37,891 nucleotides of DNA from Lachnospiraceae bacterium (GTDB taxonomy: Bacteria > Bacillota > Clostridia > Lachnospirales > Lachnospiraceae), in assembly GCA_016290905.1 (NCBI GenBank), contig JAEEVO010000019.1:1-37891 (forward strand), in the 5' to 3' direction. The position numbers were made by a program, and so were the translations under genes. Below the pieces are notes generated by a model that was not told the origin of the DNA, made no database searches, and saw nothing but the letters and a program-made list of their open reading frames with translations. Each line of letters starts with the position of its first letter. The stretch's first letter is position 1. Positions 1 through 37,891 of this stretch are shown one piece after another.

Positions 1-1
1 G

Positions 2-49
2 AGAGAAGAAATTGAAAGATGTAGGAAGCAAGGGATTATTATAAGTTGA
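2..49 (+). pseudogene. C-terminal tail of an upstream ORF, possibly a RelE/HigB-type toxin
   Basis: The frame beginning at position 2 is open from the window edge to a TGA at 47-49 and gives a charged tail (REEIERC...). It sits directly upstream of a HigA-like antitoxin fragment. HigB/RelE toxins often end in a similar 'REIE' helix, so this could be the toxin partner. Only 15 residues are visible and the ending is not a clean family match, so the identity is a guess from context. Confidence 0.25.
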
Positions 50-54
50 GAAAA

Positions 55-118
55 GGAAACAGGGGACGGTTCTCTGTTCCCTAAAAAACAAAGGGAACGG
101 AGAACCGTCCCCTGTTCC
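55..118. repeat. GGGGACGG-family palindrome, long hairpin (copy 1)
   Basis: Two arms of about 27 bases (55-82 and 92-118) are reverse complements with one single-base indel and one mismatch, separated by an A-rich loop. The core reads CAGGGGACGGTTCTC. Related cores occur at 1736-1763, 2461-2490 and 6761-6795. This resembles REP-like elements that, in clostridia, are associated with REP-associated tyrosine (Y1) transposases; no such transposase is in the window. Here it lies between the possible toxin tail and the antitoxin fragment and would form a very stable hairpin in RNA. Confidence 0.85.
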
Positions 119-148
119 CTCTTTTTCTAGAAAGGAGAACTGATCAAT

Positions 149-352
149 ATGACAAAATTAGATGATTTTATTGAAGAACAATTACAAGACCCTGTTTTTA
201 AAGAAAAATATGATGCATTAGAACCTGAGTTTGTTGTAATGCAGGCAATGATAGATGCAAGAAAAGATAAAGGAATGACTCAGAAAGAATTGTCTGCAGC
301 CACCGGAATATCACAAGCCGATATAAATTTGTACCGATACCGGGGAGTATAA
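149..352 (+). pseudogene. Truncated HigA-type (XRE) antitoxin
   Basis: The 67-residue product starts like HigA-family antitoxins: an acidic N-terminal helix containing DDFIEEQL, an 'LEPEF' segment, then the first half of an XRE helix-turn-helix (MTQKELSAATGISQADI, about residues 43-59). At the point where the recognition helix should continue (ISxLENG), the frame runs into NLYRYRGV and stops. The second half of the HTH is therefore lost. A good Shine-Dalgarno site (AAAGGAG) precedes the ATG at 149. The stop at 350-352 abuts the next gene's ATG at 354, as if a deletion fused the antitoxin 5' end to the lipoprotein leader. DNA binding and toxin neutralisation are probably lost. Confidence 0.6.
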
Positions 353-353
353 G

Positions 354-1730
354 ATGAGAAAAAGAGTAATTAGTTGGATATTAATATTAGTTTTGGTCAT
401 TGCTGCCGTAGGATGCAGTTCGAAAGTGGAGGATGAGATCCCGGCAGCGCCTAAAGCGACTGAGATGCCGGAAGCCACATCGTTACCTGAACCGTCTCCG
501 ACACCTGAAGCAACTTTAACTCCGGAGGCTACGCCGACACCGGAAGCTACAGCTACTCCCGAGCCGACGCCGACCATGACTCCTGACGAACTGTATGAGG
601 AAGCTATTGAAAAATCGCTTCTTGATACCGGTAATAACTACAGGTTGAAGCGTGTGCTTGAAAAAGCAAGAGCAGGTGAGGATATCTACGTCTGTGCACT
701 TGGAGGCTCTGTTACGGAAGGTGCACTTGCAAAGACGAACGATGATGGATATGCGTATCTTTTTGCAAATGAGTTTAGGGAAACGTACTGTCCGGGAGAC
801 GGATTGAATTTCCATTTTGTGAATGCCGGTCTTTCCGGTACTCCTTCATGCCTGGGGATTATGAGATATCAGAAGGATGTCGTTGATCTTCTTGGTGCGG
901 ATCCTGATATTTTGATCATCGAATTTGCCATCAATGATTATAATGAACCTACAAAAGGCAGGGCTTATGAGAGCCTGATCCGCAAGGCTCTTGAAGCTAA
1001 TGACGAATGTGCGGTCATCTTGCTTTATTCGATCGCGAAGACCGGCTGGAATATGCAGGACAATTATATTAAGATGGGGAAATATTACAGTGTTCAGCAG
1101 GTCAGCATTAAAAATGCCCTATATAAGACGAGCAAGGTTATGAGGGTTTCTCAGGGCAAATATTTTGCCGATGATTATCATCCGACCACTTACGGCCATA
1201 AGCTTATGAAGGATTGTATGATGAATCTGATCAAAGCCGTGGACGAAGAGGAAGCCGGACCAGAGATTGAGCTGCCGGAAAAGGATTTCGCCGGTGCGGA
1301 TTTCAAAGATCTGGTGATGATAGACCGTAATTCTGAAAGCAGCGGCCATTTGAAAATTGATCAGGGCAGTTTCTCGGATGTTGATGAAGCTGTAGTGAGT
1401 ATGTATTTTACGAAGAAGGCGTCATTCCCTGATAACTTCTGCCATAAGGCGGGGAGCGAAAACAAGCCTTTTAAGGTGGTTTTGAACTGCAAGAATATTT
1501 TGATCAATTATAAGACTTCTAACCGTTCGGATTTCGGTAAAGCGGATTTCTATATCGATGGCGAGCTTGTTGTTACCGCTGACGGGTATTCGGCCAGCGG
1601 CTGGAACAACTGCAATGTCATCATGGTTCTGAAACAAAACGAACCCGCAGAGCACGTACTTGAAGTCAAGATGGCAGAAGGCAGCGAAGACAAGGCGTTT
1701 ACTATTTTGGCGATCGGGTACTCGGAATAA
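354..1730 (+). CDS. Secreted SGNH/GDSL-family esterase lipoprotein
   Basis: The 458-residue product is probably an extracellular, membrane-anchored esterase, perhaps acting on acylated polysaccharide. A signal peptide (residues 1-20) ends in a lipobox with Cys21. Residues 35-78 are a Pro/Thr/Glu-rich linker of TPEA-like repeats. The SGNH core follows: block I GGSVT with nucleophile Ser119, an NAGLSGT block around 157-163, Asn194 in AINDYNE, and the terminal DDYHPTTYGH block with His276 and Asp273/274. Residues from about 320 to 458 look like a beta-rich accessory domain of unknown function. GGGGAG at 342-347 sits 6 nt before the ATG. Expression may depend on readthrough from the broken antitoxin upstream. 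The substrate cannot be read from the sequence. Confidence 0.8.
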   Translation: MRKRVISWILILVLVIAAVGCSSKVEDEIPAAPKATEMPEATSLPEPSPTPEATLTPEATPTPEATATPEPTPTMTPDELYEEAIEKSLLDTGNNYRLKRVLEKARAGEDIYVCALGGSVTEGALAKTNDDGYAYLFANEFRETYCPGDGLNFHFVNAGLSGTPSCLGIMRYQKDVVDLLGADPDILIIEFAINDYNEPTKGRAYESLIRKALEANDECAVILLYSIAKTGWNMQDNYIKMGKYYSVQQVSIKNALYKTSKVMRVSQGKYFADDYHPTTYGHKLMKDCMMNLIKAVDEEEAGPEIELPEKDFAGADFKDLVMIDRNSESSGHLKIDQGSFSDVDEAVVSMYFTKKASFPDNFCHKAGSENKPFKVVLNCKNILINYKTSNRSDFGKADFYIDGELVVTADGYSASGWNNCNVIMVLKQNEPAEHVLEVKMAEGSEDKAFTILAIGYSE

Positions 1731-1735
1731 AATGT

Positions 1736-1763
1736 AACAGGGGACGGGGTTAGTGGTCCGTTT
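1736..1763. repeat. GGGGACGG-family element (copy 2)
   Basis: The core AACAGGGGACGGGGTTAGTGG matches the element at 2461-2490 almost base for base and in the same orientation. The two copies flank the SUKH-like gene as direct repeats. This copy has lost part of the outer inverted arm seen in copy 3. Confidence 0.75.
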
Positions 1764-1819
1764 GAGGAGTTTTTATACAGGATTGATGTGGGATGATCGG
1801 AAGGAGGATTTTGACAGAT

Positions 1820-2500
1820 ATGAACTATGATAATACAAGTTTACCGGAAGAAGTGCAAAAGTATCTGGCGGAGATATATAATGACGAAGAACTGAGAGAT
1901 GTTTTTTATGATTGCGATATTGAAATATATGATGAGGATTGGATCAAGGATATAGAAGAGGATGATGCCTGGCTTGAGGAGCTGATGGGACCGGGAGAAT
2001 CCAGTTACAGCAATTTAAAACCATTTGGGCGTGATGGAACGGGGGCCTTATGGGTAGTTATAGATGACAGAATGATCGGTTATATCGGAACTGAGGGCCA
2101 GTGTGGCATCGTGGCACGAAATATACACGAATTTATGAATATTGCTTCGGTGTGGGGCGGATATCTGTGTGATTATTGGGATGAAGATATTCTGGCAAGC
2201 CGGGAAGCTTTTTACGATACCATGAACAATCCTGAACGATTAGAGCAATATGAAAATATAGAAAGAAATCGGAGAGTGTTTGAAGGTTTTATCAAAAGAC
2301 ATGGTTTTACTAAAGAGATATATGAAATGGCAGTAGGCGGAATTACGGTAGAACCTTTTTTTATAGTTAAGGCTACTACGGATGAGTATGTTGATTCGGA
2401 ATCTCTGATATCACCTTTAGACGGGCAGAATAAATTGGAGGATCTGATAAAGCGATTAATGAACCAGGGGGACGGGGTTAGTGGTTCATTTTTGGGATAA
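1820..2500 (+). CDS. SMI1/KNR4 (SUKH)-like protein
   Basis: The product (226 residues from the chosen start) resembles the SUKH superfamily: an acidic N-terminal helical part, then a core around residues 68-107 with GRDGTGALW, a strand pattern of the type VVIDDRMIGYIG and an NIHEFM helix. Many bacterial SUKH proteins are immunity proteins against nuclease or deaminase toxins; others have unknown roles. No toxin gene is visible beside it. The upstream in-frame ATG at 1793 lacks a ribosome site, whereas AAGGAGG at 1801-1807 precedes the ATG at 1820, so that start was chosen. The last 13 codons (MNQGDGVSGSFLG) are encoded by a GGGGACGG repeat, so the native C-terminus appears replaced. Confidence 0.6.
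   Translation: MNYDNTSLPEEVQKYLAEIYNDEELRDVFYDCDIEIYDEDWIKDIEEDDAWLEELMGPGESSYSNLKPFGRDGTGALWVVIDDRMIGYIGTEGQCGIVARNIHEFMNIASVWGGYLCDYWDEDILASREAFYDTMNNPERLEQYENIERNRRVFEGFIKRHGFTKEIYEMAVGGITVEPFFIVKATTDEYVDSESLISPLDGQNKLEDLIKRLMNQGDGVSGSFLG
2461..2490. repeat. GGGGACGG-family hairpin inside a coding 3' end (copy 3)
   Basis: GAACCA (2461-2466) and TGGTTC (2482-2487) are perfect inverted arms around the GGGGGACGGGGTTAG core. The element lies in frame inside the end of the SUKH-like gene and supplies its last residues. It could also form an RNA hairpin near the stop codon. Confidence 0.8.
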
Positions 2501-2536
2501 AGATGTCTCTGTTTGTCGATGATAGGAGAACGGTGA

Positions 2537-2881
2537 GTGAATAAGAATAGTACATTATCGTTTTATAATTCTCATGCTGAGGATTCACTTAATTCGACAA
2601 AGAGTAACCGCTTGCCGAAGTGGGATCCTTTCTTTAAACGATTTGCAGGAAATCAGTATCTGCTGTATGGCTTGATACATGAGAAAGAAGGAATACACAA
2701 GCTGTATGAGGCTTGCTACCGGGATAATCTGCATTCCATCTGGGCTGTTGCGGAGCTTTATCGAAAGGGAAATACAAAAGAAGAGTTTTGTGGAATCCTT
2801 GAGAAAAATATGCGTCCGGTATATGATTCGGCCAGGAGGCAGGGGTATGAGGTGTGGATTTATTTGTTTAGCTTTAAGTAA
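2537..2881 (+). CDS. Small protein of unknown function
   Basis: A GTG start at 2537 has GGAG at 2525-2528 about 8 nt upstream. The 114-residue product is basic and aromatic-rich in its second half (WDPFFKRF, YLLYGLIHEK, YEVWIYLFSF) with no signal peptide or membrane segment. I do not recognise the family. It follows the SUKH-like gene by 36 nt, so it could be a second orphan gene of a polymorphic-toxin immunity cluster, but that is context only. Confidence 0.45.
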   Translation: MNKNSTLSFYNSHAEDSLNSTKSNRLPKWDPFFKRFAGNQYLLYGLIHEKEGIHKLYEACYRDNLHSIWAVAELYRKGNTKEEFCGILEKNMRPVYDSARRQGYEVWIYLFSFK

Positions 2882-2948
2882 ATAGTCGGACGAACTCAAC
2901 TTAACTATATAGCGGTACGTTTTTTTGTTTGAAATTAAGTTTGTTTTA

Positions 2949-3090
2949 TCATCTGATATACGCGACATTGATTTTTTCAATAAGTCCCATAGTTCCTCCG
3001 CCTGCGATTGCACTTCCATACTCGGATTTCTTTAATTTTACTATATGCCGGGCTTTGTCAATGTATCGAAGGCAGAGGACAACGGCGGGT
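2949..3090 (-). pseudogene. Possible C-terminal gene relic, minus strand
   Basis: Just beyond the stop of the glycosidase-like gene, a shifted minus-strand frame stays open for about 47 codons to a TGA at 2949-2951. Its translation looks protein-like (LKKSEYGSAIAGGGTMGLIE) rather than random. It has no start codon or ribosome site of its own. It could be the decayed tail of another gene. I do not recognise the family. Confidence 0.25.
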
Positions 3091-4824
3091 TTATTCCCAT
3101 TTATATTTTTTGAATAATCCGGGAACTGCCGGGATTTCTACGATATATTCCGTCTGCATCCTGAAGTCTTCAAACCTTATCGTTTTTTGTGCGGGTATCT
3201 TTCTGCCCGTTTCGATATCTACCAGGGATGAAACCTCCTTACGGGTATGGAGGATTACCTTGTCGGTGTGTAGATCTTCTTTTACATAACGGTAAAGGAT
3301 CATGCTGCCATCTTCATAGGTAAACATTGAGAAGTTCCTGCCGCTTGCATATTCACCGGAGGTAAGAACCCTTTTAATAACGTCAACTGCCGCTTTGGGC
3401 ATCTGATTGAGGTCGCTGTCATTATCCGGAACGGCCATGATATAGAGCCTGCCTTTGCCGTAGGTACTACGAAGAAAGAGCGAAGCATGCAGATCTCCGT
3501 CGCCACCGTTAAGCAGAGACCATGAGTTGTTGTTTCCATGGACAATTTCAGGGAAAAGAACAGGTTTCCGGTGTTCTAAGTAACCGGCCATATCGCCGGT
3601 CACATGATAACGGGTTACATTGTAACGTCTGCCGGTAAGCCGTGCCTCTGTGAGACCGGCCTTTCGCAAAGCTTCTCCGGCTTCACGTAAGAATCCTGTA
3701 GTAATGACGGCATCTCCGCCCTTTTCCACGAAATCCTTTATTTTTTCAATTATATTTTCATGAGCAAGGGAGCTTTCGGTAAACAATATGCGTTCGGCAT
3801 TTTCTGGGAAGAAAGGAGTGGGCTCAATCGGTATGCCCAACATGCCAAGTCTCATCTCAAGATGGTTTTCGCCGCTTGAAGCAAACGGAATGAATACAGG
3901 AACTCCGCAGGGCTTTATATTTCTATCCAGTATCTTGTCTATCTTGGACAATTGAAGTCCCATAGCTGTTACGAGATGGTTGTTGATCAGATCCTTCCAC
4001 ATAAAGTGCATAAGCTCTTTAGCGCCTGCAAACGCAGTAAGATAAGCCTGTTCCAGATATCTGTCAACAGACCAGCACTGGTAGGTATCGAACCATCCCC
4101 CGCCGTTCCTTCCGGGCCAGGCGTTCTCAAAATATCTTAAGAGGGAATAACTCAGATACTCGGGCAGATGCTGATCGGTATATGCTACGCTTCTTGTTTC
4201 GGTTCCGGTATATGTTGCGTCAAAAATATCTCTTTGAACTTCCGGGACATATCCTGTGAAGTGGAAGGATTCTCTCCAGTTCGGATACTTTATGACAACC
4301 TTCACCTTCGGATTTACAGCCTTCATCGGTTTTACTATGAGATTTTCGGAGACATCCTTCATCAGTTCTTTTCTGAAGGTTACCCAGTCCCTGTCTCCCT
4401 TTTCTTTTATGCAACGTTCGCAAGTACAGTTTGTAAAGTAAAAATCATCGAGGATTATCTCGTCAAAAATACCGGCTGTATACTCGGAAATCTCTTTCAT
4501 GCGTTTTCTCATAGCGGGATCGGTATAACAGAAGGTTCCGAACAAACGCTGTTTCCCGCTCTCTGCACCTTCAAAATCATTGATGGTTGTCGTGATGCCT
4601 CCCGATACTTCGACTCCTTTTTCTTCCAGAAAGTTCTTGATCATCATCAGCTGATCTTTATCAACATCACATTCCGAACGGTGAGTTTCAAGGTATACTT
4701 TGTCCAATCCGATATACTTCTCGATAAAGTCATAGTCACTGCTTAAAGACTCCTTTGTGAATCCCTTTGCGGTATGCGCGGGAATGTAAACCACAGTCTT
4801 AAAATTCTTAAAGTGCTGCCCCAT
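3091..4824 (-). CDS. Glycoside hydrolase-like TIM-barrel protein
   Basis: The 577-residue product has no signal peptide, so it is probably cytoplasmic. The first 320 or so residues read as a (beta/alpha)8 barrel with strand-end acidic motifs: EIILDDFYF around residue 122-130, then a CTCERC cysteine cluster, VKVVIKYPNW and an HFMWKDL segment. Residues from about 330 to 470 resemble the glutamine-amidotransferase-like or trimerisation domain seen in GH42-type enzymes, with an FVEKGGDAVITTGF strand-turn. A small beta domain closes the protein. The layout suggests a glycosidase, but the exact GH family and the catalytic pair are not certain. AAGGGG precedes the ATG. It is monocistronic and divergent from the flavin reductase gene. 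Confidence 0.5.
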   Translation of the reverse strand: MGQHFKNFKTVVYIPAHTAKGFTKESLSSDYDFIEKYIGLDKVYLETHRSECDVDKDQLMMIKNFLEEKGVEVSGGITTTINDFEGAESGKQRLFGTFCYTDPAMRKRMKEISEYTAGIFDEIILDDFYFTNCTCERCIKEKGDRDWVTFRKELMKDVSENLIVKPMKAVNPKVKVVIKYPNWRESFHFTGYVPEVQRDIFDATYTGTETRSVAYTDQHLPEYLSYSLLRYFENAWPGRNGGGWFDTYQCWSVDRYLEQAYLTAFAGAKELMHFMWKDLINNHLVTAMGLQLSKIDKILDRNIKPCGVPVFIPFASSGENHLEMRLGMLGIPIEPTPFFPENAERILFTESSLAHENIIEKIKDFVEKGGDAVITTGFLREAGEALRKAGLTEARLTGRRYNVTRYHVTGDMAGYLEHRKPVLFPEIVHGNNNSWSLLNGGDGDLHASLFLRSTYGKGRLYIMAVPDNDSDLNQMPKAAVDVIKRVLTSGEYASGRNFSMFTYEDGSMILYRYVKEDLHTDKVILHTRKEVSSLVDIETGRKIPAQKTIRFEDFRMQTEYIVEIPAVPGLFKKYKWE

Positions 4825-4904
4825 ATTATTTCCCCTTAATCTTTTATAATTATATTGTACTACATCCTTAAACTTCCAATATGGTTATAATATTGGAATC
4901 TTAC

Positions 4905-4989
4905 TGTCATCCTGAGGGTTCTTGCCCGAAGGATCATGTATTTGTGAAGTACGTAAGATTCTTCGCTTCGCTCAGAATAACATATGGGA
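4905..4989. repeat. Inverted pair of TGTCATCCTGAG / TTCTGAGCGAAGCGAA repeats
   Basis: The left part contains GTCATCCTGAGGG..GAAGGATC, itself a small palindrome. The right part (4953-4989) is the reverse complement of a 37-base unit at 22059-22095 with a single mismatch. Together the two parts form a large imperfect hairpin. Units of the type GTCATTCTGAGCGAAGCGAAGAATC are widespread intergenic repeats in bacteria. It lies between divergent genes. Confidence 0.8.
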
Positions 4990-5013
4990 AGTATTAGTTA
5001 CACAACTTCATTC

Positions 5014-5118
5014 TATCAGGATTATCTTGAAAATCAATGGAGAAAAATGGTTGGACAATAACCGGTATATAAAAAGATATTTACAAACTTTTTTATCTGC
5101 GGTAAAATAATCCTGATA
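5014..5118. repeat. 12-bp inverted repeat bracketing a promoter
   Basis: TATCAGGATTAT at 5014-5025 and its exact reverse complement ATAATCCTGATA at 5107-5118 flank 81 bases that carry the promoter of the flavin reductase gene. The right arm overlaps the -10 box. It could be a looping operator or a site-specific inversion substrate. No recombinase gene is in the window. Confidence 0.6.
5080..5108 (+). promoter_or_regulatory. Sigma-A-type promoter for the flavin reductase gene
   Basis: TTTACA (5080-5085), a 17-base spacer and TAAAAT (5103-5108) sit about 70 bases upstream of the ATG at 5181. Confidence 0.65.
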
Positions 5119-5180
5119 AAGACTGTAGACGTGAGATAAGAAAATAACTCTACGTTTTACCGTAAGGAGAAGTACAAACG

Positions 5181-5753
5181 ATGAGTAAGCAGAATTGGAA
5201 GGCCGGCAATATGCTGTATCCGGTACCGGCGGTAATGGTAAGCTGTAAAGCAAAGGATAAGGATGCAGTACCTAATATTATTACATTGGCATGGGCGGGG
5301 ACCGTGTGTTCGGATCCGGTAATGCTTTCCGTATCGGTAAGGCCGGAAAGGTATTCACATGATATAATAGAGAAGAGCGGGGAGTTTGTGGTAAACCTTG
5401 TAACAGAGGACTTAACACGAGCCTGCGACTGGTGCGGAGTACGTTCCGGAAGAGATTTTGATAAGTTCAAAGAAATGAAACTTACAACATATATCTCGGA
5501 CTTTATGGAAACGCCTGCAATATCGGAGAGTCCCGTAAACATTTATTGTAAGGTAAAGGATATTTTAAGGCTTGGATCTCATGACATGTTCCTGGCGGAG
5601 GTAACCGGCGTAACGGTAGACGAAGCATATATGGATGAAAACGGGAAGTTCGATCTGGCGGCAACAAAGCTTATCGCCTATTCACACGGGGAGTATTTTG
5701 CCTTGGGAAAGAAGCTGGGGAAATTCGGTTATTCGGTTCAAAAGAAAAAGTAA
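5181..5753 (+). CDS. Flavin reductase-like (FMN-binding split barrel) protein
   Basis: The 190-residue product matches the DIM6/NTAB flavin reductase-like family in length and pattern: VPAVMVSCKAKD near the start, PNIITLAWAGTVCSDPVMLSVSVRPERYSHDIIE for FMN phosphate and isoalloxazine contacts, EFVVNLVTEDL, then a CDWCG segment and GSHDMFLAEVTGV. Proteins of this family bind FMN non-covalently and reduce flavins or act as flavoredoxins. The physiological partner is unknown. AAGGAGA precedes the ATG. The next gene starts 18 bases downstream, so the two are probably co-transcribed. Confidence 0.85.
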   Translation: MSKQNWKAGNMLYPVPAVMVSCKAKDKDAVPNIITLAWAGTVCSDPVMLSVSVRPERYSHDIIEKSGEFVVNLVTEDLTRACDWCGVRSGRDFDKFKEMKLTTYISDFMETPAISESPVNIYCKVKDILRLGSHDMFLAEVTGVTVDEAYMDENGKFDLAATKLIAYSHGEYFALGKKLGKFGYSVQKKK

Positions 5754-5771
5754 CAAAGGAGGTGAGAACAG

Positions 5772-6449
5772 TTGAAGAAACTAAAGATGCCCAACATATT
5801 TGATATTCTGTTTGCTTTGATAGGTGTATCATTATGCGGCATAGGTGTTGGATTCGTAAACTGTGCTTCACTGGGATTTGATTCGATCGGTATATTTTAT
5901 GACGGTATCCGGAATATCCTTGGCTTTTCGTCCGACCTGCTCGGAGTGGCCAGTTTCATCGTAAGCGGTGTTTTGTGTGTTTTTCTTTTCTTTGCAGCAA
6001 GAAAGTATGTAAGTTTCGGTACTTTTATTTATATTCTTGCCTATGGCAGTTTTATCACCGTTGGCAGTTTAATATATAACGCGCTGATAATCGAAAGTAC
6101 AATGGTGGTAAGGATCGTATTTACTGTGATGGGATTTTTGCTCCTGTATTTCGGGATTGGCATTTATGTTGCGATAGATATCGGCGTAGATGCATTTACC
6201 GGAGTCGTTCTGTTCCTGACTGACAAGACTCATTTCGAAATGAAATATGTAAAGATAGTCTTTGATATACTTCTGCTTGTTATCGGGGCATTACTTGGGG
6301 GAACTCTTGGAGTTTCAACCTTTGTGACCATGGTACTCGCAGGACCTGTCATACAGTTCTTTTCAAAAAGGTTTCAGAAGGTATACTTTAGGTTTAAGTT
6401 AAGAAACATTAAAGCAGAGAAGGAACGATCAAATACTGAGGAAGGATGA
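5772..6449 (+). CDS. YczE/YitT-type integral membrane protein
   Basis: The 225-residue product starts with TTG behind a very strong Shine-Dalgarno site (AAAGGAGGTGA, 5756-5765). It has five or six hydrophobic segments: residues about 10-30, 45-75, 80-105, 110-135 and 155-195. The pattern GIGVGFVNCASLGFDSIG near the N-terminus and IDIGVDAFTGVV later resembles the paired half-repeats of the YczE/YyaS/YitT family. The C-terminal 30 residues are charged and cytoplasmic. Transport substrate unknown. It appears to form an operon with the flavin reductase-like gene. Confidence 0.7.
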   Translation: MKKLKMPNIFDILFALIGVSLCGIGVGFVNCASLGFDSIGIFYDGIRNILGFSSDLLGVASFIVSGVLCVFLFFAARKYVSFGTFIYILAYGSFITVGSLIYNALIIESTMVVRIVFTVMGFLLLYFGIGIYVAIDIGVDAFTGVVLFLTDKTHFEMKYVKIVFDILLLVIGALLGGTLGVSTFVTMVLAGPVIQFFSKRFQKVYFRFKLRNIKAEKERSNTEEG

Positions 6450-6474
6450 TCAGGCGGATTCTTTCTGTAATAAG

Positions 6475-6729
6475 GTGAGAAATTTCTTTGGATTAAAACC
6501 TCGAGTTGATTATCAAAAATTGGATGAAACACAAAAGAAAACGGTACGTAAATCATGGTATCTTGCACAGATCATTTATTCTGTTATCTCTGCTCCAATA
6601 CTAGATGACGAGAATAATATGAACTTTGATGTTGAACAAACAATAAACAATGCTAGAAAGTCCTTGCAAACTTTGAGATTAGAAGAATGTTATACAAATT
6701 ATTATGGCTCGGATACCATACTTTGTTAA
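6475..6729 (+). CDS. Small hypothetical protein, possibly a fragment
   Basis: The GTG at 6475 starts an 84-residue frame. The product is soluble, helical and polar (DETQKKTVRKSWYLAQIIYSV) and not recognised. Base composition is visibly more AT-rich than the preceding genes, and the ribosome site is poor, which suggests a transferred or truncated gene. A GGGGACGG hairpin lies just downstream. Confidence 0.35.
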   Translation: MRNFFGLKPRVDYQKLDETQKKTVRKSWYLAQIIYSVISAPILDDENNMNFDVEQTINNARKSLQTLRLEECYTNYYGSDTILC

Positions 6730-6760
6730 ACGAAGGAAAGCTTATTTAACTATAACCCAC

Positions 6761-6795
6761 AATAAGACAGAGGACCGTCCGTCCCCTGTCTTATT
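6761..6795. terminator. Bidirectional hairpin terminator of the GGGGACGG family (copy 4)
   Basis: AATAAGACAGAGGAC (6761-6775) pairs with GTCCCCTGTCTTATT (6781-6795) across a 5-base loop with one mismatch. On the minus strand it reads AGGGGACGGACGG, so it belongs to the same repeat family as the copies at 55-118, 1736 and 2461. It overlaps the stop codon of the minus-strand TerD gene (6791-6793) and separates convergent genes. Confidence 0.7.
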
Positions 6796-8869
6796 CCATT
6801 AGTGCAGTCATTTTTTCAAAATCATAACTGCGGATCAGCTTTGCGCCATCCCTGATCCCTGATTCTGCGATATTATCCGATACCACAACATCAGCTGCCA
6901 AAGGATCGGTCACAATCTCCGAAGCCATCATTGTAAAGAACGACTTAACATTTACTATGTCAGTAATACCGAAATAATCAATAAGAAAATTCATAGATGA
7001 CTCGCCCGCTACCGCGTCATAGCTGTCCTTATTCATGTTAAGCCAGATAAAGTCATTTGTCATAAGGTCAAGCCCGAACAGATAGGCAAATGTGCTGTCT
7101 GAATTTATCCTAAATGAAGACTTTACAGTCTTAGGTTCAAATACCTCTCCCGAATCTTCAACATCTCTCAGCATATATCCCGCCGTGCAGAAACAATCCG
7201 AAAACCGTACCGGAGAGAATACATTGTCACAGAAGATGATATATCTGACCGAAGGATACTCTTTCCTGAATATCTCGAGATTAATGTCAAAATATTCTGA
7301 GCCTCCGTTATATCCGCTGGTCTGGTCACCGGAATAAATTATGGCGTCTGACTGTTTTCCTGCCATTGTCCTCCAGGAAAACTCGATCTTCTTTCCGTCT
7401 TCTGTAATCCCGAAAGCTGAAATATCTATATCATTAACCTTTTCCCAGTAAGTGAAAGCTCTTATCTTCTTAAATGCATCAATATGAAGCCTGCTGCCCT
7501 TGGCCAGAACTCCCAGCCCGCCGGAAGAAGAAGTTTCCTGCAGAGGCAGGGCATAGTTCTTCATGACGTCATCTATATATACCTTGCCCAGACGGTTTTT
7601 AAGCACTCGTTCCAGACTCACGCGTATGAACTTCTTCAGACGATCCGTCTGCGCATCCGTCAAAAAACTCTTCCTTTTTTCCACATCCTTATCGGTTTCC
7701 GTATAAACTTTCAGCTTTTCAAACTTTGTAAATTTAAACGATCTGCACGATTTCTCGCGGTTTTCCGAAGAATATTTAATAAGGAGCTGCAGAAGGATAA
7801 TAATGTTCGAAGAAGAAATGCTGTCGAGCACAAGTTGGATATCTTCCTCACTCCTGCATCTGCTGATCAGATAATCAAGTTTCCTTAAAACGGCTCCGGA
7901 GCCCTTGCCGCTTTTCAATGCTTCAACAGCTCCTGCTATATTCCCCGAACCTATTGCCTTTTCAAAAACAGAATATACCGATTCGTTTGAATCCCCTCTC
8001 ATACGGTTTACAAATTCGGCTGCTTTATCGTTTTTAGGCCTATAATGGATATGATGAAGTAAACCGTTCCAAACAGCTTTTCTCTCATAACAGCTGATGA
8101 TCTCGCTTTCCGACACTGCATTACTTCCTGTTTTTGCATAAGCGGAGCCGGAAAACATACGATCGATAAGAGAGCTTATAAGCTTTCGATCCTGATTTTT
8201 CAGGTTAAGCTTCTTTACGTTTTTATTTGCGTAAAGCCTGTAATTAAGATCTTCCGCTACTTTTGTCACATCCGGAAGTTCCAGGAAACGTGCAAAATAA
8301 AGATCCCTGTTTTCCACCAGAAGCCTTATCGCCAGGTTCTTTGAAGCACACTGTTTCGGGCGATGATCAAAAGTACGCAGAAAATCTGCCACCAGCCGAA
8401 ACTGACTTTCACTAAGAGGTCTGGTACCACAGAACAGATCATCAACAATGTCTTTAAGTCTCTCTAAAGCAGCTGCCTCATCAAGAATGATGAAATCCTT
8501 TATCTCGGCATTTTCCTTAAAAGCAGTTCTCTCAAACTGCTCTTCCATAATGGAATGACCGGCCTCAGAGAAGTTTCCGAAGCCGTAAGTCTTCGTATAA
8601 TGAACTATCTGATCAAATAAAAGTTCATCAGAAGAAAGCTTCCTGACACTGTCGGGAAAACCTTTGTAAAATGGTTTAGGTACATTTACTCCCAGCATAT
8701 CCGACAGATACTTAATCATATCCCGATGAGCAAGTGCCTGACCTTCCTTTATCCTTATATTAAACATATTTGCAATGGAAAATAGGGTCTCGACGGCATT
8801 TTCGTCAGGCCCTTTTTCATTAACCAGAATATGCTTGGAAAACAGATGATCCCTAAATATTTGTTCCAT
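6791..8869 (-). CDS. Large TerD-domain stress-response protein next to a Y-RNA-like gene
   Basis: The 692-residue product is cytoplasmic, with no signal or membrane segment. Residues 1 to about 400 are helical and repeat-like, possibly an alpha-solenoid (for example SGAVLRKLDYLISRC). A conserved middle section follows (LGKVYIDDVMKNYALPLQ, then VLAKGSRLHI). The C-terminal part is TerD-like: the acidic strand NDIDISAFG, AIIYSGDQTSGYNGGSEYFDINL and an RYIIFCDNVFS strand, ending in GEVFEPKTVKSSFRI. TerD domains bind Ca2+ through such acidic clusters and belong to chemical-stress systems. I see no DxSxS MIDAS motif and no clear TROVE signature, so it is not a standard Ro60. GAGGG lies just upstream of the ATG, 12 bases after the terminator of the tRNA-like RNA, so the two are probably linked in transcription. 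Confidence 0.7.
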   Translation of the reverse strand: MEQIFRDHLFSKHILVNEKGPDENAVETLFSIANMFNIRIKEGQALAHRDMIKYLSDMLGVNVPKPFYKGFPDSVRKLSSDELLFDQIVHYTKTYGFGNFSEAGHSIMEEQFERTAFKENAEIKDFIILDEAAALERLKDIVDDLFCGTRPLSESQFRLVADFLRTFDHRPKQCASKNLAIRLLVENRDLYFARFLELPDVTKVAEDLNYRLYANKNVKKLNLKNQDRKLISSLIDRMFSGSAYAKTGSNAVSESEIISCYERKAVWNGLLHHIHYRPKNDKAAEFVNRMRGDSNESVYSVFEKAIGSGNIAGAVEALKSGKGSGAVLRKLDYLISRCRSEEDIQLVLDSISSSNIIILLQLLIKYSSENREKSCRSFKFTKFEKLKVYTETDKDVEKRKSFLTDAQTDRLKKFIRVSLERVLKNRLGKVYIDDVMKNYALPLQETSSSGGLGVLAKGSRLHIDAFKKIRAFTYWEKVNDIDISAFGITEDGKKIEFSWRTMAGKQSDAIIYSGDQTSGYNGGSEYFDINLEIFRKEYPSVRYIIFCDNVFSPVRFSDCFCTAGYMLRDVEDSGEVFEPKTVKSSFRINSDSTFAYLFGLDLMTNDFIWLNMNKDSYDAVAGESSMNFLIDYFGITDIVNVKSFFTMMASEIVTDPLAADVVVSDNIAESGIRDGAKLIRSYDFEKMTALME

Positions 8870-8880
8870 ATATTACCCTC

Positions 8881-8896
8881 AAAAAAGGCGTATCGC
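8881..8896 (-). terminator. Intrinsic terminator of the tRNA-like RNA
   Basis: On the minus strand GGCG-ATA-CGCC is followed by six T residues (8886-8881). The stem is short (4-5 bp) and shares bases with the outer stem of the tRNA-like module, so termination could compete with module folding. It ends 12 bases before the TerD gene's ATG. Confidence 0.6.
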
Positions 8897-9056
8897 CGGA
8901 TTGTTGTGCTCTACCAACTGAGCTACGGAACCCGAAGATCCCGGCGGGATTCGAACCCGCGACACCCAATGTGAAGTAAATCCGGCTAGCTGCCCATATT
9001 ACCATGATATCACAATACTAATCCCTAGATGAAGTAAGTATTGTTAGCTATGGTAC
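8881..9056 (-). ncRNA. YrlA-type Y-RNA-like RNA with a circularly permuted tRNA-like module
   Basis: Minus-strand order is: hairpin at 9054-9001 (5-bp and 8-bp helices, 17-nt loop); outer strand GCCGGATT (8986-8979); T arm with 5-bp stem and TTCGAAT loop (8960-8944); 7-bp acceptor-like stem (8943-8937 with 8932-8926, two G-U pairs) closed by a UUCG tetraloop (8936-8933); U8/A9-like TA (8925-8924); D arm GCTC-AGTTGGTA-GAGC (8923-8908); CAAC; then AATCCGGC (8902-8895), which pairs perfectly with the outer strand. The tRNA is thus cut at the anticodon and sealed at the acceptor end, as in YrlA bacterial Y RNAs. Family assignment is inference; the base pairing is directly visible. No CCA or anticodon loop exists, so it is not a functional adaptor tRNA. 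Confidence 0.85.
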
Positions 9057-9062
9057 TTCTTA

Positions 9063-9090
9063 ATGATACCATAATCCAAGGCTTTGTCAA
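9063..9090 (-). promoter_or_regulatory. Sigma-A-type promoter of the tRNA-like RNA
   Basis: On the minus strand TTGACA (9090-9085), a 16-base spacer and TATCAT (9068-9063) predict transcription starting near 9056, directly at the first hairpin. Confidence 0.7.
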
Positions 9091-9159
9091 GAGAAACAGA
9101 CGAAAAAAGGATCCGAATCAAGAACGCTTCAGATGTCAGTACCGACTATCGTTAAGTAA
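9067..9159 (+). pseudogene. Possible C-terminal relic of an unknown gene
   Basis: A frame open from 9067 to a TAA at 9157-9159 translates to a plausible tail (GSESRTLQMSVPTIVK) with no start codon context. A strong terminator follows at 9178. It overlaps the promoter of the tRNA-like RNA, so it may mark the point where that locus replaced older sequence. Family unknown. Confidence 0.25.
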
Positions 9160-9177
9160 TGTAAGAGCAAAGTGATT

Positions 9178-9215
9178 AAAAGGGTTAGTCATGAGCGACT
9201 GACTCTTTTATTTTT
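9178..9215 (+). terminator. Strong intrinsic terminator without an intact gene upstream
   Basis: A 13-bp continuous stem (9178-9190 with 9197-9209, two G-U pairs) has a 6-base loop and is followed by ATTTTT. The polarity is plus strand. The only plus-strand coding trace upstream is the short open frame ending at 9159. Confidence 0.7.
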
Positions 9216-9253
9216 GTTGGTTTTGATGATAAGATTTTTAAAACATCTATAGA

Positions 9254-9302
9254 TTGACAATATATATAACAAATGTTATAATAAATAAATGTAAAATGTT
9301 AT
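9254..9302 (+). promoter_or_regulatory. Consensus promoter with overlapping palindromic operator
   Basis: TTGACA (9254-9259), exactly 17 bases, TATAAT (9277-9282): a perfect sigma-A consensus. The perfect palindrome ATAACA-AA-TGTTAT (9266-9279) overlaps the -10 box, and a further TGTTAT half-site lies at 9297-9302. The XRE domain of the downstream protein is the obvious candidate for binding here (autorepression, inferred). Confidence 0.8.
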
Positions 9303-9317
9303 ACGGAGATTCGTCTT

Positions 9318-10214
9318 ATGAAAGAAATAATCTTGGAAATACGTAATCGCATAGGTGTCAGTCAGGAAGATTTGGCAAAGATGATTGGGACTTCTTTTGC
9401 TACGATAAATCGTTGGGAAAACGGACATTCTTATCCTAATAAAGCGTTACAATTACGCCTGTATGAAGTATGTAAGGAAAAAGAAGTAAACCTGGAAGAA
9501 ATGATACTCAACAAGATAAACAGAGTAGCAGAGGATATTCCCTTACATCAGGGGAAAAAAATCCTTTATCATGGTTCGAAAGCAGGCATTGAAGGGCCGA
9601 TATCTCCGATAAGCAGAGAACGATGCGATTTTGGCAGAGGTTTTTACATGGGAACCGATCCGAGACAACCGTTGACGATGATAAGTGATTTCAATCAGTC
9701 GAAGTTTTATATTGTAAGCCTTAATATAAGTAAGCTTAAGATTTTGGAAATATCCCCGGGGCTTGAGTGGGCTATGCTGGTTGCATTCCACAGAGGAAAA
9801 ATGGAAGGTGTAAAAGAAAGTAAACTGTATGAAAGCTATGCAGGAAAAATCAATGGATATGATGTGGTAGCCGGGGATATTGCAAATGACAGAATGTTTT
9901 ATGTTTTGGATAATTTCTTCCTTGGAAATATCACAGATAAAGCACTCATAAGGAGTTTGTCGGCGCTTAATCTGGGGAAACAATACGTTGCTGTTTCAAA
10001 GAAAGCGTGCGAACAGATTAAGATTGAAAAAGAAATTGAGTTATCATATCTGGAGAGAATCTGTCTGCGAGAGTTGAGCGAACAGAACCGTGTAAAAGGT
10101 ATAAATCTTGCAAATGAAATATGCAGGGATTATAGAAGGGAAGGTTTGTTTTTTGATGAAATTTTGAAAAAGTACTCGGAAGGAGGCGATGATCTTGGAC
10201 AATATTCAACTTAA
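9318..10214 (+). CDS. XRE-DUF3990 fusion (ADP-ribosyltransferase-like), probable toxin-antitoxin component
   Basis: The 298-residue product has an N-terminal XRE helix-turn-helix (residues 3-60; VSQEDLAKMIGTSFATINRWENG) and a DUF3990 domain from about residue 80: ILYHGSKAG (81-90) and FGRGFYMGTD (105-114), the two hallmark strands of this ADP-ribosyltransferase-fold family. DUF3990 proteins usually pair with a small partner gene and behave as toxin-antitoxin candidates. Here the DNA-binding module is fused to the enzymatic domain. Whether the HTH neutralises or only regulates is unknown. The consensus promoter and palindrome lie directly upstream. The partner gene overlaps its end by 20 bases. 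Confidence 0.75.
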   Translation: MKEIILEIRNRIGVSQEDLAKMIGTSFATINRWENGHSYPNKALQLRLYEVCKEKEVNLEEMILNKINRVAEDIPLHQGKKILYHGSKAGIEGPISPISRERCDFGRGFYMGTDPRQPLTMISDFNQSKFYIVSLNISKLKILEISPGLEWAMLVAFHRGKMEGVKESKLYESYAGKINGYDVVAGDIANDRMFYVLDNFFLGNITDKALIRSLSALNLGKQYVAVSKKACEQIKIEKEIELSYLERICLRELSEQNRVKGINLANEICRDYRREGLFFDEILKKYSEGGDDLGQYST

Positions 10215-10614
10215 ACTCTGTGACATCCAAGGGCGTTTGTTTGAAAACGCAAAAGAATACAACAGTGAAGATTTTATAAAGAAATTCATGAACTCCGAAG
10301 TCGCAAGACATCTTGATTCTCCGTATAATAAACTTCAATGGATGGGTGAAGAATATCTTTTGGAAGAGCTTAAAGACGAAAAAGATATATGCATTACCGG
10401 TGAAAAGTATAATCCTAATGTTATGTACTGGATCGGATATCTGTATCGTTACTGGGTAGGCTCAAGAAATCTGGCAAGCAAAAAAATATATCGCTATGCT
10501 CCGGCAAAGACTATGAAACGTAATTATATGATATTTCATACCTTTGACCCTGAAGTCGCCATTGATGATCTGATTGAGATATATAATCAGAAAAATAAGG
10601 GAAAAACAATCTGA
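10195..10614 (+). CDS. Partner gene of the DUF3990 protein (putative antitoxin/immunity)
   Basis: An ATG at 10189 is only 2 bases from the strong AAGGAGG (10180-10186), so the in-frame TTG at 10195, 8 bases away, is the better start; the product is then 139 residues. It is soluble with a helical N-terminal half (IQGRLFENAKEY) and a conserved-looking aromatic segment NVMYWIGYLYRYWVGSRNLASKK, followed by MIFHTFDPEVAIDDLIE. Proteins of this look commonly accompany DUF3990 genes, but I cannot name the family. Translational coupling to the upstream gene through the overlap fits a stoichiometric pair. Confidence 0.6.
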   Translation: MDNIQLKLCDIQGRLFENAKEYNSEDFIKKFMNSEVARHLDSPYNKLQWMGEEYLLEELKDEKDICITGEKYNPNVMYWIGYLYRYWVGSRNLASKKIYRYAPAKTMKRNYMIFHTFDPEVAIDDLIEIYNQKNKGKTI

Positions 10615-10717
10615 ATGTTCGAGAATTAATTCGTTGAAATATTATAAGCGATATGATATAGTAGTTTTAATGTTTTAACTTTTGGAGATTATGAAAAGAT
10701 AAGGCGGGTAGATTAAG

Positions 10718-12355
10718 ATGATAAACCTCAAATACTTAGTGTCGGGATCGGAGATAACCACAAAGACAGATGATGAAAATGTTGTGATAACAGAAAAAAA
10801 AGAAGGCAGCCGTTATATCGTGACGGTTACGGCGCAAAAAGACATAGAGCTTAAAAGTGCTTCGGTTTCATACAAGAATGTCTATGATCCCAAAGCCAGG
10901 TTTATGATGAACGGATATCAGTCATGGACAAAGACCAAGGAGTTTGGATTTGGAGATTTCTTAAACAACACTAAGCTGCTTCCCGAGAAGCTTATGGAGA
11001 AGAAGCATTTTAAGTCATACGGCTCGACTGCTTTCTGGGAAATGTCAAAGGACACACATCTTGGATTTGATTTTTCTTATATAACCGGAGTGAATCCGAT
11101 GTTTATCGGCAGCCTGAATTTTGAGAATGCATATCTTCTTATCCGGTTTAAAGTTAATAAGAACATTATGACACTGGAAAGTGATATTGAGGGAAAATGT
11201 CTTCAAAAAGGAGAAAGCTTTAAAGTATTCGACTATGTTGTAATAAAGGACGGGAAGGAATACTTTAACAGATTTACTCCAAGATCGGATAAAAAACTGC
11301 TCGGGTTTACGCCATGGTATAATCATTATCAGAATATAAACGAACATCTGATACTGGATACTCTGGACAAGATAGATCCGAGGTTTGAACTTTTCCAGAT
11401 AGAAGACGGATATGAAACCTACGTCGGAGACTGGATGGATATCGACAGCCAAAAGTTCCCGAACGGTTTAAAGGGGATAGTGGAAAAGATTCATGAGAAA
11501 GGAATGAAAGCCGGTATATGGCTGGCACCTTTCATAGCGGAAGAAGAATCGGCGCTGAACAAGAAGCATCCCGACTGGATTGCAAAGGATGCTTCGGGCG
11601 AGAAGATATATGCGGGAAACAACTGGAGCTCATTTATGCCGCTTGACCTTAATAACAAGGATGCGGTTGCGTATGTAAAAGAGGTTCTTAAGTTTTATAA
11701 GCAGCTTGGTTTTGATTTCTTTAAGCTTGATTTCCTTTATGCCGTAAACTTATGTCCGATGAAAGGAAAAACACGAAGCGAAACTTCTGAGTTTGCCTAT
11801 TCACTTTTGCGGGAAGAACTCGGAGACAGTCTTATACTCGGTTGTGGAGCAACGTTGTCAAATGCCGCCGGGAAATTTGATTATTGCCGCATAGGTCCGG
11901 ATGTTTCCATGTCATTTGATGACGTAAGCTATCTGAAGACTTCCAACGCCGAGAGAATGTCTACCAAGGTATCCATACAGAACACGATATTCAGAAGCAG
12001 GCTCAACGGGCATATGTTCCTGAACGATCCCGACGTTTTCCTGCTTAGGGATGAAAACATGAAGCTTTCGTTTGAACAGAGGAAGGCGCTTACAAAGATA
12101 AATGCTCTGTTCGGTTCTGTTATGATGACTTCGGATAATATATGTGAATATGATGAGGATAAGAAGGCAATACTGGATGACGCTTTAAATATTTTCAGGA
12201 ATGCGTCTCTTATAGGATTTAAGAGGATGAAACGCAGCATTTATGCGGAGTTTGAACTGGACGGGATAAACCGTGTGTTCGTATATAATCCCGAATTCGG
12301 AATCCTTGCGGAGAAAGAGAGGAATACCGAGAATACAGAGGAAATTGAGGAGTAA
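10718..12355 (+). CDS. Alpha-galactosidase, GH36 family
   Basis: The 545-residue product hydrolyses terminal alpha-1,6-galactosyl residues (raffinose, melibiose or galactomannan side chains), by family. An N-terminal beta-sandwich (1 to about 190) leads into the barrel: QIEDGYETYVGDW (227-239), the KAGIWLAPF strand (264-272), nucleophile Asp338 in FFKLDFLY, and acid/base Asp395 in RIGPDVS. No signal peptide, so it is intracellular. At 545 residues it is shorter than the classical GH36 enzymes of about 730 but typical of the short clade. The acidic tail (ERNTENTEEIEE) is unusual. It is monocistronic, followed by a terminator at 12395. Confidence 0.85.
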   Translation: MINLKYLVSGSEITTKTDDENVVITEKKEGSRYIVTVTAQKDIELKSASVSYKNVYDPKARFMMNGYQSWTKTKEFGFGDFLNNTKLLPEKLMEKKHFKSYGSTAFWEMSKDTHLGFDFSYITGVNPMFIGSLNFENAYLLIRFKVNKNIMTLESDIEGKCLQKGESFKVFDYVVIKDGKEYFNRFTPRSDKKLLGFTPWYNHYQNINEHLILDTLDKIDPRFELFQIEDGYETYVGDWMDIDSQKFPNGLKGIVEKIHEKGMKAGIWLAPFIAEEESALNKKHPDWIAKDASGEKIYAGNNWSSFMPLDLNNKDAVAYVKEVLKFYKQLGFDFFKLDFLYAVNLCPMKGKTRSETSEFAYSLLREELGDSLILGCGATLSNAAGKFDYCRIGPDVSMSFDDVSYLKTSNAERMSTKVSIQNTIFRSRLNGHMFLNDPDVFLLRDENMKLSFEQRKALTKINALFGSVMMTSDNICEYDEDKKAILDDALNIFRNASLIGFKRMKRSIYAEFELDGINRVFVYNPEFGILAEKERNTENTEEIEE

Positions 12356-12394
12356 GTTTTTTGCAGTAAAACAGATTAATAACAAAACAACAGG

Positions 12395-12422
12395 AAAAGG
12401 TGACCGACAGGTCGCCTTTTTT
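12395..12422 (+). terminator. Intrinsic terminator after the alpha-galactosidase
   Basis: AAAAGGTGACC pairs with GGTCGCCTTTT around a GACA loop (one G-U pair), followed by T residues. It isolates the fatty-acid operon from the upstream gene. Confidence 0.8.
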
Positions 12423-12459
12423 AATTTTTGGTTCATAAAATGTTTACAAATTTGGAACG

Positions 12460-12507
12460 CTTTAGGAACACTAAAGATGCTTTTGGGGAACGGCAGACAC
12501 GTATAAT
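12460..12507 (+). promoter_or_regulatory. Promoter region of the fatty-acid operon with a CTTTAG palindrome
   Basis: TATAAT at 12502-12507 is a good -10 box; no strong -35 lies at the right distance. CTTTAG-GAACA-CTAAAG (12460-12476), a perfect inverted repeat, lies just upstream where a regulator could replace or block -35 contacts. It does not match the FabT or FapR consensus as I know them. A small GGCAG/CTGCC hairpin (about 12518-12534) lies in the leader. Confidence 0.5.
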
Positions 12508-12563
12508 GAGTCGCGCAGGCAGAAAGAGACTGCCCGGAAAATAAAAATTGGAGGAATTATATT

Positions 12564-12785
12564 ATGTACTTTGACGCTATTGCAAAAATCGTATCGGAAC
12601 GCACAGGCTGTAATGTTTCTATCATAAAGCCGGAGAGTAAATTCACCGAACTCGGGATTGATTCGCTTGATACCGTGGAGATGCTCATGGATCTTGAAGA
12701 TGTGACCGGAGTTGAGATTGAACTCGATCAGAAGGTTGAAACTGTTGATGACCTGGACAAGTTCATTCAGAGTAAAAAGGGTTGA
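12564..12785 (+). CDS. acpP: Acyl carrier protein
   Basis: The 73-residue product carries growing acyl chains on a phosphopantetheine arm attached to Ser34 in GIDSLDTVE. It is acidic and four-helical, as expected. AATTGGAGG precedes the ATG at a normal distance. It is the first gene of the operon, ahead of fabK, in the place where many Firmicutes have fabH-acpP. Confidence 0.95.
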   Translation: MYFDAIAKIVSERTGCNVSIIKPESKFTELGIDSLDTVEMLMDLEDVTGVEIELDQKVETVDDLDKFIQSKKG

Positions 12786-12790
12786 AGCTT

Positions 12791-13735
12791 ATGATCAGGT
12801 CCGAAATATGTGAAATGCTGGGTATCAGATATCCCGTGTTTCAGGGTGGTATGGCCTGGATAGCCGACGGAAAGCTGGCGGCTGCGGTTTCCGAAGGCGG
12901 TGGTCTCGGAATAATCGCAGCAGGAAATGCGCCTGCCGATTATGTGAGACGGGAGATCCGGGTTGCCAAGAGTATCACCGGCAAACCCATTGGCGTAAAT
13001 ATCATGCTGCTGAGTCCCTTTGCGGATGAGGTGGCAAAGGTCGTAACCGAAGAAAAAGTTGAAGTTGTGACTACCGGTGCGGGAAATCCTTCCAAATACA
13101 TAAAGGAATGGCTCGCCGCGGGTATCAAGGTCATCCCCGTGGTAGCCTCAGTGGCTCTTGCAAAGCTTATGACCCGCTTGGGAGCGTCTGCATTGATTGC
13201 CGAGGGAGGAGAAAGCGGAGGACATGTCGGCGAGCTGACAACCATGGTGCTTGTTCCTCAGATATGTGATGCGACAGATCTTCCCGTTATTGCAGCGGGC
13301 GGTATCGCAGACGGAAGAGGAGTGGCGGCAGCGTTTGTCCTGGGGGCTCAGGGCGTTCAGATGGGAACACGGTTTTTAAGTGCCGTGGAATGTAATATTC
13401 ATCCCATATATAAAGAAAAGATATTAAAGGCTACCGATCTTTGTACTATGGTAACCGGAAAACGTCTGGGTCATCCGGTAAGGAGCCTGAGGACTCCGTT
13501 TTCGAGAGAGTATTCCAAGGCGGAATACAGCAGTATGCCGGATGAAGAGCTTGAGGCGCTTGCTACGGGAGCTTTAAGACGTGCGGTTCAGGAAGGCGAT
13601 AATGAAAAAGGCTGTTTCCTTGCCGGTCAGGTAGCGGCCATGGTTAAAAAAGAGCAGCCGGCTGCGGAAATAGTCAGGGAAGTTATGGAGGAGGCGGAAC
13701 CGATCCTCCTGAGGGCATCACAATGGGTAAAATAG
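12791..13735 (+). CDS. fabK: Enoyl-ACP reductase II (FMN-dependent)
   Basis: This enzyme reduces trans-2-enoyl-ACP, the last step of each elongation cycle, using FMN and NAD(P)H. The product is 314 residues with the nitronate monooxygenase-like barrel: YPVFQGGMAWIAD near the N-terminus, GKPIGVNIML, the hallmark AEGGESGGHVGELTTM and LPVIAAGGIADGRG with LGAQGVQMGTRFL for FMN phosphate. A TTG at 12782 overlaps the ribosome site, so the ATG at 12791 was preferred. It overlaps fabD by 13 bases. No FabI is present, so FabK is probably the enoyl reductase of this pathway. Confidence 0.93.
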   Translation: MIRSEICEMLGIRYPVFQGGMAWIADGKLAAAVSEGGGLGIIAAGNAPADYVRREIRVAKSITGKPIGVNIMLLSPFADEVAKVVTEEKVEVVTTGAGNPSKYIKEWLAAGIKVIPVVASVALAKLMTRLGASALIAEGGESGGHVGELTTMVLVPQICDATDLPVIAAGGIADGRGVAAAFVLGAQGVQMGTRFLSAVECNIHPIYKEKILKATDLCTMVTGKRLGHPVRSLRTPFSREYSKAEYSSMPDEELEALATGALRRAVQEGDNEKGCFLAGQVAAMVKKEQPAAEIVREVMEEAEPILLRASQWVK

Positions 13736-14622
13736 CATTTGTTTTTTCAGGTCAGGGCGACCAGTACCCCGGGATGGGGAAAGACCTGTTTGAAAAATAT
13801 ACTGTTGCAAAAGAAGTTTTTGAAATGTGTGATAAAATCCGTCCGGGAACTATGACACAGTGTTTCGAAGGTACTGCCGAAGAACTGAAGGAAACGGCAA
13901 ATACTCAGCCGTGTCTGTTTGCGATGGAGCTGGCAGCGGCAAAAATCCTTCTTGAAAAAGGCATCGTTCCCGACGCCGTTGCGGGGTTCTCTCTGGGAGA
14001 AGTGGTTGCAGCCACCGTCAGCGGGGTATTTGATACGGAAACAGGATTCCGGCTTGTGTGTAAGCGGGGCGAGCTTATGCAGCATGAGGCTGAAAAGCAT
14101 GAGACATCAATGGCTGCCGTTGTTAAGCTTACTTCGGAACGGGTTCGGGAGTTATGCGATAATTACAGGGATGTTTATCCCGTAAACTTTAACTGTCCGG
14201 GACAGGTAACGGTATCGGGTCTTACTTCGCAAATGGCAGAATTCTGCAATGATGTGAAGGCTGCGGGCGGAAGGGCCATTCCTCTCAAAGTAAAAGGAGC
14301 ATTTCACTCGCCGTTCATGAAAGAGGCTGCGAATGCATTTGCAAAAGAACTTGCACAGGTGTTCATACATACCGGCAGGATACCTCTTTATTCCGATGTG
14401 ACTTCGGAACCCTACGGAAAGGATGCGGCAGGACTCTTATCTTCACAGATAGCGAGCCCCGTACAGTGGGAGAAGCTTATCCGTAATATGATATCAGACG
14501 GTATAGACTGTTTTTACGAGATAGGTCCCGGAATGACACTGACTAATATGATAAAGAAGACGGATCCCGATGTGACTGCTGTCAGCGTTACGGGATACCT
14601 TGCGGAGGTGGAAGCATGCTGA
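13723..14622 (+). CDS. fabD: Malonyl-CoA:ACP transacylase
   Basis: FabD loads malonyl groups onto AcpP. The 299-residue product shows GQGDQYPGMG (10-19), nucleophile Ser90 in the GFSLGEV elbow, catalytic His195 in KGAFHSPFM and YEIGPGMTL near the end. The usual elbow is GHSLGE; here Phe89 replaces His, a conservative oddity that leaves Ser90 in place. The start lies inside the end of fabK, and the stop overlaps fabG by 7 bases, so translation is probably coupled. Confidence 0.93.
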   Translation: MGKIAFVFSGQGDQYPGMGKDLFEKYTVAKEVFEMCDKIRPGTMTQCFEGTAEELKETANTQPCLFAMELAAAKILLEKGIVPDAVAGFSLGEVVAATVSGVFDTETGFRLVCKRGELMQHEAEKHETSMAAVVKLTSERVRELCDNYRDVYPVNFNCPGQVTVSGLTSQMAEFCNDVKAAGGRAIPLKVKGAFHSPFMKEAANAFAKELAQVFIHTGRIPLYSDVTSEPYGKDAAGLLSSQIASPVQWEKLIRNMISDGIDCFYEIGPGMTLTNMIKKTDPDVTAVSVTGYLAEVEAC

Positions 14623-15344
14623 AAGGAAAAACGGCTATAGTTACGGGAGGCTCCCGCGGTATCGGTGAAGCGATAGTATACAGGCTTGCTTCCCTTGGCG
14701 CTGATGTTGCCGTGATATATGCGGGTAATACAGAGGCGGCGGAAAAAGTCTGCGACAAATGCAGGACTCAGTTGGGAGTTTCAGCAAAAGCATATAAATG
14801 TGACGTTTCGGATTTTAACGAAGTAAAGGAAACCGTAGCGGCGATCAAAGCCGATTTCGGGACTGTACATATACTTGTAAACAATGCAGGTATCACACAT
14901 GACGGGCTGGTCGTCATGATGAAGGAAGAGGATTTTGACGCGGTAACAGATACGAACCTTAAAGGTGCATTCAATATGATCCGTCACTGCAGCGGGCTTT
15001 TTCTGCGCAACCGGGAAGGTTCGATCGTAAATATCACGTCTGTGTCCGGACTGACGGGAAATGCGGGACAGAGCAATTATTCCGCATCAAAAGCAGGTCT
15101 TATCGGTTTGACCAAGTCGGTGGCTAAGGAGCTGGCACCTAAAGGCATCCGCTGTAATGCGGTAGCCCCGGGGTTTATATTGACGGACATGACCGGAGAT
15201 CAGACGGATAATCCTTTGCTTAAAATGATCCCTCTCGGAAGAATGGGTGAAACGGAAGATGTGGCAGATGCAGTCGCATTTCTAGCCACGGCAAAATACA
15301 TAACAGGTGAAGTCCTCCGTGTGGACGGCGGCATAGCCATGTAA
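14616..15344 (+). CDS. fabG: 3-oxoacyl-ACP reductase
   Basis: This is the NADPH-dependent first reduction of the elongation cycle. The 242-residue short-chain dehydrogenase has TGGSRGIG (10-17), NNAG (89-92), and the catalytic set Ser142, Tyr155 and Lys159 (YSASKAG). The C-terminus ends in RVDGGIAM, typical of FabG. It starts within fabD, with GGAGG upstream, and fabF follows 11 bases after its stop. Confidence 0.93.
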   Translation: MLKGKTAIVTGGSRGIGEAIVYRLASLGADVAVIYAGNTEAAEKVCDKCRTQLGVSAKAYKCDVSDFNEVKETVAAIKADFGTVHILVNNAGITHDGLVVMMKEEDFDAVTDTNLKGAFNMIRHCSGLFLRNREGSIVNITSVSGLTGNAGQSNYSASKAGLIGLTKSVAKELAPKGIRCNAVAPGFILTDMTGDQTDNPLLKMIPLGRMGETEDVADAVAFLATAKYITGEVLRVDGGIAM

Positions 15345-15355
15345 GGAGTCAAGTA

Positions 15356-16594
15356 ATGAATGAAATAAGAAGAGTCGTTGTTACCGGTATCGGTGCAATC
15401 ACCCCTTTGGGGAATACGGTATCGGAGACCTGGGAAGGATTAAAAAACGGAAAAAACGGTATAGCGCCGATCACAGCGTTTGATACCGAAAATTATAAAG
15501 CAAAGCTTGGAGCGGAAGTAAAGAATTTCGATCCTAAGGATTATATGGATGTAAATGACACGCTCCGTACAGACCGTTACGCGCAGTTCGCCGTTGCGGC
15601 AGCGGATGCGGCAGTAAATGAGAGCGGGATAGAAGGAACAGTCGATCCTGACCGTTTTGCGGTTATATTCGGTACGGGCATAGGCGGGATAGGAACTTTT
15701 GAAAGGGAACATACAAAACTGATGGAACGAGGTCCGCGCCGTGTTTCGTCTCTGTTTGTCCCGATGATGATCGGCAACATGGCTTCGGGCATGATCGCCA
15801 TACGTCATGACTGCCGCGGTCCGGCTATGCCTGCAGTTACTGCCTGTGCTTCCGGCTCGAATGCGATAGGCGAAGCAATGAGGCTTATCCGGCACGGTTA
15901 TGCAGACGCCGTTATCTCAGGAGGAGCGGAGGCTGCGATCATACCGTCATCTGTTGCAGGCTTTATCAATATGCAGGCTCTGTCCTCCTCGGACGATCCT
16001 AACGCAGCGTCCCTGCCTTTTGACAAGCGCAGAGCCGGATTTGTGATCGGCGAGGGTGCGGTAGCTCTTGTACTTGAGGAGTATGAACATGCAAAAGAGA
16101 GATGTGCAAAGATCTACGGTGAGATCTGCGGATACGGGTCAACCTGTGACGCATACCACATAACCTCTCCGCATCCCGAAGCAAGAGGTGGGGCAAAAGC
16201 CATGACAGATGCCATGAAAGAGGCCGGTTATTCCGAAAAGGACATAGTCTACATCAATGCTCACGGAACCGGAACCCCGATGAATGATAAGGTAGAGACC
16301 ATCGCTATAAAAAAGGCTCTCGGAGAAGAAAATGCAAAAAAAGCATTTGTAAGCTCCACAAAATCCATGACGGGACATATGCTCGGGGCAGCAGGTGCCA
16401 TCGAGGCAATGGCATGTCTGTTTGCTCTGAAGGAGGGTATCATTCCCCCGACTATCAATCTAAAAGAACAGGATGAAGACTGTGACTTAAACTGCGTGCC
16501 GAATACCGCGGTAAAGGCCGATATCACTCTGGCACTTTCAAATTCTCTGGGATTCGGCGGTCATAATGCTTGTCTTGCCTTCAGAAAGGTGTAA
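15356..16594 (+). CDS. fabF: Beta-ketoacyl-ACP synthase II
   Basis: FabF condenses malonyl-ACP with the growing acyl-ACP. The 412-residue thiolase-fold enzyme has nucleophile Cys164 (TACASGSNAIG) and the two histidines His303 (NAHGTGTPMND) and His341 (KSMTGHMLGAAGA), the Cys-His-His triad of elongating ketosynthases rather than the Cys-His-Asn set of FabH. It ends in SNSLGFGGHNACLAF as usual. It is the only condensing enzyme in the operon. Confidence 0.95.
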   Translation: MNEIRRVVVTGIGAITPLGNTVSETWEGLKNGKNGIAPITAFDTENYKAKLGAEVKNFDPKDYMDVNDTLRTDRYAQFAVAAADAAVNESGIEGTVDPDRFAVIFGTGIGGIGTFEREHTKLMERGPRRVSSLFVPMMIGNMASGMIAIRHDCRGPAMPAVTACASGSNAIGEAMRLIRHGYADAVISGGAEAAIIPSSVAGFINMQALSSSDDPNAASLPFDKRRAGFVIGEGAVALVLEEYEHAKERCAKIYGEICGYGSTCDAYHITSPHPEARGGAKAMTDAMKEAGYSEKDIVYINAHGTGTPMNDKVETIAIKKALGEENAKKAFVSSTKSMTGHMLGAAGAIEAMACLFALKEGIIPPTINLKEQDEDCDLNCVPNTAVKADITLALSNSLGFGGHNACLAFRKV

Positions 16595-16599
16595 CAGTC

Positions 16600-17028
16600 A
16601 TGAAAGAAAACGATATCCGAAAATATGCGGAGCTTATGAAAGAACTTGGACTTACCGGACTTGAAATATCGACAGGCGATACCAAAGTCCGTCTGGAGAG
16701 AATGGCAGCCGTTCAGGCAAAGGAGAATGTATATACGGCTCCTGAACCTGCCGCGGTACAGATCATTCCCGAAAGCGGAGACTGCGTCAGCGTTAAGTCT
16801 CCGATAGTCGGCGTCTTTTATGCTGCTCCCGCCGAAAATGCAAAGGCCTACGTCAGCATAGGCGACAGTGTGAAAAAAGGACAGACACTCTGTGTTATAG
16901 AAGCCATGAAGCTCATGAACGAGATTACAGCAGAAGAAGACGGGACTGTTACCGAAATCTGTGTTAAGAACGGACAGGTTGTGGAATATGGCACGGAGCT
17001 TTTCAAAATACGGAGGCAGGCATCATGA
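16600..17028 (+). CDS. accB: Biotin carboxyl carrier protein of acetyl-CoA carboxylase
   Basis: The product is 142 residues from the ATG at 16600, which has AAAGGTG upstream; an earlier in-frame ATG inside fabF lacks one. It holds a helical N-terminus (KENDIRKYAELMKEL), an Ala/Pro/Glu linker and the biotinyl domain with Lys104 in the EAMKLMNE motif. It carries the carboxybiotin between AccC and the AccAD transferase. No biotin ligase gene is in the window. Confidence 0.95.
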   Translation: MKENDIRKYAELMKELGLTGLEISTGDTKVRLERMAAVQAKENVYTAPEPAAVQIIPESGDCVSVKSPIVGVFYAAPAENAKAYVSIGDSVKKGQTLCVIEAMKLMNEITAEEDGTVTEICVKNGQVVEYGTELFKIRRQAS

Positions 17029-17441
17029 ACAGAGAAGAAATAATGGGTATATTGCCGCACCGCGACAATATGCTCCTGCTAGATGATGTTGAAAATATGG
17101 ACGGTACGGCTGTCGGACATTACATGGTCCGTGGAGATGAGTTTTTCCTTAAAGGGCATTTCCCGGGTAACCCGATAGTTCCGGGTGTGATACTTTGCGA
17201 AATTCTGGCACAGTCTGCCTGCATTTTGATGAAGGATGTGATGACAGAAGGAAAGATTGCCGTATATACAGGGCTTAATAATGTAAAATTCCGTTCACCC
17301 GTAAAAACCGGAGATACCGTCGAGAGCAGGTGCAGTATCAAGCGTTCAAAACATCCCTTTTATTTTGCGGAGGGTATCGTAACCGTTGACGGAAAGCTTT
17401 GCGTATCCGCCGAGTTTTCATTTGCTATCACAGGAGCATAG
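17025..17441 (+). CDS. fabZ: 3-hydroxyacyl-ACP dehydratase
   Basis: FabZ dehydrates 3-hydroxyacyl-ACP to the enoyl form for FabK. The 138-residue hot-dog-fold protein has LPHRDNMLLLD near the start, catalytic His45 in KGHFPGNPIVPGV and the paired acidic Glu59 in the following helix. The ATG overlaps the accB stop (ATGA). No FabA/FabM/FabN isomerase accompanies it, so how any unsaturated acids would be made is not evident here. Confidence 0.93.
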   Translation: MNREEIMGILPHRDNMLLLDDVENMDGTAVGHYMVRGDEFFLKGHFPGNPIVPGVILCEILAQSACILMKDVMTEGKIAVYTGLNNVKFRSPVKTGDTVESRCSIKRSKHPFYFAEGIVTVDGKLCVSAEFSFAITGA

Positions 17442-17444
17442 ACT

Positions 17445-18752
17445 ATGTTTTCAAAAATACTTATCGCAAATCGTGGAGAGATCGCAGTCCGTATCATAAG
17501 GGCCTGTAAGGAAATGGGCGTTGCCACTGTGGCTGTTTATTCGGAGGCTGATAAAAACGCGCTTCATGCCGCACTTGCGGATGAGAGCTATTGCATAGGC
17601 GGACCCGAGGCATCCGAAAGCTATCTGCAGGAAAACAGGATAATAAGCACGGCTCTCCTGGCCGGTGCTCAGGCCATCCATCCCGGCTACGGGTTCCTTT
17701 CGGAGAACGCGCATTTTGCCCGTGCGTGTCGAAAAAACGGACTTGTATTTATCGGACCGGATCCGGAGAGCATGGAAAGATTCAGCGACAAAGCCATATT
17801 AAAGGAGATTATCCGTGGAACAGGATTGTCGGTTATACCCGGGACAAAGGCTGTTTTGTCCCTGAACGAAGCAACGCAGGCTGCCGAAAGGATAGGATAT
17901 CCTGTCATGCTTAAAGCCTGTGCCGGCGGTGGGGGAAGAGGCATCAGACTTGTCCGCTCAAAGGATGAGCTGGAAGATGCGTACCTGCAGGCTTCGGGCG
18001 AGGCGCTAAGTGCCTTCGGCGATGGAAGCCTGTATCTTGAAAAATATATTTTCCCGGCAAGACATGTTGAACTGCAGATACTGGCCGACGAATACGGGAA
18101 TGCGGTATGTCTCGGAGACAGGGACTGTTCTCTGCAGAGAAGGAATCAGAAGCTTCTTGAGGAAACGCCTTCTCCCGCGGTAAGCACAGAGCAGAGGAAG
18201 AGAATAATAGAGCTTGCGGTCGACGCTGTAAAAAAGATAGGATATGTGGGTGCCGGAACACTTGAATTCCTGCTTGACAGGGAAGGAAACTTCTGGTTTA
18301 TGGAAATGAATGTCCGTCTGCAGGTGGAACACTGTGTGACCGAGATGCTCACCGGAATCGATCTTGTAAAATGGCAGATACGTATAGCGGCGGGAATTCC
18401 TCTCAATTTTACGCAGGAGGATGTCATGATGAAAGGCTCGGCAATAGAGTGCCGTATCAACGCGAAAAGCTGCGGTACCTTGAAGATGCTCCATGTTCCG
18501 GGAGGACTTTCCGTTCGTTTTGATACATGCCTGATAGACGGGTCGACAGTGTCTCCATATTACGATCCGCTGCTTGGCAAGCTGATTGTATCGGGAAACG
18601 ATCGTGAGGAGACACTTCGTAAGATGAGGGTGTCGTTATGTGAGCTTGTGATCGACGGGATACCAACAAATATCGAGGAGCAGCTCCGTATTGTTGATGA
18701 TGAACGGTTTACTGCCGGAAATTATGATCTGACTTTTATGGGAAGCAGGTGA
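17445..18752 (+). CDS. accC: Biotin carboxylase subunit of acetyl-CoA carboxylase
   Basis: This ATP-grasp enzyme carboxylates the biotin on AccB with bicarbonate. The 435-residue product has the full set: ILIANRGEIAVRIIRAC at the N-terminus, HPGYGFLSENA, the glycine-rich ATP loop KACAGGGGRGIRLV, FMEMNVRLQVEHCVTEM for Mg-ATP and catalysis, and IECRINAK. Slightly shorter than the usual 447-450 residues, trimmed at the C-terminus. It starts 4 bases after fabZ. Confidence 0.95.
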   Translation: MFSKILIANRGEIAVRIIRACKEMGVATVAVYSEADKNALHAALADESYCIGGPEASESYLQENRIISTALLAGAQAIHPGYGFLSENAHFARACRKNGLVFIGPDPESMERFSDKAILKEIIRGTGLSVIPGTKAVLSLNEATQAAERIGYPVMLKACAGGGGRGIRLVRSKDELEDAYLQASGEALSAFGDGSLYLEKYIFPARHVELQILADEYGNAVCLGDRDCSLQRRNQKLLEETPSPAVSTEQRKRIIELAVDAVKKIGYVGAGTLEFLLDREGNFWFMEMNVRLQVEHCVTEMLTGIDLVKWQIRIAAGIPLNFTQEDVMMKGSAIECRINAKSCGTLKMLHVPGGLSVRFDTCLIDGSTVSPYYDPLLGKLIVSGNDREETLRKMRVSLCELVIDGIPTNIEEQLRIVDDERFTAGNYDLTFMGSR

Positions 18753-18756
18753 GAAA

Positions 18757-19617
18757 ATGGCGTTGTTTAATTTTTTACGACCTAAGAACAAGCTGGAAGA
18801 AGGAGGACGATCCTCCGCTCCCGTACAGCAAGATGCCGGAGAACCGGAGGAAAACTGTCCCAACTGTCATAAAGACATACCATTGAGCAGGCTTTGGGCC
18901 AACAATCTTGTCTGCAGCTGCGGTTATCATTTCCGTATGAAAGCACGCCAGCGTATTCAGACTATAACAGACAAAGGAAGCTTTCACGAGATGTATCCCC
19001 GCATGAAATCGGGGAATCCGCTTAACTTTCCGGGTTATAAAGAAAAAATCGGAACGGTACGGGTTGCAAGCGGGGAAGAAGAGGCGGTGGTCTGCGGTAC
19101 CGCATCCATCGGCAGGCAGAGATGCTGTCTGTTTGTCATGGAACCGGGCTTTATGATGGGCAGCATGGGCAGCGCTGTGGGAGAGAAGATTACCCTTCTG
19201 TTTGAGTACGCAGTGGAACATCGGCTGCCTGTTGTCGGGTTTACCGTTTCGGGAGGAGCGCGTATGCAGGAGGGGTTACTTTCACTCATGCAGATGGCAA
19301 AGACCAGTGCCGCGGTAAAAAGACACAGCGATGCAGGGCTTCTTTACATAGCGGTGCTTACCGATCCGACGACCGGTGGAGTGACGGCAAGCTTTGCAAT
19401 GGAAGCGGACATAATCCTAGCCGAACCCGGAGCTACAATCGGCTTTGCCGGAGCAAGAGTGATAAAACAGACTACGAAGAAAGCACTTCCCGAAGGTTTC
19501 CAGACATCCGAAACCGTAATGGAACACGGCTTTGTAGACAGTATTGTACCACGTTCCGGACAAAAGAAATATCTGGCCGAATTACTAAAAATGCATAATT
19601 GGAGGGCAATCATATGA
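18757..19617 (+). CDS. accD: Acetyl-CoA carboxylase carboxyltransferase beta subunit
   Basis: The 286-residue product forms the carboxyltransferase with AccA. After a short charged N-terminus comes a zinc ribbon: CPNC (about 34-37), then CSCGYHFRM about 20 residues later. The second cysteine pair is Cys-x-Cys rather than the usual Cys-x-x-Cys, one residue short. The crotonase-fold core follows, with [22 protein letters not shown] and [15 protein letters not shown] as in other AccD. The TGA stop overlaps the accA start (ATGA). Confidence 0.92.
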
Positions 19618-20405
19618 CTGATACGGCATACGGGCGTGTGAAGCTTGCCCGTGACAGTCAAAGGCCTACCGGACTTGACTATATAAGAAAAATATTTAAA
19701 GGCTTTATCGAACTGCACGGAGACAGACGGTACTCCGATGATCCCGCGATCGTAGGCGGTATAGCAAGGCTGAACGATCTGCCGGTAACGGTAATAGCCA
19801 TAGAAAAAGGACATACTGCAAAAGAAAGGACATACAGAAATTTCGGAGCGCCACAGCCGGAAGGCTACAGAAAGGCTCTGCGGCTGATGAAACAGGCCGA
19901 GAAATTCGGAAGACCCGTAATCTGTTTCGTTGATACTTCAGGGGCATACTGCGGTGTAGGTGCAGAGGAGAGGGGGCAGGGTCAGGCTATTGCCGAAAAC
20001 CTGATGGAAATGTCCACTCTCTGTGTCCCCGTTATCACCATACTTATAGGCGAGGGAGGCAGTGGCGGTGCACTAGCACTGGCAGTGGCAGACAGGGTAT
20101 GGATGCTGCAGAACGCAGTATATTCGGTAATCTCCCCCGAAGGCTGTGCGAGCATCCTATGGAAGGATCCCGAAAAGGCGGAGACTGCGGCCGCAAGCTT
20201 AAAGCTTACCGCAGAGGATGCAAAAAGCCTGGGAGTGATAGAGCGCATTCTTTCTGAAAACGAAATTGGAAAAAAGGAGTTTTATGACCGTATCCGCATG
20301 ATGTTAACCGAAGAACTGGAGGAACTGACCCGGGATGTGGATCTGACACAGAACCGTTATGACAGATTCCGTAAACTCGGACAGAGCGCGGTCATAAAGG
20401 AATGA
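19614..20405 (+). CDS. accA: Acetyl-CoA carboxylase carboxyltransferase alpha subunit
   Basis: The start was set at the ATG 7 bases after GGAGGG (19601-19606); a TTG at 19599 overlaps that ribosome site. The 263-residue product shows [22 protein letters not shown] at the start, the [17 protein letters not shown] segment and [19 protein letters not shown] with [16 protein letters not shown], which bind acetyl-CoA at the subunit interface. It is shorter than the approximately 320-residue E. coli protein, as is usual for clostridial AccA. It overlaps the next gene's first possible ATG. Confidence 0.95.
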
Positions 20406-20407
20406 TC

Positions 20408-22042
20408 ATGAGTATATATAAACAATATTGCGATGAGGTTTTCGATGAAGCCGGGAAATTAAAAGATTTTTCGCTCAGATACCCTGAAAATTTTAATTTC
20501 GGTTATGATGTTGTCGACCGGATAGCTGATGAAACTCCGGATAAAAGAGCTCTTGTATGGTGTAACGTCGAGGGCGAAGAGCATGTTTTTTCTTTCGGGG
20601 ATATTAAGAGATACAGTAACCGTATTGCAAATACATTCCGTAAACGGGGTATCGGCAGGGGTGACCGTGTCATGCTGATCCTAAAGCGACATTACGAATA
20701 CTGGTTTGCGGCTATTGCGCTGCATAAGCTCGGCGCGGTCGTGATCCCGGCCACACATATGCTGATGGTAAGCGATCTGGTCTACCGTATAAAAACAGCC
20801 AAGGTTAAAGCCATAGTTTGTACCTCGCAGAATGAGATACCGGAAAAGGTGCTCGCGGCGGTAAAGGAACTGAATGCGGATATTAAGCTGTTTTGTGTTC
20901 AGGAAGAGAAAACCGGATTTGAAAACCTTAACGCAGCCATGGAAAATGAGAGTGAGGAATTTGAACGGGCAGAGACGCTTGCAACTGATCCGATGATGAT
21001 GTATTTTACATCGGGAACGACCGGATACCCCAAGGGAGTGATCCACGATTTTATATATCCGCTTGCACATATCATAACTGCCAAATACTGGCACCGTGCC
21101 GAGGATAACGGCCTGCACTTTACTGTGGCGGAGACCGGCTGGGCGAAGGCTTCATGGGGTAAACTGTACGGACAGTGGCTTATCGGCAGTGCCGTGATGG
21201 TATATGACTTCGATAATTTCGATCCGAAACAGCTGGCGACCGTCATCAACCGTTATGAAGTAACAACCTTCTGCGCGCCGCCCACGGTTTACCGTTATCT
21301 TGTAAGAAAGGGTGTTCCCAAAATGCCGACACTTAAACATGCGACAACGGCGGGAGAAACGCTGGCACCCGAAATATTCAGGAAATTCACCGAGACAGTG
21401 GGAGTTCCTTTATGTGAAGGGTACGGACAGACCGAGACAACCCTGCTCATCGGAAATTTTAAAGGATATGAAGCTGTTGAAGGTTCAATGGGGATACCCT
21501 CGCCTTTTTACAATATCGAACTTCGTGGAAAGGACGGAAAGCCTGTAAAGGTCGGAGAAATCGGGGAGGTTGTGGTCATTCCCGATGAATCCGGAAGGCA
21601 TCCGGGTATATTTACCGGATATCTGGATAATGATGAACAGTACCGTTATGTATGGCGCGGAGGGGTATATCATACCGGAGATGCGGCATATATCGATGAA
21701 AACGGCAGGTACTGGTTTCACGGAAGATTTGATGATATAATCAAAACAGGCGGATTCCGCGTAGGTCCTTACGAGGTTGAAAATGTTCTTATGGAACATC
21801 CGGCAGTCCTGGAATGCAGTGTGGTTGGTGTACCGAATCCGCTTAGAGGTCAGGAAATCAAAGCTGTTATTGTTCTTTCCGAAGGCTATCGCCCTTCCGC
21901 CGAACTTGAAATGGAGATAAAGAACTTCTGCAACAGAAAGCTCGCGGAATACAAATGGGTCCGTTTGATCGAATTCATTTCGGATATGCCGAAGACTATC
22001 AGCGGAAAAATCCACAAAACCGTGCTCAGGGCCAAGGTTTAA
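20408..22042 (+). CDS. AMP-forming acyl-CoA synthetase (medium-chain type)
   Basis: The 544-residue ANL-family enzyme activates a carboxylic acid to acyl-AMP and then acyl-CoA (or possibly acyl-ACP). P-loop-like motif YFTSGTTGYPKGV at 199-211, GYGQTETT in the middle, the hinge region YHTGDAAYIDENGRYWFHGR and catalytic Lys534 in TISGKIHK. The sequence style resembles ACSM medium-chain acyl-CoA synthetases rather than acetyl-CoA synthetase. AAAGG at 20396-20400 fits the ATG at 20408 better than the one at 20402. It overlaps accA by its spacing and ends the operon, suggesting a role in recapturing free fatty acids. Substrate not provable from sequence. Confidence 0.8.
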   Translation: MSIYKQYCDEVFDEAGKLKDFSLRYPENFNFGYDVVDRIADETPDKRALVWCNVEGEEHVFSFGDIKRYSNRIANTFRKRGIGRGDRVMLILKRHYEYWFAAIALHKLGAVVIPATHMLMVSDLVYRIKTAKVKAIVCTSQNEIPEKVLAAVKELNADIKLFCVQEEKTGFENLNAAMENESEEFERAETLATDPMMMYFTSGTTGYPKGVIHDFIYPLAHIITAKYWHRAEDNGLHFTVAETGWAKASWGKLYGQWLIGSAVMVYDFDNFDPKQLATVINRYEVTTFCAPPTVYRYLVRKGVPKMPTLKHATTAGETLAPEIFRKFTETVGVPLCEGYGQTETTLLIGNFKGYEAVEGSMGIPSPFYNIELRGKDGKPVKVGEIGEVVVIPDESGRHPGIFTGYLDNDEQYRYVWRGGVYHTGDAAYIDENGRYWFHGRFDDIIKTGGFRVGPYEVENVLMEHPAVLECSVVGVPNPLRGQEIKAVIVLSEGYRPSAELEMEIKNFCNRKLAEYKWVRLIEFISDMPKTISGKIHKTVLRAKV

Positions 22043-22058
22043 GGAATAAACTAAAACT

Positions 22059-22095
22059 TCCCATATGTCATTCTGAGCGAAGCGAAGAATCTTAC
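22059..22095. repeat. Dispersed GAGCGAAGCGAAGAAT repeat (single unit)
   Basis: This 37-base unit matches the reverse complement of 4953-4989 at 36 of 37 positions. It starts 17 bases after the acyl-CoA synthetase stop and is partly palindromic (ATTCT..AGAAT). Confidence 0.85.
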
Positions 22096-22146
22096 AGGTT
22101 TTGTAGAAAAATATTATTTGTACTGTTAAAAATTTAATTAACGTGA

Positions 22147-22199
22147 TATAATAAAACCCGTATCAAAAGTTTGAAAACCATTAAGGCTTTTGAATACGG
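22147..22199 (+). promoter_or_regulatory. -10 box and 5'-end leader hairpin of the PAS regulator gene
   Basis: TATAAT at 22147-22152 predicts a transcript starting near 22159. From 22158 the RNA would at once fold into a long hairpin: CCGTATCAAAAG (22158-22169) with CTTTTG-A-ATACGG (22187-22199), 12 pairs with one bulged A and a 17-base loop. The -35 is weak (about TGTTAA at 22124). Such a 5'-terminal stem may stabilise the mRNA or serve as a control element. Confidence 0.5.
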
Positions 22200-22240
22200 T
22201 ATTACCAAAGAATACAGATTACTCTGCAAAAGGAGTTATT

Positions 22241-24238
22241 ATGGATAGTGTCATGAACAATGCGGAAGAAATACTTGACCGTCAGGTCTGCGGTTTTCAC
22301 CGGTATGTATTCTCGTCTCCGGTTCATCTTGATTATGTCAGTCAAAACCTTTGTGAATTGACAGGTATGACAAAGAAGGCTTTGCTTGACGGGGAAAAGG
22401 ATCATTACTTAAAACTGGTACATCCGGCCGACCGTGATAAGTATTCCGATTTCATACATAGAGCGGCACAAAAGGAACAGACCGTTACCTGTGAGTACCG
22501 TATCGTCAAGAAAAACGGTACTGTGATATCCGTAAGGGACACGGTTACGACCTGCAGGGACGAGAACGGCAATCTGACAGGTTATTCGGTACTGGCGGAC
22601 ATAACCGAGATAAGAAATGAGAACAGGGATCTTAAGTTTCTTAACGAGACCATCCCCTGCGGTTTTTTAAGATATACCTGTGAAAAACAGCCGAGGATCA
22701 CATATATCAATCCGAAGATGATCGAGCTTCTGCGCTTTCCTGAGGCAAAAGAGGGGGAGATTGATTATCTGGAGATGTATAAAAGCAATATTTTCCTGAT
22801 GATCCCCATGGAAGAGCGGCGCAGATTCTCAAAATATCTGGGAAGGGTTTATTCTTCCGAAACGCCCATTGCCGGAGACATGAGTCTTTTACGTTGTGAC
22901 GGGACGCGTGCGCATATTTTCGGATGGGTGACCAAGAGCGTTAACGAGCATGGCGAAGAGGAATTTCAAAGCGTGTGCATGGACGTGACGGAACGTTACC
23001 GTGCAAAAAAGTCGGTTGAAAGTAAACGATATCTTAAGGCACTTGAGGATGTCTATGACAAGATCTTTGAATTCAATCTGGATGCGAATACAGTAAAGTG
23101 CTTGTACTGCGGGGAAAAATCATCCTTTAAGCAGTTTGAGAACATTGCGATGCAGATAGATGACGCTCTGGAGAAATGGCTTATCGCCGCTGCGGCTCCT
23201 CAGCAGCAGGAGACGATCCGCCGGTTCTTTAACGATTTCTGTCAGAGAAGACTTCAGGGATCTGACGGGAAACCGCCGCAGATCACATATTCGGCGCTTT
23301 CCTATGACAACGCTGTCAAAAAATATACGGGAACATTTATCAAGGTTGATGAATCCGTAAGCTTTTTCTGCTGCAGGGAAGTGAAGGATGCCGAAGAGAC
23401 AATGGCTCTTAAAGAGGAAAACAGCCAGCTCAAGGAGAAAATGAGGGATCTTGTAATGCAGTTCTCCGACGGGCTCGCCGCCTTTGAGATATCACCCGAA
23501 GGTATGGTAAAGCCGCTGTATGCAAGTGAAAATGTCTGCGAATTCTTCGGCTATACCAAGGAGGAATGGCTTCCTCTGACGGAAAGATTTACGCCTCTGG
23601 AAAACTTTGTTGCATACAGTGATGCAGCTTATGAGGACTTTGCAGAGCTGCTGAGAACGGGTGAAGCGGAATTTACATATTTTGATTATAAAACGGAATC
23701 GGAACAGAAAATAAAAGCCATCTGTTCCGTTAAGGAACCGAGTTCAAAAACTTCCCGATATGTTATGCTTTATGCCGTGGAAGGAAAGGGGGCCGATCTT
23801 AAGCAGTCACTATCGGAAAAACGTACGGTTTCAATACGTACCTTCGGATATTTTGATGTGTTTGTGGGTGACATCCCGATAGCTTTCAGAAATAAAAAAT
23901 CCAAAGAACTTTTTGCACTTCTTGTAGACCGTAAGGGTGGGTTTGTCACTTCGGATGAGGCTATCAGTTTCTTATGGGAGGATGAGCCGGCCAATGCACT
24001 GACGTTAGCCAGATATCGAAAAGTGGCATTGCGCCTTAAAAGTACCCTCGAGGAATACGGGATCTCCGATATCGTGGAGGCAGTAGACGGTAAGAGACGA
24101 CTGGTAATGGATAAGGTTGACTGCGATCTGTACAACTATCTTTCCGGTAAAGAAGAGTATACCCAGCTTTTTAAGGGTAGTTATCTTACAAATTACAGCT
24201 GGGGCGAGGTTACACTGGGAGAGCTTTTAACAAAATAA
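22241..24238 (+). CDS. Multi-PAS transcription regulator with SARP-like winged helix
   Basis: The 665-residue product starts at the ATG 7 bases after AAAGGAG; an upstream in-frame TTG lies within the leader hairpin. Predicted order: PAS1 about 1-125 (HPADRDKYSDFI, DENGNLTGYSVLADITE), PAS2 about 130-260, a divergent third sensor region, a coiled stretch near 400, a fourth PAS-like segment about 410-525, then an OmpR/SARP-like winged helix from about 535 (RTFGYFDVFVGD, KSKELFALLVDRKGGFVTSDEAI). It has no kinase or receiver part. The combination is common in Lachnospiraceae and reads as a cytoplasmic ligand- or redox-sensing DNA-binding regulator. Its target genes are unknown. Confidence 0.75.
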   Translation: MDSVMNNAEEILDRQVCGFHRYVFSSPVHLDYVSQNLCELTGMTKKALLDGEKDHYLKLVHPADRDKYSDFIHRAAQKEQTVTCEYRIVKKNGTVISVRDTVTTCRDENGNLTGYSVLADITEIRNENRDLKFLNETIPCGFLRYTCEKQPRITYINPKMIELLRFPEAKEGEIDYLEMYKSNIFLMIPMEERRRFSKYLGRVYSSETPIAGDMSLLRCDGTRAHIFGWVTKSVNEHGEEEFQSVCMDVTERYRAKKSVESKRYLKALEDVYDKIFEFNLDANTVKCLYCGEKSSFKQFENIAMQIDDALEKWLIAAAAPQQQETIRRFFNDFCQRRLQGSDGKPPQITYSALSYDNAVKKYTGTFIKVDESVSFFCCREVKDAEETMALKEENSQLKEKMRDLVMQFSDGLAAFEISPEGMVKPLYASENVCEFFGYTKEEWLPLTERFTPLENFVAYSDAAYEDFAELLRTGEAEFTYFDYKTESEQKIKAICSVKEPSSKTSRYVMLYAVEGKGADLKQSLSEKRTVSIRTFGYFDVFVGDIPIAFRNKKSKELFALLVDRKGGFVTSDEAISFLWEDEPANALTLARYRKVALRLKSTLEEYGISDIVEAVDGKRRLVMDKVDCDLYNYLSGKEEYTQLFKGSYLTNYSWGEVTLGELLTK

Positions 24239-24239
24239 A

Positions 24240-24551
24240 GTCATTGTTGAGGGTCAGATATGGATTCCGAAATATGAAATAATCGGAACAGGGCTCAGAG
24301 TATATTTCCCGGCACTTAAGAGTGCCCTTATAGATCAGCCTAAAGCACCAAACCGCCAGATTGGCGGATTAAGTGGCGGAATAGATGGCGGATTGGCGGA
24401 AAAGATTATTGATTTGATTTTAGAAGATCCCGAAATCAAAATGTCTGAGATGGCAGAAAAGCTGATACGGAGCAATCTGTATCAGTTTTTTAATATTTTA
24501 CCAAAGCATATGAAGATTATCCATATTGTCTTACAAAGTTATTTCTTATAA
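24240..24551 (+). pseudogene. Relic of an ATP-binding HTH (AlbA_2-type) regulator, C-terminal part
   Basis: A frame open up to the TAA at 24549 translates to EIIGTGLRVYFPAL, then GGLSGGIDGGLAEKIIDLILED and KMSEMAEKL. This matches the C-terminal end of the Fic-like/AlbA_2 ATP-binding regulators, which carry repeated GGLNGG units before a winged helix. The catalytic N-terminal part is absent, and after MAEKL the sequence departs from the expected HTH. It fills the whole gap between the PAS regulator and the next gene. Confidence 0.6.
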
Positions 24552-24586
24552 TAAAAATAATTAAAAAACAGTATAAGGGGGTTCAT

Positions 24587-26497
24587 ATGAAAGCTTTTAA
24601 GAAAATTGTAGTTCTTGCATTGGCAATCGCCATGCTGCTCACAACTGTGGAGAGCTTTACCAAAAAGATTTCGGCGGCTGAGACGAAGACAAGCACAGAG
24701 TATTTCGCTTACAGAGTGGATGTGCTGGATGCGGGAAAAGGATACACCGAAAATATTGCGGTCCAGGTTTTGTCGAGTATTGACGGCAGGGTATATGTTT
24801 ATGTAAATTGTGCCGGCGAGGAAAAGCCGACCGCAAAGACTGTCATGGACAGCGGCAACAGCGTTTACGTGACCGCCGGTGAAGAGAACGAACTGTACGG
24901 CCGTATCAAATCATCGAAGAGCATCAAGGCCGGAGAAAAGTACGATATTTATATCGTTTTCGAGGATCCCGCACATGTTGCTTACGGTCCTTATGTAGTT
25001 AAAAAATGGACTGCAAAATATTTCCCGGCAGGCAATGGTACTAAAAAGAAGCCCTATCAAATCTGGACGCCGAGACATCTGTACAACGTAAGCAAATTTA
25101 TGGGCGACACAAATGAGGGAAAGTACTTTAAGGTTATGCAGGATATTGATCTGTCGGAGAGTATTTATTCTGGCAGGATCGGAAGTTACGCTTCGACCTT
25201 CTACGGTGTATTCGACGGCAACGGAAAGACCATACGCGGGCTCGTTGGAAATATGTTTGATGATCTTGCGCCTACGGCTGCCGTTAGAAACGTTTATCTT
25301 TCGGGAGCGGACTCGACACTTGCCAGTAATGGAATAATGGGTCTGATTGCCGAGGGCAATCGTGGGATTATTGAAAAATGCGTAGTGTATAACTCCGAAC
25401 TTGGGTGCTCATCATATCAGGGCATTATCTGCGGTTTTAACTATGAATCGGGTATCATCAGGAACTGTGCAACAGTAGACTGCATTATCTATGCAAGTGA
25501 CTGGGCCGGCGGTATCGTAGGACGTAACGAAGGCAAGGTCGAGAATTGCTATTCAAATATTACTGTGAAGAGTAACTCTACGGCCGGCGGTATTGTGGGG
25601 GCCAATTTCGGTGGAGGTGTAAGCGACTGTCTTGGAAACATCACAGTGATCCCCAAAGGCGATACTCCCAATTCGACTCAGAATATCGGAGGCATAGTGG
25701 GAATAAATACCGGTTCATACGCATATATCTGTAATTGTACTTCTCTTTTTCTGCCCGAGGATCTTTATGATCTGGGCGATGTAGGCTCTATCTGGGGCGA
25801 TCGCAACGGAGGCGGTGATAATATTAATCTGGAGAATATTGTCGATAATGTCGGAGCTGTAAAGTACACTATTGATGATATCAAACTGACCGATAAAGAG
25901 GTTGGTAGTTCAAAGAATGAGGAATATCTCGCAAAGAAGCTTGAGGAAAAGCGAAGCAGCTTTGCAAGCCATCACGGTGCCTCATCAGATACAAGGGATG
26001 TTGTAAATCCCGTGAAGAAGCTGATTGCGGGCGGTAACCCGGACGGAAAGAATAAGGCAGAACTTTCCAAACTGAATATAAAGTACAAGCATGTTTTTGA
26101 GAACGAGACCAAAGCATATAATGCAAAAAAGAAATTCCCCATGACTCAGAAGACACTGAAGGTTAAGGGATATTCCACACCGGACCGGGTTAAGATCAAA
26201 AATGTCTCAATAGATTCTGAGAACAGGCAGGTCACCATTACATGGAATACGGTTAAGAAGGCTGATGGTTACGAGATCTACAGAGCTGAATGGGAGTATG
26301 CACGTAAAGGAGGAAAGTACGGAACATACGAACGCGAGAAGACGATTGAATCGGCAGACATAGCCGAGTATACAGATAAGTATCTGGCTCAAAAGAACAA
26401 ATATTACTATAAGGTAAGAGCTTATTACAAGGTAAATAATGTCAAGATTTACGGACCGTTCTCCGATATAGAGGAAGTTAAGTTTGTAAATGACTGA
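24587..26497 (+). CDS. Secreted GLUG-repeat beta-helix protein with C-terminal FN3 domain
   Basis: The 636-residue product has a signal peptide (KKIVVLALAIAMLLTT, cleavage near residue 31 after ISA). Residues 32-150 are a beta domain. From about 155 the text changes to GNGTKKKPYQIWTPRHLYNVSKFM, a typical entry to GLUG-type surface proteins, followed by turns of the pattern AGGIVGRNEGKVENCYS and AGGIVGANFGGGVSDC (about 270-385). Residues about 535-636 form an FN3-like domain (VTITWNTVKKADGYEIYR, YYYKVRAYY). It probably acts outside the cell as an adhesin or matrix protein. GGGGG precedes the ATG. No LPXTG anchor is present. Confidence 0.75.
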   Translation: MKAFKKIVVLALAIAMLLTTVESFTKKISAAETKTSTEYFAYRVDVLDAGKGYTENIAVQVLSSIDGRVYVYVNCAGEEKPTAKTVMDSGNSVYVTAGEENELYGRIKSSKSIKAGEKYDIYIVFEDPAHVAYGPYVVKKWTAKYFPAGNGTKKKPYQIWTPRHLYNVSKFMGDTNEGKYFKVMQDIDLSESIYSGRIGSYASTFYGVFDGNGKTIRGLVGNMFDDLAPTAAVRNVYLSGADSTLASNGIMGLIAEGNRGIIEKCVVYNSELGCSSYQGIICGFNYESGIIRNCATVDCIIYASDWAGGIVGRNEGKVENCYSNITVKSNSTAGGIVGANFGGGVSDCLGNITVIPKGDTPNSTQNIGGIVGINTGSYAYICNCTSLFLPEDLYDLGDVGSIWGDRNGGGDNINLENIVDNVGAVKYTIDDIKLTDKEVGSSKNEEYLAKKLEEKRSSFASHHGASSDTRDVVNPVKKLIAGGNPDGKNKAELSKLNIKYKHVFENETKAYNAKKKFPMTQKTLKVKGYSTPDRVKIKNVSIDSENRQVTITWNTVKKADGYEIYRAEWEYARKGGKYGTYEREKTIESADIAEYTDKYLAQKNKYYYKVRAYYKVNNVKIYGPFSDIEEVKFVND

Positions 26498-26512
26498 CAG
26501 TAGAAAATAGAC

Positions 26513-26539
26513 GGGCAGGAGGGTAAAACCCTTCTGCCC
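26513..26539 (+). terminator. Hairpin terminator after the GLUG protein
   Basis: GGGCAGGAGGGT pairs with ACCCTTCTGCCC around a short A loop with one G-U pair. There is no strong T tail, so termination may be partial. The rest of 26540-26795 holds the promoter noted next and AT-rich sequence without a gene. Confidence 0.6.
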
Positions 26540-26726
26540 TATTAATGTACGTTCGGATATAATTATTAAGGAAGAATTTTTTCAATAAAACCTGGTTTAG
26601 TCTGTTATATTAACAATAAAAAAAGAAAAATGTCCATGAGATTTATAAAAGTCAGACCTTATCTGTTGAAACTACTTACGATTTGATGTATACTTAAACA
26701 CAAATGGGAATGATTTACTTTTTTTA

Positions 26727-26754
26727 TTGACCTAATAAAGGGTAAATATAAAAT
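26727..26754 (+). promoter_or_regulatory. Promoter of the acid phosphatase gene
   Basis: TTGACC (26727-26732), a 16-base spacer and TAAAAT (26749-26754), about 40 bases before the ATG. Confidence 0.55.
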
Positions 26755-26795
26755 ATACAATTCGTGTGAGAGAAAGTATTTGGAGGTACGGGAAC

Positions 26796-28091
26796 ATGAA
26801 AACCCTTAGCTATAAAAGAATACCTGTTTATATTCTTATATTGACTGTTTTTGTAAGCCTTTGTGCTCCTATGGGGATCAGGGCTGATGAACTGTCAATG
26901 TCGGAAAAGGGATATAAATTACAGCAGGTGGTTGTTTTAAGCCGGCACAATATTAGAGCACCGTTATCGGGGAACGGGTCTGTACTTGATCAGGTGACTC
27001 CGAACACCTGGTTTAACTGGTCGTCTAATGCAAGCGAGTTGTCTTTAAGAGGCGGAGTACTTGAAACAGAGATGGGGCAGTTCTTTAGGAAGTGGATGGA
27101 ATCGGAAGGGCTGATACCGGAGAACTATCATCCTGAAGGGAATGAAGTAAGGGTTTATTCAAATTCAAAACAGAGAACCATTGCCACGGCGAAATATTTT
27201 ACCGCCGGATTTGCTCCGACGGCCAACATCGATGTTGAGTACCATATGGATTTCAATGTGATGGATCCTGTGTTTACTCCCGCACTGAATTTTACAGGCG
27301 AAAAGTATAATGAGGATGCCACCGCACAGGTATTTGAGCTTTACGGTGATAAGATGGCAGGTTTAAGTGACAATTATGAGCTACTGACTGATATCATAGA
27401 TATGGATAAGTCGGAAGCATATAAGGACTATGACTTTTCGGATGAGAACACGCTTATCCTGAAAACCGGTGAAGAGCCGATGGTTTCGGGACCTCTTAAA
27501 CTCGGTACACAGATAAGCGACGCGCTTGTTCTTCAATACTATGAAGAGAGTAATCCCGTAAAGGCGGCGTTCGGTAACGAGTTATCCGAAAAGGAATGGC
27601 AGGATATTTCCGAGATTAAGGATGTTTACGGTGACGTACTGTTTACTTCTCCCATGATAGCAGTAAATGTAGCAAATCCTCTGATAAAAGAGATTTATTC
27701 GGAGATGAATACAAAAAATCGGCTTTTTACATTTCTTTGCGGTCACGATTCCAATATTTGCAGCGTGCTTGCAGCGCTGGGCGTAAAAGACTATGAGCTT
27801 GAGGATTCTGTTGAAAGTACGACGCCAATAGGATGTAAGCTTGTTTTTTCCAAATGGGTAAGTAAAACAGGCAGGTCTTACTGGTCAGTAGACCTGGTCT
27901 ATCAATCGTATGATCAGCTGAGGGAACAGCCTCTGCTTGATCTTGAAAATACTCCAATGGTCTGTCATTTGAGCTTCAAAGGGATAAAACAGAACAAAGA
28001 CGGATTATATAAAAACAAAGCGATAAAGAAGATTTTTGAAAACGCCATGAAAGAATATGATTCTCTTTTGGAAAAGTATTCCGGATCGTGA
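26796..28091 (+). CDS. Secreted histidine acid phosphatase (phytase / glucose-1-phosphatase type)
   Basis: The start is the ATG at 26796 after TTGGAGG; an upstream in-frame GTG has no site. The 431-residue product has a signal peptide (residues 8-30). The histidine-phosphatase motif reads RHNIRAP with His51 as the phosphohistidine; the usual Gly after His is Asn here. The proton donor pair His317-Asp318 lies in CGHDSN. A large alpha-helical cap occupies about 95-280. The family (Agp/AppA-like) releases phosphate from sugar phosphates or phytate in the envelope. It appears single-gene. Confidence 0.82.
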   Translation: MKTLSYKRIPVYILILTVFVSLCAPMGIRADELSMSEKGYKLQQVVVLSRHNIRAPLSGNGSVLDQVTPNTWFNWSSNASELSLRGGVLETEMGQFFRKWMESEGLIPENYHPEGNEVRVYSNSKQRTIATAKYFTAGFAPTANIDVEYHMDFNVMDPVFTPALNFTGEKYNEDATAQVFELYGDKMAGLSDNYELLTDIIDMDKSEAYKDYDFSDENTLILKTGEEPMVSGPLKLGTQISDALVLQYYEESNPVKAAFGNELSEKEWQDISEIKDVYGDVLFTSPMIAVNVANPLIKEIYSEMNTKNRLFTFLCGHDSNICSVLAALGVKDYELEDSVESTTPIGCKLVFSKWVSKTGRSYWSVDLVYQSYDQLREQPLLDLENTPMVCHLSFKGIKQNKDGLYKNKAIKKIFENAMKEYDSLLEKYSGS

Positions 28092-28156
28092 CTTTATAGA
28101 AAATACATACAGGAAGCGTGTGGGAAACACTTTGTGAGAATTGTTGAGGGTTAAAT

Positions 28157-29386
28157 ATGGACTGTCCGTACGCAAAAAAGTGCGGGGGCTGTGATTACAG
28201 CAACCTGCCTTATGAAGAACAGCTAAAGAAAAAAGAGAGAAGGATCCGGGAGTTATTAGGCGGATTTGCAAAGCCGGAGCCAATCATAAAAGCGGAAAAT
28301 CCGGAGCATTACAGGAACAAGGTTCACGGGATATTCGGAAAGGACAAAAAAGGGAATGTTTTTACCGGAATCTATGAAGAGAGAAGCCATAATATCGTTC
28401 CCGTAAAAGAGTGTGCTATAGAGGATGAAAAGGCGACAGCCATTTTAAAAACTCTTTGTGAGCTTGCCGGACAGTTTAAGCTATGGGTGTATGATGAGGA
28501 TAAAAGAACAGGGTTGCTTCGACATGCCCTGATACGTGTCGGTCGTAAAACCGGAGAGATAATGCTGGTACTGGTACTCTCAGGTCCTGTCATGCCTTCG
28601 AAGAACAATTTCATCAAAGAGCTGAGACTTAAACATCCCGAGATCACGACCATTGTGCTGAACATAAATAATAAACGTACAAGTATGGTACTCGGAGACA
28701 GGAATATTGTCGAGTATGGGAAAGGATATATTGAGGATGAACTGTGCGGACAAAGGTTCCGTATATCACCGTCTTCGTTTTATCAGATAAATTCGGAACA
28801 GACGGAGCTTTTATATGGTAAGGCTATAGAATATGCACAGCTTACCGGTAAGGAGCGGGTGATAGATGCATATTGCGGCATAGGAACCATCGGGATATGT
28901 GCAGCTTCAAAAGCGGCAGAAATATCGGGAGTGGAATTAAACAGGGATGCAGTTAGGGATGCAATTAATAATGCAAAGCTGAACGGGATCAGGAATATCA
29001 GATTCGTAAATGACGATGCCGGCAGATATATGGTCAGGATGGCTGAAAATAAGGAAAAGGCTGATGTTGTATTTATGGATCCTCCACGCAGCGGAAGCAC
29101 TCCCGAGTTTATAGATTCGGTAAACCGATTAAAGCCGGAACGCGTGGTTTACATATCCTGCGACCCCGAAACCTTGAAACGGGATCTTGGTCTTTTTGTT
29201 AAAAAAGGCTGGAAAGTACAAAAGATACAGCCGGTTGACATGTTCCCGAATACTAAGCATGTGGAAAGCTGTGTGCTCCTCGAGCGTGTGAGCAACCGAA
29301 AAGCAGATTCCTATGTGAAACTGAACGTGAAGATGGAGGATTACTATCGGATCAAAGATGCAGAAGGTGGTGAAGCGGATGGATAA
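28157..29386 (+). CDS. rlmD: 23S rRNA (uracil-5-)-methyltransferase, RlmD/RumA family
   Basis: The product methylates a uridine of 23S rRNA at C5 using SAM. Its 409 residues contain a 4Fe-4S cluster set at the N-terminus: Cys3, Cys9, Cys12 and Cys86. The SAM fold has DAYCGIGTIG (237-246), FMDPPRSG (306-313) and nucleophile Cys335 in YISCDPETL. The TRAM domain of longer RumA proteins is missing, as in many clostridia. Some Lachnospiraceae homologues carry a longer C-terminal extension; here the protein ends soon after VKMEDYYRI. The stop overlaps the next gene's start. Confidence 0.85.
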   Translation: MDCPYAKKCGGCDYSNLPYEEQLKKKERRIRELLGGFAKPEPIIKAENPEHYRNKVHGIFGKDKKGNVFTGIYEERSHNIVPVKECAIEDEKATAILKTLCELAGQFKLWVYDEDKRTGLLRHALIRVGRKTGEIMLVLVLSGPVMPSKNNFIKELRLKHPEITTIVLNINNKRTSMVLGDRNIVEYGKGYIEDELCGQRFRISPSSFYQINSEQTELLYGKAIEYAQLTGKERVIDAYCGIGTIGICAASKAAEISGVELNRDAVRDAINNAKLNGIRNIRFVNDDAGRYMVRMAENKEKADVVFMDPPRSGSTPEFIDSVNRLKPERVVYISCDPETLKRDLGLFVKKGWKVQKIQPVDMFPNTKHVESCVLLERVSNRKADSYVKLNVKMEDYYRIKDAEGGEADG

Positions 29387-29858
29387 AGAAAGTATTATAT
29401 ATGATACTGCAACAATAAGTGATATTCCGGAACTTGTAAGGCTTAGAATTCTATACATGATAGACGATTTTGGCTCCCTTACCAATGAAGAAAGAGAAGG
29501 TATGGAAAAACAGCTTCCGGGATATTTTGAGAGAGAACTCGGGAAAAAGCTGATTGCGTTTGTAGCAAGAGCAGAGGACAGGCTTGTTGCTGCTGCTTAT
29601 CTGTTGATTATCGAGAAGCCGGCAAATCTATTTTTTCTAAATGGATTGGATTCAGAAGTTCTAAGCGTATACACAGAAGAAGAATACCGTGGTAAAGGAA
29701 TCTGTACGAGCCTTATGAGCAATATGATTGAATATGCCAGAGAGCATCAGATATGCCGCATTGATCTGGTAGCAACGGATGAAGGATATCCTATATATAA
29801 AAAACTGGGGTTTGAAGATAAGGTTCAGAAGTATACAGATATGCGATTGATATTATAA
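29379..29858 (+). CDS. GNAT family N-acetyltransferase
   Basis: The 159-residue product has the GNAT acetyl-CoA signature EEYRGKGICTSLMSNMIEYAR and a C-terminal YPIYKKLGFE strand-helix. The ATG at 29379 follows AAGGTGG at a better distance than the one at 29358, which is inside rlmD. It overlaps rlmD by 8 bases, so the two are translated together. The acceptor substrate cannot be read from the sequence. Confidence 0.85.
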   Translation: MDKESIIYDTATISDIPELVRLRILYMIDDFGSLTNEEREGMEKQLPGYFERELGKKLIAFVARAEDRLVAAAYLLIIEKPANLFFLNGLDSEVLSVYTEEEYRGKGICTSLMSNMIEYAREHQICRIDLVATDEGYPIYKKLGFEDKVQKYTDMRLIL

Positions 29859-29905
29859 TATGGAATAGTATTCCGGAATGAAAGTGAAATGAGTAGCACA
29901 TGAGT

Positions 29906-29950
29906 CTGCAGGCATTGGGGGAAATCCTGATGTTTCTGCAGGCTTTTTTG
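29906..29950 (+). terminator. Intrinsic terminator after the GNAT gene
   Basis: CTGCAG at 29906-29911 pairs with CTGCAG at 29936-29941, with further imperfect pairs inside, and is followed by GCTTTTTTG. TCTGCAGGC is also a direct repeat here. Confidence 0.5.
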
Positions 29951-29981
29951 TTTGCAGAAAAAAAGAATAACGAATATAATA

Positions 29982-30024
29982 AACATGACATACAGTTGTC
30001 GTGTTAGGCTTGCTATGATATATA
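29982..30024 (+). promoter_or_regulatory. Promoter and operator of the WYL operon
   Basis: TTGTCG (29996-30001), 17 bases, TATATA (30019-30024). AACATGACA (29982-29990) and TGTCGTGTT (29997-30005) form an inverted repeat with one mismatch across the -35 box, a likely autoregulatory operator. Confidence 0.6.
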
Positions 30025-30040
30025 CGGAATGGGAGAGATT

Positions 30041-30955
30041 ATGAAAATAGACAGGCTGATCGGAATATTGTCAATCTTACTGCAGGAAGAAAAGACAACG
30101 GCTCCTGAACTGGCGGAAAGGTTTGAAGTATCCCGCAGGACGATAAATCGGGATATTGAGGATCTTTGTAAGGCAGGAATTCCCATAATGACTACGCAAG
30201 GTACCGGTGGTGGTATCAGCATTATGGACGGATATCGTATGGACAGGACAATCCTGACATCAAAGGATATGCAGATGATACTTGCGGGACTTCGCAGTCT
30301 GGACAGTGTAAGCGGAAGCAGTTACTATGGCCAGCTAATGGAGAAAATCCAGACCGGATCGTCAGAGTTTATCAGTGGCAGGGACTCCATGCTGATCGAT
30401 CTGTCCTCATGGTATAAGGGCTCTCTTGCCCCAAAGATTGAGGTGATTCAGAGAGCAATAGAGAACAGGCATCTTATACAGTTTGAATATTATGCGCCAT
30501 CCGGAGAGAGCGACAGAAGGATAGAACCATATTATTTGGTTTTCCAATGGTCAAGCTGGTATGTATGGGGCTGGTGCTTAGAACGCAAGGATTACAGGCT
30601 TTTCAAACTGAACCGTATGGATCGGGTTGCTGAAACTGATAAGGAATTTGCTTGCCGGAATGCACCTATGCCTGATCTGTCGAATGAGAAGATCTTTCCG
30701 GGCGGTATAAAAGTAAAGGCTCTTTTTACACCGGATATGAAGTGGCGGCTGGTTGAAGAATTCGGACCGCATTGTTTTTCTGAAACCGATGATGGGAGGC
30801 TGCTCTTTACGGCAGATTATACAGATATGGAGAACCTTGTGACATGGCTCATGACCTTTGGGGCAAAGACCGAGGTGCTAGAGCCGGCAGAAGCGCGGGA
30901 TATTATCCGCAGGAATGCTGAAGAAACATTAATAATATATGGAGGACTAGCATAA
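30041..30955 (+). CDS. WYL-domain transcriptional regulator (YafY type)
   Basis: The 304-residue product has an N-terminal winged helix (KIDRLIGILSILLQEEKTTAPELAERFEVSRRTINRDIEDL) and a WYL domain from about 140 (LIQFEYYAPSGESDRRIEPYYLVFQWSSWYVWGWC) with a C-terminal WCX part. WYL proteins respond to nucleotides or small ligands and often control DNA-damage or stress genes. GGGAGAG sits before the ATG at 30041, preferred over 30029. Its stop overlaps the next ATG by one base, so it heads a four-gene operon. Confidence 0.88.
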   Translation: MKIDRLIGILSILLQEEKTTAPELAERFEVSRRTINRDIEDLCKAGIPIMTTQGTGGGISIMDGYRMDRTILTSKDMQMILAGLRSLDSVSGSSYYGQLMEKIQTGSSEFISGRDSMLIDLSSWYKGSLAPKIEVIQRAIENRHLIQFEYYAPSGESDRRIEPYYLVFQWSSWYVWGWCLERKDYRLFKLNRMDRVAETDKEFACRNAPMPDLSNEKIFPGGIKVKALFTPDMKWRLVEEFGPHCFSETDDGRLLFTADYTDMENLVTWLMTFGAKTEVLEPAEARDIIRRNAEETLIIYGGLA

Positions 30956-31374
30956 TGAGATTAGATGGTTTCGGTTTATTGGTCGAGGACATGGGAAAGA
31001 TGATCCGTTTTTACAGGGATGTACTTGGATTCGAGATTAAGGAAGAAGAGAACACGTCTAATGTTTACCTTGTGAAGGACGGAACATTATTTCTGCTTTA
31101 TGGCAGGAAAGATTTTGAGAAGATGACAAACCGGAGATATGAGTATATCAAGGGACTGAACGGTCATTTTGAAATAGCGCTGTATGTGGATACATTCGAA
31201 GCGGTGGATGAGGCATATAGGAAGGCCGTAGAAAATGGTGCGACATCTGTGCTTGAGCCGGAGCTTGAGCCTTGGGGACAGAGAACCTGCTATATCGCTG
31301 ATCCGGAAGGAAACCTGATTGAGATCGGTTCCTGGAATAAGCCTTATGAAGAGAAGGATCTGACGGAGGGATAA
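30955..31374 (+). CDS. VOC (glyoxalase/bleomycin-resistance) family protein
   Basis: The 139-residue product is a single-unit VOC protein with two beta-alpha-beta-beta-beta modules: FGLLVEDMGKMIRFYRDVLGFEI in the first, and FEIALYVDTFEAVDEAYRKAVENGATSVLEP with YIADPEGNLIEIGSW in the second. Metal ligands are plausibly the C-terminal Glu (NLIEIG) and His-61-region residues, but not certain. It may bind or modify a small toxic compound. Translationally coupled to the WYL regulator. Confidence 0.85.
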   Translation: MRLDGFGLLVEDMGKMIRFYRDVLGFEIKEEENTSNVYLVKDGTLFLLYGRKDFEKMTNRRYEYIKGLNGHFEIALYVDTFEAVDEAYRKAVENGATSVLEPELEPWGQRTCYIADPEGNLIEIGSWNKPYEEKDLTEG

Positions 31375-31379
31375 AAGGT

Positions 31380-32015
31380 ATGGCGTTTGATTATAAGAAG
31401 GAATATAAAGAATTCTATATGCCGAAGGGTACGCCCTCTATCGTCACCGTTCCGAAGATGAATTATATTGCAGTTAGGGGCAGCGGCAATCCGAATGATG
31501 AATATGGAGAATATAAACATGCCATAGGTCTTTTGTATGGGATCGCTTTTACCATCAAGATGAGTAAGAAGGGCGATCATCAGATCGATGGATACTTTGA
31601 TTATGTGGTGCCGCCGCTGGAAGGGTTCTGGTGGCAAGACGGTGTGGTCGGAGTAGATTATGCCAATAAAGATTCTTTTCGGTGGATCTCCGTCATCCGC
31701 CTGCCTGACTTTGTAACGAAAGAAGATTTTGACTGGGCTGTCATGGAAGCAACGGCAAAGAAGAAGCAGGATTTCTCAAAGGTCGAATTCTTTACGTATG
31801 ATGAAGGTATGTGCGTACAGTGTATGCATGTCGGGGCTTATGACGATGAGCCCGCTACAGTAGAGGCGATGCACAGATTTATGGAAGAACAGGGGTATAT
31901 GCTTGATATTACAGATAAGAGAATGCATCACGAAATATATCTGAGCGATGCCAGGAAGGTTGCACCGGAGAAGTTGAAAACTGTTATCAGGCATCCAATA
32001 AAAGTGAAGGGGTGA
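31380..32015 (+). CDS. GyrI-like small-molecule-binding protein
   Basis: The 211-residue product reads as a stand-alone GyrI-like (AraC effector-binding-type) domain: KMNYIAVRGSGNPND, a helix AIGLLYGIAFTIKM, YVVPPLEGFWW, and a second half with EFFTYDEGMCVQCMHVGAYDDEPATVEAMHRF. Such proteins bind hydrophobic or cationic compounds and can protect against toxic molecules. It starts 5 bases after the VOC stop, with AAAGG upstream. Confidence 0.85.
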   Translation: MAFDYKKEYKEFYMPKGTPSIVTVPKMNYIAVRGSGNPNDEYGEYKHAIGLLYGIAFTIKMSKKGDHQIDGYFDYVVPPLEGFWWQDGVVGVDYANKDSFRWISVIRLPDFVTKEDFDWAVMEATAKKKQDFSKVEFFTYDEGMCVQCMHVGAYDDEPATVEAMHRFMEEQGYMLDITDKRMHHEIYLSDARKVAPEKLKTVIRHPIKVKG

Positions 32016-32019
32016 TTGT

Positions 32020-32769
32020 ATGGAGTACATCAGAGTTACAAACGATAATCTGGAAAAGGAGCACATATGCTGTGCTATTTCCAATAATAAGGACGTACAG
32101 GTTTCTTCCAAGAAGGCCTGGCTGGCAGACAGATTTGATGAGGGGCTTGTTTTTCTCAAGAGCGCAGAGCGAGGGAAGTGTTTTATTGAGTATATTCCGG
32201 CTGAGAATGCGTGGGTTCCGATCAATGCCGATGGATATATGTACATTGACTGTCTATGGGTGTCCGGTTCTTTCAAGGGACATGGGTACGGGGCGGAATT
32301 ATTGGATGCCTGCATCGAAGATAGTAAAGAAAAGGGAAAGAAAGGACTGTGTATACTGGCGGCGGCAAAGAAGAAGCCTTTCCTTGCTGATCCAAAGTTC
32401 CTGAAATATAAGGGATTTACCGTATGCGATGAGGCGGACAATGGCATTCAGTTGTGGTTCTTGCCATTTGGAGAGGAAGCAGAAATGCCGAAGTTCAAAG
32501 AATGTGCAAAGCATCCTCACATAGAGGAACGAGGATATGTGCTGTATTACACCAGCCAATGTCCGTTTAATGCGAAGTATGTTCCAGTGCTAGAGCAGAC
32601 TGCCAGAGAAAATGATATACCGTTCCATGCGGTACATATCGCAAACAGAGAAGAGGCGCAGAAGGCGCCGACTCCGATCACAAACTATGCGCTGTTTCAT
32701 GACGGAGAGTATATTACGAATGAGCAAATGAACGATATAAAATTCCTGAAACTAGCGGCTCTTCGTTAG
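32020..32769 (+). CDS. GNAT acetyltransferase with C-terminal YoaP-type domain
   Basis: The 249-residue product contains a GNAT core (residues about 65-150; CLWVSGSFKGHGYGAELLDACIEDSK with the acetyl-CoA loop) followed by a YoaP-like tail from about 180 with YYTSQCPFNAKYVPVLEQTA and a thioredoxin-like look (Cys in SQCPF). This architecture matches YoaP-family GNATs. It closes the WYL operon and starts 4 bases after the previous stop. Substrate unknown. Confidence 0.82.
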   Translation: MEYIRVTNDNLEKEHICCAISNNKDVQVSSKKAWLADRFDEGLVFLKSAERGKCFIEYIPAENAWVPINADGYMYIDCLWVSGSFKGHGYGAELLDACIEDSKEKGKKGLCILAAAKKKPFLADPKFLKYKGFTVCDEADNGIQLWFLPFGEEAEMPKFKECAKHPHIEERGYVLYYTSQCPFNAKYVPVLEQTARENDIPFHAVHIANREEAQKAPTPITNYALFHDGEYITNEQMNDIKFLKLAALR

Positions 32770-32834
32770 TTTGTGTGGGTATATAAAACGCTATAACCCC
32801 TGTAAATATTGAAAAAGCATACATTTTCCTGTAC

Positions 32835-32856
32835 GATTTTTTTTGCGGAAAAAATC
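32835..32856 (+). other. AT-rich hairpin in the gap after the WYL operon
   Basis: GATTTTTT pairs with AAAAAATC around TTGCGG. It may serve as a weak terminator of the WYL operon. The remainder of 32770-32998 holds a short open frame and the response-regulator promoter. Confidence 0.3.
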
Positions 32857-32879
32857 TATGTAAGTGTGGAGGATGTTTT

Positions 32880-32951
32880 GTGAATCTTCCGCCCGGCGAG
32901 ACTAACGAATCGGAAAACCGGCCTTCAGATTCCGGAAGAAAAAGGATATAA
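32880..32951 (+). CDS. Possible 23-codon leader peptide
   Basis: A GTG at 32880 has GGAGG 9 bases upstream and encodes MNLPPGETNESENRPSDSGR plus three residues. The TAA stop (32949-32951) falls inside a TATAAT box. Base-paired CTTCCG and CGGAAG segments enclose most of it. Could be a chance frame. Confidence 0.25.
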   Translation: MNLPPGETNESENRPSDSGRKRI

Positions 32952-32952
32952 T
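32947..32952 (+). promoter_or_regulatory. -10 box of the response regulator/kinase operon
   Basis: TATAAT sits 47 bases before the ATG at 32999. A matching -35 is poor (TTCAGA, spacing 18), so an activator may be needed. Confidence 0.45.
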
Positions 32953-32998
32953 AGAGTATATCTTACCTGCGGGAATACCGTTTCAAGGAGGACAGAGC

Positions 32999-33754
32999 AT
33001 GAACAGAAGCATACTTATCATTGCTGAGGCCGAGGGCTTCATAATCAAGGGACTCGAGGCAAAGCTTAAAGGCATAGGCATGGAGTCCTCTTTTGCGCCT
33101 TTTAAGCTCAAAGAGCTTGAAGACGACAGCAGATGCAGGGATGCAAAGCTCCTGATCCTGTTTACGGATGAAACGGTGAAGGATAAGAGCGACCTGCTCA
33201 TATTTATCGGTGAGCAGTGCGCAGTCGGAAATACAAGGATCATTGTTGTCGGGACAAAGGAAGAGTTTGAAAGTGTTGAGAGGCATGTTACGAAAAGCCT
33301 TATCTTTAAGTTCTTTAACAGGCCCCTTGAGATGGACAGGCTGCTTGATGCCGTAGAGGATCATATGCTGGAGGAGGAAAAGCAGGCTAAAAGAAAAAGC
33401 ATCCTGGTCGTTGATGATGACGTGGCTTATATGAGCATGATTTCAGACTGGCTTAAGGACAGCTACCGCATATCCCTTGCAAACTCCGGGATGCAGGCGA
33501 TCACCTGGCTTGCCACAAATCACGCCGATCTCATCCTGCTTGACTATGAAATGCCGATAACGAGCGGCCCGCAGGTGCTTGAAATGATAAGGTCGGAGGA
33601 AAGGACAAGAGATATCCCGGTCATGTTCCTTACGGGGAAGGGGGACAGGGAAAGCATAATGAAGGTGCTTTCTTTAAAGCCTGCCGGATATCTCCTTAAA
33701 ACCATCGATAAATCGGGACTGCGTGACAGCATCGAAAAGTATTTTGCTCGGTAA
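32999..33754 (+). CDS. Response regulator with a degenerate and a canonical receiver domain
   Basis: The 251-residue product has two receiver-like modules. Residues 1-125 keep the fold pattern (ILIIAEAEG, LLILFTDE, IIVVGTK, FKFFNRPLE) but lack the phospho-acceptor Asp and the DD pair, so this half is a pseudo-receiver. Residues 132-251 are canonical: acidic pocket DDD (139-141), phospho-acceptor Asp182 in LLDYEMP, Thr212 and Lys234. There is no output domain, so it signals by protein contact. AAGGAGG precedes the ATG. The kinase gene follows 25 bases later. Confidence 0.85.
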   Translation: MNRSILIIAEAEGFIIKGLEAKLKGIGMESSFAPFKLKELEDDSRCRDAKLLILFTDETVKDKSDLLIFIGEQCAVGNTRIIVVGTKEEFESVERHVTKSLIFKFFNRPLEMDRLLDAVEDHMLEEEKQAKRKSILVVDDDVAYMSMISDWLKDSYRISLANSGMQAITWLATNHADLILLDYEMPITSGPQVLEMIRSEERTRDIPVMFLTGKGDRESIMKVLSLKPAGYLLKTIDKSGLRDSIEKYFAR

Positions 33755-33779
33755 GCGCAGGCTACGGAGGAAACGGGCT

Positions 33780-36700
33780 TTGAAAGATCATTCGGACATT
33801 TCCAAAAGAAACGGAATATTGCGCGCGGGATGTATCTTTGCGGGGATCGCCGTAAATCTCCTGCTGTCATTTCTTTCGGGAAGGTTAGATCTCCCGCTTT
33901 ATCTTGACACGACCGGAACTATCCTTGTCTCAATTACAGGCGGCCTGCTGCCGGGCATAATCACTGCGGTGCTTTCCAACACGCTATATATGCTCATTAA
34001 TCATGACGTGGTTTATTTTGGAGTGGTAAACGCGCTTGTTGCCATTTACGCTGCCTGGGCTGCGTGGAAGAGGGAGCGGTTCGATCTCTTCACTATCATA
34101 AAGTTTACGATCGCGGCGGGATTTATCAGCGGCATTATAAGCGGGCTCATCCAATGGGGCCTGTTCGGCGGGCCGCAGCTGCCTTATATGACCGCTTCGA
34201 TCGAAAGACTTTCGTCCGGGACGGCTGTTTTCCGACTTCCGGTATTTCTTGTCTTAAACAGTCTTTTCAACATGGTGGACAAGGGGATCTCACTTTTGCT
34301 GGCTCTTCTTGTCCTTTGTTTTATTCCCGGAACCGTTAAGGAAATGATCAGAGCCGGCGGCTGGAGGCAGCATCCCCTGTCAGCGGAGGAGCTTTCCGCG
34401 ATCCATTCCTGGGGCAGGGACATCGGCCGTTCGGTAAGGAAAAGAATGGCATACATGCTCATAACCGTGTCTGTCCTGATCGTCGTAGTGACCGGAATGA
34501 TCGGGATCCGTCTGTATTTCGAGAAGGAAAAGGAAGAGAAGACCGAAACTGCCATAAATACGGCAAAGATGGCTGCGGAGCTTATTGACGCGGAGAAGGT
34601 TGACGAGTATATCGAAAAAGGCAGGGCAGCGGACGGATATGCCGAAACGGAGCGGCTGCTCTATAAGCTCAGGGACAGCGCGGCCGGAGTGGAATATCTT
34701 TATGCGGTCAAGATAAAGGAGGATGGCTGCTATTTCGTATTTGACCTCGCGACGGAGGATGTGGAGCCATATGAGCCGGGCGAACGGATCGATTTTGAGG
34801 AGGCCTTTGAGCCCTATCTTCCGGCCCTCTTTTCGGGCGAGGAGATAGAGCCGATAGAATCGAATGATATTTCCGGCTGGGTCATGACCGCCTATTACCC
34901 GGTAAGGGATAAGGACGGAAACTGTGCCTGCTATGCCGGCGCAGATGTATCGCTTGCATATATGGCGGACTATCTGGGAATTTTCGCCCTGCGGGTAGGC
35001 GTTATACTTGCGGGTTTCTTCATACTGCTTCTTGCTTATGAAATGTGGACGGCTGATACCTTTTTCGTTTATCCGATAAGCAGCATTGCGCTCTGTGCGG
35101 AGAATTTCATAAGTTCCGACGACGACTGGGAAAAGCTTGATGAAAATGTTGATAAGATCAAGTCACTTGAGATACGTACCGGGGATGAGGTCGAGAAGCT
35201 CTATATGGCGATCGGGGATATGGCGGAGAACCAGAGGGAGCAGATCCGCAGCATGGCTGAACGGAACCGGATCCTTGTGGACAGCGAGGAGAAGCTCAAG
35301 GAGCAGATGGAGATCATTTCTACGATCGCAAATATCTATAATTCCATGTATGAGCTGGATCTTTCAAACAACACCTTCAGGGAGCTCAGAGCAGGCTATG
35401 CCTCAACGGAAAGCCTGGAAAAGGCCGAACAGCTTGATCTTCAGCAGATCGTGAATATAATGATCCGCAAAACCGTAGATGAATCCTGCATAGATGATGA
35501 TCTGCGGGCAGCAACAGATCTTTCGACTATCAACGAGCGGATGCGCGAAGAAGATGTCTGGACCAGGGAGGTCCTGAACAGGGGAGGGCAATGGAAACGC
35601 GGAAGGATCATAGTGTCAAACAGGGATCAGGACGGAAGGATCACCCGTATCTTATGGGTTACCGAGGATATTGACAAGGAGAGAAAGGAACGCGAGCGTC
35701 TTATTGATATGTCGGAACGGGCAATGGCGGCAAGCGAGGCCAAATCTTCTTTCCTCTCGAATATGTCCCATGAGATAAGGACTCCGATCAATGCGGTGCT
35801 GGGAATGAATGAAATGATCCTGAGGGAGAGCGGCGAGGAAAATGTGCTGGAATATGCCGAGAGCATCCGCACAGCCGGAAACACGCTTCTCGGGCTTGTC
35901 AACGATATCCTTGATTTTTCGAAGATCGAGGCCGGAAAGATGGAGATCATTCCGGTGGAATATGACCTGTCCTCGGTGATAAACGATCTTGTAAACATGA
36001 TCCAGATGAAGACTGATGCCAAAGGACTGGAACTGAGGCTTGACATAGGCAGGGATATCCCCAAGCTTCTGTACGGCGATGAGGTGCGGATAAAGCAGGT
36101 AGTTACAAATCTTCTGACCAATGCCGTGAAGTATACGGAAAAGGGCAGCGTCACTTTTCATGCCTCTTATGAAAAGATACCTGACGATGGGGAAAACATC
36201 TTCCTGATCATTTCGGTTGAGGATACGGGGATAGGCATAAAACCGGAGGATATGACAAAGCTCTTCTCGGAGTTTGAGAGGATCGAGGAAGAGCGCAACC
36301 GAAATGTAGAGGGGACGGGGCTTGGAATGAACATCACAAAGCGGCTGCTTGAGATGATGGATACCTCCCTTCAGGTTAAGAGCGTTTACGGAGAAGGTTC
36401 TGCCTTCTCTTTCCGGCTGAAGCAGAAGGTCACAGGCTGGGAGGAGATCGGAGACTACGAGGCCTCCTATCGCGCGTCGCTGTCCTCCAGGAAGAAATAC
36501 AGGGAGAAGTTTACTGCGCCTGAGGCGATGATCCTTGTTGCCGATGATACGGAGACCAATCTTACAGTGTTCGGGAATCTCCTTAAGAGGACTCTTGTGA
36601 AGATCGATACGGCACAGAGCGGTGATGAATGCCTTAAACTATCTCGTGATAAAAAGTATGATCTGATCTTTATAGACCATATGATGCCTGAAAAGGACGG

Positions 36701-37526
36701 GATACAGACCCTTCACGAGCTGCGGGGGGAGGAAGCCAATCCGAATACCGGCACACCGGCTGTCTGCCTTACCGCAAACGCCATATCCGGGGCAAGAGAG
36801 AGATATCTTTCAGAGGGCTTTGATGATTACCTTACAAAGCCTATAGATACCGGCAGGCTGGAGGATATGCTCATAGAGTATCTGCCGGAGGAAAAGGTGA
36901 CGATATCAGGGGATGACGCAGATCAGGATACCGCCGAAAAGGAAGAGGAGCCGCTTCCCGAATGGCTCCTTGGCCGCGAAGGCCTTGACACGGAAGCAGG
37001 TGTAAAAAACAGCGGAGGGACGTCGGAGTACCTTACCGTGCTCGAAGGCTTTTATGCTGCGATCAGTGCCAAGGCGGAAGAGATAGAAAGCTATTACAGG
37101 CAGGGAGACATAAAGAACTACACGATCAAGGTGCATGCGCTTAAGTCATCCGCAAGGATCATAGGAGCCGTAGAGCTTTCCGCTAAGGCGGGGCGTTTGG
37201 AGGATGCCGGAAATGAAAACAACACGGATTACATCAAAGAGCATACGGATGACCTGCTGAAGCAGTATCGGTCCTACATCGAAATACTGTCGCCTGTTGC
37301 CGAAAAATCGGAGGATCAGCCGGAGATTCCGCCGTATATGCTGGCGGATGCTTATGCCGCGCTTTCGGAAACAGCGGAGGTCATGGATTTTGATACTGCC
37401 CGGATGATAATGGAATCCATACAGGAATACAGGCTTCCGTCGGAGGACGAAAAACGCTTTGGGGAAATACGGGCAAAGCTCTCCCAAATGGACTGGGACG
37501 GGATCAAAGAAATACTGAAGAGCTGA
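33780..37526 (+). CDS. Membrane hybrid histidine kinase with receiver and Hpt domains
   Basis: Starts at a TTG 9 bases after GGAGG (33766-33770), since the upstream in-frame GTG lies inside the previous gene; 1248 residues. Order: a six-helix-like membrane module (about 10-215), resembling the S-component fold of ECF transporters (LDTTGTILVSITGGLLPGII); a transmembrane helix, an extracellular sensor (about 245-390) and another helix; a HAMP-like and PAS-like stretch; kinase core with His664 (SNMSHEIRTPINAVLG), N box and GTGLGM; receiver with Asp966 (IDHMMPEKDG); Hpt with His1119 (KVHALKSSARIIG). It is a BarA-type phosphorelay in one chain. The two-receiver protein upstream is its probable partner. 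Confidence 0.9.
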   Translation: MKDHSDISKRNGILRAGCIFAGIAVNLLLSFLSGRLDLPLYLDTTGTILVSITGGLLPGIITAVLSNTLYMLINHDVVYFGVVNALVAIYAAWAAWKRERFDLFTIIKFTIAAGFISGIISGLIQWGLFGGPQLPYMTASIERLSSGTAVFRLPVFLVLNSLFNMVDKGISLLLALLVLCFIPGTVKEMIRAGGWRQHPLSAEELSAIHSWGRDIGRSVRKRMAYMLITVSVLIVVVTGMIGIRLYFEKEKEEKTETAINTAKMAAELIDAEKVDEYIEKGRAADGYAETERLLYKLRDSAAGVEYLYAVKIKEDGCYFVFDLATEDVEPYEPGERIDFEEAFEPYLPALFSGEEIEPIESNDISGWVMTAYYPVRDKDGNCACYAGADVSLAYMADYLGIFALRVGVILAGFFILLLAYEMWTADTFFVYPISSIALCAENFISSDDDWEKLDENVDKIKSLEIRTGDEVEKLYMAIGDMAENQREQIRSMAERNRILVDSEEKLKEQMEIISTIANIYNSMYELDLSNNTFRELRAGYASTESLEKAEQLDLQQIVNIMIRKTVDESCIDDDLRAATDLSTINERMREEDVWTREVLNRGGQWKRGRIIVSNRDQDGRITRILWVTEDIDKERKERERLIDMSERAMAASEAKSSFLSNMSHEIRTPINAVLGMNEMILRESGEENVLEYAESIRTAGNTLLGLVNDILDFSKIEAGKMEIIPVEYDLSSVINDLVNMIQMKTDAKGLELRLDIGRDIPKLLYGDEVRIKQVVTNLLTNAVKYTEKGSVTFHASYEKIPDDGENIFLIISVEDTGIGIKPEDMTKLFSEFERIEEERNRNVEGTGLGMNITKRLLEMMDTSLQVKSVYGEGSAFSFRLKQKVTGWEEIGDYEASYRASLSSRKKYREKFTAPEAMILVADDTETNLTVFGNLLKRTLVKIDTAQSGDECLKLSRDKKYDLIFIDHMMPEKDGIQTLHELRGEEANPNTGTPAVCLTANAISGARERYLSEGFDDYLTKPIDTGRLEDMLIEYLPEEKVTISGDDADQDTAEKEEEPLPEWLLGREGLDTEAGVKNSGGTSEYLTVLEGFYAAISAKAEEIESYYRQGDIKNYTIKVHALKSSARIIGAVELSAKAGRLEDAGNENNTDYIKEHTDDLLKQYRSYIEILSPVAEKSEDQPEIPPYMLADAYAALSETAEVMDFDTARMIMESIQEYRLPSEDEKRFGEIRAKLSQMDWDGIKEILKS

Positions 37527-37574
37527 ATGGAACTGCTGGCGGATGCGGATAATCGCAGAGCCGGGGCGGCTTAA

Positions 37575-37712
37575 GGCATTGTGGATATCTCACATGGAGT
37601 AGTGACAGCGGCTGTTCCTTGGGCGAGACATAAATCACGCTTCACGAAAGAGTTCGAGGAACTTGCAACATGGCTTACGGCTTCAGGAACATGGGCAACA
37701 TGCTTGATATGA
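37575..37712 (+). pseudogene. ISL3-type transposase relic
   Basis: A short frame ending in TGA at 37710 reads AAVPWARHKSRFTKEFEELATWL, matching the early zinc-ribbon/helical part of ISL3-family transposases found in Lachnospiraceae. Flanking stops and the missing remainder show decay. The rest of the stretch from 37713 to 37845 shows no further recognisable gene. Confidence 0.55.
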
Positions 37713-37845
37713 TCATGCTCCGTTGTTCTGATATAGAAGTCCGACTAGCTAACGGATAGGAGTGGGAGCATATCGAGATTACGATTGATGCAGATACTAC
37801 AGAATAAAGGATTCTGAGAAGGTGGAAGGCTGCATGAGAAATTTT

Positions 37846-37887
37846 AAACAGTGGCGATAATCCTATGAGGGGATGTCGCCACTGTTT
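37846..37887. terminator. Hairpin near the window end
   Basis: AAACAGTGGCG (37846-37856) and CGCCACTGTTT (37877-37887) are perfect 11-base inverted arms with a 20-base loop. It could be an intrinsic terminator or a terminal structure of the neighbouring insertion sequence. Confidence 0.6.
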
Positions 37888-37891
37888 CTTG

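Follow-up and report, generated by a model that had tools for sequence, protein, structure and literature searches.

The window, a stretch of 37,891 nucleotides from contig JAEEVO010000019.1 of a Lachnospiraceae bacterium (GCA_016290905.1), contains on its minus strand, at 9056-8881, a predicted RNA element of about 175 nt that consists of two tandem two-stem units and lies upstream of a gene for a protein of 692 amino acids (Table 1). We put at about three in four the probability that this locus encodes a diverged Ro-Y RNA-like particle, a Ro-like ring joined to TerD and accompanied by tandem Y-like RNAs, which works like the Ro60-Y RNA particles of bacteria; the evidence consists of conserved pairing in the RNA, recurrent association of the RNA with the gene, and the predicted fold of the protein. 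Ro60 is a human autoantigen, and Y RNAs are known through the Ro60 protein family. Read 5' to 3', each unit is made up of one strand of an outer stem, AGCUA, one strand of an 8-bp inner stem, UACUUC, an insert, the second strand of the inner stem, GAUAUC, and the second strand of the outer stem.

Table 1. Features of the RNA array and the gene that follows it (minus strand, 5' to 3'; positions in the window).
Feature	Position	Strand	Basis	Parts and remarks
Promoter-like site	9063..9090	-		TTGACA 9090-9085, 16 nt, TATCAT 9068-9063; 11/12 matches; predicted start ~9056
Unit 1, plain loop	9000..9055	-	sequence, fold, unit detector	outer stem 9055-9050/9005-9000; AGCUA 9049-9045; 8-bp inner stem 9044-9037/9019-9012; UACUUC 9036-9031; plain loop; GAUAUC 9011-9006
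Unit 2, tRNA-like insert	8886..8995	-	sequence, fold, unit detector	outer stem 8995-8992/8889-8886; AGCUA 8991-8987; 8-bp inner stem 8986-8979/8902-8895; UACUUC 8978-8973; tRNA-like insert; GAUAC 8894-8890 in place of GAUAUC
Circularly permuted tRNA-like domain, insert of unit 2	8908..8960	-	sequence, fold, Rfam, covariation	T arm 8960-8944 (GCGGG-UUCGAAU-CCCGC); acceptor-like stem 8943-8937/8932-8926, 7/7 paired, C(UUCG)G closure; U8-A9 8925-8924; D arm 8923-8908, GG in loop
U-run, possible intrinsic RNA end	8881..8886	-	sequence	six T, directly 3' of unit 2 outer stem
GAGGG, putative ribosome-binding site of partner gene	8876..8880	-	sequence, inference	abuts U-run
Partner gene, 692 aa	6791..8869	-		N-terminal region, Ro60-like ring ~130-440, TerD-like ~461-629; ATG at 8869, 11 nt from end of U-run

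An earlier note, made from the letters of this DNA, had described the interval as a circularly permuted tRNA-like RNA of YrlA type, in which, on the minus strand, a perfect 8-bp stem encloses in turn a T arm, an acceptor-like stem of 7 bp with a C(UUCG)G tetraloop, U8-A9 and a D arm. All of these parts are in place, the enclosing stem being the inner stem of unit 2; beyond that description, the enclosing stem motif occurs once more, in the left part of the interval (9055-9000). As was expected of a linear tRNA finder, ARAGORN reports no tRNA in the window: a linear cloverleaf with anticodon and free acceptor end is absent, the acceptor being closed by UUCG, and no complete tRNA flanks the permuted domain. 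The minimum-free-energy structure of 8881-9056 includes the permuted domain (-57 kcal/mol, z -2.5, 4 of 200 shuffles equally stable), and the stability of this 176-nt fold on its own would be weak evidence. The promoter-like site ends seven bases upstream of 9056, and the region has two such sites, equal to the shuffle mean. The U-run end of the array is not reported by a terminator scan that allows only loops of 3-8 nt.

The Rfam family that scores best on the element is YrlA (RF02553), matching over the whole model (1-114) with E 3.2e-9, but its 46.5 bits fall short of the gathering score, 69. The model also matches, at E <= 0.001, in 7 of 14 control genomes, and the only other match in the window's own genome, at 30.5 bits, falls where two ordinary tRNA genes in tandem meet; because such a junction mimics YrlA, sub-threshold YrlA scores alone prove little. 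In this tandem pair, on contig C3 (L002, 1479-1650), the T arm belongs to the first gene and the D arm to the second, an arrangement that is a source of false permuted tRNAs. The window element differs from the junction artefact in that its two acceptor-like strands pair with each other at 7 of 7 positions. None of the 11 relative loci searched (of 79) has YrlA at the gathering score, and in the window the YrlA alignment of the Ro-binding stem pairs in part with different internal-loop letters, as read from the whole-model alignment. At L111, L115 and L116, the strand opposite ordinary tRNA genes gives sub-cut-off matches to another Rfam model, RF04354 (Plastid-ycf2), which are probably an antisense-tRNA artefact.

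In design the element corresponds to YrlA, but under the Rfam threshold it does not qualify as one. As in YrlA, which is described with Rsr and PNPase as partners (PMC8394870), a stem formed by the RNA's own ends carries a tRNA domain in permuted order, with T arm, closed acceptor and D arm, and the RNA gene adjoins a gene for a Ro-like ring protein. Unlike YrlA, the element lies below the Rfam cut-off; its AGCUA/GAUAUC and UACUUC sequences differ from the YrlA consensus; the units are arranged in tandem, most of them without a tRNA domain and some with a lone T arm or a linear-order tRNA; and the sequence of the partner protein does not reveal a Ro60. If the element were a plain YrlA with a canonical Ro60/Rsr protein encoded at another place, this would account for the order of the tRNA parts and for the E value over the whole model; this reading is nevertheless strongly disfavoured, given the score below the Rfam cut-off, the further matches of the model in control genomes and at a tRNA junction, a search by sequence that finds TROVE neither in the window's own genome (81% complete) nor in any of the 50 carrier genomes searched from among the 79 loci, and the fact that the RNA tracks another gene.

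That gene encodes a protein for which a Pfam search returns no match, including none to TROVE (PF05731) and no RING domain, PADLOC gives no match, and a sequence search of the PDB (query A1) gives a single match, at E 0.55. Its AlphaFold model contains a helical ring, to which the only long matches among those listed are Ro60/Rsr (TROVE) structures, over ~250-320 residues, and the ring is built of helical repeats as in Ro60/TROVE; residues 461-629 match TerD structures and not the vWA-like domain, and are assigned to TerD (PF02342) by fold and sequence. Ro60 carries a vWA-like domain, so the protein resembles Ro60/Rsr in its predicted helical ring and differs from it in having no sequence match and a TerD-like domain in the vWA-like place. 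(The VIA lists of structural matches omit families ranked low by Foldseek, and absence from them is not used as evidence.) The binding of Ro60 put forward in the earlier note therefore fails for canonical Ro60, but a link to Ro60 survives in the predicted ring of the adjacent gene's product, which matches Ro60/Rsr structures best. By sequence, the protein is related to the MXAN_6230/SCO0854 family (NF041916, residues 296-616, E 2.2e-24) and to phrog_33734 (residues 270-614, E 1.2e-23), differing from the former in its score, 85.7 against a cut-off of 600, and in the lack of a RING domain by Pfam. In the open-access literature we found no paper that links TerD or SCO0854/MXAN_6230 proteins to Y RNAs (an earlier mention elsewhere is possible), and none that treats SCO0854 or MXAN_6230 under these names.

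When genomes are scanned with the 692-aa protein, 79 relative loci appear at 39-73% identity, by their titles mostly from Lachnospiraceae and other Clostridia, with many rumen metagenomes. Together with the window these make 80 loci, of which the 76 with at least 200 nt upstream (the window and 75 relatives) were used for unit counts. At least one unit lies on the coding strand upstream of the partner gene in 70 of the 76 (one unit in 25 loci, two in 29, three in 15 and four in one). The unit detector finds 132 units in the 76 upstream regions versus 48 in 3,800 shuffled regions, and none on the opposite strand of the same 76 regions. In the rest of the loci (1.44 million strand-bases) it reports 21, of which two are genuine units further upstream in L049. 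Nine loci from IMG/VR, among which L096 and L099, and likewise L103 and L104, have identical upstream sequence, add 24 units in eight of the nine.

Pairing of the inner stem was scored without selecting for it, by taking the anchor AGCUA-N8-UA(C/U)UU and then the 8 bases before the first RAUAUY: 82 of 104 stems pair at 7-8 of 8 positions, compared with a mean of 18.6 and a maximum of 30 when the arms are redealt (1,000 trials), and the fully paired stems come in 44 different versions. The outer stem, which was not a selection criterion, pairs 5/5 in 78 of 156 units (redealt mean 6.6, maximum 14). So many different paired stems, counted though they are among related sequences, cannot be explained by inherited identity. 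It is this covariation and conservation, and neither the fold nor the YrlA score, that decides that the element exceeds chance. The compensatory changes that had been predicted for homologues in the 8943-8926 and the 8979-8986/8895-8902 stems are both seen in the relatives, and the alternative then offered, chance tRNA fragments, is contradicted by stems conserved in pairing.

The tRNA mimicry is likewise recurrent. Among the 156 units, 48 have inserts of at least 60 nt, and 36 of these inserts contain a T arm, an acceptor stem of at least 5 bp and a D arm in that order, an arrangement found in 0 of 9,600 shuffles of the 48. The 36 units, with U8 and purine 9 present, occur in 35 loci: the window, 32 relatives and the identical pair L096/L099. 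Their acceptor-like stems have 29 different 5' strands and are paired at 6.97 of 7 positions versus 4.73 with partners redealt, in units preselected for at least 5 pairs. Another 16 units have a T arm without the full set, 11 with inserts of 37-46 nt and five with inserts of 88-152 nt, which may be misses of the script. The T-arm-only type with the short insert (n=11) is mostly second in its array (for example at -235 in L008, -174 in L010 and -176 in L017). Three units were classed as linear by the script, and linear-order tRNA-like domains can be read inside the unit stem in L049 and L066; ARAGORN calls a tRNA-Ile in L048 and, in both L049 and L080, tRNAs whose anticodons have two bases, and makes no call in L066. 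The occurrence of both permuted and linear tRNA-like inserts implies that tRNA mimicry has been joined to the unit stem in more than one topology. L049 (4700-5990) has at least six units in a row, most with U-runs, in which permuted and linear tRNA-like inserts alternate; two of these are the ones to which ARAGORN assigns two-base anticodons. In L041, a cluster of tRNA genes lies just downstream of the partner gene (3127-3836).

Debris of tRNA genes, such as a tandem-tRNA junction, or chance folding might be suspected from the broken order of the tRNA arms, the YrlA-mimicking junction elsewhere in the genome and the whole tRNA-like elements in some units, and is left with practically no probability by the covariation in inner, outer and acceptor-like stems, the absence of the arm order from all shuffles and the recurrent place before one gene family. 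A tRNA pseudogene or tandem-tRNA junction is ruled out by covariation and conservation.

Gene and RNA travel together. Among 150 genomes of the window's family, the protein is encoded in four (in one as fragments), and the anchor is beside it in all four; the other 146 genomes have 11 stray anchors, in 10 of them, versus 27 matches of a reversed control pattern. The exact anchor is present in 42 of the 50 carrier genomes. Five anchors in carriers are off the contig or more than 20 kb away, of which one is a chance match (L123) and four are units (L119-L122, the last with one mismatch) with no homologue of the partner gene within the stretch read, 2.3-4.3 kb on either side. These orphans are single units, at ~4270 (-) in L119, 3690 (+) in L120, 2816 (+) in L121 and 2322 (+) in L122, two of them with a permuted tRNA. 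In L125 (1310-5011), the partner gene has decayed to fragments and two upstream units look intact. Pattern scans of IMG/VR gave mostly chance matches; of 204 loci read among the matches listed, two look genuine, L205, which has the protein, and L317, and a third, L241, is a possible case.

The array might be only a cis-acting leader, placed in the partner gene's 5' UTR to serve attenuation or autoregulation and perhaps sensing tRNA or the protein, since it ends just before the gene with its U-run abutting the ribosome-binding site, and since units stand upstream in nearly all loci counted. Against this stand the orphan units, the L049 row, in which units have U-runs, the placement of arrays after the gene in Rhodococcus phage Weasels2, a Niallia megaplasmid and the huge phage LR745208, and the closed-acceptor tRNA, for which a leader has no need. 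A promoter-like site of at least 9/12 precedes the first unit in 48 of 77 loci versus 6.5% of 1,422 control stretches (at least 10/12 in 30 of 77 versus 1.0%), and in 29 of 78 loci the last unit is followed by a run of at least five T (inner units in 9 of 78; control 4.9%). With these sites, the T-runs and the orphans, the units look like RNA genes and not only leaders; the RNA is probably made as a separate molecule, and a leader-only function is quite improbable, although regulation and a role in a particle can coexist.

Distant relatives of the protein, at 24-32% identity, are found in named phages and plasmids (tblastn matches in 9 phage and 20 plasmid records, 11 loci examined), mostly with the same unit layout and other loop sequences. 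A generic unit detector run on the 22 flanks of the 11 loci, for which the shuffle means sum to ~1.5, reports 12 units, at least one in 8 of the 11 loci and one of the 12 on the opposite strand. Weasels2 has a row of units after the gene, among tRNA genes, one with a permuted tRNA, and RtcB 3 kb on; Lactobacillus phage LpeD has two units before the gene; the Niallia megaplasmid has two after it, with UCCUUC; LR745208 has one after it; Bacteriophage sp. MT835874 has one detected and more by eye; Mycobacterium phage WXIN has two detected and more by eye; a Mycolicibacterium plasmid has one, the weak single detection in L335; and the generic detector finds none in the Streptomyces (L113) and Variovorax (L336) loci, the latter with rtcR 1.3 kb from the gene. 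Ruegeria phage RpAliso (one unit detected, more by eye) and Rhodobacter phage RcXuper (none detected, units by eye only) have permuted tRNA-like parts that match approximately positions 23-86 of the 114-position YrlA model (42.3 and 34.7 bits in the former, 40.7 bits in the latter); in both phages, tRNA genes and a permuted tmRNA precede the gene, which a nucleotidyltransferase follows. In two phages, a permuted tmRNA adjoins permuted tRNA-like units (L332, 1733-2223; L334, 1574-2142). Near some of the distant relatives lie genes for RtcB, a CCA-adding enzyme or tRNAs.

The layout held in common is two stems, an asymmetric loop and a pyrimidine-rich (U/C)UUC strand beside the inner stem. We are inclined to think that these loci represent a second, hidden Ro-type branch of TerD-containing Ro-like rings, in which each lineage has its own tandem Y-like RNAs that share layout and not loop sequence, and which would extend over Bacillota, phages of Actinomycetota and Alphaproteobacteria, and a huge phage, with tRNA mimicry grafted on in at least two topologies, the unit stem either replacing the anticodon arm (permuted) or enclosing a linear-order tRNA. 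An earlier paper reports that some jumbo phages have TROVE together with a tRNA-like partner and, as a separate finding, that actinobacterial phages have standalone TerD genes (PMC7824862).

In Salmonella, the rsr-yrlBA-rtcBA RNA-repair operon combines a Ro-type protein, tRNA-mimic Y RNAs and the ligase RtcB (PMC7790460); the present system is unlike it in that TerD is part of the partner protein and only a minority of loci have RtcB close to the gene. Among the 79 relative loci, five have RtcB genes no more than 6 kb away: in L010 and L012 they flank the gene, in L015 RtcB immediately precedes the array (these three being next to gene or array), and in L021 and L070 it is 4-5 kb upstream; four of these near-gene RtcB genes were confirmed by Pfam. 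In the window, rtcB is not in the operon of the partner gene, and the RtcB of the same genome is on contig C135. Of the 50 carrier genomes, 28 encode RtcB, compared with 45 of the 146 genomes in the family sample that lack the protein (Fisher p 0.002), an enrichment that is supportive at most, because kinship is uncontrolled and the carriers come from a wider range. No convincing shared gene besides RtcB emerges from the neighbourhoods (nine loci share response-regulator-like genes, taken as background). The window has divergent genes for HTH-DUF3990 and DUF3791 proteins in a toxin-antitoxin-like layout (9318-10614, +), with a 12/12 promoter-like site (9254-9282, +) and a terminator-like hairpin (9177-9210) between the two directions; a relative of the HTH-DUF3990 protein is near the partner gene in two further loci.

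A decoy role, in which the RNA absorbs anticodon nucleases or other tRNA-directed toxins and the system is carried by phages and acquired by bacteria, fits the presence of units and protein on IMG/VR contigs and among tRNA genes in isolated phages, the patchy spread in the window's family and the competitive-inhibitor role proposed for the tRNA domain of YrlA in Salmonella (PMC7790460); we consider it rather unlikely, as it leaves the Ro-like ring and the many tRNA-less units unexplained and PADLOC has no match. In a Ro-Y RNA-like particle, the AGCUA/GAUAUC internal loop of the units, together with the UACUUC strand beside the inner stem, may be where the ring binds. The tRNA-like domain would present the elbow of T and D arms, with the acceptor end closed by a tetraloop and the unit stem in place of the anticodon stem, so that it could neither be charged nor read codons. 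It might serve as effector or gate, a tRNA opened at the anticodon and shown to tRNA enzymes, to nucleases or to the ring cavity, and the particle may act in the surveillance or the repair of tRNA, for which some relatives would use RtcB as ligase.

If this reading is correct, Ro-type biology extends to bacteria that have no Ro60 detectable by sequence, and phage-borne models of it are available. A separate branch, some of whose members lie beside RtcB, RtcR or CCA-adding genes, would show what is essential to such particles, namely the ring, the two-stem RNA and the tRNA elbow, and would hint at what proteins of the MXAN_6230/SCO0854 and phrog_33734 families do.
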